NCBI RefSeq assembly: GCF_015206995.1
Contig: NZ_JADEXR010000003.1
Span: forward strand, 1 to 64,000
Reading direction: 5' to 3'
DNA: 64,000 nucleotides
Source of the DNA: an aff. Roholtiella sp. LEGE 12411
GTDB lineage: Bacteria > Cyanobacteriota > Cyanobacteriia > Cyanobacteriales > Nostocaceae
A model generated the notes under the pieces. It saw only the letters and a program-made list of their open reading frames with translations. It searched no databases and was not told the origin of the DNA. Of the stretch, positions 1-64,000 are shown one piece after another (positions within the stretch are counted from its first letter, which is position 1; every line of letters starts with the position of its first letter). The position numbers and the translations under genes were made by a program.

Positions 1-1530
<1,530 letters not shown>

Positions 1531-1571
1531 GTTGTAAACTTTGTTTCATGATTAGCAATTAAATAGTTTAG

Positions 1572-1603
1572 AAGCTCTTGTGTCAAAGCAAGAGCTTTTT
1601 TTA
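1572..1603 (+). terminator. Rho-independent terminator of psbD-psbC
   Basis: AAGCTCTTG (1572-1580) pairs perfectly with CAAGAGCTT (1589-1597) across an 8-base loop, followed by a run of T. It sits 42 bases after the psbC stop and before the convergent DUF72 gene. Confidence 0.85.
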
Positions 1604-1653
1604 TTAACTGTAGTGAATTGCGGTGATTTTGATTGCTTAGCTGGTAAGTATTA

Positions 1654-2508
1654 TCACCATAAGCTGAGCTGATTGGGGGGATGCTCAAGGTGATTCCAAG
1701 GTAAAGGCGGAACTGCCACATCGCTCTGTTCCAATAGCTGTTGGAAGTAATGCGCTGTGCTGGGCGATCGCTCTTCTGTAGGACAATGAACAAAGAAATA
1801 AATTCGCACTCCCGCTTGTAACCACTGCCGAATCTGCGTCACCCAATCTTCCATAAAAGGTTGATTGACTGACAAATTCGGATGAGAAATAAACCGAATT
1901 AGGCTGAAAGGCGCTGTCAAGCTGAATTGCAACGGTAATTTGGGTTTTCGCCTTTCTGATTGTAGCTGGGGTTCATCATCTCCAGTATAGATAGGGCGCG
2001 AGTCTAACAGCACTCGCCCTACGCCTAGCTTTTCTAACACCGCCGTTAAATTACTAGCATGGGGTTCTGTAAACCAGTCAAGATGCCGAACTTCTAGCGC
2101 TAAAGGTGTATCTGTACGCGACCAAGCTTTTAGAAAGGTGGTTAAATCGTCGAGCAATCCAGGTGCATAACTAGGTGGTAACTGGGCAAATATCGGGCCA
2201 AGACGATTTCCTAAAGGGCGCATCTGTTCTAAAAATTTTAAAGCAGCAGGGATATACGGTTGCAGCAACCCTTGATGGGTTATATCTCGCGGCAATTTCA
2301 AGCAAAATTCAAAGCCTGGTGGTGTTTCAGCAGCCCAACGAGTGACAGTTTCTTGGTTAGGCACTGCATAAAAAGTAGTGTTACCTTCTACAGTGGTGAA
2401 GCGACGGCTGTAGAGATGAAGAAACTCATTAGTACGAGTTCCTTGGGGATAGAGTTCACCTATCCAACCTTTATATGCCCAAACAGCACAACCAATAAAA
2501 AATTTCAC
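1654..2508 (-). CDS. DUF72 (YecE-like) protein
   Basis: A 284-residue protein of the DUF72/YecE family, which folds as a TIM-barrel-like domain and has no firmly established function. The N-terminus carries the family signature (FFIGCAVWAYKGWIGELYP), followed by FLHLYSRRFTTVEGNTTFYA and FCLKLPRDITHQ; near the C-terminus VRIYFFVHCPTEERSPSTAH corresponds to the conserved 'NN/H..G.AP.NA' region. Length matches the family. No signal peptide or membrane segment is seen. It converges on psbC. The ATG at 2508 directly precedes the conserved motif, so the start is secure. Confidence 0.85.
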   Translation of the reverse strand: MKFFIGCAVWAYKGWIGELYPQGTRTNEFLHLYSRRFTTVEGNTTFYAVPNQETVTRWAAETPPGFEFCLKLPRDITHQGLLQPYIPAALKFLEQMRPLGNRLGPIFAQLPPSYAPGLLDDLTTFLKAWSRTDTPLALEVRHLDWFTEPHASNLTAVLEKLGVGRVLLDSRPIYTGDDEPQLQSERRKPKLPLQFSLTAPFSLIRFISHPNLSVNQPFMEDWVTQIRQWLQAGVRIYFFVHCPTEERSPSTAHYFQQLLEQSDVAVPPLPWNHLEHPPNQLSLW

Positions 2509-2707
2509 AGCGGCCGAAAGTCTTGAGTTTTCATATTTAATTGTACAGTCAGGTTATGGGAATGAATGAGGTGGGCGATTTCTGTAACGGGCTACGCCTA
2601 AGCACTTTGCATCCTGCATTGAAAAGTATAGCTAGAAAATAATGAAGACCAGCGTTATGCTGAGCTTTATTGTTCTGATTAGTCTTGATTATGCTGGCTG
2701 AAGTGCT

Positions 2708-2914
2708 CTAAAGCATGTGCTCCACGCGACTCAAGCGTTCTGAGTAGCTTTTCATTACCTTTAGGGAAAACACGGGTGTTTCTTGAACAGCAAAGAGAAA
2801 CCCTTGCTCATCTAAGAAGGCAAGTTTGCAGTGTGTCTTGGCAATAGCTGTATAAGTTCTATTTTTGACCCCTACAAGTACCCCAACACCAAAAATTTCG
2901 TTTGTCATATCCAA
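2708..2914 (-). pseudogene. Remnant of a cyclic-nucleotide-binding (CRP-like) domain protein
   Basis: A 68-residue frame resembles the C-terminal half of small cyanobacterial proteins with a cyclic-nucleotide-binding domain: IFGVGVLVG corresponds to the phosphate-binding cassette region ('xFGExALL'), followed by AIAKTHCKLAFLDEQGFLFA and the final helix VMKSYSERLSRV. The first beta strands of the fold are absent, and the sequence upstream shows no matching coding. The cassette also lacks its usual Glu (FGVG instead of FGEG). I read it as a 5'-truncated relic, though a short expressed product cannot be excluded. Confidence 0.55.
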
Positions 2915-3196
2915 GGTTTAGTATGCCTAATAAATCTATTTTTACAGTCCTAATATCCTGAGACAAAGTAAAAAACTTAGCTACTGTAAGTTTCACATTT
3001 AAACGTAGTCTTGTATTAATTTATTCTTCAGCAAATAATTAATAGAAAAACTTCCAATTTCCAGACAGAAATCATTTAATTATGTCTGAAAAAAGCCCTT
3101 CTTCTATATAAAAATCTTACATATCGTCAGAAAATAAGCTTACTAATAAAGTAGAATTTAAGAGTCAAATTGATTAATGATTTAGAGAGTAAGGTA

Positions 3197-3424
3197 ATGG
3201 CTAAAATAGTAATTCCCGACTTTCATCCTAATGATACAGATATATGTGATCTACCTCCAAGAAAAACAGATAATCTGTTAGGAGGTTATATTCACATATA
3301 CACCATTAATGATGGTGGCGTGAATAACATATCAACTACATACGAAGGTGCTTACAACATCCACGATAACAGATTTTCTAGTATAGACTATTCAAGATCT
3401 ATTCGCAATTGGATCTATCTATAG
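3197..3424 (+). CDS. Double-glycine leader peptide-like small protein, copy 1
   Basis: A 75-residue protein, one of three paralogues in tandem. It starts MAKIVIPDFHP and carries a Gly-Gly at residues 29-30 in the context DNLLGGY, like the processing site cut by C39 peptidase/ABC exporters. The part after it is acidic and Asn-rich, with the conserved end YNIHDNRFSSIDYSRSIRNW. An open frame runs upstream to ATG 3170, but the ATG at 3197 aligns with the other copies and has GAGAG upstream. It has one cysteine, so lanthionine-type rings are unlikely. The family is not one I recognise by name. Secreted peptide or RiPP precursor is an inference from the leader shape. Confidence 0.6.
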   Translation: MAKIVIPDFHPNDTDICDLPPRKTDNLLGGYIHIYTINDGGVNNISTTYEGAYNIHDNRFSSIDYSRSIRNWIYL

Positions 3425-3825
3425 TTAATTACTGATACTTAACAGGTTGTATTGCTAAAACACATAGAGAGAGTTAAAGAAAGGCGATAAAGTTGACTGG
3501 ATGATAGTTTTAACGCTTAAATTTTGGTGAAACTAGGCTAGTTTGTGAGGCTAAATTCGCATTAATGTAATAAATTAATTCATGTTAAAAATCCAAATAA
3601 CAACAACCTAGATATAGCTAGATAAACTCACCTAAAAAACATTACGTTGATACAAAGATTAAGTTTGATTTTCGGCTTTCTGTAATCAGAACTTTGTGAG
3701 CGAATTGTCATCAGATATCACTCTCATTTAGAGAAAAAACAGATTATTCTATCAGTTAATTTGTCGGTAATTTTGCTCCACTAAAGTTACCAAACTGTTC
3801 ATAACCTGACCTCAAAAATAAGACC
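3425..3825. other. Spacer between peptide genes 1 and 2
   Basis: About 400 bases of AT-rich DNA. I see no convincing open frame, tRNA or strong hairpin. Being this long between paralogues, it probably holds a separate promoter for copy 2, but I cannot assign -35/-10 boxes with confidence. Confidence 0.4.
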
Positions 3826-4092
3826 ATGGCTAAAATAGTTATTTCTGATTTACATCATCTTGATGCGAAGACATTTTTGCATGACTTGTTTTCAATACAA
3901 ATTGATGCCACATTAGATAATTATCTTCTGCATTTATGGGGTGGCGATCCTGATCTTGAATTAACTAGCATTCAAGATGGTGTAGGTAATACATCATCTA
4001 CATCTAATGGGCCATTCGGCTTTTATAACAACAAGATTCTTACAATAGATTTCTCACGATTAACTCTCAATTTGATCTTCTTGTTACCCTAG
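3826..4092 (+). CDS. Double-glycine leader peptide-like small protein, copy 2
   Basis: An 88-residue paralogue of the genes on either side and the most diverged. It keeps the start MAKIVISDLHHLD and the middle motif KTFLHDL (KTFTHNL in copy 3). The Gly-Gly lies later, at residues 39-40 (HLWGGDPD). The tail GFYNNKILTIDFSRLTLNLI aligns with YNIHDNRFSSIDYSRSIRNW of copy 1. No cysteine is present. The ribosome-binding site is weak (AAGA). A hairpin terminator follows directly. Start and size are supported by alignment to its neighbours; function is unknown. Confidence 0.55.
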   Translation: MAKIVISDLHHLDAKTFLHDLFSIQIDATLDNYLLHLWGGDPDLELTSIQDGVGNTSSTSNGPFGFYNNKILTIDFSRLTLNLIFLLP

Positions 4093-4113
4093 TTCTAAAA
4101 GTTTCATAGTTGA

Positions 4114-4139
4114 AAAGCCTGCATGAGCAGGCTTTGTTT
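4114..4139 (+). terminator. Terminator after peptide gene 2
   Basis: AAAGCCTGC (4114-4122) and GCAGGCTTT (4127-4135) form a perfect 9-bp stem with a 4-base loop, followed by GTTTG. It lies 22 bases after the copy 2 stop, so copies 2 and 3 are probably separate transcripts. Confidence 0.75.
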
Positions 4140-4307
4140 GTATTTAGCTACTTATTATAAAATAATTAATTTTACAGAAAAATATTATTTAATAATGTCT
4201 AAAATATTATGCTTTTAGCCAAAACTTTTGCATTTTGCATGCTTAAATTTTAACTATAAATGTACAATTGAAGAGTCAAAACTACTTAAAATTTATAGGG
4301 TGAGATA

Positions 4308-4544
4308 ATGGCTAATATAATAGTTTTTGATTTAGATGTTATTGATGTAAAAACATTTACACATAATCTGGCTCCGGTGCAAGCAGGAAATATATTGGGA
4401 GGTTATCCTCCTGTTCTTATAACTACTATTAATGACGATGGCATAAATAACATAGACCATACGTATGAAGGGCCATATAATATTCACGACAATAGGTTTT
4501 CCAGCGTAGACTATTCAAGATCTCTTCGCAATTGGATCGGATGA
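4308..4544 (+). CDS. Double-glycine leader peptide-like small protein, copy 3
   Basis: A 78-residue paralogue, closest to copy 1. It starts MANIIVFDLDVIDVKTFTHN and carries Gly-Gly at 31-32 (NILGGYPP). The segment after it is nearly identical to copy 1: TTINDDGINNIDHTYEGPYN, IHDNRFSSVDYSRSLRNWIG. The DNA is also highly similar over that stretch, pointing to a fairly recent duplication. A good ribosome-binding site (GGGTGAG) precedes the ATG. No cysteine. A secreted or processed peptide is the likeliest reading; no exporter or peptidase gene is in the window beside it. Confidence 0.62.
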   Translation: MANIIVFDLDVIDVKTFTHNLAPVQAGNILGGYPPVLITTINDDGINNIDHTYEGPYNIHDNRFSSVDYSRSLRNWIG

Positions 4545-4644
4545 TTAGTTACTGATAATTAATCTGGTTTTGTTGAAAAAACTTATATATAAAGTTTCTG
4601 ATGAAGTAAGATGATATGCATTAAATTTGCATTTTTCTTAATTA

Positions 4645-4695
4645 AGGGGAGCTATGAGTCAAAACAAATAAGCCTCATGACCCCTGAATTTTGTT
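4645..4695 (+). terminator. Terminator-like hairpin after peptide gene 3
   Basis: AGGGG (4645-4649) pairs with CCCCT (4681-4685), with an inner ATGAG/CTCAT pairing, followed by a T-rich tail. The stem is interrupted, so this is a moderate call. It would close the peptide-gene cluster before the minus-strand tRNA. Confidence 0.4.
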
Positions 4696-4763
4696 TAAAC
4701 ACGCAACTTGAATATTAATCAGCTTGGTAGAGTTTATACCTTGCTTGTCTATCTCTTGAAAAA

Positions 4764-4836
4764 CGAGCGCGGAGGGATTTGAACCCCCGACCAACAGAAC
4801 CGGAATCTGTTGCTCTATCCACTGAGCTACGCGCCC
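4764..4836 (-). tRNA. tRNA-Arg (anticodon CCG)
   Basis: The minus strand folds as a 73-nt cloverleaf. Acceptor arm GGGCGCG (4836-4830) pairs with CGCGCTC with one G-U, and the discriminator is G. The D arm is GCTC..GAGC. The anticodon stem ACAGA/TCTGT closes loop TTCCGGT, so the anticodon is CCG (codon CGG, Arg). The T arm GGGGGTTCAAATCCC is standard. No 3' CCA is encoded, as is common in cyanobacteria. There is no variable-arm expansion. Confidence 0.95.
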
Positions 4837-4869
4837 TTATCCCGTTAAACTATAGCACGCTTTTGTTCG

Positions 4870-6060
4870 CTATAGATAATCGGCGGGATTTACGGGTGTG
4901 CCATTCTGACGGACTTCAAAGTGGAGGTGGGGCCCAGTCGATAAACCTGTGGAGCCAACAGCAGCGATCGCTTGTCCTCTTTCCACTGTTTTCCCTTCGG
5001 AAACATACAACTCGCTGGTATGTCCATACAGTGTAGTAATACCTTTGCCGTGGTTGATAATTACAGCTCTGCCATAGCCACCATACCACCCAGCAAAAAT
5101 CACTATTCCTGAATCAGCTGCCTGAATTGTACTACCATAACCAGCGGCGAAATCCAGACCTGAATGAAAGCGGCGATATCCCAGAACTGGGTGCATCCGC
5201 CAACCGAAAGGACTGCTAGTGGGTGCATTGCTCGGATATGCCAATACACCAGTTCCTCGAATGATCACACTTGTACGACTATTGGTCTTTGCTTGTGCTG
5301 CTGCTACCTTTTGTTGGATCAATACTTCCAAATTTTTGGAATCTTTGTCTAGCTGGTTTTGTGCTGCTTCCAAGGCGAGGCGATCGCCATTTAGGCGTTG
5401 AATTAGTTCTGACTGTGACTGCGCTTGCATTTGATAATCGGCTTTTTGTGCTAGTAATTGCTCACGAATCAATGCAATTTCGTTTTTTTGCTGTTCTACA
5501 TCGGCTTTTTGTTTGTTGAGCAGATTTGCTTGCTCGTTGAGTTTTGCCAAAATTTGCTGGTCTGCCTGATACACTAATTTCAATTGATGACGGCGGCTGA
5601 TAAAGTCACTGACAGTTTGACTTTGGAGCAGAACGGCCCATCCTATAGATGCTGGCGATCGCTGAAGATATCGCAATCGTGCGACTGTAGCTATCTGACG
5701 TTCCTGATATGAACTGTTTGCCGCAACTAAATCAGTTTCTAACTGCTGGAGGTGTTGGTTAGCGAGTCGTAATTGCAACTCGCTGTCTTGAATGTAGCTG
5801 TTTGTAGTTTGCACATTTTGCTTTAAACCAGTGAGGTGATTTTGGGCATCATTTTGCAGATTGGTTAAGCGATCGCGTTCCTTAACTACACTCTGACGCT
5901 GCTGGTTCATTTGCTGCTGCTGTCGCCGTAAGGTGTCAATTGACCCTGTAGATGTCGCATGTACTGGCAAGGGTAAAGCCAAATAAATACATAAAATGCA
6001 GCAAAATGCAATATATAGACAGCAAAAAATATTCTTTTTTTCTAAAAATGGCGCTCTCAT
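4870..6060 (-). CDS. EnvC-like M23 (LytM) peptidase with coiled coil
   Basis: A 396-residue exported murein hydrolase or hydrolase activator. Residues about 12-35 form a hydrophobic signal or anchor ending PVHATS. Residues about 38-265 are Gln/Leu-rich coiled coil. From about 285 there is an M23 domain with the zinc ligands: H299 and D303 (FHSGLDF), H347 (TLYGHT) and the HLH pair 378-380 (GPHLHFEV). All catalytic positions are present, so unlike E. coli EnvC it may be an active endopeptidase. Its place is the periplasm, trimming peptidoglycan in cell division or septal remodelling. It lies 34 bases upstream of tRNA-Arg on the same strand. Confidence 0.9.
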   Translation of the reverse strand: MRAPFLEKKNIFCCLYIAFCCILCIYLALPLPVHATSTGSIDTLRRQQQQMNQQRQSVVKERDRLTNLQNDAQNHLTGLKQNVQTTNSYIQDSELQLRLANQHLQQLETDLVAANSSYQERQIATVARLRYLQRSPASIGWAVLLQSQTVSDFISRRHQLKLVYQADQQILAKLNEQANLLNKQKADVEQQKNEIALIREQLLAQKADYQMQAQSQSELIQRLNGDRLALEAAQNQLDKDSKNLEVLIQQKVAAAQAKTNSRTSVIIRGTGVLAYPSNAPTSSPFGWRMHPVLGYRRFHSGLDFAAGYGSTIQAADSGIVIFAGWYGGYGRAVIINHGKGITTLYGHTSELYVSEGKTVERGQAIAAVGSTGLSTGPHLHFEVRQNGTPVNPADYL

Positions 6061-6181
6061 AGTGTGAGCCTGACCAAAACGATGCTTCCAAACACTATGA
6101 GGATTATTCCCAAAATCCCACTCACTCCAACGTGCTATGTGTCAAATTAGTCTGCCAATTTGTAACACAAGGATTCCGGCT

Positions 6182-6379
6182 ATGCCAGCATTGAGCAAGT
6201 ATATTAATCAGTTCTATGAACGTACAGTTATAAGTGCCAATGGGGAACTCGATAGCGACAAGCTGGCTCTAGCTTTGAAGACGATTGCTGCGATCGCCTA
6301 TACTCAGGAAGCTGCTAAACTAAAGACCCCAAAGATGAACAATTGTGTAGCGGTGTTCATCCTATTGGCTGATTACTGA
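6182..6379 (+). CDS. Small hypothetical protein
   Basis: A 65-residue frame starting at the ATG at 6182 ([20 protein letters not shown]), with [20 protein letters not shown] giving a helical, charged middle. An upstream ATG at 6137 would add 15 residues without clear coding character. The 3' end overlaps the trmFO stop by seven bases in convergent orientation. No family recognised, and the last 15 residues look less protein-like. It reads like a small conserved cyanobacterial protein, but expression is uncertain. Confidence 0.4.
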
Positions 6380-7686
6380 CTGGCTTTCCAGTTTGCTAAA
6401 TCAGCCAAAGAGCGATCGCGATAGCGTCCGTAACGCTCCTGCTTACTTTTGATTTTCGCACCCAGTTCTGGAAAAACTCCAAAGTTGGGCGGCATCGGTT
6501 GGAAATGCTTGGGCGAAGCAGAACTGATAAACTCAAACAGCGCCCCCATCATCGTTGTTGGCGGTAAAATCAAAGGTTCTTTACCTAAAGCTAACCTTGC
6601 AGCATTCCTACCAGCTAAGCAGCCACCCGCAGCTGCTGCGGTGTAACCTTCAGTCCCAATTAACTGCCCAGCAGCTAACAGAGTTGGGCGCTGCTTAAAT
6701 TGCAAGGTAGGATGCATTAGCTGAGGAGCATTGATAAAAGTGTTACGGTGCATCACGCCCAGTCGAACAAACTCAGCACTTTCCAAACCTGGAATTAGCT
6801 GGAATATTCGCTTTTGCTCACCCCAACGCAGATTAGTTTGGAATCCTACCATATTCCAAAGTTGACCTGCTTTGTCTTCTTGTCGCAGCTGCACTACGGC
6901 GTAAGTACGCTCCCCAGTTCGACTATCAGACAGTCCCACTGGTTTGAGAGGGCCGTAGCGCATCGTGTCTTCTCCGCGCTGTGCTAGTTCTTCAATGGGT
7001 AAACATGCTTCAAAAAATTTTGCTGTTTCCCGTTCAAAATCTTTGAGTTCTGTTTGTTCCGCTTTACATAATTCTTCTCGAAACCGCAAGTACTGCTCTT
7101 TATTCATTGGACAGTTGAGATAAGCGGCTTCACCTTTGTCATAGCGCGATGCCATAAAGGCAATATCGCGGTTAATCGATTCTCCTACGACAATTGGGCT
7201 AGCAGCATCGAAAAAGCTGAGATACTCCATCCCCGTCAAGCGGCGCAAATCTTCCGCCAAGTCAGGACTAGTTAATGGCCCAGTTGCCAACACTACAATT
7301 CCTTCAGGAATGGCCTGCACTTCACCCCTACGGAATTCAATTAAAGGATGACTAGACAAAGTTTGGGTCAAGTCTTGCCCAAATTGTCCCCTATCTACAG
7401 CTAGAGCACCACCAGCGGGAACGGCATGTTCATCAGCCTTAGAAATAACTATAGAACCAAGTTGGCGCAATTCTTCGTGTAATAATCCAGCAGCGCGATC
7501 GCTTGCCATTGCACCAAAGGAATTACTACACACTAATTCTGCCAAATGCTCTGTATGATGAGCAGGACTGAAGCGTTTTGGGCGCATTTCATACAGAATT
7601 ACCGACACTCCAGCTTGAGCTATTTGCCACGCTGCTTCTGTTCCAGCTAATCCACCTCCAATTACTTGTATCGGTTGTTTATCCAT
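6373..7686 (-). CDS. trmFO: Methylenetetrahydrofolate-tRNA-(uracil-54-C5)-methyltransferase TrmFO
   Basis: A 437-residue FAD enzyme that makes ribothymidine at position 54 of tRNA from 5,10-methylenetetrahydrofolate. The N-terminal dinucleotide-binding motif [13 protein letters not shown] is clear, followed by the family blocks [29 protein letters not shown] (with the conserved Cys) and, near the C-terminus, [20 protein letters not shown] and [13 protein letters not shown]. Length is normal. It is monocistronic by spacing. TrmFO replaces the SAM-dependent TrmA in many cyanobacteria and Gram-positive bacteria. Confidence 0.95.
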
Positions 7687-7826
7687 AGTTAATTTTTTAA
7701 TTACTGGTTTTGTTAAAGATAATTTACTGGAAATGTATGTATATCAACAATCATAAGATAATTCTTCGACGATAGATTTCAGTGAGTGGAATTTCTATGT
7801 TTAAACTATGCAGAAAAATCGCCCGC

Positions 7827-8081
7827 TCAAGGTGAGAGTGAACTTGCCAAGTCGCTGTTATACAAACGAAAATCGGTGTCTCTCAGTAAAAACCCCAGGT
7901 AAATTAAGAAGTTGCTAGCGATCGCACTATGAGATTCCGAACCTCCCGACATAGTAATAATCTCTCCGTTGCGGTATTCATGGCGTTCGGGGTTTATTTC
8001 TTCCATAGCCCGATACTCGTCCAATGTGAGGCGAGTTGTTATTACATCTGAGGAACTGGTTTGAGCAAAGACCACAATCAA
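7827..8081 (-). pseudogene. Truncated Uma2-family (DUF820) endonuclease-like gene
   Basis: The 84-residue product matches only the N-terminal part of Uma2/DUF820 proteins: TRLTLDEYRAMEEIN, RHEYRNGEIITMSGGSESHS and a following helix ending RLYNSDL. The family is normally about 190 residues and its PD-(D/E)XK catalytic strands come after this point. Here the frame stops right after SDLASSLSP, and no continuation is visible in the next 130 bases. This is a 3'-truncated relic. Uma2 genes occur in many copies in cyanobacteria and decay often. Confidence 0.7.
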
Positions 8082-8228
8082 CCTCTCGAATAATTAGCTC
8101 TAAAATTATTATCCGCAACGAAAGGAACAATTGCTAATGATTCCAAATTACGACACGCGGTCACGACTTGATACTAAATGTGATGTTCCGTTTTGGATAT
8201 AACCTTTCTCTAATTTTTCAAACAGCCT

Positions 8229-8837
8229 CTAAAACATATTCTTTTCAGAAGAAACATTTTCTAACTGTTCGATAGAGGGTATGTGAGTCAAGCTGCGTTG
8301 CTTAATTGCTATTGCCGGATTTCCCGCATATATTGTCATTGGTTGAAGTGATTTGCCAGTCACACTTCCCAGGCTAAGTACAGCACCTCTGCCAATAGTT
8401 ATCCCTGGCCCTACAACTGCTTTTGCTCCTATCCAACTACTACATTCAATCCGAATCGCACCTAATTTCAGTCGAAATGTTGGATCACTCCAATCATGAT
8501 TTCCTGTACATAAGTAAGCACCTTGAGAAATGCATACATTATCTTCAATATAAATTTCGGCTGCATTATCAAGCCACGCATCTTGACCAATCCAAACATG
8601 ATTGCCTATGTGAAGACGCCACGGAAGCTTAATTTTTACTCCCGGTTTAATGAGAACTCCTTGCCCAACACTAGCTCCAAACCAACGCAAAACTAAAACT
8701 TTTAGATTGCGTCCAGTTTTTAGCCCATCAAGTAAGTGGTTCTGTATTAATGGCGACCCTATTGCATACCAGAGAAAGACTTTCCAGTAGGGAGCACCCA
8801 GAGTAAAAGAGCCTTTATTGTATTGGTCAAGGTACAT
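8229..8837 (-). CDS. WcaF-like sugar O-acetyltransferase
   Basis: A 202-residue left-handed beta-helix acyltransferase of the WcaF type (putative colanic acid O-acetyltransferase). Hexapeptide repeats run from about residue 60 to 175 (VLIKPGVKIKLPWRLHIGNH, VWIGQDAWL, WIGAKAVVGPGITIGRGAVL). The CTGNHDWSDPTF segment carries the catalytic His and matches WcaF. It would acetylate a sugar of the surface glycan using acetyl-CoA in the cytoplasm. It is the downstream end of the long minus-strand glycan locus. Confidence 0.88.
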   Translation of the reverse strand: MYLDQYNKGSFTLGAPYWKVFLWYAIGSPLIQNHLLDGLKTGRNLKVLVLRWFGASVGQGVLIKPGVKIKLPWRLHIGNHVWIGQDAWLDNAAEIYIEDNVCISQGAYLCTGNHDWSDPTFRLKLGAIRIECSSWIGAKAVVGPGITIGRGAVLSLGSVTGKSLQPMTIYAGNPAIAIKQRSLTHIPSIEQLENVSSEKNMF

Positions 8838-8941
8838 TTGCTGAGGTTTTAAATAAAAGATTTTAGGTGTAGATTTTTATTCGCCAGCAATTTATATTGT
8901 ATTCCTAATTATGGATACCTTACTAGAAATATTGTTGGATT

Positions 8942-10282
8942 TCAATTCGACCATGACCACTCTTTTGTTGTTGGCATAGGTATTTTTGGTGAAGTCACAA
9001 AAGTTTTACGAACTGTGGAGAGAAACCATCTAATTAAATGGGACACTGACTTATTGTGTTGATAGTCATTAATGGTTAAAAATATGAAGAATAAATAAAT
9101 CATGATTGGTTTTACTTGACGATTGAGATTAATTTCAATAAACATTGTGATTGCCAAATCACCAAAATGGTCATTAAAGAGCGAGTCTTTGAGAGTTTGT
9201 GTTGGAATTTTCAACCAGAAGTTATTTTCTTGCAACTGCTCTAAGTCGCATTGAGAAACTCTGCCTGAGATAGGATTATAGACTAGATGGCAATTATTTG
9301 TAGATATACCAATTCCTTTAGGAAATAAAATGGCTAAAAACAAGCGTGTTGAGTTAAATTTTTTACTTAAATTACTAATATCTTCAGCATTAATAACCGC
9401 CTCTTTTTCTAACTCTTCTCTTTGGTGAATAAGTAGATATTTCTTATCTCCTTTGGCATTGTACTCACATTGAGGAATATAGCTAGTATGAAAAGAGTCT
9501 AAATCAACAGTGGAATATGAGGGTAAGAGTATTGCATCATTGTCCCAATACATTTGTAAATCGTTAAATGTCACTTTATATTCATTTGCCCATAGAGAAT
9601 CACTCCTTAAAAATACAGCTTGACTAGCAAATGGCATAAAGATGTCAGCACCTAAAGCTTTGTTGATTTGATTAAGGTAGTTAACATAATCAACTTTATT
9701 CTTCATGTGTACTCGTTCTCCTTGTCTCATGAAAGCATTAACAATGCTGGCAGGAGAATAACTACTCAAAACAATAGTTTTTTTATTTGATAAATATTTT
9801 TTAACTTTGTGAATTTGGGCAATAATTTTGGAATTAGGCTTAGCATCATTCAAATTAATAATAAAAGCATTTGGAGTATCAATTAAGAGAATGCTATCAT
9901 CATTCCATAAAGGAAAACTTAAAATTGATACATTGTCCGATATTGAATGCCATTGATTAGCAGTCATATTTTTTAGGTTATAGCTGTTATCTGAACCTAA
10001 AAAACTCGACATGCTAATATCTGGTAGATCTGGAAAAAGATACGTTGGTTTTTTACCTAGTTTGCGTATACTTGGTAGGTGAAAATGATCGGGGTGTTCG
10101 TGGGTTATATAAACATATTTTACTTGTAATAATTTCTCAATTTGATTTTCGTGTGGGTAGTTTTGTAACCACCAACTTCTCCAATAAGCTGAACCAGTAA
10201 TCCAGGGGTCTGTAACTAATAAAGGTTGCTCATTATTATCTGTAAGTAATAGTCCAGCATGACCAAAAGTTTCAATCTTCAT
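8942..10282 (-). CDS. MBL-fold metallohydrolase resembling the CMAH-type domain
   Basis: A 446-residue protein with a metallo-beta-lactamase fold in its first half: the THEHPDH motif at residues 60-66 supplies metal ligands. The segment VTDPWITGSAYWRSWWLQ, then VKYVYITHEHPDHFHLPS, recalls the MBL domain of CMP-N-acetylneuraminate hydroxylase and the UlaG-like family. No Rieske-type Cys-His cluster is visible, so the hydroxylase chemistry cannot be assumed. The C-terminal third has no motif I recognise. Position inside the glycan locus suggests a sugar or sugar-nucleotide substrate (inference). Confidence 0.7.
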   Translation of the reverse strand: MKIETFGHAGLLLTDNNEQPLLVTDPWITGSAYWRSWWLQNYPHENQIEKLLQVKYVYITHEHPDHFHLPSIRKLGKKPTYLFPDLPDISMSSFLGSDNSYNLKNMTANQWHSISDNVSILSFPLWNDDSILLIDTPNAFIINLNDAKPNSKIIAQIHKVKKYLSNKKTIVLSSYSPASIVNAFMRQGERVHMKNKVDYVNYLNQINKALGADIFMPFASQAVFLRSDSLWANEYKVTFNDLQMYWDNDAILLPSYSTVDLDSFHTSYIPQCEYNAKGDKKYLLIHQREELEKEAVINAEDISNLSKKFNSTRLFLAILFPKGIGISTNNCHLVYNPISGRVSQCDLEQLQENNFWLKIPTQTLKDSLFNDHFGDLAITMFIEINLNRQVKPIMIYLFFIFLTINDYQHNKSVSHLIRWFLSTVRKTFVTSPKIPMPTTKEWSWSN

Positions 10283-10323
10283 AATTGTTTCATTTAATTA
10301 AGTTTACTAATTTTTTAAATTAC

Positions 10324-10947
10324 CTATCTTAAGCCAAAATGGTACTGAGAAAAGTAATGATTAAGAAAAGGTTGGAGTTTGGCTCCCGTACGACCTGTGA
10401 AAATCCACAGGATGGAGCGACCAATATCGCGAATAATTGGGCGTATAGATTCTTTTTTAGGTTGATTTGATGGTACAGATAGGGGGGTAAAAGCTATGCC
10501 TTGGCTACCAAGTACTAGAGTGGCGATCGCCTTTGCTCGTGGCATGTGATAATCGGAGGTAATCAGGTAAAGGTGTTGAAACTGTCGTTGTTTGAAGTCT
10601 GGGACGAGAGTAGTGAAGTTGGTAACTGTATCAACAGCACGGTAGTCAAGATGTAAGCGATCGCTTCGGATACCAGCTGCTTGAAAAATCGGACGTACCA
10701 TGTAGGGAAATGAACCAGAAGAAACCCATATTTCTAGAGATGGATACCATCTGGCGAATTCAGCTGTGAATTCTTCTCGATCTATCCAAGCACCAAGAGT
10801 AAGGATAGCTTGAGGTTGAGGAGCTTGGTAATAAGCGATGGCTAAACGTAAAGGAATAATCAGCAGTAGGATGAGGATAAAACCTGTTATAGAAAAAATC
10901 CAATATCTTTGAAGTTGGCGATGAAACTGTTTCACAAATAAACTCAT
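10324..10947 (-). CDS. YdcF-like DUF218 membrane protein
   Basis: A 207-residue protein with one N-terminal membrane segment (about residues 18-38, FSITGFILILLLIIPLRLAI) followed by a DUF218 domain: QAILTLGAWIDREEFTAEFA, IWVSSGSFPYMV and TSDYHMPRA are the typical blocks, the last holding the usual 'SxxHMxRA' signature. Proteins of this family (SanA/YdcF) face the periplasm and are linked to envelope integrity or polysaccharide biology, but the enzymatic reaction is unsettled. It lies 41 bases upstream of the MBL gene and may share its transcript. Confidence 0.82.
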   Translation of the reverse strand: MSLFVKQFHRQLQRYWIFSITGFILILLLIIPLRLAIAYYQAPQPQAILTLGAWIDREEFTAEFARWYPSLEIWVSSGSFPYMVRPIFQAAGIRSDRLHLDYRAVDTVTNFTTLVPDFKQRQFQHLYLITSDYHMPRAKAIATLVLGSQGIAFTPLSVPSNQPKKESIRPIIRDIGRSILWIFTGRTGAKLQPFLNHYFSQYHFGLR

Positions 10948-11042
10948 TCCTCAATTGATGAGAAGTAATCAGAAGTCAATAGCCAGAATTGCTCTCTAAA
11001 GACTTAATTGGTGGGTATTCCTGACTTATGGCTCCTGTAATC

Positions 11043-12005
11043 CTATTTATTACTACTCATCAATTGTAAAAGAGAAGGTTCTCGAAGATCATGTTGCATA
11101 CCATAATCAGTTGTGCCAAATTCTATTTGTAACATCAGGCGATCTCGAATAATGGGAGTTTTACCTTTATGAAAACAAAATGTATCTTCTGCAAAACCAA
11201 AGCCTGCTTGTCCGCAAAGAGTTACTAATGATTCGCTACCATAATAACTGAGAATTTCGTCATCAGTTTTAGATTTAGGTAGTAGCAAATGTGATAATTT
11301 CTTTTTTTTGTGACTACCACGAATACAAATATGAGGCCCGCTATATAGATCAACATCTGTTAAGTAAAAGAAGAATTTCAAAAAACGATAATCATCTACA
11401 TCGTAGTGAAACATTTGAAATGTTCGTTTTTTTTCTTGGCTTGTTGTCCCGTCGCTAGTAAAACTCCACCATAGCAAATTTGCGATATGTACAGGCTCTT
11501 GCTCTAAATATTTAGCCGCTATTGCCAATAATATCGGATCATTTTGTAGTTGATTAATAGCAGGACAAAGCACAGATGTGTTGAAATAACCAGCTAATGT
11601 CAACTTATTACCGTAATAGCTTTCTGCCAGGTTTTTCTGATGATAATAGAAGCCTAGTTTAGGTTTGCGATGGATATAACAAGGATTTGAGTAAGCAAAT
11701 GAAACTATTTCTTCTACTATCTCTCTAGGTAGGTTAATCCCAAAATAAAATCCATCTTTTTTTAAGTGATCAACCACTAAGTCTGAGTTAACATCTGGAA
11801 ACAAAGTCTGGCTTTCACTGACATAAAATTTATAGGGTTTATTTTTGAGGCTAGCTAAATATTTAATTACAGAACGCACTAAATTAAATCTAGCGATTTT
11901 ACGCATTAATAACCATCGCGGGTTTTTTGTTAACCCTTTATAATTTTCATAACAAATATCATATAGTAAGGGGAATTTTAGATGAAGTAGGTTTAAGATT
12001 AACAT
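11043..12005 (-). CDS. Phytanoyl-CoA dioxygenase-like protein
   Basis: A 320-residue protein with features of the Fe(II)/2-oxoglutarate phytanoyl-CoA dioxygenase fold: MFHYDVDDYRFLKFFFYLTD carries an H-x-D pair, GPHICIRGSHK matches the segment after the metal site, and FAEDTFCFHKGKTPIIRDR supplies the distal His and the Arg expected to hold 2-oxoglutarate. The first 120 residues are not recognised. Such enzymes hydroxylate small molecules; here the substrate could be a lipid or sugar intermediate of the glycan (inference). The frame upstream (12006-12150) may be a start alternative of another frame but is not convincing. Confidence 0.62.
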   Translation of the reverse strand: MLILNLLHLKFPLLYDICYENYKGLTKNPRWLLMRKIARFNLVRSVIKYLASLKNKPYKFYVSESQTLFPDVNSDLVVDHLKKDGFYFGINLPREIVEEIVSFAYSNPCYIHRKPKLGFYYHQKNLAESYYGNKLTLAGYFNTSVLCPAINQLQNDPILLAIAAKYLEQEPVHIANLLWWSFTSDGTTSQEKKRTFQMFHYDVDDYRFLKFFFYLTDVDLYSGPHICIRGSHKKKKLSHLLLPKSKTDDEILSYYGSESLVTLCGQAGFGFAEDTFCFHKGKTPIIRDRLMLQIEFGTTDYGMQHDLREPSLLQLMSSNK

Positions 12006-12177
12006 GAATGTAATAGCCTTTTTGCAAAAAGGTCTGGTAGATGGTTTTAGAGGTTTTATTTAGATTAATGCTGCTCAAAAATTGAGCTAAATTTCCTAGA
12101 GATGGCATTGTTAATGTGAGTTCCTCTTGATCACGCTTGAGATAAAGCAATATTCAGTAGAAAGTAGTTTCGCGTTA

Positions 12178-12957
12178 TTATCTATTTTCTAGTTTCTCTG
12201 TTTCAATCAGACGAATTGCCAGGATAACTTCTGCCAAGACACGTTGAAATGCATAGTACAAACCATGCCAGCCATCAAGAATACCGCCCTTAAGAATTAG
12301 GCAGTAGATTAAGATAATGAACGGAGCTAGAATTTTTTGTTTGCGAATGCGATCGCTCCAACTCAGTTCACTCACAGGAGTTTCCAGTAATTTCTTTACC
12401 TCAAGCACTGTATACCGTTCTTGTGCCCACAACCAACGGCTTAGAGGTTTGCGATCGTCGTGGTGGATATAGCCTGTTAGCGTGGCTGATTTACCTTGAA
12501 CTTGTAGAAGCTGGGTATGCCCATCGTCAATGTAAATGGATTGGTCTTTCCTAAATAAAACTTGTCGGGGAGGAAGTATAGTACCCCCCAAAGGTTTACC
12601 AAATACACAATATTTGAATCTGGCAAAGTAGCCGTCTATTTGGGAATTTTCGGGTAATTCTTTAATTGCAGTAATTACCTCATTTGTGATTATGTAGTCA
12701 GCATCTAAAGATAGTACCCACTCAGAAGTAACTTGTTCTAAACCGTAGTTCCATTGTGTTGCATGAGTGTCAAATTTTCGTTGGAAGAGTTTAACTTGAG
12801 CATAAGATGTTAAGATTTCCAGGGTTTCATCAGTACTGTAGCTATCAATAACAATAATCTGCTTTGCCCAGGTGAGATTTTCAAGGGTACGCTCAATATT
12901 TGGTGCTTCGTTAAAAGTTAGTATTAAAGGAGTAATATTCTCTAACATGCATAACAA
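12178..12957 (-). CDS. GT2 family glycosyltransferase
   Basis: A 259-residue GT-A fold enzyme. The N-terminal ITPLILTFNEAPNIERTLEN block is the typical nucleotide-sugar site of family 2, followed by WAKQIIVIDSYSTDETLEI and the metal-binding SLDADY (DxD-like). TGYIHHDDRKPLSRWLWAQE resembles the acceptor-side region of WaaE/KdtX-like transferases, which add sugars to lipopolysaccharide core. Two hydrophobic stretches near residues 205-245 may anchor it to the membrane. It lies 16 bases downstream of a methyltransferase gene on the same strand, so an operon is likely. Confidence 0.85.
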   Translation of the reverse strand: MLCMLENITPLILTFNEAPNIERTLENLTWAKQIIVIDSYSTDETLEILTSYAQVKLFQRKFDTHATQWNYGLEQVTSEWVLSLDADYIITNEVITAIKELPENSQIDGYFARFKYCVFGKPLGGTILPPRQVLFRKDQSIYIDDGHTQLLQVQGKSATLTGYIHHDDRKPLSRWLWAQERYTVLEVKKLLETPVSELSWSDRIRKQKILAPFIILIYCLILKGGILDGWHGLYYAFQRVLAEVILAIRLIETEKLENR

Positions 12958-12973
12958 TCCAATAACAACTAAC

Positions 12974-13636
12974 TCAATTTCTCGTTACAAAACTAGAGCA
13001 AAGCATGGACTTCCATAAATAAGGAAATCTGCCTGCAAACTTGAAGTTAATTTGACCAAATCCTTCTTCCTGCAACAATTGAGAGAGAGTTGCTACAGAG
13101 AAAAACTTGACATGACCTCCATCCCAAAGGGCAGTATAGTGCTGATCTGTTTTTCCTAAAAGTGCCCTTACTAGATTTTTCCAATAGCCATTATAGGGAG
13201 TTGTAAGAATCAAACTTCCTCCTGGTTTGAGACATTTCTTAGCCGATCGCAGCAGTTCTCTAGGATAGAGTAAGTGTTCAATCACTTCAGCAGCAACAAC
13301 TACGTCAAATGCACTTTCTAACTCCGTGTAAGCAGACAAGTCGTATATACTTGCTTGAATAAAGTGACATTCCAAAACATTTTGACGAGCAAACAAAGCT
13401 CCCGATGCTGAATCCTCAACTCCAACTACTTCATATCCTTGTTGGGCAATTTTTTGGCTGAGACTACCATTACCACAACCTAAATCTAGTATTTTTAGTT
13501 TCTCCGTCGATGTAATAGTCTGCTGAGATATCAACTCTAAAAGTGGAGATAATAAGTAGGCGTGGTGGTGTCCAGCAGCAGTATCTGTGTAAGAAAACTC
13601 GTACTGATTAGTAGGGATTTGCATGAGGGTTGTCAC
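12974..13636 (-). CDS. Class I SAM-dependent methyltransferase (UbiG-like)
   Basis: A 220-residue methyltransferase. Motif I is LKILDLGCGNGSLSQKIAQ (residues about 43-61). VVAAEVIEHL and LLRSAKKCLKPGGSLILTTP are the usual motifs II and post-motif strand. It would methylate a sugar, lipid carrier or small molecule of the glycan pathway, but the acceptor cannot be read from sequence. The start overlaps the end of the upstream GT4 gene by four bases, consistent with translational coupling. Confidence 0.87.
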   Translation of the reverse strand: MTTLMQIPTNQYEFSYTDTAAGHHHAYLLSPLLELISQQTITSTEKLKILDLGCGNGSLSQKIAQQGYEVVGVEDSASGALFARQNVLECHFIQASIYDLSAYTELESAFDVVVAAEVIEHLLYPRELLRSAKKCLKPGGSLILTTPYNGYWKNLVRALLGKTDQHYTALWDGGHVKFFSVATLSQLLQEEGFGQINFKFAGRFPYLWKSMLCSSFVTRN

Positions 13637-14826
13637 AAAAGAGTAGGAAAAGGTTTGTGTTGCAGAATGTTGGTATAAACATGTTGCATTTGTGAGACAA
13701 TTTTTTTCCAGGTATATTTTTCCAAAATAAGTTGACGAGCACGATTACCCATATCTTTAGCTGCTTGAGGATCGCTTAGGTAAGCATCAAGAGCATTGGC
13801 GATCGCAAACACATCCAAATCTGGAACATAGCCCAGTTGGTGTTGTGAAACAACACTAGCTAGCGCCACACCAGGAGTCACTAAAACGGGAAGACCAACC
13901 GTTAAAGCTTCTAGGACTGCTACAGCAAAATTTTCCGAGTGAGAGGTGAGTGCAAACAGGTCAGAGCCTTGTATCAATATATCTTTGGTTTCACCTTCAA
14001 CAAATCCCACAACATGTGTGCGATCGCAAAGTCCAGTAGAGATGAGTAAAGATTGAATTTGAGCTTCATAATCTGGAGTACCACTACCTGCAAGAATGAA
14101 AGTGAAACGGTGGTGAGTGAGTTTACTCAGTGCTGGGATGAGATAATCTAATCCTTTTTTATAATGCAACCGAGACAAGAATAAAATCACGGGTTCGTCT
14201 GCTGGGATGTTGAAGCGTTGTCGCAGACGAGAACGAGCATCGGGAATTAGCTTTGGTGGTGTGAGTCCAAGAGGTAACACAAAACTAGGCGCACTCAGTC
14301 CCAGTTGGGAAACTTCTTGCTGTTCCTGTTGGGAAGTAAAGTGGATAGCCTGACTGTGGTTGAGATTGGCTTGCTCGATCAACTTCAGGTAACTTTGCTT
14401 TTTGCGGGTACTTTGCTGCAAAGACCACTCGCACAGTAAACCATGCGGGCTAACGATATAGGGAAGATTTCTGTAGCGAGCGATCGCCATTGTCATGGTA
14501 GATGGATAAGAGAAGAGAGCGTGAACATGTACCAACTTATATGTAGAAATGTTGTGCCAGAGCCATTGTGTAAATTGCCCAGAAAAAGCGTATTCTCTAA
14601 CAGATCTTGCTTTAGGTGAAAAGCGGTGAAAAAACCAGACAGGAACTTGCTTATACTCAATACACTTTTGCAAAGGTACATCAAGTAAGTCATTACCGTT
14701 GTCGTTGGTGGTAGCAATTTCAGCATCAATATTGTCGGCTCGCAACGCTTTGACCATATCTAAAACAGCCTGACTGGTACCACCCCTTACTTCAGGTACA
14801 GAGGGAATAACGTGGAGAACTCTCAT
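13633..14826 (-). CDS. GT4 family glycosyltransferase
   Basis: A 397-residue GT-B enzyme. The N-terminal acceptor domain begins MRVLHVIPSVPEVRGGTSQA. The donor domain starts near residue 205 (EPVILFLSRLHYKKGLDYLI), and the E-x7-E region is SHSENFAVAVLEALTVGLPV, typical of family 4. The family retains anomeric configuration and uses NDP-sugars. Its product would be one linkage of the surface glycan. It heads a short operon (GT4, methyltransferase, GT2) with gene overlaps or tiny gaps. Confidence 0.9.
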   Translation of the reverse strand: MRVLHVIPSVPEVRGGTSQAVLDMVKALRADNIDAEIATTNDNGNDLLDVPLQKCIEYKQVPVWFFHRFSPKARSVREYAFSGQFTQWLWHNISTYKLVHVHALFSYPSTMTMAIARYRNLPYIVSPHGLLCEWSLQQSTRKKQSYLKLIEQANLNHSQAIHFTSQQEQQEVSQLGLSAPSFVLPLGLTPPKLIPDARSRLRQRFNIPADEPVILFLSRLHYKKGLDYLIPALSKLTHHRFTFILAGSGTPDYEAQIQSLLISTGLCDRTHVVGFVEGETKDILIQGSDLFALTSHSENFAVAVLEALTVGLPVLVTPGVALASVVSQHQLGYVPDLDVFAIANALDAYLSDPQAAKDMGNRARQLILEKYTWKKIVSQMQHVYTNILQHKPFPTLL

Positions 14827-14930
14827 AAAATAATAATTTCAGTATTAATCAGCTAGTTTTTTATTAATTAATAGAATCTTTAAATGAGACTAATCATATC
14901 TTTACAACTATCTAATATATCGAGAACAGA

Positions 14931-15019
14931 ATAATATCGCAATTTTTATTACCTCTAAACAAACTAAATTAATTGTAATAATCCAACTTATATCAACGTA
15001 AGATGAATTGCGATATTAT
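14931..15019. repeat. Spaced inverted repeat between glycan genes
   Basis: ATAATATCGCAATT (14931-14944) recurs inverted and exact at 15006-15019. The 61 bases between are AT-rich. It lies in the gap upstream of the GT4 gene and downstream of the polymerase-like gene. It could be a transcript-end structure or a factor site; the spacing is long for a terminator. Confidence 0.4.
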
Positions 15020-15054
15020 CAAAATAACTGTTATTCAAGATTTTTAAATAGAGT

Positions 15055-16395
15055 TTATTTCTGTGTTGTTAGCCATAACATATATTTATTTTGCATATCA
15101 TTGACATCAAGTAAATATTTTCCCAGTGACAAATATATCATTAGTGACATAACAGGAAAAGTAAGATTTCCCAGAAAAAGCGCTTCTGTAAAGCTTCCTG
15201 ATAAAAGACATGCCAAACCTGAAACAATCGTACTAGATTGCATGAAATAAATAGGTTTTTTAAGACTTAATTGATGAAGTGCAAGCATCATCTTCAAAGA
15301 CCCTAGCCCCATTATTACTAAAGGTATAAACCCCAGCAATCCCGTACTCGCAGCAGCAGCTAACCACACATTCTCCCCAAATCCTAAACGATCTGCCTCA
15401 AGGGGACTGCCGAAAAGAGGGTTGTTAATAAAACCATTCCATTGGCCTGACCAGACTTGCTGACGCGTGTTTTCAGTTAAAATGAATCTGTTAGCTACTG
15501 GTAAATTAATATTTGCAAAATCTTGATTTAACAAGGGGAGTAAGATGGCTAATAAAATACCAATCAGCAATACTAAGCGTACTAAAGATCCTGCTCTTTG
15601 GCGATAGAAAAACAAAATAGAGGTGATCCCCATAATTGCACCAGTGCGTGAACCCGTTAAAAATAAAAAGTATCCAATTAAAACTAAACTACCTATCCAG
15701 AAAACTTTTATCAAATCCCATTTCTTGCGGTTTTCAATCAGAAACATAAAGCAAGGAACTGTACCTGCTAAAAGAGCAGCAGCATGTTGTGAGTTAGCAG
15801 TAGTTCCAATAAATCTTCCCTGAGCAAATGTAACTGCATGTATATCAACTAAACTTTGATAAGCGTTAGCAAAAGCAAAAATAACACCGACCATAGCGAG
15901 CGACCAGACGCCCAGTTGGAAATTATATTCATCCTGTAGCCAACGCGCCGGCCCTAATCTGACCATTAGCACTACTGACCCAAAGGTCAGGGCCGCTAGA
16001 AAGGCAAACTCCATGTTGCCATACAACAAAGTCTTGAGAAAAATTGCAGCCTGAACCGCCATCAGGTAATAAATCGGCTGTGGAATAAGTATCCGACGCC
16101 ATCCATTTCGTGTCTGCATTCCTAACAGAAGAAGCAAAGCAAGTAGGACGATTGTTATGGGGCGGCCTGTGTCGCGCAACTGTTGCAAAGGAAAAACTAA
16201 AGGTGGCGGTTCTTTAATCCAAAAATCCTGATACTTTGCTAACGAAGAAGCATAACAGCAGGCTGAGAATAATAGCCAAGCTAAACGACGAGAGCGCTTA
16301 GCTTGATATAAAATTAGCAACCCAATGGCAATACCTATTAAGGCATAGGGGCCAATGATTAAATTAACAAGTTGATTGACAAAGCTGGAAGCCAT
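15055..16395 (-). CDS. O-antigen ligase/polymerase-like (Wzy/WaaL) membrane protein
   Basis: A 446-residue polytopic membrane protein with roughly ten to twelve hydrophobic helices spread over the whole length. The segment QGRFIGTTANSQHAAALLAG, then FLFLTGSRTGAIMGI, is the O-antigen ligase/Wzy_C pattern: the 'GT..N.N..A' and 'SRTG' blocks. A larger loop follows (about residues 285-330) with RQQVWSGQWNGFINNPLFG, as in the catalytic periplasmic loop of these proteins. It would polymerise glycan repeats or ligate glycan to a lipid acceptor on the outer face of the inner membrane. Confidence 0.85.
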   Translation of the reverse strand: MASSFVNQLVNLIIGPYALIGIAIGLLILYQAKRSRRLAWLLFSACCYASSLAKYQDFWIKEPPPLVFPLQQLRDTGRPITIVLLALLLLLGMQTRNGWRRILIPQPIYYLMAVQAAIFLKTLLYGNMEFAFLAALTFGSVVLMVRLGPARWLQDEYNFQLGVWSLAMVGVIFAFANAYQSLVDIHAVTFAQGRFIGTTANSQHAAALLAGTVPCFMFLIENRKKWDLIKVFWIGSLVLIGYFLFLTGSRTGAIMGITSILFFYRQRAGSLVRLVLLIGILLAILLPLLNQDFANINLPVANRFILTENTRQQVWSGQWNGFINNPLFGSPLEADRLGFGENVWLAAAASTGLLGFIPLVIMGLGSLKMMLALHQLSLKKPIYFMQSSTIVSGLACLLSGSFTEALFLGNLTFPVMSLMIYLSLGKYLLDVNDMQNKYMLWLTTQK

Positions 16396-16406
16396 ACGTT
16401 AATGTT

Positions 16407-17522
16407 TCATGTCAGTTTTTCAGCAAGCAGATTGCTTGAATTTTGCCTGACTGTTTTGGTATGGCGTGCCTCGTGTATAAGTTCCCACCAACGGCGTGCC
16501 CAGATATTAGCGGCGTAAGGAGCTGCTAGTTGTTGCGATCGCTTTCCCCAAGTCGATAAATCACTATAGTGGTGGTGTAGGGTTAGCATTGCTTTTGTTA
16601 AAGCTTGCGGATCTTCTTTAGGTACGATCAAGCCATTGTACCAGGGGCGAATCACCTCAACTGCCGATCCACACACATCAGTACAAATAATTGGTAGACC
16701 AGCCGCCGCCGCCTCAACTAACGCCAGTGGCCAAGGGTCAAACCGACTAGGTAAAATAAAAGCTCCCGCTGATTGCCATACTGCTGGCATTTCCGTTGGC
16801 TGTAAAAAACCTCGATTCTCAATTCCCGGCTGTCCCTGGAGTTGTGATTCTAACACTCCTTGTCCACAGCATATCAATGTCCAGGGATTGGATATCTGGG
16901 AGTGATAAAGCTGATAAGCCTCCACTAGCACATCAACTGCCTTAACCTGAACATAGCGCCCGACAAATAAAAAGGAACGCGGCCATTGTGATTGGAGCCG
17001 TTTTTCCCACAGTGGTAGCCAAGCATCGTAATCAATACCATAAACCCCACGCATAATTTTTGGTGGTTTGATCCCCAAGCGTATGGCATACTGCCAGCTG
17101 CGTTCCCCAGCAACAACAACCCTATCCATACGCTGCAAATACGAACGCAATACCAACGGAGCTAAGCGCTGTTTCCAAGTACCCCACCAAGGGGTATCCA
17201 TAGTCATAATGAAGGCTGTTTTACGAAATTCGGAGGCAAAAACCAACTGACGATAAGGTTTGTGTAACCAACCTGGGAAAACTATAACATCTGGAGATTC
17301 GTCTAACACCAAACGCTTGATCAGATCAGCATCCTGTCTTTCCTGCAAATCTAAAAGCTTACAGGGAATACCATACATTAGTTGATCAGAAAATGCAGTT
17401 TCAGTACGAGCCTGAAACGCAAGGACACAAACATCAATATTTGGCATCTGATGCAAGGCTCGCCAGCAGGCAGCCATGTAACCAGAGATGTCAGCCCAGC
17501 AGAAGACAATCTTTAGACTCAT
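16407..17522 (-). CDS. GT4 family glycosyltransferase
   Basis: A GT-B enzyme of 371 residues when started at the ATG at 17522 (MSLKIVFCWADISGYMAACW). An upstream ATG at 17537 adds five residues but overlaps the preceding methyltransferase; 17522 leaves a two-base gap and puts the conserved first strand at the start, so I prefer it. The donor domain begins SFLFVGRYVQVKAVDVLVEA, and the family-4 motif is LPSRFDPWPLALVEAAAAGL. It is co-transcribed with the methyltransferase and a second GT4 upstream, with gaps or overlaps of one or two bases. Confidence 0.88.
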   Translation of the reverse strand: MSLKIVFCWADISGYMAACWRALHQMPNIDVCVLAFQARTETAFSDQLMYGIPCKLLDLQERQDADLIKRLVLDESPDVIVFPGWLHKPYRQLVFASEFRKTAFIMTMDTPWWGTWKQRLAPLVLRSYLQRMDRVVVAGERSWQYAIRLGIKPPKIMRGVYGIDYDAWLPLWEKRLQSQWPRSFLFVGRYVQVKAVDVLVEAYQLYHSQISNPWTLICCGQGVLESQLQGQPGIENRGFLQPTEMPAVWQSAGAFILPSRFDPWPLALVEAAAAGLPIICTDVCGSAVEVIRPWYNGLIVPKEDPQALTKAMLTLHHHYSDLSTWGKRSQQLAAPYAANIWARRWWELIHEARHTKTVRQNSSNLLAEKLT

Positions 17523-17524
17523 AG

Positions 17525-18187
17525 CTACTTTTGGCATTGAATACCAAGTTCATTTTCCCACCTTTCTGGATCCTCCAACTCACTGAAGGCAAGAATATCA
17601 GAATCTCCTATGTATGCTCGACGAATTTCTTGAAACCCAACATTTTTGAGTTCCAGTGACAGTGATTTATAGTCCCACATCCAGAGGTGTTGAGTGACAG
17701 TAACCCATTCCTTAAAAAAAGTAAACAAGCTACGTTGTCTATGTTCTTTTCCCAACCAGGTTACACGCATGAATTCTAACGCAGCTTCTGGAGAGGTAGA
17801 TTTTACATACTGTTGAGCCATGTATTCCAAATCTGGTAAAACTAAGCGAAATATCCCACCAGGTTTGAGATACCGATAACAGTTTTTGAGAGACTGACGC
17901 AGTTGTTCTAAAGAAAGGTGTTCTAGTACATGTGAACAATACAAAAGATCAACACTACTGTCAGGGATAGGCAATCCTTGCACAATATCCCCGTATCTCA
18001 CATTTGGCGGAAATTTTCCAAACGGCCCACCAGGAACAAACTTGCCAACAATGGGAAGCTTTTGCAAGCGCAATGCAATACTGGAATCGAAATTCAGCCA
18101 TTGACTGGGAGCACAGAGTCCACAACCAAACTGGACAGATGCCTTCTGTGTGAAGGGGATGCTGGTTTTATTATTAATTGCTAGCAT
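17525..18187 (-). CDS. Class I SAM methyltransferase-like protein
   Basis: A 220-residue methyltransferase. The glycine-rich motif I is unusual (VQFGCGLCAPSQWLNFD); PIPDSSVDLLYCSHVLEHL and CYRYLKPGGIFRLVLPDLEY are the acidic-loop and post-motif III strands of methyltransferase_11 proteins. The first strand is shortened, with a structural 'GCG' present. Such genes are common in cyanobacterial glycan loci beside GT4 genes. It shares one base with the upstream GT4 gene (18187). Confidence 0.8.
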   Translation of the reverse strand: MLAINNKTSIPFTQKASVQFGCGLCAPSQWLNFDSSIALRLQKLPIVGKFVPGGPFGKFPPNVRYGDIVQGLPIPDSSVDLLYCSHVLEHLSLEQLRQSLKNCYRYLKPGGIFRLVLPDLEYMAQQYVKSTSPEAALEFMRVTWLGKEHRQRSLFTFFKEWVTVTQHLWMWDYKSLSLELKNVGFQEIRRAYIGDSDILAFSELEDPERWENELGIQCQK

Positions 18188-19314
18188 TATGCAAACTTTT
18201 TGAATGCAGATATTAAATCATCTATACAGCGCGACCAGGTATATTGCGCTGCATGTTTTTGTCCTAGTTGAATATATTTCTCGCGAAACTGTAGATTATT
18301 CTCAAGTTCTATTAAAACATCTACAATGGCATCTGTTGCCTCTGGATTAATCACAATCCCAGCATCTCCAACTACCTCTGGAAGAGAAGCTTTATTAGAT
18401 ACAATAGCTGGGACATTAGCAGCCATTGCTTCAAGTGCAGGGATGCCAAATCCTTCATAGGGAGAGAGGAATAGGAAAGAAGATGCTCCACGCAGCAAAC
18501 GTGGTAGGTCTTCGTCTGAAACCATTCCTAGCAGCAACAAGTTTGAAATAGACTGAGCTGCTTTAACATAGTTAGCTTCTGAATTGCCAGCCACGACAAT
18601 ATGCAAGTTACTTTTACGCTGATCAAGAGCTTTAGCAACAGCTAAAACATTATCTCCTCCTTTTTTTCGACGCAAGCCGCCAATAACAAAAATATATGGT
18701 GCTTCTAAAGGGCGTTCCAGATCAGATGAATTGGTTAAAGCAATATCAAAAAAGCATTTTTCGACACCATTACCAACCACTACAATCTTCTGTGGCTCAG
18801 CATCTAATAAGTCCACCATCCGCTGCTTAGAAAATTCTGAAACAGTAAACACTACCCGACATTCAGACAAAGCACGCCGCACCCAATGTTCCCATTTATA
18901 GCGAAAAAATCTGTGTTGCCAAGTACGCGACCAGGGTAAATCGAGTTCAAACGCTTGAATATCATGAATAGTCACAGCAACCGGACACTTGGACACGGGG
19001 ATGTAAGTTTCCATCGGTGCATATAACCAGTCTGTCTTATCTGGTAAATAATTATCGACACGTGGATAACCAAGAACTTTCCATGTACGCTCGGTAAGAT
19101 TTTCTGGGGAGGGAAAAGTACGTATTGGTAGTTCACGTAGTGGACAGCTTCGGTCAAGCTTACCATCGCTCCCCAACCATTGCTTTGAGAACAGCAAATC
19201 TAAGTCTACCTCATTTCGTTCTGCAAGTCCGAGCAGAATTTGGTTCATGTGTCGCCCTATTCCTGTGCAAGGGAGGTAGGTACGAATGGGATGAATATAA
19301 GCAACTACGTTCAC
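18187..19314 (-). CDS. GT4 family glycosyltransferase
   Basis: A 375-residue GT-B enzyme. The N-terminus MNVVAYIHPIRTYLPCTGIG carries the loop that positions the acceptor. The donor domain starts at PYIFVIGGLRRKKGGDNVLA, and LFLSPYEGFGIPALEAMAAN is the complete E-x7-E signature of family 4 (mannosyltransferase-B-like). VGDAGIVINPEATDAI is the usual family tail. It is the first gene of a three-gene run (GT4, methyltransferase, GT4) read toward lower coordinates. Confidence 0.9.
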   Translation of the reverse strand: MNVVAYIHPIRTYLPCTGIGRHMNQILLGLAERNEVDLDLLFSKQWLGSDGKLDRSCPLRELPIRTFPSPENLTERTWKVLGYPRVDNYLPDKTDWLYAPMETYIPVSKCPVAVTIHDIQAFELDLPWSRTWQHRFFRYKWEHWVRRALSECRVVFTVSEFSKQRMVDLLDAEPQKIVVVGNGVEKCFFDIALTNSSDLERPLEAPYIFVIGGLRRKKGGDNVLAVAKALDQRKSNLHIVVAGNSEANYVKAAQSISNLLLLGMVSDEDLPRLLRGASSFLFLSPYEGFGIPALEAMAANVPAIVSNKASLPEVVGDAGIVINPEATDAIVDVLIELENNLQFREKYIQLGQKHAAQYTWSRCIDDLISAFKKFA

Positions 19315-19431
19315 AAAAAATAGAATATAAATTCAGCTATATGACAGGTTTAATAATAACTGATGACTTGAGTTTATAGTAAAAGTTATTTAAAAAATTC
19401 TTAAAAACTATTTTATATTTTCAAATGTTAT

Positions 19432-20394
19432 CTAGCTATATTTGTGATACCACATATTTACTATTCTATTACTTTTAAGACGTATGTAAAACCATAAAAT
19501 GGGTTTTAGCAGTAAATCTAGTATCCGAATTTTTAATTTTAGATATAATGGCTCAGATTTTAAACGATATTTTAAGAATATATGACGACGAGGCATTATA
19601 GGACTTTCCTTAATTCCTGCCCAATGAAGTAAAATGATTTCCTTTTTGTGCTCAGACATTCCATAAGACCAAGTTTTATAAATTCCATTCTCACGATAGA
19701 TACTTCCTGGCATAGGAGGCCAGGTCAAACGACTTAAGTGAGGTATTAAATCATGTATAGAAGCAGATTTTACATTACTAGAATGTATGAGATAATTCAG
19801 AAAAAATTGATCAGTATTACGAGCATTAAATTGAGAACGATTTTCTACTAAAAAACAACTCATTTGTTCTAAATATTCAACACTAAATAAATTTTTCCTA
19901 GATATCCATTTTCCTGAATTGAAACCTTGTGCTTTCTTTTCAATTACTAAGTTTTCTCTTAAATAACCAAGGTTGTACACTTGATCTAGGCCACCTTCAA
20001 AATGCAAGAAATCACAATTATAACTATCAAGAGCTTTAATTAAAGGCTCAAGATTATTCAAAACTACAATTCTGCTATCAAGATAAATAAATCTATCTAG
20101 CGGCCCCCAAAAGCTTGCAAAACGCCTAAACCAGTAAGGACTAGTAGTTGTATAACCAGTTTCTAGTTGCTTACCAATTATCTCTAGCCTTTTAAAAATA
20201 AAATCTTCTTCAAAAATATCGAAATTAAATTTTTTATCCAAAGACTTCAAATTACTATAATTATTATCAAAAGGAATTAAATATAACTTGAGATAAGGAT
20301 TAAATTCACGAAAGCTTTCTAAAAAAGTAATAACCCAGTCATAAATTAAATCATTTGCTAGAAAATATGCTCCTAGATTTTTTTCTTCTCGCAT
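19432..20394 (-). CDS. Putative GT-A glycosyltransferase (GT8-like)
   Basis: A 320-residue protein. The block WGPLDRFIYLDSRIVVLNNL resembles the 'YLDxDxxV' metal site of GT8-like enzymes, with S-R in place of the second Asp, so catalysis as a standard GT8 is uncertain. ARNTDQFFLNYLIH matches the D-Q-x3-N acceptor block of that fold. ILLHWAGIKESPI matches the terminal 'HxxG' block. Base composition is more AT-rich than that of the GT4 genes, suggesting separate acquisition within the locus. I call it a glycosyltransferase by fold clues only. Confidence 0.6.
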   Translation of the reverse strand: MREEKNLGAYFLANDLIYDWVITFLESFREFNPYLKLYLIPFDNNYSNLKSLDKKFNFDIFEEDFIFKRLEIIGKQLETGYTTTSPYWFRRFASFWGPLDRFIYLDSRIVVLNNLEPLIKALDSYNCDFLHFEGGLDQVYNLGYLRENLVIEKKAQGFNSGKWISRKNLFSVEYLEQMSCFLVENRSQFNARNTDQFFLNYLIHSSNVKSASIHDLIPHLSRLTWPPMPGSIYRENGIYKTWSYGMSEHKKEIILLHWAGIKESPIMPRRHIFLKYRLKSEPLYLKLKIRILDLLLKPILWFYIRLKSNRIVNMWYHKYS

Positions 20395-20414
20395 TCACTG
20401 AACCTCGCTCAAGT

Positions 20415-21383
20415 TTATGACGTTGTTGAATTGAATAATCTATCAAAAGTACCTTGAAGACCACCTACACCTACCATACATAAATATAAATTGTACAAAT
20501 ACGCTGATTCATTTTTTCCCTGTTTAGCCAACATCATTGCAAATGCATACCTCAAAGAGAGATAGGAAAATCCTATTAGTGATCTAGAAGTATTAAATAT
20601 AGTTAATTTTTCTTTAACGTACGCTCTAGACTTTCCAAATCCCAAGCCAGCAAATTTAAAAAAGTCAGAGTTGATTCTATTGGGATGCATCCAATGATAT
20701 CCTAGTGCTTTAGGTACATAAATTGCTTTAAAATCGGCTTTCTTAGCTTGGATCAGGTATTCTATTTCATCTCCCCGATGAATTTTAATCTTTTTATTTT
20801 GAACGCTTGTATGCATAAGTCCAAGTTTCTCGTAAACATAGCGACGGAATGCTAAATTAGCAGTTAGAGGCCCAGGTAAATCAATTGAAACAAGCTCATT
20901 ACCTAAGTCGTATGCAGAAAGCAGTATTTCTAGCTGGTGATTTAACCAATGTGGAGGTTCTATAGCTTCCCACAAAAGCAAAACGCGCCCACCAACAATA
21001 TCTACAGAAAAATTTTCAAAAGCCTCAACTATTCCAAGTAGCCATCCTTTATCAAATTGAATATCGTCATCTACCATCGCGATAATTTCACCTTCAGCTT
21101 CCTGGAGACAACGATTTCTAGCAAGATTAGCTCCAGGTTCTATTTCATGAAAATATTTTAAGATGTAAGGAAATTTGTTTTGATAATCAGCTAATAAACT
21201 CAAAGTACTATCTGTACAAGCATTAGCAGTAACAATCAGTTCTAATGTAATATGGGAAGGTACATCAATCCGAGTCAAACTATCTAGACTTTTTTTGAGC
21301 AACCAATCACGATTGTGAGTTGGCATTAATATAGAAACTGAATTTATTCTATTTTTTGTTGCTATAGGTTCTTCAACTGACAT
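20415..21383 (-). CDS. GT2 family glycosyltransferase
   Basis: A 322-residue GT-A enzyme. SVSILMPTHNRDWLLKKSLD is the N-terminal nucleotide block. GANLARNRCLQEAEGEIIAM, then VDDDIQFDKGWL, contains the DxD metal motif. HRGDEIEYLIQAKKADF holds the acidic residue usually acting as base (E-D/E-x-E region). It likely adds one sugar in glycan assembly on the cytoplasmic face. It lies 20 bases upstream of the GT8-like gene, so the two are probably co-transcribed. Confidence 0.88.
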   Translation of the reverse strand: MSVEEPIATKNRINSVSILMPTHNRDWLLKKSLDSLTRIDVPSHITLELIVTANACTDSTLSLLADYQNKFPYILKYFHEIEPGANLARNRCLQEAEGEIIAMVDDDIQFDKGWLLGIVEAFENFSVDIVGGRVLLLWEAIEPPHWLNHQLEILLSAYDLGNELVSIDLPGPLTANLAFRRYVYEKLGLMHTSVQNKKIKIHRGDEIEYLIQAKKADFKAIYVPKALGYHWMHPNRINSDFFKFAGLGFGKSRAYVKEKLTIFNTSRSLIGFSYLSLRYAFAMMLAKQGKNESAYLYNLYLCMVGVGGLQGTFDRLFNSTTS

Positions 21384-21476
21384 AGCTTTTATATCTTCAG
21401 GAATATGGATTAAACAATCTGCTATTCTGAACTATCAGAGTAGTTTGTGTGTATAGCTCCTCAATAAAATCTTAAC

Positions 21477-22337
21477 CTAACCAGTGCCGCGGTGTTTTCG
21501 TAAAGCTATTACCCATCCTTGAGGCAGCATTTGACGTATTTTTAAGATAAAAAATTTCCAGATGAAAAAATTATAGTATTCTCTCAAAAAATATCTATAC
21601 CTTTTCAAAGGACTAGCAAGACGTTTACTAATACGCCATCGTTGTCTTGTGTAAGAGAGAATGTCTCTACCATCGCCGCCAGAAGCGTCAAATTTTGAAA
21701 CAAGTATAGGAATTTCTTGAAATTTATAACCATCTGCATAGAGTCTGACTAAGAGATCATGATCTGCACACCAAGTAAGTGATGTATCAAACAAATACTG
21801 TACTTGTAATTTCTTCTTTACAAAAATACTTTGATGACAAGTAGGGATTTCACACCAAATCTCTGAAATATTGCGAGGTTTCCTCTGAAAAATTCGTGTT
21901 TGATATTTGTCAACAAAAATTGATTCAAACCCACCATAGACAACATCGACTGAGCTATCAAGGTATTGTGCAACCTGAGTTAGGGTATCTTCTGCAAAGA
22001 ATTTATCGCCAGAATTCATAAAAATTATCCAATCTCCGGTAGCTGCTAAGGCTCCCTTATTCATCGCATCATAAATTCCAGAATCTTTTTCACTGACCCA
22101 ACAAGATATCATGTTCTCATTTTTGTGCAGGAAATCAGCTGTGCCATCCTGTGAAGCCCCATCGATAACAATGTATTCTATGTTCTTATATATCTGAGAG
22201 GTAATACTATGAAATGTTTCACGTAAACCTTCAAGTCGATTGAAGGTCACTGTAATGATAGAAATGCTTGGTAAATTTTCGTCAAATGATTGCTGTTTGC
22301 CAAGCAGACGTAAGCCTCCATGAATTTGAGTTTTCAT
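21477..22337 (-). CDS. GT2 family glycosyltransferase (WcaE-like)
   Basis: A 286-residue GT-A enzyme of the WcaE/PGL-type. SISIITVTFNRLEGLRETFH, then YIVIDGASQDGTADFL and GIYDAMNKGALAATGDWIIF form the full donor site, and MNSGDKF is the metal-binding block. IPTCHQSIFVKKKL and WCADHDLLVRLYADGYKFQE match the acceptor-side His and D-x-D motifs common in this subfamily. Length is normal. It probably adds a side-branch or core sugar of the glycan. Confidence 0.9.
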   Translation of the reverse strand: MKTQIHGGLRLLGKQQSFDENLPSISIITVTFNRLEGLRETFHSITSQIYKNIEYIVIDGASQDGTADFLHKNENMISCWVSEKDSGIYDAMNKGALAATGDWIIFMNSGDKFFAEDTLTQVAQYLDSSVDVVYGGFESIFVDKYQTRIFQRKPRNISEIWCEIPTCHQSIFVKKKLQVQYLFDTSLTWCADHDLLVRLYADGYKFQEIPILVSKFDASGGDGRDILSYTRQRWRISKRLASPLKRYRYFLREYYNFFIWKFFILKIRQMLPQGWVIALRKHRGTG

Positions 22338-22424
22338 TAGCGACTATATTTATAATTGAGAATTGGTATAGAAAAATTATGAGTTAAATTACTACTGAAA
22401 AAGTACTGGAATGAGCAATTCTTC

Positions 22425-23354
22425 TTAAAGACTAACATCATTTTCCCAATTAGCAATCTCTTTAATAGCTAGCATTCTACCTCTTTGTCCAGCCTTATAA
22501 AAGCGACACGTTCTAGAACCATATCGCAGACGTAAAAATAGCAAATATATTTTGGATGATCTCCAAAATGCTTGAGGTAAGAGTGTACCGCGTAAATAGC
22601 CCAAGATATTTTGTGAGTAAGCCAATCCTTCTACTAGACGTAAGAGATAACTCTCTTCTAAACGTATTGAAGGTATCAAGTGGGTCATCTTCAAAGATGT
22701 AAACAGCCCTGTACCCAAGCTTATATCACAGGCTGTAAATGCCAAGTCTGAGTCGCCACAGGATGTCAGGAGTTTACCTTTGCGATCCAAACCTGTTCGC
22801 CTGTGGTCTTTAGAAACTAATTCAGAATACTTTTGGGCAACAACCTTACGAACACAAAGTCCTGCTCCAGAAGGAGTAGTATCATGCTGATTCGGCAAAT
22901 TTGACCAACTATCTCGTTCAAATTCCCGAATTGCTAGATTTCCTAAATAAGGCTTTGTCCATGCTGGGGGTAGCTCCTCAAATTCAGGTCTAATTTGCCC
23001 ACCCCAAGCACCTAAAAAAGGAAAATTCTTACTAATGTGCCACGTAACTTCTAGATAGTTAGCATCTAAAATATTATCATCATCTACAAACACCAATACT
23101 TCTGCTTGCGCTTCTCGAATTCCCCGTAGTCTAGCAGGTGTTAAACCTAGTTGTTCTTCACGAATATGACGAGCGTGAGGATGCCAATTCAGAGTAAGTT
23201 CTGAAGATAGAACTTTATTACTGGCGTTATCAACTAATAAAATCTCCCACAAATCTGTCGATAATGTTTGATATTGAAGTGCTTGTAAGACCCTATCAAG
23301 GTAGCTAAAACGAGGATTGTGAGTACAGATAATGACACTTAGCAGTATTTCCAT
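22425..23354 (-). CDS. GT2 family glycosyltransferase
   Basis: A GT-A enzyme of 309 residues if started at the ATG at 23354 (MEILLSVIICTHNPRFSYLD). A longer frame to 23390 would overlap the upstream methyltransferase by 29 bases and adds no conserved sequence, so I chose 23354. LTPARLRGIREAQAEVLVFV, then DDDNIL, is the DxD block. SGAGLCVRK and LTSCGDSDLAFTACDIS are the downstream family motifs, with the last supplying acidic residues. It is read together with the methyltransferase upstream. Confidence 0.86.
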   Translation of the reverse strand: MEILLSVIICTHNPRFSYLDRVLQALQYQTLSTDLWEILLVDNASNKVLSSELTLNWHPHARHIREEQLGLTPARLRGIREAQAEVLVFVDDDNILDANYLEVTWHISKNFPFLGAWGGQIRPEFEELPPAWTKPYLGNLAIREFERDSWSNLPNQHDTTPSGAGLCVRKVVAQKYSELVSKDHRRTGLDRKGKLLTSCGDSDLAFTACDISLGTGLFTSLKMTHLIPSIRLEESYLLRLVEGLAYSQNILGYLRGTLLPQAFWRSSKIYLLFLRLRYGSRTCRFYKAGQRGRMLAIKEIANWENDVSL

Positions 23355-23361
23355 GTCGTAA

Positions 23362-24060
23362 TCAGTGTCTTTCAAATGCTGGGTGTTCAAATTCTAAGTA
23401 ACCTTTTTTTACCTTACAGAGCCAAAGTAGATTATTTACTTGTCCCCCAAATTTCCATAAACCACTAGCAAGCGCTTCACCAATTGTTCTTGCAACTCCT
23501 TCAAAAGCAACGCAATCATGAAAAGCAAGTATTCCTCCTCCTACAATCCAGGGAGCAGTTTTTTCATAATCATTTTTGACGCCTAAATAACTGTGATCGC
23601 CGTCTAAAAAAACGAGATTGAATGGTTGGTCAACATCTGATATGGTCAAATCCTTGCTATTCTTGCGAATGGGCGTAATATAGTTTACCAATCCGCCAAG
23701 ATTTTCTTGGAATTCAGAGAAAGTATCTCTTTTACCTTCTGGCATAGTTTGATTTTCCCAAGTATCAACACAAAATAAATGTCCACCTTGGGGAGCTAAA
23801 GCAGCTGCAATATAGCAACTAGAAGCACCTAAATATGAGCCAATCTCTAAAACTTTGACTGATTCTCCAAATTCTTGTGTCAAAGCATAAAGAGTATTCA
23901 ATTCACGAGTAGTCATGTGTGTAGATATACTGTTTGCACGGCTACATCCTAGCTTAGCTAGCTCTTGAGATATCACAACATTTTGCAAGTTTGCCATCAG
24001 ATTCTCTGAGCGCCATGCCAAGTGGTTTGATGCTCTATACAAAAAATTAGTAGTTTTCAT
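23362..24060 (-). CDS. Methyltransferase_24-type SAM methyltransferase
   Basis: A 232-residue class I methyltransferase. KVLEIGSYLGASSCYIAAAL is motif I, HLFCVDTWEN the acidic end of strand 2, and FNLVFLDGDHSYLGVKNDYE the catalytic and metal-binding part typical of Methyltransf_24 proteins (cephalosporin CmcI and macrocin O-methyltransferase relatives). GGGILAFHDC follows. It may O-methylate a sugar. The gene sits between the Wzt ATPase gene upstream and a GT2 gene downstream, with short gaps suggesting one transcript. Confidence 0.83.
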   Translation of the reverse strand: MKTTNFLYRASNHLAWRSENLMANLQNVVISQELAKLGCSRANSISTHMTTRELNTLYALTQEFGESVKVLEIGSYLGASSCYIAAALAPQGGHLFCVDTWENQTMPEGKRDTFSEFQENLGGLVNYITPIRKNSKDLTISDVDQPFNLVFLDGDHSYLGVKNDYEKTAPWIVGGGILAFHDCVAFEGVARTIGEALASGLWKFGGQVNNLLWLCKVKKGYLEFEHPAFERH

Positions 24061-24106
24061 CCTATTTTAAAAACATAAAAAATATACTTTTTGCTTTAGC
24101 CAATTT

Positions 24107-25390
24107 TTAGGTTGCCTCTACTTGCCAGTCACCCCGAATTAAGAGTGTTCCTGTGCCACTATGACCAGAAATTCCTGTGCGATAAAAATCGCCAGCGTCA
24201 ACATCAATACAACCAATAAAATCTCTAGGCCAATCAGCTTCAATCCCATTGGCTAAAATTCTAACTGCAACAAAATATCTACCATTAGCATAGGGTAAAT
24301 CTTTAATTTTGCATTTAAACTTACCTATCTCAGGAATGTCCGAAAATGTAGTGCCAACATAATCACTATAAAGTAGTGAAATTCTTTCTCCAGAAAGATT
24401 ATGTAGAGAAAAACCAACACTAACATTTTTAATTAGTTTATCTCTAAGCATCCGATAGTGGAAAACAAGAACTAAGTCTTCTCCTGATGCTGCCGACATT
24501 AGAAGATTACCAAGGGAGTCTTCGAGAGAGAAGTTAGTAATTCTAATATCTCCTGTACCAGAACGGTTTAATTCTGAAATTTTGACATCTTTTGCTTGTG
24601 TTTCTAAATCTCTTAAATATAAATTAATTGCTGATTTTGTATCACCAATATATTGAATGCTGCCTAAATTTAACATAATAGTTTGTGAGCATAACTTTTC
24701 AATAGTAGACATCTGATGACTCACAAATAAAACGGTTCGCCCTTCTTTCCCAACATCATCCATTTTGCCTAAGCATTTTTTCTGAAATTGGATATCCCCT
24801 ACTGCTAGCACTTCATCCACAATCAAAATCTCTGGTTCTAAGTGTGCCGCTACTGCGAACGCCAACCGCACATACATCCCTGAAGAGAAGCGTTTAACAG
24901 GAGTATCTAAAAATTTTTCTACTTCTGCAAAATCAACAATTTCATCAAACTTACGTTTAATCTCAACTTTGCTCATTCCTAAAATAGCACCGTTAAGATA
25001 AATATTTTCTCTACCCGTCAGCTCTGGATGAAAGCCTGTGCCTACTTCTAACAAGCTTGCGACTCGTCCTTTAATTGAAATTCTACCGCTCGTCGGTTCT
25101 GTAATTCGGCTTAGAATTTTCAATAAAGTTGATTTTCCTGCTCCGTTACGACCAATAATGCCAACTCTGTCTCCTTGCTTAATTTCAAAATAAATATCTT
25201 TTAAAGCCCAAAATTCTTCATGGTTTTGCTTAAACTTTCCTTTTTCATAATTGTTAAGCAATTTTTTACTTATCGACTTTGCTCCATTTGCAATTACATC
25301 CCTTAAAGCCTTGTATTTTCTCCCTTCATACTGATGATTTAGAATATATTTTTTGCTAATATTTTCAACTCTAATTACAGTGTCAGACAC
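24107..25390 (-). CDS. wzt: Wzt-like ABC transporter ATPase with glycan-binding C-terminal domain
   Basis: A 427-residue ATPase of the O-antigen/teichoic-acid export family. Walker A GRNGAGKST is at residues 80-88, the signature FSSGM at 168-172, Walker B ILIVDE at 188-193, and the switch His in LFVSHQM. After about residue 270 a beta-rich Wzt_C domain follows (IRITNFSLEDSLGNLLM, VSVGFSLHNLSGERI), which in the family binds the finished polysaccharide and decides export. With the permease gene at 38897-39739 it would form a Wzm2-Wzt2 exporter at the inner membrane. Confidence 0.92.
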   Translation of the reverse strand: MSDTVIRVENISKKYILNHQYEGRKYKALRDVIANGAKSISKKLLNNYEKGKFKQNHEEFWALKDIYFEIKQGDRVGIIGRNGAGKSTLLKILSRITEPTSGRISIKGRVASLLEVGTGFHPELTGRENIYLNGAILGMSKVEIKRKFDEIVDFAEVEKFLDTPVKRFSSGMYVRLAFAVAAHLEPEILIVDEVLAVGDIQFQKKCLGKMDDVGKEGRTVLFVSHQMSTIEKLCSQTIMLNLGSIQYIGDTKSAINLYLRDLETQAKDVKISELNRSGTGDIRITNFSLEDSLGNLLMSAASGEDLVLVFHYRMLRDKLIKNVSVGFSLHNLSGERISLLYSDYVGTTFSDIPEIGKFKCKIKDLPYANGRYFVAVRILANGIEADWPRDFIGCIDVDAGDFYRTGISGHSGTGTLLIRGDWQVEAT

Positions 25391-25546
25391 GCAGTCTTTC
25401 CTTTTTTTTTAAATTTACAATACTAATTTGATATGACAATCCAAAATAAGCTCTGGTTTTACTAAGTATACTGTATGCTGTTAAATGATGAAATTTTCCT
25501 TAATAACTACTCTTTTGATATGTGTTCGCAGCTATAGAAATAGCAT

Positions 25547-26614
25547 TTAAGATGAAGCAAGGAACAGTTCTGCTATTTGGGTAGCAGCATCGCCATTACC
25601 ATATAGTGTAGGAGCTTCTGTGGGCGGAGTAAAATTAGCGATCGCACTATGTAACGTCTCAGGTTGTACCAGATGGTTCCAGCCTACTTCCACGGTTTCT
25701 TTCCATTCTGTTTCATCACGCATTGTGAAGCATGGACGTCCCAGAATATAAGCTTCCTTTTGAATACCGCCAGAATCCGTAATTACAGCTTTACAGAAAC
25801 TTTCCAACATCAAAATATCCAAATAACTAACGGGCGGAATAGCAATAATAGAATTCAGTGCAAAGTAGCGCTCTAGATCCATTGCTTGAATTTGAGCAGT
25901 TGTCCGAGGATGCATTGGAAACACAACCGGATAATCTAATGTGGCGAGACTTTCGATAATAGCACTAAGGCGATATTGCTCGTCTGTGTTACTAGGTCGA
26001 TGTATTGTTGCTAAGTAAAACTTTTCTGGACGCAGTTGATATTTTGCCAAAATGTCAGAAGTCTGTTTCGCCTTTTGCTTATAAGTTAGGATTGCATCCA
26101 TCATTACATCGCCAACGAGATGAACACCTTGAGAAACTCCTTCTTTTTGGAGGCATTGAACCGCTAGTGGCGTTGGTACTAAAAGAAGTTGAGCCAAATG
26201 ATCTGTGACAACTCGATTTACTTCTTCGGGCATTTGCCGATTAAAACTTCGCAGCCCTGCTTCTATGTGAGCCAGCGGAATATGTAACTTTGCAGCGACT
26301 AAAGCACCTGCCAATGTAGAATTAGTATCTCCATAAACACATACCCAATCAGGAAGTTCTTGTTCAAGTAAAAGTTCCTCTATTTTCTCCATCATTCGAC
26401 CTGTCATTGCCCCATGATTCAAACTATGAATGTTCAAGTGATGGTGAGGTACAGGTAAGGCTAAATCTTGGAAAAAAATATCAGACATTAAGGAATCAAA
26501 ATGCTGACCTGTATGGATAAGAATTTCGTCAATTCCAGCATGTTTCAAAGCATTGCTGACTACAGATGCTTTAATAAATTGCGGTCTTGCTCCTAATATC
26601 GTAACGATTTTCAT
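25547..26614 (-). CDS. wecB: UDP-N-acetylglucosamine 2-epimerase (non-hydrolysing)
   Basis: A 355-residue GT-B-fold epimerase that interconverts UDP-GlcNAc and UDP-ManNAc in the cytoplasm. The N-terminus VTILGARPQFIKASVVSNAL is diagnostic. VYGDTNSTLAGALVAAKLHI, then LAHIEAGLRSFNRQMPEEVN, carries catalytic acid residues and the conserved His. LDILMLESFCKAVITDSGGI, then QKEAYILGRP, forms the UDP site. Length is standard. It overlaps the upstream GT2 gene by four bases. It supplies UDP-ManNAc for glycan assembly. Confidence 0.94.
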   Translation of the reverse strand: MKIVTILGARPQFIKASVVSNALKHAGIDEILIHTGQHFDSLMSDIFFQDLALPVPHHHLNIHSLNHGAMTGRMMEKIEELLLEQELPDWVCVYGDTNSTLAGALVAAKLHIPLAHIEAGLRSFNRQMPEEVNRVVTDHLAQLLLVPTPLAVQCLQKEGVSQGVHLVGDVMMDAILTYKQKAKQTSDILAKYQLRPEKFYLATIHRPSNTDEQYRLSAIIESLATLDYPVVFPMHPRTTAQIQAMDLERYFALNSIIAIPPVSYLDILMLESFCKAVITDSGGIQKEAYILGRPCFTMRDETEWKETVEVGWNHLVQPETLHSAIANFTPPTEAPTLYGNGDAATQIAELFLASS

Positions 26615-27411
26615 AAGTTATTTTTAGTGGTGTATTTATGTCGTTGTAACCAGACTTTTTTTGGTTTGAAAGCTTGTCGGAGAATTAGCCTAACAATGTA
26701 CTTTATGTGACTCCAAATAACTCTTGTTACACGCAGCTTTGACTGCCCAAACTCTCGGCGACTCAATTTTGAAGGATATTCTGCAACTTTATATCCTTGT
26801 AACATTGCTTCTGCCACAATTTCTACTAGACCGAGAAATCCTGGATAATTGACTGGTATATTTTCCAAGACTTCCCGACGGTAAGCACGAAACATGCTGG
26901 TATATGTGTAGAGCTTTTGCGGTAAGACTATTTGATAAAGCTGAGACAAACCTTTACTGAGAAATAAACGCCAGCCAGGAACATTGTTTATTCCCCCTTG
27001 GGGATGATATGGTGAGCCTGTAACAATATCTACACCACCACGCATTAAATCCAAAAGACCCGCAAGATCTTGAGGATCGTAAGTGCAGTCACTATCTATA
27101 GTGCAGATAATATTACCTGTTGAGTATAGTACCCCAGTCTGTATAGCTGCCGAAAGTCCTCTGTTTGTTTGATGACTTAATATTTGAGCATGTTGTCCTA
27201 AGTGTTTCTGTAACTTCAAAAAGGTATCATCAGTACTACCATCGTCAACACAAATAACTTCAATTCTTCTAACAGAACGTAACTTCGCTAAAACAGGGAG
27301 CAATTTTTTCTTTAAGGGTTCAACACCTTCAGATTCATTAAAGCATGGAATGATAATGCTTACTGATTGTTTCTTCTGTGAGTTTTCATATTCTTGGGAT
27401 TTTAAATTCAT
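26611..27411 (-). CDS. DPM1-like GT2 polyprenyl-phosphate glycosyltransferase
   Basis: A 266-residue GT2 of the dolichol-phosphate mannose synthase type. SVSIIIPCFNESEGVEPLKK, VICVDDGSTDDTF and LSAAIQTGVLYSTGNIICTI, then DSDCTYDPQD, form the donor and metal site. SMFRAYRREVL and KVAEYPSKLSRREFGQSKL are the downstream family blocks. It lacks the C-terminal membrane pair of GtrB-type enzymes. Such enzymes load one sugar onto undecaprenyl phosphate for use by a GT-C enzyme on the outer face of the membrane. A four-base overlap couples it to wecB. Confidence 0.85.
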   Translation of the reverse strand: MNLKSQEYENSQKKQSVSIIIPCFNESEGVEPLKKKLLPVLAKLRSVRRIEVICVDDGSTDDTFLKLQKHLGQHAQILSHQTNRGLSAAIQTGVLYSTGNIICTIDSDCTYDPQDLAGLLDLMRGGVDIVTGSPYHPQGGINNVPGWRLFLSKGLSQLYQIVLPQKLYTYTSMFRAYRREVLENIPVNYPGFLGLVEIVAEAMLQGYKVAEYPSKLSRREFGQSKLRVTRVIWSHIKYIVRLILRQAFKPKKVWLQRHKYTTKNNL

Positions 27412-27534
27412 TTTTTTCAGCTTCTAAATTAAGGGAAGTTGTTGTTGGAATTAATGTTAAGTTTTATGAGCTTTCTTTCCTCATGAGAAAACTCACAAAA
27501 TGTAGGAATTGAGATAGATTGATTTTCCGCTTTA

Positions 27535-27575
27535 GCATTTATAACCTCTCAAGAAATTTGAGAGGTTATAAATGC
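27535..27575. repeat. Perfect 18-bp inverted repeat
   Basis: GCATTTATAACCTCTCAA (27535-27552) is repeated inverted and exact at 27558-27575 around a five-base loop. It lies 46 bases downstream of the stop of the exported beta-rich protein gene (27622-28653). There is no T-run on the transcribed strand right after it, so it is not a textbook terminator but may still end the transcript or protect its 3' end. Confidence 0.7.
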
Positions 27576-27621
27576 ATCATTTAAAAACAGAATTTAGTTA
27601 ATATTGTTTTACTGAATTCAC

Positions 27622-28653
27622 CTAACGTGCGAAGCAAATTTTATTGACTGAAACTCCTCCTATCAGTTGCATTTTTCCTGTTTTTACGTCATTAATATCT
27701 ATCTTGAATATAGAATTATTTTTCTCATTTTTCGGATTAGCAAGCGCAAATAGTTGACCAGATGGAGAAAACGTTAAACTCAGTAAGTCATTCACCAAAG
27801 GCTCGTTATTGTAATTTAATGGCATCACTTTGGTAATCAATAATCTACCAGTAAGGATCGATTTTTTTTGCGGATCGAGCTGTACTAAAGTTGTGCTATT
27901 ATCGCGATCAAGAATGGTTGCATAAAATTTTCCATTTGGAGCTTGAGTAAGATTACTTAACCGTTGATCTGATGGTAAGTCTGGTAAACTCAATTCAGCG
28001 CCAGGTCTGATTCTGCCTGTTTTAAGATCGATTAATACTATCTCAAAAGGTGGAAGACCCCCATAGTGACTAATTACACTAATTAACTGGTTCTCTTTAG
28101 TTAATAACAGGTTTTCAACTGTACTATTTTTCGTAGTAAATCCAGATATTTTCAGACCTCTTTTAATCCCCATTGACAAAGATTTGGGACTTGAGGATTG
28201 AGATTCAACGAAGCTTAACCGATTGATATCGCCTTGTCGTGAGCTAACTACACAACAAATAATGAAACCACCCTTTGATACAGGGGTAACACTGGTTAAA
28301 CGATTTCTCGGTGCAGACACGGCTTTCTGATCGATTTCAACACGTATACTTTGGTTTTCTACTGTTTTGGATACAAGCTTAACAGTCGAATTTACCTTAG
28401 CACTCAAGGGATTTAAAGCCGTGACAATCATTTCTCCAGTGGAGTTGCTTAAATTAATCAGGTCTGCCTTATCTGAAATAGCGTTGGTGGTACTACTTAA
28501 AACAGTGTTGCCGATGCTACCTAAATTAAAACCATAAATAACTGATTCGCTTTGTTGCGCCATAGTTTTACCTGCTAAATTAGCGATCGCAGTTGTCGCA
28601 GCACTAGCGATCGCCATCTGGCCAAATCTGCGGCGTTTGACTATTAAATTCAT
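27622..28653 (-). CDS. Exported beta-rich (propeller-like) protein, unknown function
   Basis: A 343-residue protein with an N-terminal export signal: basic KRRRFGQMAIASAATTAIAN followed by a hydrophobic stretch and AGKTMAQQ. The twin-arginine followed by RFG recalls a Tat signal, but the motif is incomplete. The rest is repeating beta strands (LYNNEPLVNDLLSLTFSPS-like blocks, GQLFALANPKNEKN, NGKFYATILDRDNS), suggesting a beta-propeller. No catalytic motif is recognised. It lies just downstream of the 1016-residue DUF4082 gene on the same strand, so the two may be co-expressed. Confidence 0.6.
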   Translation of the reverse strand: MNLIVKRRRFGQMAIASAATTAIANLAGKTMAQQSESVIYGFNLGSIGNTVLSSTTNAISDKADLINLSNSTGEMIVTALNPLSAKVNSTVKLVSKTVENQSIRVEIDQKAVSAPRNRLTSVTPVSKGGFIICCVVSSRQGDINRLSFVESQSSSPKSLSMGIKRGLKISGFTTKNSTVENLLLTKENQLISVISHYGGLPPFEIVLIDLKTGRIRPGAELSLPDLPSDQRLSNLTQAPNGKFYATILDRDNSTTLVQLDPQKKSILTGRLLITKVMPLNYNNEPLVNDLLSLTFSPSGQLFALANPKNEKNNSIFKIDINDVKTGKMQLIGGVSVNKICFAR

Positions 28654-28728
28654 AACTCACAATCCTCTAATCAGTGGTTTTGTATCAAAAACTCTAGCCT
28701 TTGCTCAATAGTCAAAGGCACTATGTGA

Positions 28729-28752
28729 AGGCTGGCACTAACTTGCCAGCCT
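28729..28752. repeat. Hairpin between two exported-protein genes
   Basis: AGGCTGGCA (28729-28737) pairs perfectly with TGCCAGCCT (28744-28752). It sits 13 bases after the stop of the 1016-residue gene. On the transcribed minus strand no T-run follows, so it may be a weak terminator or a processing structure rather than a strong stop. Confidence 0.5.
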
Positions 28753-28764
28753 CTTTACATTTTT

Positions 28765-31700
28765 TCAAGGCACAATTATGTTTGCATCTGGTGTTTGGGG
28801 TTTAGCACCCATATCTGCTAGGACATTAACAGCAATCTGTTTAACACGAATATCTTCTCGTGGTGTCTGAATGTCATAGCTGTCTAGCCCCCACATCCAT
28901 TGAATGGAGCCAGTGGCAAAAACCTTGGCACCACTAGCAGCAGTGTATCGGACTGCATTTGATATAAAGTAATTCGTTCCTGAAGGCAGATCTTGATCCG
29001 CTCCTACTGGCTCAACTGGCGATTCTGATAGAACGACTAATCCGTTTGGAGTAGAGCCATTGTTGATCACTGCATCCCATTCAAAACCTACCAACATACT
29101 TAAGGTGTCACCGTTGCTAAGATTTGTATTGGCGTAGTAAGGATCTGAACTATTAGTAACTACAAAATCATACCCGCCAAAGCGGTTACTTCTAGCGCCT
29201 GTGTACATTACTCCCAGCAGTGCGTTTTCCGGTTTATTATTCTGCGGGCTACGGAATTTGTTGGTTTGTGCTACAGGATCTTGCGACCAGTTTTCTTTGT
29301 AACATGCCATCACCCGATTAGGTTGACCACTATTCGAGTTCTCAAATCGCACTCGCCAAAAAGCTGTATTAGCTGTGAAAAATGCTATGTTAACTGGCTG
29401 ACTCCCATCACGAGCTTGTTCAATATTAATACGCTCCTCTAATGACCAGTACTCGTCATGACCAACTGACAAGAACACTTTATGCTGCTGTAGTAACTGC
29501 GAGTTAGTATGAACATCGATATTAGTTACATAGGATACATCATAACTCTGCGATTCTAGCCACCGCACCATATTGTACTCGTATTGCAGCATGGTGTTGA
29601 ATTCATCAGTAGCAATTAGGTTACTCGCTGCGGCAAATGGTACATCGTAGGAAACCTTTGATGCTGTTTGACCACCCAGGCTATTGTATCCGTACGTGCT
29701 ATGATTGCTCATCTTGTTATAAGCCAAGAAGGTGGTAAAGCTACTCTGGAACAAGATGTTAGAGGTGCTAGCATCATGACGGACAACAAACCAAATATGT
29801 GCCTGTTTGCCACTTTGGTGGGTCAGCTTGGCAATGTACAAACCACTTACCCAGTCACTTCCCACTGCTAAGGTGTAGGAAGTTGTCCAATTACTACCAT
29901 CGTAGAGACGGGTATTTGGATCTCTGAGTGTAAGCGCAGGTTGAGTGACTCCATTGAGCGTACCGCTGCTCAACATTAACCGCCCCCCTTGGCCTCCGTA
30001 GTAACCTAAACGGTAGACGTCAATGGTGAACGGTGTTCCCGCTTGTGCCACAGAAACTTTAAAGTCTATGCTGCCGCCCTTGTTGACACTAGTTGCCGTC
30101 GCATAGCCAGCAATTTCATTGATAGCTTGGTTAGTGAGTTTCCAATTTGTAGTGCCAGATCTTTGGTTTTCTAAATAAATGGCATTAGCATTTACCGGAC
30201 TGGCTTTGGCGCTAAAAGTGACACTACCAATGCCAACAGCTGTGGCAGTAACAATAACAGCATTATTTGGGCCACTAGGTATAGCTCCTACAGTTAGGTT
30301 AGTACTTGCTTGACCATTGGCATCGGTGAGTACGCTGGTGGACGAAACTGAACCACCGCCAGTAGTCACTTCAAAGTTAACTGTGACTCCTGATTGTGAA
30401 TTGCCACCAGAAGCTCTAACTTTCACTACTAATGGATTGGGTAAGGTAGTACCAACCGTAGCGCTTTGATTATCACCACTTACCTTGACGATACCACTGG
30501 CAACAAGGAATACTATGTCGCGGAAATAATTACTATTTTGGTAGGAACTAGTAGGGAAAGAATTGATACTACCGTACACACCATTAGACCCATCCGCAAC
30601 TGAACTGAGATCCCCATTAGTAATAGAGCTTGCTAATCCACCGTAAGAAAGAACAAAATGAGAGTTAGCATTAACAGATACTACATAAGTAGTGCCGGAA
30701 TTAATGGTTAGTGGTGCGTCTAAAAGCTGCTCTTGCCAACCTGATGCCGTTTCATTAGCGAAAGTAACAGTTGCCAAAGGAATGCCACCTGTTGCTGCCC
30801 AGATTTTGCCAATATGAGTACCAGTTTCGCTAGCCGCTTTCCAAAAACGGATTCCCGTAATTTGTCCTCCATTGGCGCTACGGAACTTCATCCCCAGTTC
30901 ATAAGAGGTGCTGTCAGTAGCATCTGGATTAGTTGGCGCCTGATTTGTAAAAACGGTTTGATTATTGGTTTGTCCCGCAGGATTAGCAGTAGCAGTGAAG
31001 GTGAGGCTGCCGATACTAGATGCCGTTGCACTTACTGTGTTTGTAACAGGATTTATCGCTCCAGGTGTAGTTCCCAAAGTGAGTACAGTACTTGCTTGAC
31101 CACTGGCATTAGTTACCGCGCTAGTTGGTGAAACTGAACCACCGCCGCTAGTAACTGCAAAGTTGACTGTGACTGCTGATTGAGCATTACCGGAAGCGTC
31201 TTTGACTTCCACAACCAAGGGATTAGATAAAGCAGTTCCCGCTGTACCTGTTTGATTATCGCCGCTGACTTTGGCGATCGTCGGTATACCATTGGCAGTA
31301 AAAACTAGGTCACGGAAATAGTTGCTGTTCCGAAAGGAATTGTTTGGGAAGTTATTAGGACTACCAAATGCTCCATTGTTGCCATCAGCAACGGAACTGA
31401 GAACACCATTAACAATTGGTGTTGCCAATTGATCGTAAGTCAGTGAGAAATAACTATTGCTATTGACACTAACAACGTAGGTTGTGTTGGCTTGAATGTT
31501 AACTGGAGTATTCAGAGCTTGCTGTTGCCATCCCGAAGCTGTCTCATTAGTAAAAGTAACTGTTGCTAATGGAGTGCCACCTGTTGCTGCCCAGATTTTA
31601 CCAACATGGCTGCCAGTCTCACTAGGCGCTTTCCAATAGCGAATTGCAGTAATCTGTCCTGCACTGGTGCTGCGGAAATTCATCCCCAGTTCATAAGAAG

Positions 31701-31815
31701 TGCCACTATCACTGGCATTTGGATTACTCGGCACCTGATTAGTAAATACCGTTTGCTGTGTTTGAGCTTGAGCCATTAGCATTTCCTGCTCGGAAAAGTC
31801 ATGTTGATTAGTCAT
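28765..31815 (-). CDS. Multidomain DUF4082 / Ig-like / dimethylformamidase-like surface protein
   Basis: A 1016-residue protein with a duplicated N-terminal half. Residues about 20-175 and 285-440 are two DUF4082 domains (SYELGMNFRSTSAGQITAIR, YWKAPSETGSHVGKIWAATG and their copies). Each is followed by an invasin-like Ig domain (about 178-277 and 443-540; VSGDNQTGTAGTALSNPLVV, VNFAVTSGGGSVSPTSAV). From about 545 on it resembles the large subunit of N,N-dimethylformamidase (YRLGYYGGQGGRLM, VGHDEYWSLEERINIEQARD, GSIQWMWGLDSY). No signal peptide is visible at the N-terminus, odd for such domains. It may bind or modify an extracellular polymer; catalytic activity is unproven. Confidence 0.8.
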   Translation of the reverse strand: MTNQHDFSEQEMLMAQAQTQQTVFTNQVPSNPNASDSGTSYELGMNFRSTSAGQITAIRYWKAPSETGSHVGKIWAATGGTPLATVTFTNETASGWQQQALNTPVNIQANTTYVVSVNSNSYFSLTYDQLATPIVNGVLSSVADGNNGAFGSPNNFPNNSFRNSNYFRDLVFTANGIPTIAKVSGDNQTGTAGTALSNPLVVEVKDASGNAQSAVTVNFAVTSGGGSVSPTSAVTNASGQASTVLTLGTTPGAINPVTNTVSATASSIGSLTFTATANPAGQTNNQTVFTNQAPTNPDATDSTSYELGMKFRSANGGQITGIRFWKAASETGTHIGKIWAATGGIPLATVTFANETASGWQEQLLDAPLTINSGTTYVVSVNANSHFVLSYGGLASSITNGDLSSVADGSNGVYGSINSFPTSSYQNSNYFRDIVFLVASGIVKVSGDNQSATVGTTLPNPLVVKVRASGGNSQSGVTVNFEVTTGGGSVSSTSVLTDANGQASTNLTVGAIPSGPNNAVIVTATAVGIGSVTFSAKASPVNANAIYLENQRSGTTNWKLTNQAINEIAGYATATSVNKGGSIDFKVSVAQAGTPFTIDVYRLGYYGGQGGRLMLSSGTLNGVTQPALTLRDPNTRLYDGSNWTTSYTLAVGSDWVSGLYIAKLTHQSGKQAHIWFVVRHDASTSNILFQSSFTTFLAYNKMSNHSTYGYNSLGGQTASKVSYDVPFAAASNLIATDEFNTMLQYEYNMVRWLESQSYDVSYVTNIDVHTNSQLLQQHKVFLSVGHDEYWSLEERINIEQARDGSQPVNIAFFTANTAFWRVRFENSNSGQPNRVMACYKENWSQDPVAQTNKFRSPQNNKPENALLGVMYTGARSNRFGGYDFVVTNSSDPYYANTNLSNGDTLSMLVGFEWDAVINNGSTPNGLVVLSESPVEPVGADQDLPSGTNYFISNAVRYTAASGAKVFATGSIQWMWGLDSYDIQTPREDIRVKQIAVNVLADMGAKPQTPDANIIVP

Positions 31816-32142
31816 AAGAATTTTCTGTTTTGTGACTGAGAATATGTTTTTTGAGTGACTCCTTATTCGCGTGATCCAACTTGGAAATCATTAATTTTTG
31901 AAAATTCTACAAAAGTTAACTAGCGGTAACTAAATTAAACATTTGGAATCAATACGAGAAGCTGACGATGTACTTTTGAACTAAAGCAACTGACTAGAGT
32001 TGGATGTAAAAAATAAGTACAATGTCTAACAATTTGTACAAAATTAATAGTTCTGGTAGTCGATTACGCGAATGATGAGAATGTTGGTTAACATTTGAGA
32101 AATTTCTTCTTTGCAATCCAGAGCAAAGAAATCAGCAACATA
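31816..32142. other. Spacer upstream of the DUF4082 gene
   Basis: About 330 bases of AT-rich DNA that should contain the promoter of the 1016-residue gene and the transcript end of the membrane protein upstream. I find no clear hairpin, no open frame and no -10/-35 pair that I would defend. Confidence 0.4.
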
Positions 32143-33948
32143 TTAATTGCGAGAGTAAATACGAATAAAACCCTCACCTTCAGGAAAGACAGGAATAGGA
32201 AAGGTATGAGTCAATCGATGTTGCTGTGTAATCCAATTGCTAACAAGCGGGTTAAATTCAGCGTAGTTTTCATAACCCCACTCCCGAAAAAGCATGTCAA
32301 CAAAAACAATTAATTCGGGAGGGTTTATCTTCATGCTGGCAAGGAAGTCTTGCTGAGCTTCAGAACCTAAGAGGGCTATTGGTTGAAAAGTAATTATTCG
32401 ACTTGGTGAGCGAGTGGCTGTCATAAAAGATAGTATCGAGCCTTCAGGTAAAACTAGTACTGAGGTTGCTTTGGAAGAATTGATAGCTTGTATAGTTTGG
32501 TTGAAGCTGCTGGCAAGGGTTGCATTCCATGTGTAGAAAGTTCCATAAGATGAGTTAACTGCATAATGATACTGTGCTAGAGAGCCTAAGTTCATACTGC
32601 CACCGATGACCAGACAAACCAGTAAGTAACGCCACACTACTCCTCTAACCCGTTGAGTTAAATAGTAAAGCAGTGTGAAAAATAAGAGCACCACTGGCGT
32701 AGCATAAAGTCCGTAGAAGTTGATGTAAAATAGCCAGCGGGCGTTTAGTAAAAGCGAGAAAACTAGCAATGTCCATAGAAGTGGTGCATGTTTATATTGG
32801 GGTGATTGTGGTCGGTTAAGAGCAAACCATCCTACAAATACTGGTAAGCACCAAGACATATCTCTAAGAGGATGAAAAACAATATCGTTAATAGAGTGTA
32901 GAAAGTTAAAGTAGGGAATAAATTGGCATACCCATCCTAGAAAGCTCAAACTTATCCATGCAAGAGCAACACCCACCAAAATTTCTACAAAGAACCTGAA
33001 TTTTTTGAAGTTGTGGATAAACTTAAGTTTTGAAATCCAATTAGCAGCTGCTACTGATAACAAAATTAATACTGAAGCGGCAAAAAAATGCCTAAAAGTA
33101 GCAAACCAATGACGAAGAGTTTTGGCTGGTGAAACCTGAAAGAGAGTGCTTTGCTTTAAAAAATCCGCTTTGGGGATTGGGAACAGAGATAAGTACAACT
33201 TTTCCCATGAAACTTGTTGAGCAAGTAAGGCAAGGGGTAAGAAAGTGCAGGCAGATGCTACTGCAAGCACAAGTAAACTACGTGTAACTCTGGTTCTGAA
33301 GTTTTGAGGAAAGTAGAGGTTAGCGCCGACTAACACTCCTCCCAGTGCGGCAACTCCATATTCTTGTTTGGCAAGCCCAGCTAATCCACAGGCGATCGCA
33401 GCTACTACTAGCCATTTAATCTGCCCTTTACATGTATAGTAATCAAGAAAAGTAACCGCTAATAAGCATAATACTGTTGCATAGACTGCCCCATAACTAT
33501 AAGGCACTATAAAATTAAATAACCCCGGGCCTATGGCGCAGTAAAGCAACATGCAGATAGTAGAGAGTGCTGCCCAACGAGTATCAGTTAACCGCTTTGC
33601 CAAGCGATAAAACAGTAATGTCGTTACCAACCCTAAAACTAGTCCCACTACATAAAATACTTCTAAACGGTGTCCAAAAACCAATAGTGCCAGTGCATTG
33701 GCATAGTAGCCAAGTGGGCCATAGTAGGTTGATGCATCGCGATAAAGCAATTGTCCATCTACCAGACGAGCAGGTATTTCGACTTCGCGACTAAAATCCA
33801 TGATTGGATTCGACACCTTGCCCCAATTGGCCCAAGCTAGTAAAGTAAAACAGGTAAGTACAGAAACTAACCAGGGATCAATATGTGAAAATATTTTTAG
33901 CTGAATTTTTTTAACTGTAGTCACGTCAGACTTAGCAGTATAAGGCAT
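32143..33948 (-). CDS. GT39-like (PMT/ArnT-type) membrane glycosyltransferase
   Basis: A 601-residue GT-C protein with about ten to twelve membrane helices. The first extracytoplasmic loop has MDFSREVEIPARLVDGQLLY, with the acidic residues expected of the GT-C catalytic loop, followed by STYYGPLGYYANALALLVFG. The soluble C-terminal part (from about residue 480) has alternating beta/alpha pattern. Such enzymes transfer a sugar from polyprenyl phosphate to an acceptor in the periplasm. The DPM1-like GT2 at 26611 and the EamA pair at 36517-37318 would provide and flip the donor (inference). Confidence 0.72.
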   Translation of the reverse strand: MPYTAKSDVTTVKKIQLKIFSHIDPWLVSVLTCFTLLAWANWGKVSNPIMDFSREVEIPARLVDGQLLYRDASTYYGPLGYYANALALLVFGHRLEVFYVVGLVLGLVTTLLFYRLAKRLTDTRWAALSTICMLLYCAIGPGLFNFIVPYSYGAVYATVLCLLAVTFLDYYTCKGQIKWLVVAAIACGLAGLAKQEYGVAALGGVLVGANLYFPQNFRTRVTRSLLVLAVASACTFLPLALLAQQVSWEKLYLSLFPIPKADFLKQSTLFQVSPAKTLRHWFATFRHFFAASVLILLSVAAANWISKLKFIHNFKKFRFFVEILVGVALAWISLSFLGWVCQFIPYFNFLHSINDIVFHPLRDMSWCLPVFVGWFALNRPQSPQYKHAPLLWTLLVFSLLLNARWLFYINFYGLYATPVVLLFFTLLYYLTQRVRGVVWRYLLVCLVIGGSMNLGSLAQYHYAVNSSYGTFYTWNATLASSFNQTIQAINSSKATSVLVLPEGSILSFMTATRSPSRIITFQPIALLGSEAQQDFLASMKINPPELIVFVDMLFREWGYENYAEFNPLVSNWITQQHRLTHTFPIPVFPEGEGFIRIYSRN

Positions 33949-34070
33949 TTTTCTTTTTATCTTATTAGTTTATCTATAGTAATTATCTAAGGTTTCCTAA
34001 CAATTTTCATGACGAAATTAAATAGCGATCGCACTGTCATAACTTAGATTATCCAGCTAGATTTTTTTAA

Positions 34071-35366
34071 TTATAGAAATGATTTTTTCATGAATTCGTT
34101 CACATGATTGACAACTGTATTGTTATTAAGTGTGTCACTTACGAACTGTGAGTTATTAAGGATCAAAAAGTCTTCATGTTCGGTGATAATTTTTGGAACC
34201 AATCTTGAATAGTTTAAAACTTGTAGCGGTTGGATTTTAGTGGCGCGATTAATGTGTGCTACTACGATGTCGTCTGTATTGATATCTGGGAATATCAAAC
34301 GTAGTCCTTGGAAAAACACCTTTCGTAATTCATCATCGGATTTTTCAAAAAGAGGGTCTTTAAAATGTATGTATTTTGGAAAATAGGTGATGTGTAGTCC
34401 TGCTGTTTCCTGCAAGGAAACTAAATTACTCATCCCAATTACTCCTGTAAAGGGAATACGTTGGTCTGCAAGATTCACTACGTAATAAGGAACTAATGCC
34501 TTACGGGTAATTAGTGCCATGCAAATGACACCTAAATATTCAACTTTATCGCTTGTACCTGCGATATTTACCAAATCTGGGGCAGTAATATGTTCCAGAA
34601 GATTGACTGGCCCAGTAAAAATTGCTTTATCAAAATGCTCTTTTACACCATTGTGCTCAATCCACATTCCACCCTCCGTACTAGGTGCAATGTATTCAAC
34701 TGTCGCACCTGTGCAGATATTACCGCCAGCAGCGCTAATTAATTTTTCTAATTGATCAAAAACAGTTTTATAACCGCCCTCAACATAACCAAGTTGTTCT
34801 TTATGCAAAGATGAATCACGGGCTGAAAACAAGCGCTTGATATAAGCCCAAATAAAGACAGCTGAGACACGCTTGTAGTTTTCCCCAACTTTGGCTAACA
34901 GTAAAGGTTTCCAAAGCTTTTCGTATGTATTTCTGCCCGAAAGTTTCAAAAGCCAATCTTCAACAGGAATTTTTTCAAGTTTAAGCCAGTTTTTAATCCG
35001 TGAACCATACAACAGAGTGATTGCCAAGCGCAGCTTTCCGATAATAGTCAGCGGCGGAAAGAGTAGAAATTCTATAGTGTTACTAATCGAATACAGTTTC
35101 TGATCTATATAGCATCCTGTAAGAGTTGGACGCCAACGCAGCTTGTCCCCAAGTCCAATCTCCTTAATAAAATTGATTAAGTCAGTATCTGACGGTAGGA
35201 TAACATGATAAAAACGATCCCAGACAAAGGGGCCGTAATCATAATGAGTGGTGAGTCCACCGAGTTGCTTGTTGCTCTCAAAGACAGTTATTTTATGACC
35301 TTGCTGCGAAAGACGATAAGCTAAAGCTAGCCCCATCATTCCGCCGCCGATAATCCCAATATTCAT
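34071..35366 (-). CDS. FAD-dependent amine-oxidase-like oxidoreductase
   Basis: A 431-residue flavoprotein. IGIIGGGMMGLALAYRLSQQ is the N-terminal Rossmann dinucleotide motif, ITVFESNKQLGGLTTHYDYG the FAD-contact block of the amine oxidase/protoporphyrinogen oxidase and UDP-galactopyranose mutase superfamily. WDRFYHVILPSDTDLINF and ILNNSQFVSDTLNNNTVVNH are typical of the branch found in glycan loci. Its substrate is unknown; a sugar-nucleotide or polyprenyl-linked sugar is plausible from context. It ends before the GT39-like gene and starts after the epimerase gene, all co-directional. Confidence 0.78.
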   Translation of the reverse strand: MNIGIIGGGMMGLALAYRLSQQGHKITVFESNKQLGGLTTHYDYGPFVWDRFYHVILPSDTDLINFIKEIGLGDKLRWRPTLTGCYIDQKLYSISNTIEFLLFPPLTIIGKLRLAITLLYGSRIKNWLKLEKIPVEDWLLKLSGRNTYEKLWKPLLLAKVGENYKRVSAVFIWAYIKRLFSARDSSLHKEQLGYVEGGYKTVFDQLEKLISAAGGNICTGATVEYIAPSTEGGMWIEHNGVKEHFDKAIFTGPVNLLEHITAPDLVNIAGTSDKVEYLGVICMALITRKALVPYYVVNLADQRIPFTGVIGMSNLVSLQETAGLHITYFPKYIHFKDPLFEKSDDELRKVFFQGLRLIFPDINTDDIVVAHINRATKIQPLQVLNYSRLVPKIITEHEDFLILNNSQFVSDTLNNNTVVNHVNEFMKKSFL

Positions 35367-35469
35367 ATATTTTAAAGTAGAGTAAAAACTCGATTTTTAT
35401 TATTGATTTGTTATTATATAGCACGTTACTTGGATTTGTGACGCACTATCTTTCGCATTCAAGAAAGTT

Positions 35470-36453
35470 TTAGTATTTATAGATACCGAGACTACGATGC
35501 CATGCAATAGCGCGAGATAACCCTTCTTCTAATCCAACTTCAGCTTTAACATTAAGAATTTGCTCACAGCGGCTACTATCAGGTACGCGCCGTCTAACAT
35601 CTTCATATTTGCCACCTGTAAAAGATTCATAGGGGATAAATTTTAATTTGAGTTCTTCAGGGGTGTTGCTTAACTTTTTTATTGTTTTAGCTAAATCGAT
35701 GATGGTAATTTCATGATTACTACCAATATTGAAAATTTCTCCATTAGCTTCAGGTTTTGTAATCGCAGCATAAATACCCGCAACAGTATCGCTCACATAA
35801 GTAAAACTACGGGTTTGCAGTCCGTCACCATGAATAGTAATTTCTCCATCATTTAATACTTGTTCTATAAACACAGACTGCGGCCCACCCCACCAAGATA
35901 GGTGATGACGCGGCCCATAGGAACCAAAAAACCGCAGAAGTACAACTGGAATCCCATAGCTATCTTGATAAGCAAAAGCTAAATGTTCGTCGAATAGCTT
36001 AGATACTGCATAGCTCCAACGAGCTACTTTGGATGAGCCAATAACTGAATTATCGTCCTCGTTAAAAGGTAGTTTCGGGTTACGACCATATACATCAGAA
36101 GTAGAGGCGAGTACAGATTTACAATTTAGCTTTCGGGCTAACTCTAAAACATTTTCTGTACCCTGATAATTAATTTTTAGAGTATCAATAGCTTTTCCAT
36201 AACGAGGAATTTTGAAAGCAGCAAGGTGTACAACACAATCGATGTTGTCCAAGTTATCAAATGTGGCTTTTTCTGTAACATCTTTCTGGAGAAATTGGAA
36301 TGCTTTATTTGTTAAATGCCCAGCAATATTATCTAATTTTCCCATTGAGAGGTTATCAATACCAACCACATGATGGCCTGATGCTAAAAGCCTATCTAGC
36401 AAGTGTGAACCTAGAAAGCCTGCAACTCCCGTAACCAAAATTCTTTGAGACAT
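35470..36453 (-). CDS. NAD-dependent epimerase/dehydratase (extended SDR)
   Basis: A 327-residue extended short-chain dehydrogenase. ILVTGVAGFLGSHLLDRLLA carries the NAD motif GxxGxxG, CVVHLAAFKIPRYG the substrate loop, LASTSDVYGRNPKLPF the Ser block, and WSYAVSKLFDEHLAFAYQDS the YxxxK catalytic pair. PVVLLRFFGSYGPRHHLSWW follows as in UDP-glucose 4-epimerases and UDP-glucuronate decarboxylases. It acts on an NDP-sugar in the cytoplasm; which sugar cannot be decided. SSRCEQILNVKAEVGLEEGL is the normal C-terminal block. Confidence 0.9.
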   Translation of the reverse strand: MSQRILVTGVAGFLGSHLLDRLLASGHHVVGIDNLSMGKLDNIAGHLTNKAFQFLQKDVTEKATFDNLDNIDCVVHLAAFKIPRYGKAIDTLKINYQGTENVLELARKLNCKSVLASTSDVYGRNPKLPFNEDDNSVIGSSKVARWSYAVSKLFDEHLAFAYQDSYGIPVVLLRFFGSYGPRHHLSWWGGPQSVFIEQVLNDGEITIHGDGLQTRSFTYVSDTVAGIYAAITKPEANGEIFNIGSNHEITIIDLAKTIKKLSNTPEELKLKFIPYESFTGGKYEDVRRRVPDSSRCEQILNVKAEVGLEEGLSRAIAWHRSLGIYKY

Positions 36454-36516
36454 AAGCTTGGAAAATCTTAGTAAAAAATCAAATTTTCAGAGTTAATTAA
36501 CAATTGGTATATCCAA

Positions 36517-36873
36517 TTATTTTTGTACAACAAGTACTACACCACTAATAATGATGACTATTCCCAACCACTGGCTAAATACAACCTTTTCACTCAGATA
36601 ATGATGAGATGCCAGCGGCACCAAAGCAAATGTTAATCCTAGTGCTGGAAACGCCTGACTTAAAGGAATAGTCCGCAAGACAACAAGCCACAATATAGTC
36701 ACAACTACATAGGAAATAAACCAAATCCAAAAATAGCGAGAAAGTAAAAGATCTCGCATAGACATACTTGTTCCTTTAGTAGTAGAAGCATTAAATGCAT
36801 ACTTCAGTGATAACTGTCCTGTTGTACCTAGTACAACCACAAGCATTAATATCAACCAAGGCATTATGTTCAT
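36517..36873 (-). CDS. Small EamA/SMR-type membrane protein (ArnE/F-like)
   Basis: A 118-residue protein of four hydrophobic helices. It has the half-length EamA layout: WLILMLVVVLGTTGQLSLKY, LRTIPLSQAFPALGLTFALV, EKVVFSQWLGIVIIISGVVL. Paired small proteins of this shape (ArnE/ArnF) flip undecaprenyl-phosphate-aminoarabinose. A second one lies 34 bases upstream (36908-37318), so a heterodimeric lipid-linked-sugar flippase is a fair inference, in line with the nearby GT2 and GT-C enzymes. A multidrug SMR pump is the alternative. Confidence 0.75.
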   Translation of the reverse strand: MNIMPWLILMLVVVLGTTGQLSLKYAFNASTTKGTSMSMRDLLLSRYFWIWFISYVVVTILWLVVLRTIPLSQAFPALGLTFALVPLASHHYLSEKVVFSQWLGIVIIISGVVLVVQK

Positions 36874-36907
36874 TTTTAAATACCTTTTATGCGATTAACC
36901 ATCAGTT

Positions 36908-37318
36908 TCAGCTAGCTCCTCCTTTAAGATGTCTGCGATTTTTAAATGGAATGGCTACCAAGAGAACTCCAATAAAAATCATAATCACTCCAACTACTCG
37001 AATCCAGGTAACTCTTTCATCAAAAAAATAGTATGAACCTAATAATATTCCGACGTAGTTTAAGCTAGTTAGAGGATAAGCAATACTCAGTTTGACAACT
37101 CGTAAAGCAAATATCCAATTAACTATCCCCAAACTATAAATAGTCAGAGCTAGAACTAATTGCTGAATAAATTGCCAAGTAAAGAATCCATCAAGTTGAT
37201 TATTGCTCATGGTATGTTTCATCAGCAATTGTCCTACAATCCCGAATCCAATACTTACAAATAAACTTATATATGAGATAAATTGTAGCCGAGAAGGAGA
37301 TGATTCAACTTTCATCAC
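36908..37318 (-). CDS. Small EamA/SMR-type membrane protein, partner of the next gene
   Basis: A 136-residue, four-helix membrane protein: FISYISLFVSIGFGIVGQLL, LVLALTIYSLGIVNWIFALR, VVKLSIAYPLTSLNYVGILL, WIRVVGVIMIFIGVLLVAIP. The spacing of helices matches ArnF/EamA halves, and the C-terminus is basic (KNRRHLKGG). It sits upstream of a second such gene with a 34-base gap, which is the usual arrangement of heterodimeric small transporters. Role proposed: flipping a polyprenyl-linked sugar across the inner membrane. Confidence 0.75.
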   Translation of the reverse strand: MMKVESSPSRLQFISYISLFVSIGFGIVGQLLMKHTMSNNQLDGFFTWQFIQQLVLALTIYSLGIVNWIFALRVVKLSIAYPLTSLNYVGILLGSYYFFDERVTWIRVVGVIMIFIGVLLVAIPFKNRRHLKGGAS

Positions 37319-37366
37319 AAATTACCAAGCAATGTTCAAAAAAACTCATGGAAAACTTCAGGTTAT

Positions 37367-38677
37367 TCAAGCACACACAGTATTTGCAGTTTTTAAACCT
37401 TTTGATGCCAAAATATTGCGTGTATCAATAATTAATGATGAATTATCTGCCACTAATTCGTAGTCAACATTATCATGGTTAGTGGCAATGAGTACGGCGT
37501 CAAAAGTTTGTAAATTTTCTTTGGTTAGTGGCAAAGATTTTAAGTTTATTTCTGGATAATGACGATGGTTTTCACAAGTTGGAGCATAGGGATCATGATA
37601 TTCTACATGAGCACCTTGCTGCTTCAGAAGTTGAATAATTTTTAGAGAAGGACTTTCGCGTTGATCATCTACATTTTTCTTATAAGCAACTCCTAAAATT
37701 AGGATTCGAGAATTTTTTAAAGGCTTACATTGGTTATTAAGAGCGGATGACAACCTGTTTACCACATAGTTAGGCATTAAAGTATTAACTTCACCAGCCA
37801 ATTCAATAAATTGAAGAGAGAGGTCATACTCTCTAGCTTTCCAAGTTAAATAAAATGGATCGATGGGAATGCAATGTCCCCCCCAGCCAGGCCCGGGATA
37901 AAATGCATGAAAGCCAAATGGTTTGGTTTTCGCTGCTTCAATTACTTCCCATATATCTATATCCATTTTTTGGAATAAAATCTTCAATTCATTTACAAGA
38001 GCGATATTAACAGCTCGGTAAATATTTTCTAAAATTTTAGTAGCTTCAGCAGTTTTGGTTGAAGAGACTGGAACGGTTTTGATAATAATCTGGTTGTATA
38101 TAGCTTGAGCCAGTTCCAAGCATAGAGGTGTTGTTCCACCAACAACTTTTGGTACGTTGACTAGAGAAAAATCTTCATTAGCAGGGTCTTCACGTTCAGG
38201 AGAGTAAGCTAGTGAAAATTCTTGACCAACTACTAACCCATTTTTAGTAAGAATCGGGAGCATTATCTCTTCTGTAGTTCCGGGGTATGTCGTACTTTCT
38301 AAAACTACAAGTTGTCCGATTTTTAAGGAATTAGCAATTGCATAGGTAGTGTCAACCACATAAGTTAAATCAGGTTCTCTGTGGATGTTTAAAGGTGTGG
38401 GAACGCAAATAATGATGATATCTACTTCACCCAAACGAGACATATCATTAGTGACATTAATTAATTCATTTTTTAAATTTTCAGAAGGAATGTGCTTGAT
38501 ATATGAATGACCTTCCCGAATTCGATCAATTTTCTGTTGGTCTATATCAAAACCTAACACTGAAAAACCTTTTTTGGCAAAAGATACTAGGATTGGTAAA
38601 CCTACATATCCCAGACCAATAATTCCTATTTTTGCTTCTTTGTTCTCGATTTTTTCCTTAAGATTTTTTAGTATCAT
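37367..38677 (-). CDS. Nucleotide-sugar 6-dehydrogenase (WbpA-like)
   Basis: A 436-residue UDP-sugar dehydrogenase that oxidises C6 to a carboxylate with two NAD+. The N-terminal Rossmann motif is IGIIGLGYVGLPILVSFAKK. VLESTTYPGTTEEIMLPIL and LAYSPEREDPAN are family blocks, and the catalytic Cys lies in FYPGPGWGGHCIPIDPFYLT (about residue 266). The HCIPIDPFYLTWKA and YKKNVDDQRESPSLKII patterns fit the UDP-GlcNAc 6-dehydrogenase (WbpA) branch better than UDP-glucose dehydrogenase. With WecB it indicates that amino-uronic sugars are in the glycan. Confidence 0.9.
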   Translation of the reverse strand: MILKNLKEKIENKEAKIGIIGLGYVGLPILVSFAKKGFSVLGFDIDQQKIDRIREGHSYIKHIPSENLKNELINVTNDMSRLGEVDIIIICVPTPLNIHREPDLTYVVDTTYAIANSLKIGQLVVLESTTYPGTTEEIMLPILTKNGLVVGQEFSLAYSPEREDPANEDFSLVNVPKVVGGTTPLCLELAQAIYNQIIIKTVPVSSTKTAEATKILENIYRAVNIALVNELKILFQKMDIDIWEVIEAAKTKPFGFHAFYPGPGWGGHCIPIDPFYLTWKAREYDLSLQFIELAGEVNTLMPNYVVNRLSSALNNQCKPLKNSRILILGVAYKKNVDDQRESPSLKIIQLLKQQGAHVEYHDPYAPTCENHRHYPEINLKSLPLTKENLQTFDAVLIATNHDNVDYELVADNSSLIIDTRNILASKGLKTANTVCA

Positions 38678-38896
38678 AATTTAATGACCTCAAAGTAAAA
38701 AATTATAAAGGCAGTTAATTAAGTAATTCTAAGTTTAAAGTTTGTAAGGCTTTTGGACTTTACTCGAAAGTAGTCTTGAATTTTCAGCACTCAGGACTAC
38801 TGTCTAATCTTAAAACTCTACGGTTCAACAATCTAGTTTCGGAATTAGGTTATGTCTGATGGCAACCTGCTTCTTGTTTACGCAATCTAATTTCGC

Positions 38897-39739
38897 CTAA
38901 ATTACATCAGCAAAGGTTTTCTCCATTTTGCGAAAGTACCAGATGCCACTTACAAATGAGAGAGCCACTAATACTACTGATAGTGTGAATCCAGGCCAGT
39001 AGAGTGTTGACTCTCCACCTAAAATAGCCCAGCGGAAACCATCAATCACGCACACCATTGGGTTGACAGAATACAGTAAACGCCACTGCTCTGGCACAAT
39101 GCTGCTACTAAAACCTACGGGTGATATGTATATACCAAATTGCACAAGAAAGGGCACAATGTAGCGAAAATCTCGATATTCTACATTTAACGCTGCCAGC
39201 CACAGCCCTATTCCTATAGAAGCGGCAAAGGCGATGCTTATGAATAATGGCAGCGTTAATATACGCCAACTGGGAACAAAATTATACCAAGCCATTAGTC
39301 CCAACAGAATCATGCCGGAAATCATGAAGTCTACAAAGCTGACAACTACAGCACTGACGGGTACGATTAGACGTGGAAAGTAGACTTTAGATATTAAGTT
39401 GGTATTGATAATTAGACTGTTGCTACACTCACTCAGGGCATTAGAAAAAAATTGCCAGGGTAGCAGACCGGCAAACACTAGAATTGGATATGGTGCGCCC
39501 CCTGAAGATAATTTCGCTAATTTGCCAAATACCAACGTCAGCACTAGCATCGTCAAGAACGGTCGGATTAATGCCCAGGAAATGCCAATCGCTGTTTGTT
39601 TGTATCGCACTAAAATATCACGCCAGGAAAGAAAATATAAAAGCTCACGATAGCGCCATAAATCTTTCCAATACTGCCGCTCTGTGCGGCCGGCTTCAAT
39701 CACCAACTCTTGTTGGGAGGCAATGTCTTGATTATTCAT
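38897..39739 (-). CDS. wzm: Wzm-like ABC transporter permease
   Basis: A 280-residue ABC2-type permease with about six membrane helices. LLYFLSWRDILVRYKQTAIG, then ISWALIRPF, is the conserved amphipathic N-terminal entry of O-antigen exporters. LLPWQFFSNALSECSNSLI and PVGFSSSIVPEQWRLLYSVN, then PMVCVIDGFRWAILG, are the family-wide signature blocks. It pairs with the Wzt-like ATPase at 24107-25390 to export a lipid-linked polysaccharide. It is near the upstream end of the minus-strand locus, so it is read early. Confidence 0.92.
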   Translation of the reverse strand: MNNQDIASQQELVIEAGRTERQYWKDLWRYRELLYFLSWRDILVRYKQTAIGISWALIRPFLTMLVLTLVFGKLAKLSSGGAPYPILVFAGLLPWQFFSNALSECSNSLIINTNLISKVYFPRLIVPVSAVVVSFVDFMISGMILLGLMAWYNFVPSWRILTLPLFISIAFAASIGIGLWLAALNVEYRDFRYIVPFLVQFGIYISPVGFSSSIVPEQWRLLYSVNPMVCVIDGFRWAILGGESTLYWPGFTLSVVLVALSFVSGIWYFRKMEKTFADVI

Positions 39740-39769
39740 AAGTATTAATTAAATGACTGCCTCTAACGC

Positions 39770-40198
39770 TTAACTCACAAACTTGAAATCTTTAATGCTT
39801 TGATGGCCAACAAGTTGTGCTTGTCTACGAGTAAACTCTCCAACAGAAGGATTTCCATTAGGAGCAATCACGCCTGTTACCTGTTGCCAAAGCTCTGGCG
39901 GTGCTACTGAAATTTCATAAGTGCCGTCATCGCACTTACAAATGTGATACCACTTTGTTTGCTGGCATTGCTCACACCAGAAAGCTTCTAACCACTTTCC
40001 CTTTATAGGAACTGCACTTTGGGTTACTACGAGCATCAACGCACTACGCCGATTTATGCCATGTTGCTGTAACTGCTCTGCTTTCTCGGCAAACATTTGA
40101 TATTTTTGACTCATACTATCGAGATAGGAGCCATGAATTGGACAATAAATAGCACGACGTTTTGAACGTTTTCGATTTCGGTCACACCTTCTCTGCAA
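39770..40198 (-). CDS. Conserved cyanobacterial Cys-rich protein, unknown function
   Basis: A 142-residue protein starting at TTG (40198), with GGGAGGT a few bases upstream. The N-terminus is very basic (RRCDRNRKRSKRRAIYCPIH). A CPIHG block and FWCEQCQQTKWYHICKC place at least five cysteines and two histidines as a likely zinc site. The C-terminal GNPSVGEFTRRQAQLVG is conserved-looking. I recall similar proteins in filamentous cyanobacteria but know no function. It lies 30 bases upstream of wzm and may be co-transcribed with the locus. Confidence 0.65.
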   Translation of the reverse strand: MQRRCDRNRKRSKRRAIYCPIHGSYLDSMSQKYQMFAEKAEQLQQHGINRRSALMLVVTQSAVPIKGKWLEAFWCEQCQQTKWYHICKCDDGTYEISVAPPELWQQVTGVIAPNGNPSVGEFTRRQAQLVGHQSIKDFKFVS

Positions 40199-41022
40199 TT
40201 CGACCTCCCGTATCAGTCAATAGAAAATAAAAAAGGAAGGTTACGTTAGGAGGGACTGAGATCGTAAAGACCATCGAAGCCCATCTCCTACAATTAACAA
40301 TTAAATACTATTCAATTAGAGTACGCTGATTGACAAATATGGTTAAGTTAGAAATTTATCATTATGACCAACATTTTGATACTTTTATTAATAAATAGTT
40401 AGCTACTGTTTTGTTTGTCAATCTAACTCAAAGTATAACATATTTTAGTGAGCTTCATGTTTTCTTTATCTAAATCAACATGTTAACAAAATAAAACTTT
40501 TAGATATTGTTTATGGAAATTTGTACAACGTAATAAGATAGCTTTACGAATATTGTAAAACTTGTCAGTTTAGGCAATTACTAAGACTGTAGCTCTTTTG
40601 TAAACATTTCCTTTTGTTTTAATTAGGCATGAAGTATAACTCTATAGCTAAAGGTTTTTTCAACATAAATCTGATATTTCAACTTGAGCAAAATACAACA
40701 TTTAAGCTTAAAGTTTTATATTCAAGCATTGAGAAAGTACTAGTGAAATCCAGTAAGGAATAAAAAATTCTACTGTTGCTTGCGAAGACTTTCTACAAAT
40801 CCTTGGTTTTTGATAATTTAAAGCCTAAGCCTCTAAGGGTTACAAGCTAGCTACTTGAAATTATTCTGTTTACAGAAAGAGTAACTAAGTAAGACTTGAA
40901 AAGATAAATGGTGATGCTGACTCTTATTGAATCTATTTCAGAGAACTGAAGTAAAAGCCTAATTGTGCTGCTTGAACACATTTATCTATTCTTATTTTGT
41001 CAAACTTAAAGTTCTCGAAAGC
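40199..41022. other. Long AT-rich spacer upstream of the Cys-rich gene and wzm
   Basis: About 820 bases without a credible open frame on either strand. Composition is strongly AT-rich. It must contain the promoter of the Cys-rich gene and possibly of the downstream glycan genes, and the 3' end of the GT4 transcript. No strong hairpin or repeat stood out on reading. Confidence 0.45.
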
Positions 41023-42372
41023 TTATTTTGTCTGGCTCTGAGACATAGTTATTACATCATCAGGCAATATCGCTTGTTGTAAAACATCAAGGTATTGTTG
41101 AGAGATAATTTTAGGAGTGAAATGCGATCGCAGATACTGACGACCCGCCTTACCCATTCGTTCTCCTAGTTGTGGATCGCGACTGAGTAAGCGGATAAAT
41201 TGAGCTAGAGCACGACTGTCTCCATTGTCAAATGTGCCGCCACAATTAGCTTCTGCAACTAATTGTCTTAAATATGAATCTTCTGAGCAAATCACTGCTA
41301 CTGGTCGTCCAGATGCTAAAGCTGAGTAAAGCTTGCTAGGAACAACTAAACTCTCAGTAGATGCATCTACACTCACCAATGACAGGTCGCAAGCTGTTAG
41401 AGAATAGGGCAGCACATCTTTATCTTGATATGGTAAAAATGTGAAGTTTCTTAGTTCTAATTGGTTCACTTCTTGAATCAATTCATCCCGTTTAGCTCCA
41501 CCCCCAATACATACAAAATGAATTGGCTCATCTTGCAGTTCCTTGGCAGCTTTTAGGATAGTTGACATATCATGACAGCGACCCATATTTCCAGAATAGA
41601 GGACGGTAAATTTTTTAACTAGATTATGCTGCCAAGCAAACCAGTTTTCTTGTTTGGCAATTGGCACAATCAATTCAGGATTTGCCCAACTGTGAATCAC
41701 AGAAATCTTATCGGCTATCTGCGGACAATTTTCTATCACTTGCTTTTTCATTGCCGGGCTAAGAACTATAATACCTTTAGCTTTTAGCCAAATCTGTCTG
41801 TTGATGGCACGCCATAACCGCGCCAGCCAGTAGTGCTTTGAGATTACTCCTAAAGCGATCGCTATATCAGGATAAAGATCATAAAGTATGCAGACATAGG
41901 GAAGTCTGAACAATAGATAACCCAGATATCCTATAAGTGGCAAAAACGGTGGAGCTGTAGTTACCAATAATACATTTCTACGTCGCCAAGCTCGGAGTAG
42001 ATAGAGTACAGCCCGCAAAGTATATAGAATACCATTGACGGCTTTGCCACGGATACGCCCTGGCCAGAGTTGAGCAGTACGCGATCGCTGAATTCGGATT
42101 CGACCTGCACGTTCAACTGCTGGAGCAGTATGAGATTGAAAAGCATATCCTGGCTGACTTGTAAAAACCTCAATATCTACCCCTTGCTGACCTAACTGTT
42201 TCACAAGTTCTTCAATCAACTGTCCCGTAGGAGCGTAGTCTGGGGGAAAGAACTGAGTAATTACAGACAATTTGATAGATTGCTGAGTTTTTAGAGAATA
42301 CTCATTTTTAACGTCTAACCGAGTAGAAATGGATTGCAAAAGTTTTTGATTAATCCATTCATTGAGTCTCAT
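41023..42372 (-). CDS. GT4 family glycosyltransferase (WcaI-like)
   Basis: A 449-residue GT-B enzyme. The N-terminus has about 30 extra residues before the conserved first strand SVITQFFPPDYAPTGQLIEE, which is the WcaI/WbuB pattern. LLVTTAPPFLPLIGYLGYLL and YVCILYDLYPDIAIALGVIS follow as in that subfamily. The donor domain begins FTVLYSGNMGRCHDMSTILK, and VDASTESLVVPSKLYSALAS, then GRPV, holds the acidic pair of family 4. It may start or extend the glycan. It is the first gene of the minus-strand locus. Confidence 0.9.
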   Translation of the reverse strand: MRLNEWINQKLLQSISTRLDVKNEYSLKTQQSIKLSVITQFFPPDYAPTGQLIEELVKQLGQQGVDIEVFTSQPGYAFQSHTAPAVERAGRIRIQRSRTAQLWPGRIRGKAVNGILYTLRAVLYLLRAWRRRNVLLVTTAPPFLPLIGYLGYLLFRLPYVCILYDLYPDIAIALGVISKHYWLARLWRAINRQIWLKAKGIIVLSPAMKKQVIENCPQIADKISVIHSWANPELIVPIAKQENWFAWQHNLVKKFTVLYSGNMGRCHDMSTILKAAKELQDEPIHFVCIGGGAKRDELIQEVNQLELRNFTFLPYQDKDVLPYSLTACDLSLVSVDASTESLVVPSKLYSALASGRPVAVICSEDSYLRQLVAEANCGGTFDNGDSRALAQFIRLLSRDPQLGERMGKAGRQYLRSHFTPKIISQQYLDVLQQAILPDDVITMSQSQTK

Positions 42373-43952
42373 CAGTTGTATCCTGCTGTAAAAATTTTGA
42401 TAAAAATAACTTTGAACTGCTCAAGCCATTAATTTACATACAAATACTCACCTGAAGGAGTCAATAATTTTCAATCTGCTCCAGGCTTATCTATATAATC
42501 AACTCTTAGGCAAAAGTTTCAACAGGCTCACAGACTTATCTGCAAGCTATGCTAATGACAAGGTTGACTAATAATAATTTATACTCATTCAATTTTGTAT
42601 ACGCTAACTTCTTGTCTCAGACACAGGAACACAACGAGGGGCAAATACAATTAGGCATTAAAAAGCTGTAGACAGATTACTTAATCTGATAGTCAATTAC
42701 TATACATGCTTATACGTAACTCTATACTAGTGTCCAAAAAGATATCTTAATGGCAGTAAACACTATTCTAAAGTGACGTTAGCTATTCGGAGTTTACGAT
42801 GATTGAATCGGACTTGGGATGTTTTACATTGCTCAGTATTAGCTTGATTTAATTTTCTTTTGTTACATATAATTTTTGGCTAGAGAACTATGTTCAAAAT
42901 TTATTGTTACATGTAATTATCTACTAGAATACCACGAGAAAAGAATGTTTCAAATCGACTGTTACACTTCATGAAAAATTTATCTATTGAAAATGCCCTT
43001 AAACAAAATCTTCACACAATAGATATTGTTTTTTATATAAATTTTTATTATGTAAAAATTTGTATACTTATTAAATATATTTAGTAATTTTTCAGTGTTT
43101 CTCGTAATTCAAGTGTAAATCTTGTCTATAAGAGTAACTATTTAGCCATTAGTAATATTAGTTTTCAATATCTCAAAACTTAGTAATGGTTTCGATATCC
43201 TACCCTGTAAAAAGCGCGGAAACTATATATTTAGACTCTACAGTGTTGACTATAAAGCCAAATGAAGATTTAATCCTAGTATATAAAATTAAGCATGTAG
43301 GTGTGAATAAACTTAAACGCTTATTATGAACGTTAGTGTTTTTTTAGAGGAGGCACTAGACACTTTTGCCTGAAAAGCAATTATTCTAGGTTATCTTTAT
43401 TTACACCCACCTAATTATTCGAAATTGATTTATCAAAGATTAATTTAATAAGGTTATTGTTTTTTTGACTTGAATGATACTTTAATAAAATTGAAGTTTG
43501 AGTGGGACTTAGCTAAGGTATAACTCTTAAAAACGCTGTATAATTTAAAACATAAGTATAATTAACATTACTCGCTCAGCTAAGAGCTACAATCTAAAAG
43601 AGACTTCAGAACTGACAATGTTACAAAGTAACAACTGTGGATGGATTGATACCATACAGAGCCAGAATTTAAGAGTAGTGAATACTGAAAATAAAGGAGC
43701 AGATGAGTAGTAAGTTTCAATAGTACAGTTGAACTTTCAATCAAGGCTCTATTGATATTAGATTCAATAAGGTTAAGAACAGATGTACATCAAGTTTTGC
43801 TACAGTGACTTAAAATCATTGATGCACAAGGATTTTAAGTCACTTGTGACTCCGTAAGCTAATAATAAAACCAACTTCAGTTGCTGTCTCACCTTGAATT
43901 CTAAAGCTGTTATACAAATCCTGTCTGACTTATTACTAAGTATTAATCAATA
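42373..43952. other. 1.6 kb AT-rich intergenic region between divergent glycan genes
   Basis: No open frame of convincing length or codon use is seen in about 1580 bases separating the divergent GT4 and tyrosine-autokinase genes. It should hold promoters for both directions and possibly untranslated leaders or small RNAs. A strong hairpin lies at 43804-43844. I could not assign promoter boxes safely in such AT-rich sequence. Confidence 0.5.
43804..43844. repeat. 14-bp perfect inverted repeat upstream of the autokinase gene
   Basis: AGTGACTTAAAATC (43804-43817) pairs exactly with GATTTTAAGTCACT (43831-43844) around a 13-base loop, 108 bases before the start codon at 43953. It could be an attenuator-like leader hairpin or a protein-binding site. 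The 3' side is not followed by a T-run, arguing against a simple terminator. Confidence 0.6.
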
Positions 43953-46118
43953 ATGGAGAATCATTCTTCTCAATTCTCAAGTGCCGATCGCACTAATAAC
44001 TCTGTACCTCCATTTCTTCCGGCTCAACCTTTTCCGTGGACAGAAAGACAAACAGAGAACTGGAGTTTTCCAGAATTTTTGAGTATTGTACGGCGGCGAT
44101 CGCTAGTCATTGCTGGGGTAACTATAGCTGTGATGGCCACTGTGATTGTCAGTTTGACGCTAAATCAGAAACAACCAGAATATGAAGCTAACTTTCATCT
44201 ACTAGTGGAACCTGTAAATGATGATACCAATGCAGTCGATGTTGTCAAAGATGCTAACTTAGTCAAGCCTGGTCTAGATTACGAAAGCCAAATTCAGGTT
44301 CTTAAGAGTCCTGAACTGATGGGTAACATCGTTAAGCAGTTACGAGCCTCCTATCCAGACATCAGCTATAACTCTCTGCTCAAATCTCTGACTATTAGTC
44401 GGTTAGATGCAACCAAAATTATACAAGTTAGCTATCGAAGTAACGATCCAGAGCAAATTAAATTCGTACTAGACCGAATTGCTAAAGAATATTTAGACTA
44501 CAGTCGGGAAAAGCGGCAAACCAAGTTACGTCAGGGAATTCGGTTTGTTGAAAGACAACTACCATTTACACAGAATCGAGTTGATCAGCTGCAAAAAGAA
44601 CTGCAAATTTTCCGTCAAAAGTACGACTTTATCGATCCAGATACCCAGGTTGGACAAGTTACTAATCAAGTCAACACCTTGTCTGAGGAACGGCAAACAA
44701 TTAATCAGCAATTAGCGCAAGCTCGCGCCAATTTAGCTACCCTACAGGGAAAAAACGGTCAGCTAGCAGTACTGAATAGTGCTCCCTTGTATCAGCAGTT
44801 AATTACGCAGGCACGACAATTAGACGTTCAAATTGCTACAGAGTCAACTCGTTTGCAAGATGATAACCCAACTCTCAAAACATTCAAGGAGAAACGAGAG
44901 AGCTTGCTGCCATTGATAAAACAAGAGGAGCAGCGCATTCTGGGTGTAAAATTTGCAGAAGTAGCAACTCAGCTTCAGACTTTAGAAGAGCAAAGCCAAG
45001 AGCTTGCCAAAGCAGAGCAAAAACTTGAACAACAGCGCAAACAATGGCCAATCCTAGCAAGACAATACACTGAACTACAGCGAAAGTTACAGGTGGCTAC
45101 TGAGAGTCTAAATCGTTTTCTATCTACCCGCGAAAATCTACAAATTCAGATATCTCAGACAGAACTTGGTTGGCAATTACTTCAGGAACCAAGTAAGCCG
45201 GAAAACCCGATCTCTGATTTTGGGATAAAACGTTATTTGATACCAGGGCTGATTGCGAGTCTAGCTTTAGGTATCGGCATCGCCTTATTAATGGAAAAGC
45301 TAGATAATACCTACCATAATTTCTATGCCCTGAAGGAGAAAGTAAAACTGCCATTGTTAGGAAATATTCCCCTTGAAAAGCAAATTCAAAGTTATAAAGA
45401 CTACACTTCCACGCCCAAAAATCCTGTAGTAAGAGTACCAAATTCTCTTTTTGAAGACATTCCTAGGTTAGCTGTTGTACCAGAGCAAGACTACAACAAC
45501 TATTCGGAAAAATTTTTAGAAGCTTTACGGGTACTTTATACCAATATTCAACAGATTAGTTCTAATCGCCCGATTAACTCTGTAATCATTAGTTCAGCTA
45601 TGCCTGGTGATGGTAAGTCTACACTTGCCTTCCATTTAGCTCAAATAGCTACAGCAATGGGACAACGAGTATTACTTGTGGATGCTGATTTGCGTCATCC
45701 CAAGATTCACACTCTATCAGGTTTAAATAACTTGTGGGGATTGAGTAATTTAATTTCAACTAATTTGCCAATAGGGGAAGTTATCCGCCAACTACCTTCT
45801 ATGAGCCAATTATCTGTGATTACTGCTGGGACTATACCGCCTGATCCCACAAAGTTACTCTCCTCTGAAAAGATGAAGCGACTAACGGCAGATTTTCATA
45901 ACAGCTTTGACTTAGTGATTTATGACACTCCCCCTTTGCTTGGACTAGCTGATGTTAGGTTCTTAGCACCTTACACAGATGGTATTTTACTGGTGGTGAG
46001 GATTGACAAAACAAATTCCTCGGTGCTAGAGCGAGCTTTAGATAACCTAAAGATTTCTCAAATGAAAGTCCTGGGTATGGTTAGTAATGGTCAGAAAAGC
46101 AACATCAACGACTACTAG
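43953..46118 (+). CDS. Wzc-like polysaccharide co-polymerase / tyrosine autokinase
   Basis: A 721-residue inner-membrane protein controlling polysaccharide length and export. A first membrane helix at residues 50-70 and a second near 430-449 bracket a large coiled-coil Wzz domain. The cytoplasmic BY-kinase domain has Walker A SAMPGDGKSTL (about 546-556), Walker A' LLVDADLRHP (about 573-582) and Walker B LVIYDTPPLLG (about 653). The C-terminus ends QKSNINDY with a single tyrosine, not the usual tyrosine cluster. It faces away from the glycan genes but clearly belongs to them. Confidence 0.92.
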   Translation: MENHSSQFSSADRTNNSVPPFLPAQPFPWTERQTENWSFPEFLSIVRRRSLVIAGVTIAVMATVIVSLTLNQKQPEYEANFHLLVEPVNDDTNAVDVVKDANLVKPGLDYESQIQVLKSPELMGNIVKQLRASYPDISYNSLLKSLTISRLDATKIIQVSYRSNDPEQIKFVLDRIAKEYLDYSREKRQTKLRQGIRFVERQLPFTQNRVDQLQKELQIFRQKYDFIDPDTQVGQVTNQVNTLSEERQTINQQLAQARANLATLQGKNGQLAVLNSAPLYQQLITQARQLDVQIATESTRLQDDNPTLKTFKEKRESLLPLIKQEEQRILGVKFAEVATQLQTLEEQSQELAKAEQKLEQQRKQWPILARQYTELQRKLQVATESLNRFLSTRENLQIQISQTELGWQLLQEPSKPENPISDFGIKRYLIPGLIASLALGIGIALLMEKLDNTYHNFYALKEKVKLPLLGNIPLEKQIQSYKDYTSTPKNPVVRVPNSLFEDIPRLAVVPEQDYNNYSEKFLEALRVLYTNIQQISSNRPINSVIISSAMPGDGKSTLAFHLAQIATAMGQRVLLVDADLRHPKIHTLSGLNNLWGLSNLISTNLPIGEVIRQLPSMSQLSVITAGTIPPDPTKLLSSEKMKRLTADFHNSFDLVIYDTPPLLGLADVRFLAPYTDGILLVVRIDKTNSSVLERALDNLKISQMKVLGMVSNGQKSNINDY

Positions 46119-46136
46119 GATTATTGTTAACTAAGT

Positions 46137-46348
46137 AGGGCTTGCTGAATAAGTCTCTCAAGCAAATGTAGAAGCCACACAGCTTACAAAATACTTGTTT
46201 CATCGCTCAGTTTCAGAATTTACCCAGCGATCGCTAACGATTGTGCAAGGGTTTTGAGACTTTAGATGTTATGACCTTGCACTTGTTTGTTGGAAAAAGG
46301 CTTAAAATCCTTATCTAGTCTATATTACAATTCTATTCAGCAAGCCCT
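46137..46348. mobile_element. MITE-like element with 15-bp inverted ends
   Basis: A 212-bp element bounded by AGGGCTTGCTGAATA (46137-46151) and its exact inverse (46334-46348). It is flanked by the direct repeat AAGT (46133-46136 and 46349-46352), the expected footprint of transposition. No open frame of size lies inside, so it is non-autonomous and would need a transposase in trans. It sits 18 bases after the autokinase stop. The parent insertion sequence family is not identified here. Confidence 0.82.
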
Positions 46349-46352
46349 AAGT

Positions 46353-46684
46353 AATGCTCGGCTAATATGCATCCAAGTTGTATATTTCAGTTGTCTAAAA
46401 CTTTTTGTTGCTACTTAACTTTAGCAAAAGAGAGGCGATCGCCTTGCTTTGTCAGTACATAAATGATCTTTGGCAGATGCAGTATTTTTTATTACTTAAA
46501 TCGCGATAATTATCACTGTACACACATTCCTATTATAAATGTAGTGACTGCTGTTTAATGTTTACCGCAATTTATCCCCTAGTAAATTGAGCTTCCTAAC
46601 CAAGACCGCTTACTTACGCATAACTCAATCCCAGTAATTTAGGTTGGAGAAAAAGTTAGTTCGTAGTAGTCAGTATTATTTAGT
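46353..46684. other. Spacer after the MITE-like element
   Basis: About 330 bases with a HIP1-like GGCGATCGCC near 46436 but no convincing gene, RNA or hairpin. It separates the element from the minus-strand small membrane protein gene. Confidence 0.4.
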
Positions 46685-46930
46685 TTATCTTGGTGGTTTT
46701 CCTGTAGCTTCAGTTTGTCTGTACTCATTCTTTCGCAAGAGTTTATTCGTACTGATGAGTACAACAATCAACAGCACAAGCTGGATCTGCCAAGGTGCTA
46801 ACACCAAACTCAAAATCAAGCTGATAACTGCAAACACATCCGCAAGGTATGCAATTTCATCAGTACGCTTTTTAAATAGATAGCCAGTTACTAAAGCAGT
46901 ACACAGTGGAATCAAAAAAAACAAAGGCAT
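46685..46930 (-). CDS. Small two- to three-helix membrane protein
   Basis: An 81-residue protein dominated by hydrophobic helices: PLFFLIPLCTALVTGYLF, YLADVFAVISLILSLVLA and WQIQLVLLIVVLISTNKLLR, with a basic, polar C-terminus (KNEYRQTEATGKPPR). It looks like a conserved cyanobacterial membrane protein of unknown role; I do not recognise a named family. It ends 245 bases from the MITE-like element's edge and lies just downstream of the IS200/605 right end. Confidence 0.6.
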   Translation of the reverse strand: MPLFFLIPLCTALVTGYLFKKRTDEIAYLADVFAVISLILSLVLAPWQIQLVLLIVVLISTNKLLRKNEYRQTEATGKPPR

Positions 46931-46972
46931 TTATAACAACCTCTGAACTAAAGTCCGAAGGGTTTTTGAACC

Positions 46973-48370
46973 TCACACGACTAGAAGTCGCGTGATTCCT
47001 GCTTCAACGATCTGTGCCTGGAGTAATCCAGGACTTACAAGTTCTCCACAGGCGTTTAGAGCCTCCGGGATACCCACGGCGGCTATTAATCTCAATCCCT
47101 CACCCAATATGTTCAAGGCTGCATTATTGTCTCTCAAGTTGTAACTACTACAACTAGGGCAAGACCATTCACGCAACTTTAAATCCTTGACTAGTGGATT
47201 GATAAAACCACAATGATTACAAGTTTGAGATGAGGGATAAAAAGTACCAACTTTCTGCACAAGTCTGTCGTGCCACAAAGCTTTATATTCCAACATTGTA
47301 ATGAACTTAGTCCAACTAGCGTCTGAAATACTCAACGCTAATTTGTGGTTCTTCACCATGTTGGCGACTCGTAAATCTTCGATACAGATAATACTGTTTT
47401 CTTTGATTAATCGGGTTGACAGCTTATGCAGAAAGTCATCTCTCAAATTCGTAATCCGTTCGTAGGTATGAGCCAGCTTGATTTTCGCTTTGACTCTATT
47501 ACTACTACCTTTTGCACTACGGGATAGTTCTTTGTGCGCTTTACGTAATTTCCTTTTTTGAGTTCGATAATATTTGGGATTATCTACAACTTCACCATCA
47601 CTTGTAACAAGATAAGATTTGATCCCCAGGTCTAAACCAATATTTCGAGAGACTTGAGGGTGTTTCTCTATCTCTGTTTCACACAAAATACTAGCAATAT
47701 ATTTGCCTGATGAAGTGCGAGTTACGGTAACGTTTATAATCGTTCCACTAATATCCTGAGATTTATGAAACCTTACCCATCCACACTTTGGAAGCTTTAA
47801 ACGATTTTCTATTACTTGAATATTGCCGTTAGTCAGATTAGTTTTGTAAGACTGCTTACACCCATGTTTCTTTTTGAATTTAGGAAAGCGGAAAGCCCTG
47901 TGCGGGGAGAAGTGCGGTCTTCTCCCAAGGGGAGACGCTAAAAGCGATGGGGTCTCCCCAAGAGGAGCAACTTCGGCGGGTTCCCCCCGTTGAAGGGACT
48001 TTTCAAGACACCCTACACCTTTTTTACCTTTAATTTTCTTGAAGTCAGTAAAAAAGTTTTTGTATGCTGTTTCTAAATTCTTGAGTGAATTTTGTAAGGC
48101 AAACTTATCCACTTCCTTCAACCATTCAATTTCTTTCTTGAGTATAGTTAGCTGTTGACTACAAGCGTTGTAGTTTAAGGTTTTCCCAACACTGGCATAT
48201 AACTCTTTCTTCAGAGCCAAAAAGCGGTTGTACACATATCTGGCACAACCAATTGTCTTATTAATTAAGACTTCTTGATTGTGATTAGGGATGAGTGTAA
48301 CTTTAAACGCTCTCTTGAAAAGTCCCCTCAACGGGGGGAACCCCCCCACGGGGCTTTTCGCTTTCTGCAT
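46973..48370 (-). CDS. tnpB: IS200/IS605 TnpB nuclease with inserted repeat sequence
   Basis: A 465-residue RNA-guided-nuclease-type TnpB. RuvC residues are present: Asp in [18 protein letters not shown] (about 247), Glu in [16 protein letters not shown] (about 329) and Asp in [16 protein letters not shown] (about 412), with a four-Cys zinc finger between ([26 protein letters not shown]). Canonical homology begins near residue 21 ([15 protein letters not shown]). The first 20 residues and about 42 residues near 120-165 ([20 protein letters not shown] and following) derive from GC-rich palindromic repeats. The inserts keep the frame, so activity is possible but unproven. Confidence 0.85.
47897..48008. 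repeat. GC-rich palindromic repeat cluster inside tnpB
   Basis: Within the reading frame lie nested hairpins: GGGAGAAG/CTTCTCCC and GGGGAGAC/GTCTCCCC, then a GTTCCCCCCGTTGAAGGGAC unit. That last unit is the near-exact inverse of the repeat at the tnpA-tnpB junction (48313-48341). The surrounding tnpB sequence is much more AT-rich, so this looks like an insertion. Confidence 0.75.
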
Positions 48371-48758
48371 TTTGGTTCTCTATGTACTTTTTTACTTGTG
48401 CTTCTGTATTTTCGCTAACTGTTGAAACAAAATAACTAGGATTCCACAGATGACCTCCCCATAGCTTTTTCTTAAGTTGGGGAAACTTTAAAAACAGTTT
48501 CCTGGCTGATATTCCTTTTAGCATTTTGACTATGTTGGGGATGGTGTGCTGAGGTGTTGCAGAGACTAAAACATGAACATGATCTTCTACTACCTCAAGA
48601 CTCTCAACCTTAAACTTGTAAAGAATTGCCGTCTCAACTAAAACATCTTTCAAAAAATCAGCTATTTCATCTTTCAGCACCTTATGTCTATACTTGACAC
48701 ACCATACAATATGATACTCAATTGCATAAACATAACCTCTACCGTGTTTTACTTCCAT
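48303..48758 (-). CDS. tnpA: IS200/IS605 TnpA (HUH-Tyr) transposase
   Basis: A 151-residue Y1 transposase that moves single-stranded DNA. The HUH pair is H60-V-H62 in [15 protein letters not shown], and the catalytic Tyr is Y109 in [10 protein letters not shown]. The family core ends near residue 130 (VKKYIENQ). The remaining 21 residues ([20 protein letters not shown]) come from a GC-rich repeat that also encodes the N-terminus of TnpB in another frame, giving a 68-base overlap between the genes. All key residues are intact. Confidence 0.88.
48313..48366. repeat. GC-rich palindromic repeat at the tnpA-tnpB junction
   Basis: TTGAAAAGTCCCCTCAACGG, then GGGGAACCCCCCCACGGGGC and TTTTCGC, is a compact palindromic unit. 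Its first part matches, inverted, the unit at 47978-48008 inside tnpB with only one difference over about 28 bases. It adds the C-terminal extension to TnpA and the N-terminal extension to TnpB. Confidence 0.75.
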
Positions 48759-49066
48759 AACTTATCTTACCATGTGCATGACCATAGTAAGAAAAAATAT
48801 AGAAATATGGAGCGCCTAACTCATGACTGGAAGTCACGAGTGTGCGGCTTGCAGAAATCAAACAGATTTATACTGTTTGGAGAATCGTGGTTTATTTTAC
48901 CTCCAAGAAGCTTTTAGCTACAATACTCCATTTGATATAACAGCATAATTATTTGAGATTACGCAATCATCTGGTAGATTAGCTTAAAACTTTAGGCTTG
49001 CGCCAAAAGAACGATTTAGCATATTACCTTTAGGAGTAGCATTTTCAACTTAAGATTAGACACCCG

Positions 49067-51223
49067 ATGCTGAACATTCCTCAATTCCTAGCAACTGAAC
49101 TAAATCTCAAACCCCATCAGGTGCAAAACGCGCTGGAACTTTTTGCGGAGGGTGCAACAATTCCGTTTATTGCACGTTACCGCAAAGAGCGCACCAATGA
49201 GATGAATGAAGTGCAATTGCGTGACTTGGCTGATAGATATACTTATTTAACAGAACTAGAAGAACGGAAATCGGTAATCTTAAACGCGATCGCCGAACAA
49301 GGTAAACTCACAGATGAACTCAAAGCAAAAATCATATCCTGTTTACAAAAAACTGAACTTGAGGATTTATACTTACCCTATCGACCAAAGCGGCGCACCC
49401 GCGCCACCATCGCCAGAGAAAAAGGACTCGAACCCCTGGCGGAATTCATTAAATCACTGAATGTAAAAAATCCTGTATTGGCTTCATTGAACGAGGAAGC
49501 AGCCAAGTATATTTCGGAGCAGGGAGTCAAAACAGCAGATGAAGCGCTCAAAGGCGCTGCTGACATCCTAGCGGAAGAAGTGGCAGAAAAAGCTGAATTA
49601 CGCGCATATATCCGCGAATATCTCTTAGATGAAGGGGTATTCGTCTCCCGCTTCAAAGATGATTATCCCGAAGGTACAACCAAGTTCGAGATGTACCGTA
49701 ACTATCAAATTCAGGTAAAAAATATTGCCCCTCACAATATGCTGGCGTTATGTCGGGGTGAAACGGAGAAAGTATTAAACTTTGAAATTACCTTCGATGA
49801 GGATGTAGTACTTTCGTATCTGGAATCGAAACAGATCAAAACTAAAGACTGTACAATTGGAGATTTTTATCAGGCGATGCTCAAAGATGCGTTCAACCGA
49901 CTGATGAAAGCTTCCTTGACGGGGGAAGTAATTTCTGAGAAGAAAACCTATGCAGATATTGAATCAATCAAGACATTTGAAGCAAATCTGCGAGAATTGC
50001 TGCTATCTGCACCAGCAGGGATGAAACCAACCCTAGCGATAGATCCTGGCTTTAGAACTGGGTGTAAAGTTGCAGTACTCGATCAAACGGGGAAATTTTT
50101 GGAATATCAAGCAGTGTTTCCTCACCAAGCGGCTGAACAAAGATTGAAAGCTGCACAAACCATCAAAAATTTGATTGAGAAATACAAGATTGAATTAATT
50201 GCCATTGGTAATGGTACAGCATCCCGCGAGACAGAGGAATTTGTTTCCCAATTGCTGCAAACTACAGAACGTAAACCAATTAAAGTGATGGTGAATGAAT
50301 CTGGCGCATCTATATATTCTGCTAGCAAAGTAGCATTAGAAGAGTTCCCCGATTTAGATGTTACCGTGCGCGGCGCTATTAGTATCGGTCGCAGATTGCA
50401 AGATCCCTTGGCGGAACTTGTGAAAATCGATCCCAAATCGATTGGCGTGGGACAATACCAGCACGATGTTGATCAGAAGTTGTTGAAGAAGAAGTTGGAT
50501 GAAACTGTAGAAAGTTGTGTCAACTACGTTGGGGTGGATTTGAACACTGCTTCTAAGGAACTTTTGACTTCCGTCTCTGGGATTACAGCAACGGTTGCTA
50601 ATAATATTGTTGCCTATCGTAACCAGCATGGAGCCTTTAAAAATCGCCGACAACTCTTGAAAGTTACGAAGTTGGGGCCAAAAGCCTTTGAACAAGCGGC
50701 GGGTTTTTTGCGGATTCGCGGTGGTGATAATCCGTTGGATAATACAGCAGTGCATCCAGAGAGTTATTCTGTAGTAGAGGCGATCGCATCAGATTTGAGT
50801 GTGCCATTAAATCAAGTCACACAAATTGCCGAAAAACTTCAAAAAACTAACCTGAAGAAATACGTTACCGATACCGTTGGAGAACCTACACTGCGGGACA
50901 TTCTCAGCGAGCTAGAAAAACCAGGTAGAGATCCTCGTGCAGAGTTTAAGTATGCCACCTTCAAAGAAGGAATTAAAGAAATTAACGATTTGCAGGTGGG
51001 AATGGAATTAGAGGGAATCATCACCAATGTCGCCAACTTCGGCGCGTTTGTTGATATCGGTGTGCATCAAGATGGTTTGGTGCATATCTCCCAACTAGCA
51101 GACAGATTCGTAGATGATCCCAAAAAAGTTGTCAAAGTTGGACAAGTTGTCAAAGTACAGGTATTAGAAGTTAACGAGAAACTCAAGCGGATTAGTTTGT
51201 CGATGAAAGCAGTTAAACAATAA
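49067..51223 (+). CDS. tex: Tex-family RNA-binding transcription accessory protein
   Basis: A 718-residue protein with the full Tex layout. The N-terminal helical domain has ATIPFIARYRKERTNEMNEV and LEDLYLPYRPKRRTRATIAR. A YqgF/RNase H-like domain begins near residue 325 (TLAIDPGFRTGCKVAVLDQT). Tandem helix-hairpin-helix motifs lie at about 488-551 (SVSGITATVANNIVAYRNQH). A C-terminal S1 RNA-binding domain spans about 643-714 (GIITNVANFGAFVDIGVHQD). Tex binds nucleic acids and affects transcription and stress tolerance. It is flanked on both sides by insertion sequences but is intact. Confidence 0.95.
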   Translation: MLNIPQFLATELNLKPHQVQNALELFAEGATIPFIARYRKERTNEMNEVQLRDLADRYTYLTELEERKSVILNAIAEQGKLTDELKAKIISCLQKTELEDLYLPYRPKRRTRATIAREKGLEPLAEFIKSLNVKNPVLASLNEEAAKYISEQGVKTADEALKGAADILAEEVAEKAELRAYIREYLLDEGVFVSRFKDDYPEGTTKFEMYRNYQIQVKNIAPHNMLALCRGETEKVLNFEITFDEDVVLSYLESKQIKTKDCTIGDFYQAMLKDAFNRLMKASLTGEVISEKKTYADIESIKTFEANLRELLLSAPAGMKPTLAIDPGFRTGCKVAVLDQTGKFLEYQAVFPHQAAEQRLKAAQTIKNLIEKYKIELIAIGNGTASRETEEFVSQLLQTTERKPIKVMVNESGASIYSASKVALEEFPDLDVTVRGAISIGRRLQDPLAELVKIDPKSIGVGQYQHDVDQKLLKKKLDETVESCVNYVGVDLNTASKELLTSVSGITATVANNIVAYRNQHGAFKNRRQLLKVTKLGPKAFEQAAGFLRIRGGDNPLDNTAVHPESYSVVEAIASDLSVPLNQVTQIAEKLQKTNLKKYVTDTVGEPTLRDILSELEKPGRDPRAEFKYATFKEGIKEINDLQVGMELEGIITNVANFGAFVDIGVHQDGLVHISQLADRFVDDPKKVVKVGQVVKVQVLEVNEKLKRISLSMKAVKQ

Positions 51224-51242
51224 CTTTTTGACACTCCCCGGT

Positions 51243-52496
51243 CTAAAGACACGGGGATTCTAACTTCAACCTAGTTACTTGCTCTACCAGGCTTTCGCCA
51301 AGTAGCGTAGAGGTTACTAGTCCATTAGCGTTACTTAGGGAATGCCCTTCCCTAGCTTCTTGAAAAGCTTTGGGCGCGGCAGAGCCACACCCTAAACTTT
51401 TCGCTCTTGCAAGATTTAGAATATTTATTGCTGCATTAGTATCTCTATGCAACTCACAACCACAACTACAAATGTGACTGCGAGTTGATAGGGATTTTTT
51501 GACAATTACACCGCAACTACTACACTTTTGGCTGGTGTATTGAGGTGGTACAGGTACGGCTAATTTGTCAAATTTAGCTGCAAAATATTCTATCCACTGC
51601 CTAAACAAGTACCAACTAGCGTCACTAATTGATTTTGCCAAGCAATGGTTTTTAACCATATTAGAAACTCTTAAATCTTCGTAGGCTACTAAATCGTTAG
51701 ATTTGACTACGCAACGCGCTACTCTCTTAGCATGTTCTATACGTTGCCTACTTACTTTTAAGTGTTTTTTGGCGTAAAGTTTTCTAGCTTTTCTTCTACC
51801 GCTAGAACCTTTCACTTTTTTGTAAATGCGTCTTTGAGAATGCTTGATTTTTGATTCAGCTTTCCTCAAAAACTTTGGATTGGGTTGGTGATATCCGTTG
51901 CTGTCAGAATAGAAACTTTCAATCCCAACATCTAAGCCGATCTCGGCATCTGTTTTAGGTTGAATGTCTTTAAGATCAACACCAATACAAAACTGAGCGT
52001 AATAGCCATCAGCACGACGAATTAAACGTATCCGCTTAATATCTTTAACATTGTATGTTTGCAAGTCCCATTTCCCTAAAAGCTTTAATTCACCAATACC
52101 TTTTTTGTCAGTAAAAGTAATGCGTCTTTTAGTTGGATGTAACTTCCATCCTGATGTCTTATATTCAGCCGAACGACAATCTTTTTGAAATCTGGGAAAG
52201 CCTTTTTTGCCTGACTTCTGGGATTTACAGTTTGAATAGAACCTATTAATAGCTGACCAAGCTCTTTCGGTAGCAGATTGACAAGCCATTGAATTTAACT
52301 GTTCTACAAACATGAACTCTTTACGTAGTGCTGTAGAGTAATTATTCAAAGCAATTTGATTCACTTTTACTTCTATAGGAGCATCCATCCAATATCTGAT
52401 AGCTTTATTTCTAATAAATTGAGTAGTCTTAATAGCTTCATCAATCGCTTGATATTGCTGTCGCTTACCTTTAACTTTGTACTCTAGTACCAACAC
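51243..52496 (-). CDS. tnpB: TnpB-type RNA-guided nuclease (second copy)
   Basis: A 417-residue TnpB, unrelated in detail to the copy at 46973. RuvC acids: Asp in EIGLDVGIESFYSDSNG (about 188), Glu in LVAYEDLRVSNMVKNH (about 272) and Asp in CELHRDTNAAINILNLARAK (about 349). The zinc finger is CSSCGVIVKKSLSTRSHICS with a following CGC. It starts at GTG 52496, seven bases after a perfect Shine-Dalgarno sequence. The C-terminus after the last Asp is about 65 residues longer than needed and may overlap the guide-RNA region. All catalytic residues are present. Confidence 0.88.
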   Translation of the reverse strand: MLVLEYKVKGKRQQYQAIDEAIKTTQFIRNKAIRYWMDAPIEVKVNQIALNNYSTALRKEFMFVEQLNSMACQSATERAWSAINRFYSNCKSQKSGKKGFPRFQKDCRSAEYKTSGWKLHPTKRRITFTDKKGIGELKLLGKWDLQTYNVKDIKRIRLIRRADGYYAQFCIGVDLKDIQPKTDAEIGLDVGIESFYSDSNGYHQPNPKFLRKAESKIKHSQRRIYKKVKGSSGRRKARKLYAKKHLKVSRQRIEHAKRVARCVVKSNDLVAYEDLRVSNMVKNHCLAKSISDASWYLFRQWIEYFAAKFDKLAVPVPPQYTSQKCSSCGVIVKKSLSTRSHICSCGCELHRDTNAAINILNLARAKSLGCGSAAPKAFQEAREGHSLSNANGLVTSTLLGESLVEQVTRLKLESPCL

Positions 52497-52503
52497 TACT
52501 TAA

Positions 52504-52513
52504 TCACCTCCTT
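52504..52513 (-). promoter_or_regulatory. Full-consensus Shine-Dalgarno site of the second tnpB
   Basis: On the minus strand the sequence is AAGGAGGTGA, a ten-base perfect complement to the 16S rRNA 3' end, seven bases before the GTG start at 52496. Such a long match is rare in this window and supports the GTG as the true start. Confidence 0.8.
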
Positions 52514-52544
52514 ATTTTATTTAACTTTCTATATGCTAACCTAA

Positions 52545-52556
52545 ATGTGTTCACAT
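52545..52556. promoter_or_regulatory. Candidate operator between tnpB and the RHH gene
   Basis: ATGTG-TT-CACAT is a short palindrome in the middle of the 72-base divergent spacer. Ribbon-helix-helix dimers bind such short palindromes, so autoregulation of both genes is plausible. This is inference from position and symmetry only. Confidence 0.35.
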
Positions 52557-52568
52557 CGTGTGTAAGTT

Positions 52569-52724
52569 ATGGTAAAGAAAGATTTACATATACGTATAAC
52601 AGAACGTAGAATTAATAAACTACGCTTATTAGCAGTGGAAAAAGATAAAACAATAACTCAAATTATTGAAGACTTAATAGATACTTTACCGGAACCACAA
52701 AAACATAACCTCACGGAAGGCTAA
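52569..52724 (+). CDS. Small ribbon-helix-helix (CopG/Arc-like) DNA-binding protein
   Basis: A 51-residue protein, MVKKDLHIRITERRINKLRL then LAVEKDKTITQIIEDLIDTL. The first strand (DLHIRIT), a helix (ERRINKLRLLAVEKD) and a second helix beginning TITQIIEDLI give the classic RHH fold, which binds DNA as a dimer through the strand. It is divergent from tnpB. Similar small RHH genes accompany tnpB in other cyanobacterial elements as I recall, where they probably repress it. The start ATG has no strong ribosome-binding site. Confidence 0.72.
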   Translation: MVKKDLHIRITERRINKLRLLAVEKDKTITQIIEDLIDTLPEPQKHNLTEG

Positions 52725-53055
52725 AGCCTTCTCAGGCGGCTTTCATCCCTTGCCTGAAGTACGGAATACGGCGCGGTGCGCCTGTTCCTCAAGGGTTTTC
52801 ACCCTGCCGTTCTTATAAAGTTTGTAGTTAAGCTGATGCGCGTCTAGATCAAATATTCTCGCGCTTCGGCTGTCCAAGGTCAAGAGTCAAAAGTCCAAGC
52901 TAGTCTTTGAATGTGGACTTTTGACTCTTGACAACCTCAGCGCTAAATATACAAGTTTATTTGCGTAACAGCTTATTGCTTTAGCGAAGACAGCGCTGAC
53001 TACAAGCCGTAAAATATCTTTAGGCTAATGATAATGACTTACTTAAAAACAGTTG
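52725..53055. other. Repeat-rich spacer after the tnpB/RHH element
   Basis: Holds several palindromes: AAAGCC/GGCTTT near 52723-52744, CCCTTG (52747-52752) with CAAGGG (52790-52795) enclosing a GGCGC/GCGCC stem, and a 19-bp inverted repeat at 52879-52932. No gene is seen. The first part may be the left end of the tnpB element, and the rest leads to the ferredoxin gene. Confidence 0.5.
52879..52932. repeat. Perfect 19-bp inverted repeat
   Basis: GTCAAGAGTCAAAAGTCCA (52879-52897) is repeated inverted and exact at 52914-52932 around a 16-base loop. The internal heptad-like CAAAAGT/CAAGAGT units resemble the short repeats spread between genes in Nostoc-type genomes. Confidence 0.75.
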
Positions 53056-53397
53056 ATGGCAGTTTATCAAGTCCGACTCATCAATCCTGCACTTGAATTG
53101 GATCACACCATTCAAGTACCAGATGACCAATATATTCTTGACATAGCGGAAGAAGCTGGTATCCGTCTACCATCTGGGTGTAAGCAAGGTGAATGTTCTG
53201 CTTGTGTTACTAAACTGATTAGTGGTGAAGTTGATCAAAGTGAGCAAAAATTTCTGCGCTCAAATGAAATACAGGCTGGTTATGTTGTTAGTTGTGTCAC
53301 CTACCCCTTGTCTGATTGCACTTTAGAAACTCATCAAGAACAAGTGTTGTATAAATCAGCTCTTTACTATAAACCTGAAGCCGGAAAAGCTGAGTAA
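53056..53397 (+). CDS. Plant-type [2Fe-2S] ferredoxin
   Basis: A 113-residue ferredoxin that carries electrons in the cytoplasm. The cluster ligands are C42, C47 and C50 (PSGCKQGECSACVTKLISGE) and C80 (YVVSCVTYPLSDCTLETH). The pattern C-x4-C-x2-C-x29-C is that of the plant/cyanobacterial type. An extra C-terminal tail of about 15 residues distinguishes it from PetF, so it may serve a specialised partner. A TTG three bases upstream is possible, but the ATG at 53056 gives the usual MAVYQVRL start. Confidence 0.93.
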   Translation: MAVYQVRLINPALELDHTIQVPDDQYILDIAEEAGIRLPSGCKQGECSACVTKLISGEVDQSEQKFLRSNEIQAGYVVSCVTYPLSDCTLETHQEQVLYKSALYYKPEAGKAE

Positions 53398-53706
53398 TTT
53401 ACGCACTATTTTATGAAATTAATCTTAAAATTTGCTTGGTGCGTTCAACAAATGTGATGCACTCTTATGCCATTCTCAACAAGCGTAAGCTGGTGATTAC
53501 TACCAAAAGTAGGTAATGACCTCCTTACAAAAATCGCAGCAATGACACTAGTGCAAAATATGAGTTTCAAAGACTGCATTTTTTCAATAATCGGCCAAAT
53601 GGTAGAAGCAAATTCTATCTTCCAAGAGAGGTTAAAACCTAGCACATAGCTGAAGATGAGATAAGCACCTTACAAAGTAAATCTCTTTAGTTATTAGGTA
53701 AAAAGG
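53398..53706. other. Spacer between ferredoxin and holin-like genes
   Basis: About 310 bases. Only a short minus-strand frame without recognisable features overlaps it. I see no terminator hairpin with a T-run and no RNA gene. Confidence 0.4.
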
Positions 53707-54105
53707 ATGTTGACACCATTTTTAACCGCCCTAGCTACAGCCTTGAGCCTGTTGATTGTTGATTTAGTTGTTCCGGGCGTTAACATTGCTAACTTTCCAG
53801 CAGCGATGATTGCTGCTTTAGTGGTTGGTTTGATTAACGGTTCCGTAAAGCCGGTTCTTTCTGCGTTGTCTCTACCACTAAACTTTCTATCGTTTGGAGC
53901 ATTTTCGCTCGTCATCAACGGTTTATGTTTTTGGTTAGCAGCGGTGTTAGTTCCTGGGTTCTCAGTTAATGGAATTATTGGTTTTCTTCTCGGGCCAGTA
54001 ATTCTAACTTTTGCTAACACATTTATTAACAACTACTTTGTTGAGAAAAATCTGTTAACCAGCGGTAGTGATGTAAAAACCCAAGGTGAATTACCCTCCA
54101 GATAA
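53707..54105 (+). CDS. Phage-holin-family (YvlD-like) four-helix membrane protein
   Basis: A 132-residue protein with four hydrophobic helices: LTPFLTALATALSLLIVDLV, FPAAMIAALVVGLINGSVKP, LSFGAFSLVINGLCFWLAAV and VNGIIGFLLGPVILTFANTF. The VKPVLSALSLPLNFLSFGAF block is diagnostic of the mycobacterial four-TMS holin/YvlD family. Despite the name, chromosomal members are not lysis genes; a role in envelope stress is suggested for some. A small Pmp3-like gene follows 157 bases downstream on the same strand. Confidence 0.88.
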   Translation: MLTPFLTALATALSLLIVDLVVPGVNIANFPAAMIAALVVGLINGSVKPVLSALSLPLNFLSFGAFSLVINGLCFWLAAVLVPGFSVNGIIGFLLGPVILTFANTFINNYFVEKNLLTSGSDVKTQGELPSR

Positions 54106-54262
54106 ATATCAATGGGAGTAGAAACATCAAATATGTCTATATCCAGAAATGTCTCTACTCCAAATAAAATCTCCGAGTCAAGATAATTCATTAGATGGAT
54201 TCTCTAATTCGGAATCTTCTAGAGAATGTAATTAAACAAAATCACAAAGTCGTAACAAAATC

Positions 54263-54454
54263 ATGAAATTAGTTCGTTTTCTTCTAGGTTTGGTAGTGCC
54301 TCCTTTAGGCGTTTTTCTCACAGTTGGAGTAGGCCCAACGTTAATTATTAACGTTGTACTCACCCTTTTGGGTTGGCTTCCTGGTAGTATTCATGCAGTT
54401 TGGGTAATTGCCAAACATGAAGAGCAACTTGATAGACAGCCAGGGACTTACTAA
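54263..54454 (+). CDS. YqaE/Pmp3-family small membrane peptide
   Basis: A 63-residue protein with two membrane helices: FLLGLVVPPLGVFLTVGVG, then LIINVVLTLLGWLPGSIHAV, followed by a polar tail with KHEEQLDRQ. The PPLGVFL and LGWLPGxIHA motifs define the Pmp3/UPF0057 family, whose members are linked to salt and cold tolerance and membrane potential. Length is normal. A strong convergent terminator follows. Confidence 0.93.
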   Translation: MKLVRFLLGLVVPPLGVFLTVGVGPTLIINVVLTLLGWLPGSIHAVWVIAKHEEQLDRQPGTY

Positions 54455-54569
54455 TAATCAATGTTTATTTGGGTAATGGTTGCTTTTGCTAAAACCATTA
54501 CCCATCTATAATTTTTATGGTTACAGTGTAAGCTCTTAAATTTAGTTCAAAATCTATTCTCAAATAAAA

Positions 54570-54598
54570 TAGGGTGGGGATTACCCACCCTACTTTTT
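54570..54598. terminator. Strong (bidirectional) terminator
   Basis: TAGGGTGGG (54570-54578) and CCCACCCTA (54584-54592) form a perfect 9-bp stem with a five-base loop, then a T-run at 54594-54598. An A-rich stretch on the left gives a partial T-run on the other strand. It lies between the convergent Pmp3-like and coiled-coil genes. Confidence 0.88.
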
Positions 54599-54683
54599 AT
54601 GCTATGTGATAAGTTAGCTTTGTGAACCTTGTGTGCATTCGTCTTGACAAATACCATGTCGGGTTACTTCTTTTAGATGCAGT

Positions 54684-55484
54684 CTACTTACGAACAATAT
54701 CATGCTCTTTAGCAGCAGGTTCTTTTTCTTTGAACAAGTCAGCTGCTATAAGCAGTAACTCTCTCAAAGTTTGTTTGATCTGGCGCTCTTTTTTCGCGAT
54801 AGATGTACCAGCTTCACCAAGTTTATCTTCTACCTGCGATCGCTTTTGTTCTACTTGGGCAGCCATATTTTCTGCTTGTGGACGAGCTTGATCATACCAG
54901 TTTTTAGCCTCGTCTAGATAACCTTTTACTTCTGCGGAGCGTCCGCCATAACGTGCGGCTAAATTAGCTTGGACAATGGCTAGTTGCGCTTGCAGTTGAG
55001 CATAGCGTTTCTTTAACAATCCGACTTCTTCACTGTTTTTGATGGAATTGACAGCAGAGTCTATTGCAGTTTTTGTACCATCAGTTCTTTCTTTCCCTGT
55101 CTCCTCAATCTCTGCCAAAATTATATCAACCTCTTGCTGGAGTTGTTCTTCTTCACCATCTAACTGAGCTTGTAGCCTCTTGAGATCTGTTTGAGTCTTA
55201 ACAATAGCTTCGTGTCTTTTAGTATTAACCCCTTCCAACGCACCTTCAATGGAAGCTGTCACTTCTTCTTTCAGTTCGGTACCTTTTTCTTGAAAATTTT
55301 CAATTACAACAGATACAGCATCTTTAACAAGTCCACGAAGTTCAGTTGAACCTTCTTTAAACTCAGAGGCTACCTGAGAAACTGCGGCTTTAACAATTTC
55401 TCGAATTCTCTCAGTTCTTAACTGTCCGGTTTCTTTGGCTTGTTGCAGATCTGCTTGAATTTGTTGTTTGATATTGTTAGCCAT
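54684..55484 (-). CDS. Coiled-coil / amphipathic-helix protein, unknown function
   Basis: A protein of 266 residues starting at the ATG at 55484 (MANNIKQQIQADLQQAKETG); an ATG six bases earlier is also possible. It is almost all charged heptad helix: EFKEGSTELRGLVKDAVSVV, IENFQEKGTELKEEVTASIE, LKRLQAQLDGEEEQLQQEVD, AAQVEQKRSQVEDKLGEAGT. It has no cysteine, signal peptide or membrane helix. The 11-residue-like repeats recall apolipoprotein or LEA-type proteins that coat membranes during stress, but this is only a resemblance. Neighbours (holin-like, Pmp3-like) fit an envelope-stress setting. Confidence 0.6.
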   Translation of the reverse strand: MANNIKQQIQADLQQAKETGQLRTERIREIVKAAVSQVASEFKEGSTELRGLVKDAVSVVIENFQEKGTELKEEVTASIEGALEGVNTKRHEAIVKTQTDLKRLQAQLDGEEEQLQQEVDIILAEIEETGKERTDGTKTAIDSAVNSIKNSEEVGLLKKRYAQLQAQLAIVQANLAARYGGRSAEVKGYLDEAKNWYDQARPQAENMAAQVEQKRSQVEDKLGEAGTSIAKKERQIKQTLRELLLIAADLFKEKEPAAKEHDIVRK

Positions 55485-55490
55485 CTTCAA

Positions 55491-55796
55491 CTCTTTGGAT
55501 TTAACTAATTGGGATAAAATTTTCTAGACATGATGCTATATACATATTATGGCGTAGGCTCTTTTAACCAGGCACTTCCTTTAGATAGAAAATTTCTGCA
55601 ATTTAGCTCAGTCTTATTTATGCTTGTCTGTTACAGCCAATATCCTACAGCAGTTTTTTAATCCATTGAATACAAGTCATTGTAGGGGCAACATATTATG
55701 TCCCTACACTTGTGAGCAATTTAATTTTTAAACACTACTGTATGTTGCCCCTTTGTGAGATGATTAATATTTACTACTATTAATTGAGAGTAAAAT
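55491..55796. other. Spacer with nested palindromes
   Basis: TGTAGGG (55681-55687) pairs with CCCTACA (55702-55708), and GGGGCAACATA (55685-55695) pairs exactly with TATGTTGCCCC (55741-55751). The two pairings share bases, so alternative folds are possible. It precedes the 74-residue gene at 55797. No other feature is seen. Confidence 0.55.
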
Positions 55797-56021
55797 ATGT
55801 GGCGAGTAAACATTACTTGTTCCGGCGATGCTTGGAAGCGTTATGCTATTGACTTTAAGACAACGGCAGATAAGTACCAAGGCGAATTGATTAGTTCCAA
55901 AAAAATGCCTGATGGTACGCGGATTATGGCATATAAAATTGAGGATGTTAGCGACGCGGAAGCTTTTCAGGAAGATTGTGTCAAATTTGATGGATTTACA
56001 ACTGACTTTGAATCTTTGTAG
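55797..56021 (+). CDS. Small conserved hypothetical protein
   Basis: A 74-residue protein, MWRVNITCSGDAWKRYAIDF then KTTADKYQGELISSKKMPDG. It alternates strands and helices, is acidic at the C-terminus and lacks signal or membrane segments. A GAGAG ribosome-binding site lies just upstream. It looks like a genuine, compact cyanobacterial protein, perhaps ferredoxin-fold-like, but I do not recognise a family. It precedes the cytochrome c6 gene by 57 bases on the same strand. Confidence 0.6.
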   Translation: MWRVNITCSGDAWKRYAIDFKTTADKYQGELISSKKMPDGTRIMAYKIEDVSDAEAFQEDCVKFDGFTTDFESL

Positions 56022-56078
56022 TATTGGTTCTGAAACTTAATTTATGTAAACTGCTAATACAGAATTAGGATAAGCTAA

Positions 56079-56414
56079 GTGAAAAAATTACTCACATTGT
56101 TATTAGTCACATTTTTGTTATTGACAAGTACTTTTGTTTTGTCTGCTAGTGCAGCTAATACAGCTAACGGCACACAAATTTTCAGTGCTCATTGTGCTGG
56201 TTGTCATATTAATGGCGGTAACATTATCAGACGAGGTAAGAATCTCAAAAAACAAGCGCTTAAAAAATATGGTATGGATTCAATAGAGGCAGTTAAATCC
56301 ATTGTAACTAATGGTAAAAATAATATGTCAGCCTATAAAGATCGTCTCTCTGAACAAGAAATTCAAGATGTTGCGGCTTACGTTCTCGAACAAGCTGAAA
56401 AAAACTGGCATTAA
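56079..56414 (+). CDS. petJ: Cytochrome c6
   Basis: A 111-residue c-type cytochrome that carries electrons from the cytochrome b6f complex to photosystem I or cytochrome oxidase in the thylakoid lumen. It starts at GTG 56079. Residues 1-25 are a signal peptide ending LSASA, leaving 86 residues. Heme attachment is C39-x2-C42-H43 (SAHCAGCHINGGN) and the distal ligand is M83 (NGKNNMSAYKDRL). The mature protein is Lys-rich, as in Nostoc-type basic cytochrome c6. IIRRGKNL replaces the usual loop after the heme, a mild variant. Confidence 0.92.
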   Translation: MKKLLTLLLVTFLLLTSTFVLSASAANTANGTQIFSAHCAGCHINGGNIIRRGKNLKKQALKKYGMDSIEAVKSIVTNGKNNMSAYKDRLSEQEIQDVAAYVLEQAEKNWH

Positions 56415-56432
56415 ACAATTAATAATTAAAAT

Positions 56433-57452
56433 ATGAACTTACCAATAACCAGCCGTCTTCAATTTACACCCGATTTAAACGTTTGCCGGATTTTAAATGG
56501 AATGTGGCAAGTATCTGGTGGACACGGACGTATTGACCCAAAAGCCGCTATTCAAGCTATGTTTAAATATCTAGATGCAGGCTTTAGCACTTGGGATTTA
56601 GCAGACCATTACGGCCCCGCCGAAGACTTGATTGGTGAATTCCGTCGTCAACTAATTGCTACACGTGGAAAAGAGGTTTTATCTAACTTACAAGCCTTTA
56701 CAAAATGGGTTCCTCGTCCTGGAAAAATGACGAAAAAATTGGTCGAGGAAAATATTAATATCTCCTTAAGAAGAATGGATGTAGAATCCTTGGACTTGAT
56801 GCAATTCCACTGGTGGGAATATCAGGATAAAAATTATCTGGATGCGCTCAAGTATATGGTGGAACTTCAAACTGAGGGAAAAATTAAGCATTTAGCTTTG
56901 ACTAACTTTGATACTGAACACCTAAAAATTATTACGGAAGCTGGTGTAAAAATTGTTTCTAACCAAGTGCAATTCTCTCTAGTGGATCGCCGTCCGGAAG
57001 TAAACATGACTCAATTTTGTCAACAGCAGGATATAAAACTTTTTACTTACGGCACAGTTTGCGGCGGCTTGTTATCAGAAAAGTATTTGGGAAAACCCGA
57101 ACCGCGAGGTTCGGAATTGGCTACCGTTAGCTTGCGAAAATACAAGAATATGGTCGATGCTTGGGGCGGTTGGCAATTATTTCAAGAATTGCTTGCTATT
57201 CTCAAAGAAATTGCTGATAAGCATCAAGTTAGCATCTCTAATGTGGGAGTGCGTTACATCTTAGATCAGCCAAGTGTCGGAGGTGTGATAGTTGGTGCAA
57301 GACTCGGTGTATCTGAACATATCGAAGATAACGCCAAAGTATTTAGTTTTAGTCTAGATGATGACGATCGCGATCGCATCAATGCAGTATCTCGCCAATC
57401 ACGCGATTTATATCAGATTATTGGCGATTGTGGCGACGAATATCGGCGATGA
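56433..57452 (+). CDS. Aldo/keto reductase
   Basis: A 339-residue NADPH-dependent TIM-barrel oxidoreductase. LDAGFSTWDLADHYGPAEDL holds the catalytic Asp and Tyr, and LQAFTKWVPRPGKMTKKLVE the catalytic Lys. SLDLMQFHWWEYQDKNYLD has the conserved His. ISNVGVRYILDQPSVGGVIV, then GARL, lies in the cofactor-binding end. It starts 18 bases after the petJ stop and probably shares its transcript, although no functional link between the two is known to me. Its substrate is unknown. Confidence 0.9.
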   Translation: MNLPITSRLQFTPDLNVCRILNGMWQVSGGHGRIDPKAAIQAMFKYLDAGFSTWDLADHYGPAEDLIGEFRRQLIATRGKEVLSNLQAFTKWVPRPGKMTKKLVEENINISLRRMDVESLDLMQFHWWEYQDKNYLDALKYMVELQTEGKIKHLALTNFDTEHLKIITEAGVKIVSNQVQFSLVDRRPEVNMTQFCQQQDIKLFTYGTVCGGLLSEKYLGKPEPRGSELATVSLRKYKNMVDAWGGWQLFQELLAILKEIADKHQVSISNVGVRYILDQPSVGGVIVGARLGVSEHIEDNAKVFSFSLDDDDRDRINAVSRQSRDLYQIIGDCGDEYRR

Positions 57453-57653
57453 CAATTAAGGTTTCTGAACTTGGGTGATAATACGGTGAAGGTTGTTGCA
57501 AACTACTGCTCCAACTCAGCACGTTCCAGCTATGGGGCGAAGGGAGACAGCACACCGTCGCCTGGGAGGTGACAGCGTGCCAACTTCTCACCACCAATAA
57601 AGCCTTTGAACTGATAACTGAGCATGGATGCTCTTAATTGTTTAGTTATCAGA

Positions 57654-58748
57654 CTAAGGTAAGGCTGCTGCGGGAGTTAAGCCTAGTTTAGATAACAGGC
57701 GGTCAATGTCAAAATGCTCATTCATTAACTGGCGAATGCACTGAACTTTAATCGGCTCGTGGACACGCACTTGACCAAAAGTGCGGTCAACGATTTCTAC
57801 AGTGGTTAGGGTATCGAGATCAACAGATAAAATAGGGATTTCTAGTTCTTCAGCGCGACTGACAATGAACGGGGGAGGTGGTAGTTGCCCGGTGAGAATC
57901 AGGCATTGGGTAGAAGTTTCCAAAGCAGCTTGCTGAATTTCCACGCGATCGCCTCCTGTCACCACTGCCATATTCCGGCGTTTGCGAAAATATTTGACAG
58001 CGGAGTTTACATTCATCGCTCCAATTGCCAGACTTTCCACCATCAAATCCAGGCGATCGTTACGACACAGAACATCGGCATTTAACTGCTTTACCAGTTC
58101 GCCAACACTGACACTACGGAGCAAATCGCTGTTCGGCAGCATTGCTAGCACAGGAATACCCCGCTGTTCCAAAAACGGTCGCAACAGAGTGTCAACAGTT
58201 TCCAGTTGTTTGGCAGGAATATCATTGATGACAACACCGAGCAAGCGATCGCCCACCCGCTGTTTAGCAGATAATAACGCCTCTACTGAAAGCAGCGATT
58301 TGTAACGGGCTACTAAGAGCACAGCAGCATCCAGTACTTCAGCCACTTGCAGTAAAGACAAATCAAACAAATTGCCTTCTGACAAATCACCAGGTCCCTC
58401 TAGCAAAACCAAATCTCCTCGACGCATTTGCAAATATTGCCGGATGAGGGACTGCTGATAATCGGTTTTGTCTTGGCCACGTAAGCGTTTTTGCACATTT
58501 GCTTCATCCAGAGCCAGCATTGTAGGTGCAATGCAGTTTTCCGGCAGATTCAGGCTAGAAGCAATGAACTGGACATCTTCCTCAATTACAGTTCCATTAG
58601 ATGCATTCCAACAAGTACCTAGCGGTTTGCCGTAGGCAATGTCCAGTCCTTTTTGCTGTAGCTGATGAGACAAACCCAGAACAGTTGCAGATTTACCGCT
58701 GTAAGTCTCAGTTGATCCAATCAGCAAATATTTAGGGGATTTTGGCAC
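57654..58748 (-). CDS. P-loop/DRTGG domain protein (BioD-like NTPase)
   Basis: A 364-residue protein with an N-terminal dethiobiotin-synthetase-like NTPase (P-loop GSTETYSGKS at 11-20; LLEGPGDLSEG near 115; LLVARYKSLLSVEALLSAKQ) and, from about residue 215, a DRTGG domain (NVNSAVKYFRKRRNMAVVTG, GDRVEIQQAALETSTQCLIL, TGQLPPPP). It has the front half of the phosphotransacetylase Pta of enteric bacteria but no acetyltransferase domain. Its role in cyanobacteria is not established; regulation or a CobB/BioD-type reaction are options. Confidence 0.8.
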   Translation of the reverse strand: MPKSPKYLLIGSTETYSGKSATVLGLSHQLQQKGLDIAYGKPLGTCWNASNGTVIEEDVQFIASSLNLPENCIAPTMLALDEANVQKRLRGQDKTDYQQSLIRQYLQMRRGDLVLLEGPGDLSEGNLFDLSLLQVAEVLDAAVLLVARYKSLLSVEALLSAKQRVGDRLLGVVINDIPAKQLETVDTLLRPFLEQRGIPVLAMLPNSDLLRSVSVGELVKQLNADVLCRNDRLDLMVESLAIGAMNVNSAVKYFRKRRNMAVVTGGDRVEIQQAALETSTQCLILTGQLPPPPFIVSRAEELEIPILSVDLDTLTTVEIVDRTFGQVRVHEPIKVQCIRQLMNEHFDIDRLLSKLGLTPAAALP

Positions 58749-59050
58749 ACATGCACTCCTAATTTCAAAAGTCAGAAGAACCCAGTTCGGTGTTTACTAA
58801 TTCTAGTTTGTTCTGGCGAAAGCCTTCCGCTCTCATGAGCTACTTTCAATAAAGGTAGGTAGGGAGTAGTTATGTCAAACTTTGCTGTAGGGTTGCTAAC
58901 AATTTCAAATACAGGAGTTACTATCTAACTCGCAACAAATGCAACACCAAATAGTGCTTTTTCTGGCGGTGGAACTGCCATTCATTATAGGGCATTGGGG
59001 ATTGTAAGGATTTCCCAGTACCCAGTACCTAATCCCAGCCTCTATTCCCC
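58749..59050. other. Spacer between DRTGG and EbsA-like genes
   Basis: About 300 bases including low-complexity stretches (GGGCATTGGGGATTG, CCCAGTACCCAGTACC) of the kind common between genes in Nostoc-type genomes. No gene or terminator is clear. Confidence 0.45.
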
Positions 59051-59425
59051 TTATTCTTCTATATGCAGTAACTTGCGGTAAAACCCTTGTGAAAAATCAG
59101 TCACGCGATGACGCTTATAGTTGTCCATAAGTTCAATTAAAAAATTAATAAACTCAAAACTAGCCATCATCAGTTCGTAATTCAGATCAGCGTTGCCATC
59201 AAACTGAACTCGGCAACGCGTTAAGTCTGACGGTAAAGTAGCAACATTCCAAGTAGCAACAAAGGGAATGTGCTCACTGGCTTCTATTTTCCGATGCCCT
59301 TCCAAGACACCTTTTTGATAAAGACTGATGGCATGGGGTAAGAAATTACGCCTAGTACCCTGAATGTAAGGTAAATAGACACTGGCTTGTTGTTGAGTGG
59401 CTGGCTGGATTTGCTCTATAGACAT
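59051..59425 (-). CDS. EbsA-like protein (type IV pilus / biofilm self-suppression)
   Basis: A 124-residue protein whose central blocks (SVYLPYIQGTRRNFLPHAIS, IPFVATWNVATLPSDLTRCR, VQFDGNADLNYELMMASFEF) match my memory of cyanobacterial EbsA. That protein associates with the pilus assembly ATPase PilB and is needed for pilus formation and biofilm suppression in Synechococcus. No membrane helix or cofactor motif is seen, in line with a cytoplasmic adaptor. It is monocistronic by spacing. Family assignment is from memory of sequence features, not a search. Confidence 0.55.
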   Translation of the reverse strand: MSIEQIQPATQQQASVYLPYIQGTRRNFLPHAISLYQKGVLEGHRKIEASEHIPFVATWNVATLPSDLTRCRVQFDGNADLNYELMMASFEFINFLIELMDNYKRHRVTDFSQGFYRKLLHIEE

Positions 59426-59985
59426 TGTTGAATATTCCTCAATTTATTTAACAACTTGGGTTAGTAACTCTCAATAGTGTTCCCAAAAAATGTGTCTTTA
59501 TTTGCACATAGTAGGGGGAGTGGGGAAGCAGAGAGACAGGGGGGCAGAGGAAGGGGGAGCAGAGGATAAAGAATAGTTAATAACTCCTGTTTCCGCTCTC
59601 CCGTCTCCAATGACCAATGATTAATTACTGAAGTTACTACTAAGAAATATGAAAATGTCGGTTACAATTCGGTTACAATAAGGCTGCATTGACTTTTATC
59701 GAAGCTAGGGGCAATGACACTAAAAATCTTCGCTGAAAAGCGATAGGTATTGTTATTGCTATATATGCCAACGGCAAGCTGCTGCTACCTTGTCATAACT
59801 TTGCCCAAACTAGAGTTTCTATTCAGGGATAACTCTACGAGTTTTATCGTGATTTTAGGAGGTAAACAATTACCACCAATCCCACGGAAGGTTAAAAATG
59901 TGTGAAGGTTGCAACATCTAACGTTGTCCGATTTCCAGCTTCTTTATGGGTGTAGACAAATACTGGTTTTTGTATCAAGTAACCT
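59426..59985. other. Spacer with G-rich low-complexity repeat upstream of the glucolipid synthase
   Basis: Bases 59511-59565 are a G-rich, AG-only-like stretch of repeated GGGGCAGAGG/GGGGAG units (on the plus strand), typical of intergenic repeats in heterocystous cyanobacteria. Further on, GGAAGG then ATG at 59898 opens an eight-codon frame (MCEGCNI, stop) that could be chance. The promoter of the next gene should lie between 59600 and 59985. Confidence 0.5.
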
Positions 59986-61398
59986 ATGCCAGCGAATTCC
60001 TGGCCCGAAAAAGATTCTTATACAGAGCTTGATCCGCTCAACTCCTTGTTGTCTGACATATCAGCAGACGAGGAGTCCATGTTAGAGACAGATACCGTGT
60101 CTTTAACATCCCGGTTTCAAGGTCGTAGACGTAAAGCCGCTCTAGTTTTGACCATCGTCTGGAGTGGCACGATCGCACTGCATTTAGCTTCTTGGGGTTC
60201 TATATTTATCCTAGGATTGACAACTATCCTAGGTCTTCATGCCTTAGTGGTGGTGTTTACTAAACCTTGCCACTATCCTAAAGAAATGCAAGGAGATTTG
60301 CCTTGTGTCTCTTTATTAGTGGCAGCAAAAAATGAAGAAGCGGTAATTGCTAAATTAGTCCAAAATCTTTGTAGTCTTGAATATCCAGATGGACAATACG
60401 AAGTATGGATAATTGACGATCACAGCACCGACAGCACGCCACAGTTATTAGCAGAACTGGAGCAGAAATACGACCAACTAAAGGTACTTAGGCGCTCAGC
60501 AGAAGCAAGTGGCGGCAAGTCGGGGGCGTTAAATCAGGTACTGCCCCAAACAAAGGGTGAAATTATAGCAGTATTTGATGCTGATGCCCAAGTGACACCA
60601 GACTTATTACTACAGGTAATACCTTTATTTCAAAGAGAAAAGGTAGGGGCGGTGCAAGTGCGAAAAGCAATCGCCAACGCCAAAGAAAATTTGTGGACTA
60701 AGGGTCAAATGGCAGAAATGGCACTTGATACCTGGTTTCAACAACAGCGGACTGCCCTTGGTGGAATCGGCGAACTACGGGGTAACGGTCAATTTGTCAG
60801 ACGTTCAGCCTTAGATAGCTGTGGTGGATGGAATGAGGAAACCATCACCGATGATTTGGATTTGACAATCCGCTTACATTTAGAGAAATGGGATATTGAG
60901 TGTGTGTTCTACCCAGCGGTGCAAGAAGAAGGAGTGACCAATGCGATCGCACTCTGGCATCAGCGTAACCGTTGGGCAGAAGGCGGATATCAGCGCTATT
61001 TGGATTACTGGGCTTTGATTCTCAAAAACCGCATGGGAGGGCGTAAAACCTGGGATTTGCTGATGTTTATGCTGATTATGTATATCTTGCCTACAGCAAC
61101 AGTACCAGATTTACTAATGGCGATCGCTCGGCATCGTCCCCCAATGCTCAGTCCAGTGACTGGCTTGTCAGTCACTATGTCAATGGTCGGTATGTATACA
61201 GGTCTGAAGCGGATACGTCAAGATCAAAAATTCCAGGTTTATACATATTTTTTGTTACTGTTTCAGACGCTGCGTGGCAATTTATATATGTTGCACTGGT
61301 TAGTGGTTATGAGCAGTACCACAGCCCGGATGTCGGTAAGACCAAAGCGGTTGAAATGGGTGAAGACTGTGCATACGGGTATAGGGCATGGGGTATAG
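59986..61398 (+). CDS. mgdA: GT2 membrane glucosyltransferase, probable monoglucosyldiacylglycerol synthase
   Basis: A 470-residue processive-type GT2 enzyme that, in cyanobacteria, transfers glucose from UDP-Glc to diacylglycerol, the first step to galactolipids of thylakoids. Membrane helices lie at about 52-92 and 345-440. Catalytic motifs: DD 144-145 (WIIDDHSTDS), DAD 198-200 (GEIIAVFDADAQ), TDD 288-290 (NEETITDDLDLTIRLH) and QRNRW 326-330. Length and N-terminal extension suit the Sll1377/All3944 type. The last few residues are encoded by a heptamer repeat shared with the dnaX spacer, so the C-terminus varies. Confidence 0.78.
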   Translation: MPANSWPEKDSYTELDPLNSLLSDISADEESMLETDTVSLTSRFQGRRRKAALVLTIVWSGTIALHLASWGSIFILGLTTILGLHALVVVFTKPCHYPKEMQGDLPCVSLLVAAKNEEAVIAKLVQNLCSLEYPDGQYEVWIIDDHSTDSTPQLLAELEQKYDQLKVLRRSAEASGGKSGALNQVLPQTKGEIIAVFDADAQVTPDLLLQVIPLFQREKVGAVQVRKAIANAKENLWTKGQMAEMALDTWFQQQRTALGGIGELRGNGQFVRRSALDSCGGWNEETITDDLDLTIRLHLEKWDIECVFYPAVQEEGVTNAIALWHQRNRWAEGGYQRYLDYWALILKNRMGGRKTWDLLMFMLIMYILPTATVPDLLMAIARHRPPMLSPVTGLSVTMSMVGMYTGLKRIRQDQKFQVYTYFLLLFQTLRGNLYMLHWLVVMSSTTARMSVRPKRLKWVKTVHTGIGHGV

Positions 61399-61440
61399 GG
61401 CATGGGGCATGGGGCATGGGGCATGGGGCATGCCCAATGC
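61377..61440. repeat. GGGCATG heptamer tandem repeat
   Basis: Seven or so near-identical units of GGGCATG/GGGTATA run from 61377 to about 61431, followed by GCCCAATGCCC, which folds back on the repeat and is followed by TTTT. It covers the last codons of the GT2 gene and the gap to the convergent dnaX, and may end transcripts from both sides. Confidence 0.85.
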
Positions 61441-61444
61441 CCTT

Positions 61445-63451
61445 TTACTCATCATCTTCTGATTCCTCTACCCACTCAGGTGTAGTCATGGAGTCAGAAA
61501 ACTCTGTGGCGTCATCTGTGAAGCGGATAACTTGTCCATTAAAAAATTCAGCTAACCGCTGAGCTGCGATCGCTACTTCATCAGGTTCCCAATTAGCTAC
61601 GGATGTTTGGGGTTGCGCTTGCGGCAAAGTTTGCACACCATTTCCATTACTTGCTACTGACTCGGTTTTTGGTGGTGGAGTTGCTGGGTGTGGTACTGAC
61701 GCTGGAGGCGGTATTTGGCCGTTGTAACTGGGAGTAGGTGGCTGCTGAATGCGAGTAGAGTCTTTTGGTGGAGGAGCTTTTCTAGCTGAGGTAGGAGTTA
61801 CAGAGCTTACTTGTTCGAGATTCACCTGAACTTCACGCCCAAAAGTCTGCTGGAAAGCTGTCTTCATCATCGGGAGATCAGATTTAAGTGTTTCATACCA
61901 TTTAGGCCCTTTGACAGCAATACGCGCTACAGTACCGTTAAACTCTATTAGTTGGCACATTTGCCCTAGTAAAGCTTTCCTGGAAGGCATGGGAAAATTA
62001 GCACGCACCTGTTGCCAAATCTGAGTTAAGTCATACTCTGCTGCTCCAACAACTTCTGAGGTTACTGGTTCAATTCTTGCAGATGGCAAAGTAACAGATA
62101 CAGTTTCTGGGCTAGATACTATAACTGAGTTGGTATCAGAAGTATGATTTATTTGCGGTTCATCTGACGCAGATGAAGGGATGGGATGATTTTGGACGAC
62201 TGCTAAGTGATGGTTTGGGGACAAAGAATTTTGATTTCTTTGCGGTTCAGCTAAAGACGCAGAAAAGACTGCGTGATTTTTCGGAACTGCTGGAGGATAG
62301 GAAGATACAGCAGGTGTGTTGACTCGCTGTGAGATAGTTGAGGCTTGTGGCTGAATATTCGTCGCACTGGGTAACAATCCTAGTAATGTTACCTCCAACC
62401 ACAAACGTGGCTGAGTCGTATTTTTAATTTGCACTTCAGATGTTCGCAGGTGTTGCTGTCCTGCCAAAATAGTACTCATGTCCAACTTTTGGGAAAACTC
62501 AACCAGTGCTATCCAGGTTTGGCGAGTGCAAGGAACTAAATCGTGGCGGTTAGGTGCAGTTTTAGCAATAAGTAAATCACGGTAGAAAGCGGCGAGGTTT
62601 TGGAGAATAGTTAACGGTTCTCGACCAAGATCTAGGATTTTACGAGTGCAATCCAGAACGGCTTCTGGGTTATCTTGAGCGATCGCCTCTAACAGTGCTA
62701 ATAAGTCCCGTTCACTCACCGTACCGACTAAATCCCAAACTCTGTCTGGTGTCACCTCACCCGATAATAAAGCTAATTGGTCGAGCAGACTTTCGGCATC
62801 TCGCAATCCTCCCTGAGCAATTTGGCCTACTAAAGTAACAGCATCAGGAGAAATAGTAATATTTTCTTTAAGAGCGATCGCGCTTAAATGCCTGACCATC
62901 GCCTCTAACTGAATGCGTCTAAAATCAAACCGCTGACAGCGCGAAATAATAGTCGGCAATACTCGCTGTGCATCGGTTGTAGCCAAGACAAAAACTACGT
63001 GCTTCGGTGGTTCTTCTAGTGTTTTTAATAGCGCATTGAAGGCTTGGGTACTGAGCATGTGGCATTCATCCACCACATAAACCTTGTAGCGACATTGCAC
63101 AGGAGCAAACTGCGCCTTTTCAATAAGTTCGCGGATATTATCGACACCAGTATTGCTGGCAGCGTCGATTTCAATTACATCTAGGGAGTAACCTTTAGTG
63201 ATTCCCTGACAAACATCGCACACGCCGCAGGGTTCCGCAGTGGGTTTGTCACTTTTGAGACAATTAAGAGATTTTGCCAAAATGCGGGCGCTAGAAGTTT
63301 TCCCTGTACCTCTTGGGCCAGTGAACAAATAGGCGGGGGCGATTTTGGCTGTACGAATCGCGTTTGTGAGGGTGGTAGCGATCGCCTCTTGACCAACCAG
63401 TTCAGCAAAACTTTTTGGGCGATACTTGTGGTGCAGGGGTTCGTAAGACAT
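61445..63451 (-). CDS. dnaX: DNA polymerase III subunits gamma and tau
   Basis: A 668-residue clamp-loader ATPase of the replisome. Walker A is GPRGTGKT (45-52), the zinc-binding cysteines are at 64, 75, 78 and 81 (CLKSDKPTAEPCGVCDVC), Walker B is VVDECHML (126-133), and the SRC motif is TIISRCQRFDFRR. After about residue 370 comes a long Pro/Ser/Gln-rich linker and a C-terminal helical domain (YDLTQIWQQVRANFPMPSRK) that in the family binds the polymerase. No intein is present, unlike DnaX of some other cyanobacteria. It converges on the glucolipid synthase gene. Confidence 0.95.
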   Translation of the reverse strand: MSYEPLHHKYRPKSFAELVGQEAIATTLTNAIRTAKIAPAYLFTGPRGTGKTSSARILAKSLNCLKSDKPTAEPCGVCDVCQGITKGYSLDVIEIDAASNTGVDNIRELIEKAQFAPVQCRYKVYVVDECHMLSTQAFNALLKTLEEPPKHVVFVLATTDAQRVLPTIISRCQRFDFRRIQLEAMVRHLSAIALKENITISPDAVTLVGQIAQGGLRDAESLLDQLALLSGEVTPDRVWDLVGTVSERDLLALLEAIAQDNPEAVLDCTRKILDLGREPLTILQNLAAFYRDLLIAKTAPNRHDLVPCTRQTWIALVEFSQKLDMSTILAGQQHLRTSEVQIKNTTQPRLWLEVTLLGLLPSATNIQPQASTISQRVNTPAVSSYPPAVPKNHAVFSASLAEPQRNQNSLSPNHHLAVVQNHPIPSSASDEPQINHTSDTNSVIVSSPETVSVTLPSARIEPVTSEVVGAAEYDLTQIWQQVRANFPMPSRKALLGQMCQLIEFNGTVARIAVKGPKWYETLKSDLPMMKTAFQQTFGREVQVNLEQVSSVTPTSARKAPPPKDSTRIQQPPTPSYNGQIPPPASVPHPATPPPKTESVASNGNGVQTLPQAQPQTSVANWEPDEVAIAAQRLAEFFNGQVIRFTDDATEFSDSMTTPEWVEESEDDE

Positions 63452-63693
63452 GGAAAAATAGACTTCAATGCCTTGTAACGTTGATTAGTAGCACCGAGTC
63501 GAGTTGTAGGATTTAACTATTTTAACTAATTCCACCAGAAGTCTGCCGCTATAAATATACTCACTTGGCGCTGCTTTGTAGATATTGTCATACCCTAGAA
63601 GAAATCAGGATAATTCCCGCCTACAGATTTTATTGATGGGAGCAAGGTTATGATACAGTGCGATCGCTACAATCTTAGGGTAAGCAATACTCA

Positions 63694-64000
63694 ATGGTGC
63701 AGCAAATGCTCAGGCGGCTAGTTCAGTGGCTCAAAAGGCTTTTTCAACGCTTGTTTGGTGGAAAACAGACTGCCTCAAAAGCTAGGAGGGATGTGCAAAA
63801 AGAACCAGCACCACCCCTAACTGATACGGATTTGGAGTTTCTATTCAATGAACTTTTACAAGGAGTACATCAGGCAAGAGGGCAAGCGTGGGCACTGAAG
63901 TGGCTGCATAATATTGAACATCGCATTCCAACTGAACGCTGGATTGAATGGTTACGGCGCTTTGGCGAAAGATTGCTAGCATCACCTACACCTAATAATG
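63694..64000 (+). CDS. Conserved cyanobacterial hypothetical protein (N-terminal part)
   Basis: An open frame starting at the ATG at 63694 and running off the right edge, 102 residues visible. It begins MVQQMLRRLVQWLKRLFQRL, an amphipathic basic helix, then a linker with PAPPLTDTDLEFLFNELLQG and VHQARGQAWALKWLHNIEHR, then WLRRFGERLLASPTP. The pattern matches conserved helical proteins I recall in Nostoc-type genomes but no function is known. The N-terminal helix may associate with a membrane. It is divergent from dnaX with a 242-base gap. Confidence 0.75.
   Translation, partial: MVQQMLRRLVQWLKRLFQRLFGGKQTASKARRDVQKEPAPPLTDTDLEFLFNELLQGVHQARGQAWALKWLHNIEHRIPTERWIEWLRRFGERLLASPTPNN

Follow-up and report, generated by a model that had tools for sequence, protein, structure and literature searches.

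Tandem double-glycine peptide genes of an apparently undescribed Nostocaceae family, probably exported in trans by a C39-type transporter

RESULTS AND DISCUSSION

Three small genes arranged in tandem in the cyanobacterium aff. Roholtiella sp. LEGE 12411 probably encode precursors of secreted peptides with double-glycine (C39-type) leaders, which would be exported in trans by a transporter system carried on another contig of the same genome (C68). Judging from sequence, the N-terminal 30–40 residues of each protein, ending in Gly-Gly, would act as a recognition and cleavage tag, and the mature product would be a Cys-free core of 45–48 residues. The initial annotation of this DNA had likewise proposed secreted peptides, and the proposal gains support here from the linkage of family members to C39 exporters in relatives, from the presence of the same leader on other cores, and from a Gly-Gly that is either kept at the putative cleavage site or shifted.

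Three related peptide genes in tandem

The window (the whole 64-kb stretch of DNA that was analysed, contig G000:C180) contains three genuine open reading frames of this type, all on the forward strand. Copy 1 (positions 3197–3424, 75 aa) has a leader in residues 1–30 (3197–3286) that ends in LLGG, followed by a core of residues 31–75. Copy 2 (3826–4092, 88 aa) belongs to a diverged subfamily, with a putative leader extending to Gly40 (3826–3945, ending HLWGG) and a core of residues 41–88, while copy 3 (4308–4544, 78 aa) has a leader in residues 1–32 (4308–4403), ending in ILGG, and a core of residues 33–78. The features by which these genes had been recognised as paralogues were recovered, namely MA(K/N)I(V/I) starts in all three, KTF.H(D/N)L in copies 2 and 3 (KTFLHDL and KTFTHNL), and one Gly-Gly per gene (residues 29–30, 39–40 and 31–32 in copies 1 to 3, respectively). 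Homology among them exceeds chance: copy 1 matches copy 3 with E = 2e-21 (61% identity) and copy 2 with E = 8e-4, and a profile of the family scores all three at 2.7e-25 or better (copy 2, 2.9e-31). The C-terminal block YNIHDNRFSSxDYSRSxRNW, previously ascribed to all three genes, was found in copies 1 and 3, the cores of which end in DYSRS...RNW, but copy 2 has a diverged homologue of it (FGFYNNKILTIDFSRLTLNLIF). At the aligned position of the Gly-Gly, copy 2 also has Asp-Asn, with its own Gly-Gly lying eight residues downstream; homologues of the copy-2 type are present in six other genomes (G001–G004, G019 and G039).

The window cores (45–48 residues) are rich in Asn, Ser, Thr, Ile and Tyr. 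AlphaFold2 models of two family members had mean pLDDT values of 48.6 and 51.7, with helices at residues 11–19 and 23–29 followed by low-confidence strands. A terminator-like hairpin with a T-rich tail, identified by consensus match only, lies on the forward strand about 20 bp 3' of copy 2 (4114–4135). Four such sites were found in the region compared with a mean of 0.6 in shuffled sequence, two of the four being inside copy 3, and a sigma-70 promoter scan of the region scored below shuffled sequence.

No C39 domain was detected in the 64-kb window using a profile built from 12 genus sequences, and the window locus is without any gene of the group II cluster type discussed below. The earlier remark that no exporter is adjacent is correct for the window, but not for those relatives in which C39 exporters adjoin family genes. 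By eye, we take the neighbouring genes to be psbC, a DUF72-type ORF, an M23-type peptidase and trmFO. A tRNA gene (Rfam RF00005) is located on the reverse strand at 4764–4836, directly past the array.

The upstream flank of the array is 91–93% identical in all four genus relatives compared, and the downstream flank was found in two of the four. Between the flanks, DNA identity to the genus relatives is approximately 68–78%, and the array comprises three copies here versus 4, 4, 5 and 4 in the relatives. Given this diverged array, with varying copy numbers beside a conserved upstream flank, the array turns over fast within a largely fixed locus (window positions 2900–4800).

Distribution and novelty of the family

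Members of the family share a leader of the pattern MAKIxIsDL...FlhdL...LGG, followed by a nearly Cys-free core of about 55 residues ending in DNKIxTIDYSRS; of the 166 cores, 21 contain any Cys. A profile built from the window copies gave 6–10 matches per genome in all five genus genomes (a few of them leader-only). With a wider profile, matches were obtained in 77 of 192 Nostocaceae genomes and 32 of 56 genera (E ≤1e-3), with a best E ≤1e-5 in 60 of these 77 genomes, the other 17 being weaker and including some leader-only matches. Named carriers include Cyanocohniella, Amazonocrinis, Anabaena, Dendronalium, Desmonostoc and Nostoc.

In a draw of 386 genomes from across the phylum, for which 14 candidates were scored per genome, 25 genomes matched (E ≤1e-4), all of them labelled Nostocaceae, and in four of these (G017, G043, G065 and G117) the match covers just the first 33–38 model positions. 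This corresponds to 25 of 43 genomes inside the family and none of 343 outside it, a split read from list order, since 18 unmatched Nostocaceae genomes precede the first genome of another family in the list.

Eighty genomic regions were fetched, five chosen for an exporter cluster (L104, L105 and L109–L111) and 75 picked from the listed family matches. After matches with E >1e-4 or ending before model position 60 were dropped, 244 matches were reduced to 167, of which 166 are distinct. These members come from 74 regions of 47 genomes (47 of the 77 matching genomes).

The possibility of a new small-peptide family, raised by the initial annotation, is supported in that these multi-copy Nostocaceae proteins correspond to none of the Pfam, NCBIfam or PHROG models. 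The three window proteins had no Pfam or NCBIfam match above cut-off and two relatives had no NCBIfam match. An endolysin family matched one relative at best at 0.0014, which is not credible, and a Pfam domain at 0.014 was rejected as being below its cut-off. A profile search of the PDB gave no match to the family, tblastn searches of plasmids and phages (one query each) gave none either, and the core string TIDYSRS and two variants had no literature match, a weakly informative result. The proteins resemble NHLP and N11P (Nif11) precursors in having cyanobacterial double-glycine leaders, but match no such curated Pfam or NCBIfam model. Hence, this is apparently an undescribed family within a known kind, the double-glycine leader peptides of cyanobacterial C39 clusters, and some of its members may already be included in the 58 "other" group II precursors that are tallied in the catalogue of such clusters (PMC3140520, as far as its text was covered).

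A modular leader, the double-glycine site and selection

Across the 166 members, position −2 of the aligned site is Gly in 152, and position −1 is Gly in 124 and Ser in 22. Taken as pairs, 121 members have GG and 15 have GS (136 together), and 30 have another pair. Members without GG, GS or GA at the site tend to carry a GG slightly further on: 22 of these 30 have one within the next 14 residues, compared with 20 of the 136 members that keep the site, or 28 of 136 if any G[GAS] is counted (22/30 versus 28/136, Fisher P = 7e-8, with related sequences counted as independent). In eight of the 166 members, the aligned site lacks GG, GS and GA and no GG follows shortly behind it. Window copy 2 is of the shifted kind.

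The leader is also shared by different cores. At E <1e-3, a leader-only profile recovered 29 ORFs that do not belong to the family and have cores unlike the family core, among them an RRRRR type and a hydrophobic type ending near AKSFN. This sample is biased, as 28 of the 29 are from regions fetched for an exporter, a LanK-like gene or linked family genes. A core-only profile found just two further ORFs, both with the family leader. Since the leader occurs on other cores and the core-only matches all carry it, the leader is a module. Also among the 29 is an orphan peptide in the same genome as the window (L108:8790-9020, contig G000:C330), in which the family leader precedes a different, repetitive core (WENFLQPWGIFSGG / GGVLSTPAGILQY).

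Selection on the window copies looks purifying, with dN/dS values of 0.18–0.37 in all nine tested pairs that include a window copy. Over 22 pairs, dN/dS ranged from 0.18 to 0.81, with three pairs above 0.5 and all below 1. With residues 33 onward treated as core, a split that includes part of the putative leader in copy-2 types, pN was lower in the core than in the leader in 11 of the 22 pairs, equal in one and higher in 10. By this comparison, the core is conserved, though on the whole to no greater degree than the leader.

C39 exporters beside family genes in relatives

A search for C39 transporters near homologues, suggested by the initial annotation, was positive. Of the 75 regions picked from family matches, 21 hold a C39 exporter, compared with roughly two expected by our own arithmetic (48 C39 matches in five genus genomes), and family genes lie beside HlyD in 22. 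These 22 HlyD-containing regions derive from 22 genomes and eight genera, with 13 of the 22 genomes belonging to a single genus (g28). In all 22, a family gene is the nearest marked neighbour of HlyD on the flank opposite the exporter. The one region with HlyD and without an exporter (L125) is on a contig that ends there. Fourteen of the 22 linked regions have a visible SurA-type gene, and in each of these the family genes are located between it and HlyD. Other genes in the 22 linked regions encode a helix-turn-helix (HTH) protein (21), LanK-like and HopA1-domain proteins (11), and an M16-like peptidase (2, at 25–26% identity). Within the genus of the window, no family gene was seen adjoining an exporter.

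The C68 cluster and putative export in trans

The genome that carries the window has 11 C39 matches, some of them partial, one of which is the 1,034-aa exporter on contig C68. Its Pfam domains are cNMP_binding, C39, ABC_membrane and ABC_tran, and the surrounding cluster encodes the HTH protein, HlyD, a PpiC/SurA-type rotamase, a HopA1-domain protein, a choline-kinase/APH-like protein, an M16 peptidase and other double-glycine peptides. No family gene lies between HlyD and SurA in C68. Because the genome keeps the cluster on a separate contig, the window copies are orphans.

The C68 exporter is 81–89% identical to ten family-linked exporters, and those on contigs C9, C119 and C166 are 71–78% identical to family-linked exporters; four short exporters of the same genome reach 31–33%. 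In a tree of 26 rows, which included eight of the 11 C39 matches of this genome, the family-linked exporters formed no separate clade, and exporters with no family gene seen beside them fell in the same group. The C68 cNMP-binding/C39/ABC transporter, together with HlyD, is the most likely exporter and leader peptidase for the window peptides and would act in trans, with its paralogues on C9, C119 and C166 as less likely alternatives.

Group II clusters have been described as comprising a long-type C39 exporter with an N-terminal CAP_ED domain, HlyD, a SurA-type rotamase, an M16 peptidase and several double-glycine precursors (Wang, Fewer and Sivonen 2011, PMC3140520). All of these components are present in C68 according to Pfam. 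The linked family regions correspond in part (exporter in 21, HlyD in 22, SurA in 14 and M16-like in 2 of 22), whereas the window genes lie outside any such cluster. Very little core conservation was reported in that study, in contrast to the present core profile, which covers 166 sequences. The inverted repeat described below and the LanK/LanY assignment are features seen here and absent from the portion of the PMC3140520 text covered.

A 200-aa HTH protein (L105:4778-5380), of the type that lies beside the exporter in C68 and in the 21 linked regions that have one, resembles the DNA-binding part of IS630 transposases. This candidate regulator may have arisen by domestication of a transposase.

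Putative function of the peptides

EbfG1–4 of Synechococcus elongatus PCC 7942 are adjacent double-glycine peptides that need PteB for efficient secretion and enable biofilm formation (PMC4997328), and EbfG2 is reported to be amyloid-like (PMC9981879). The likeness to the family, drawn from these descriptions, lies in four adjacent small proteins of similar size with double-glycine leaders and export by a C39 transporter; a difference is that mature EbfG was reported, in the text covered, to be without homologues in other cyanobacteria. On the strength of this analogy, and given that 166 members retain the core motif, we tentatively favour a role within the producing population itself (in its matrix, in adhesion or in signalling), which we consider plausible rather than probable. 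A matrix or communication role seems somewhat more likely than a toxin role, and the comparison of core and leader does not decide between a matrix or signal role and other functions.

A role as bacteriocin or microcin precursors, that is, exported peptides that kill related cyanobacteria, is rather unlikely in our judgement. It would fit the name given to the cluster type, bacteriocin group II (PMC3140520), the diverging array of variable copy number beside its more conserved upstream flank, and the 10 of 22 pairs in which pN is higher in the core. Nonetheless, the core does not evolve faster than the leader overall, its pN being lower or equal in the other 12 pairs, and no pair reaches a dN/dS of 1. 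The alternative of small cytoplasmic proteins with an incidental Gly-Gly is very unlikely: although 30 of 166 members are without GG, GS or GA at the aligned site and the window copies have no nearby exporter, the leader recurs on other core types, exporter linkage extends to eight genera, a GG lies close by in 22 of the 30, and searches gave no credible match to a known family.

The absence of Cys pairs had been taken to make lanthipeptide chemistry unlikely. This dismisses Cys-based rings for the window cores but leaves room for chemistry on Ser and Thr, as LanK/LanY-like genes are present in 11 of the 22 linked regions. CaoK/CaoY-type pairs dehydrate Ser and Thr (PMC9486802), and so the LanK-like kinase of the cluster could phosphorylate Ser and Thr of the core, with elimination by the LanY/HopA1-like lyase, so that a dehydrated, Cys-free product would be exported. 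We consider such modification improbable. The cores are 18% Ser plus Thr, and C68 encodes relatives of both enzymes, a HopA1-domain protein above its Pfam cut-off (9e-62) and a choline-kinase/APH-like protein for which LxmK is the best NCBIfam model (5e-23). The LxmK score of 81.7 is, however, far below the cut-off of 315, the enzymes adjoin other double-glycine peptides in the clusters and are separated from the family genes by SurA, and the most conserved core Ser is replaced by Ala in 23 of 166 members. The same features delimit the comparison with class V lanthipeptides (lexapeptide and cacaoidin; PMC9486802), whose LanK/LanY-type genes have putative relatives in the exporter cluster and which differ from the three window products in that the window cores have no Cys. 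Co-occurrence of a LanK-like marker with the family was discarded as a test, as the marker occurs in 189 of 192 genomes and the family in at most 77. The near-universal presence of this kinase relative may mean that Ser/Thr dehydration is widespread. In C68, the LxmK-like kinase adjoins the HopA1-domain protein (L104:7162-9547), and the double-glycine peptides seen in that cluster are Cys-free.

A long shot is that the window peptides are substrates of HetC, the peptidase exporter of heterocyst differentiation whose substrate is unknown. HetC has the same cNMP-C39-ABC plan and, in the account covered, no nearby double-glycine peptide gene (PMC10986499), and the peptide family was found in one cyanobacterial family only. 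Against this, the linkage is to the exporter of the HlyD/SurA cluster (HetC itself being unassigned among the exporters of this genome), and 115 of 192 Nostocaceae genomes are without a family match at E ≤1e-3.

A 25-bp inverted repeat upstream of the peptide genes

An operator-like 25-bp inverted repeat, AGACAGAAAT-N5-AATTATGTCT, lies at positions 3063–3087, 109 bp 5' of the copy 1 ATG. A degenerate half repeat is present 5' of copy 3 (4176–4200), in which the right arm (AATAATGTCT) is kept and the left is broken, so that it fails the strict pattern. Matches with two mismatches were at chance in the window (three versus 2.8 expected), and only the site with no mismatch was counted. Through this repeat, the orphan copies probably stay in the regulon of the cluster.

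The consensus derived from upstream k-mers is AGACAwAAwt-N5-awTTwTGTCT, and a scan of 1.76 Mb found 48 sites. Regions L104–L183 contain 44 sites, compared with 3, 1 and 1 after shuffling. Of the 48 sites, 26 had a family gene as the closest label downstream, six another double-glycine peptide, two SurA, two another ORF and 12 none, several of the latter preceding double-glycine peptides that were recognised later. None of the 48 was assigned to an exporter or HTH gene. Using arms of 10-5-10 with at least 7 of 10 matches, located at most 400 bp upstream, the repeat was found before 29 of the 98 family genes that lead an array, 5 of the 68 other family genes and 3 of 813 mechanically called ORFs of at least 150 aa (Fisher P = 5e-27). 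The 29 of 98 is partly circular because the repeat was discovered on family upstream regions, and the other double-glycine peptides therefore serve as an independent test; among these, 13 of the 33 that lead an array and 10 of the 94 others have the repeat upstream. Its spacing is also similar, with 23 of the 29 family sites 92–121 bp upstream and the 23 sites of other double-glycine peptides at 113–133 bp. Among first genes linked to an exporter, only 13 of 22 have the repeat. A looser inverted repeat (arms 8/10, gap 8), possibly a remnant, lies between HlyD and SurA of C68 (L104:15483-15510), the place that family genes occupy in other genera.

For group II systems, the products of most catalogued precursors were called completely unknown (PMC3140520), and within the literature covered, our search found no later product. 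The family supplies these systems with a conserved product that can be recognised, along with a candidate exporter and a candidate operator, the last of which is of help in assigning scattered small ORFs to the system. Searches restricted to the surroundings of exporters can miss orphan precursors such as those described here. A broader but doubtful reading is that of a dispersed Nostocaceae regulon with one leader, one 25-bp operator, one cNMP-gated C39 exporter and several unrelated cores, in which the DYSRS family would be population-directed (matrix or signal), possibly Ser/Thr-dehydrated, and its genes would have escaped and multiplied under cluster control. If true, "group II bacteriocin" clusters would be systems of multicellularity or biofilm formation, not weapons.

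Across the genome that carries the window, the strict repeat pattern has seven distinct sites, compared with one forward and one reverse match of a reversed control. They comprise the window site, two located 129–130 bp before C68 double-glycine peptides, one 251 bp before an ORF that by eye is glycosyltransferase-like, and three without a clear gene. In 20 regions fetched around repeat sites of this and other genus genomes, a double-glycine peptide lies within 320 bp in three and a family gene at 329 bp in one, and the remainder have a glycosyltransferase-like gene (three) or nothing recognised (13). Accordingly, no double-glycine peptide was recognised within about 330 bp of four of the seven sites or in 16 of the 20 regions. 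The glycosyltransferase-like gene, assigned by eye, has the repeat 227–284 bp 5' of it in three genus genomes (L262, contig C65 of the window genome; L272, G004:C238; and L274, G002:C67), and such sites may widen the regulon to surface polysaccharide.
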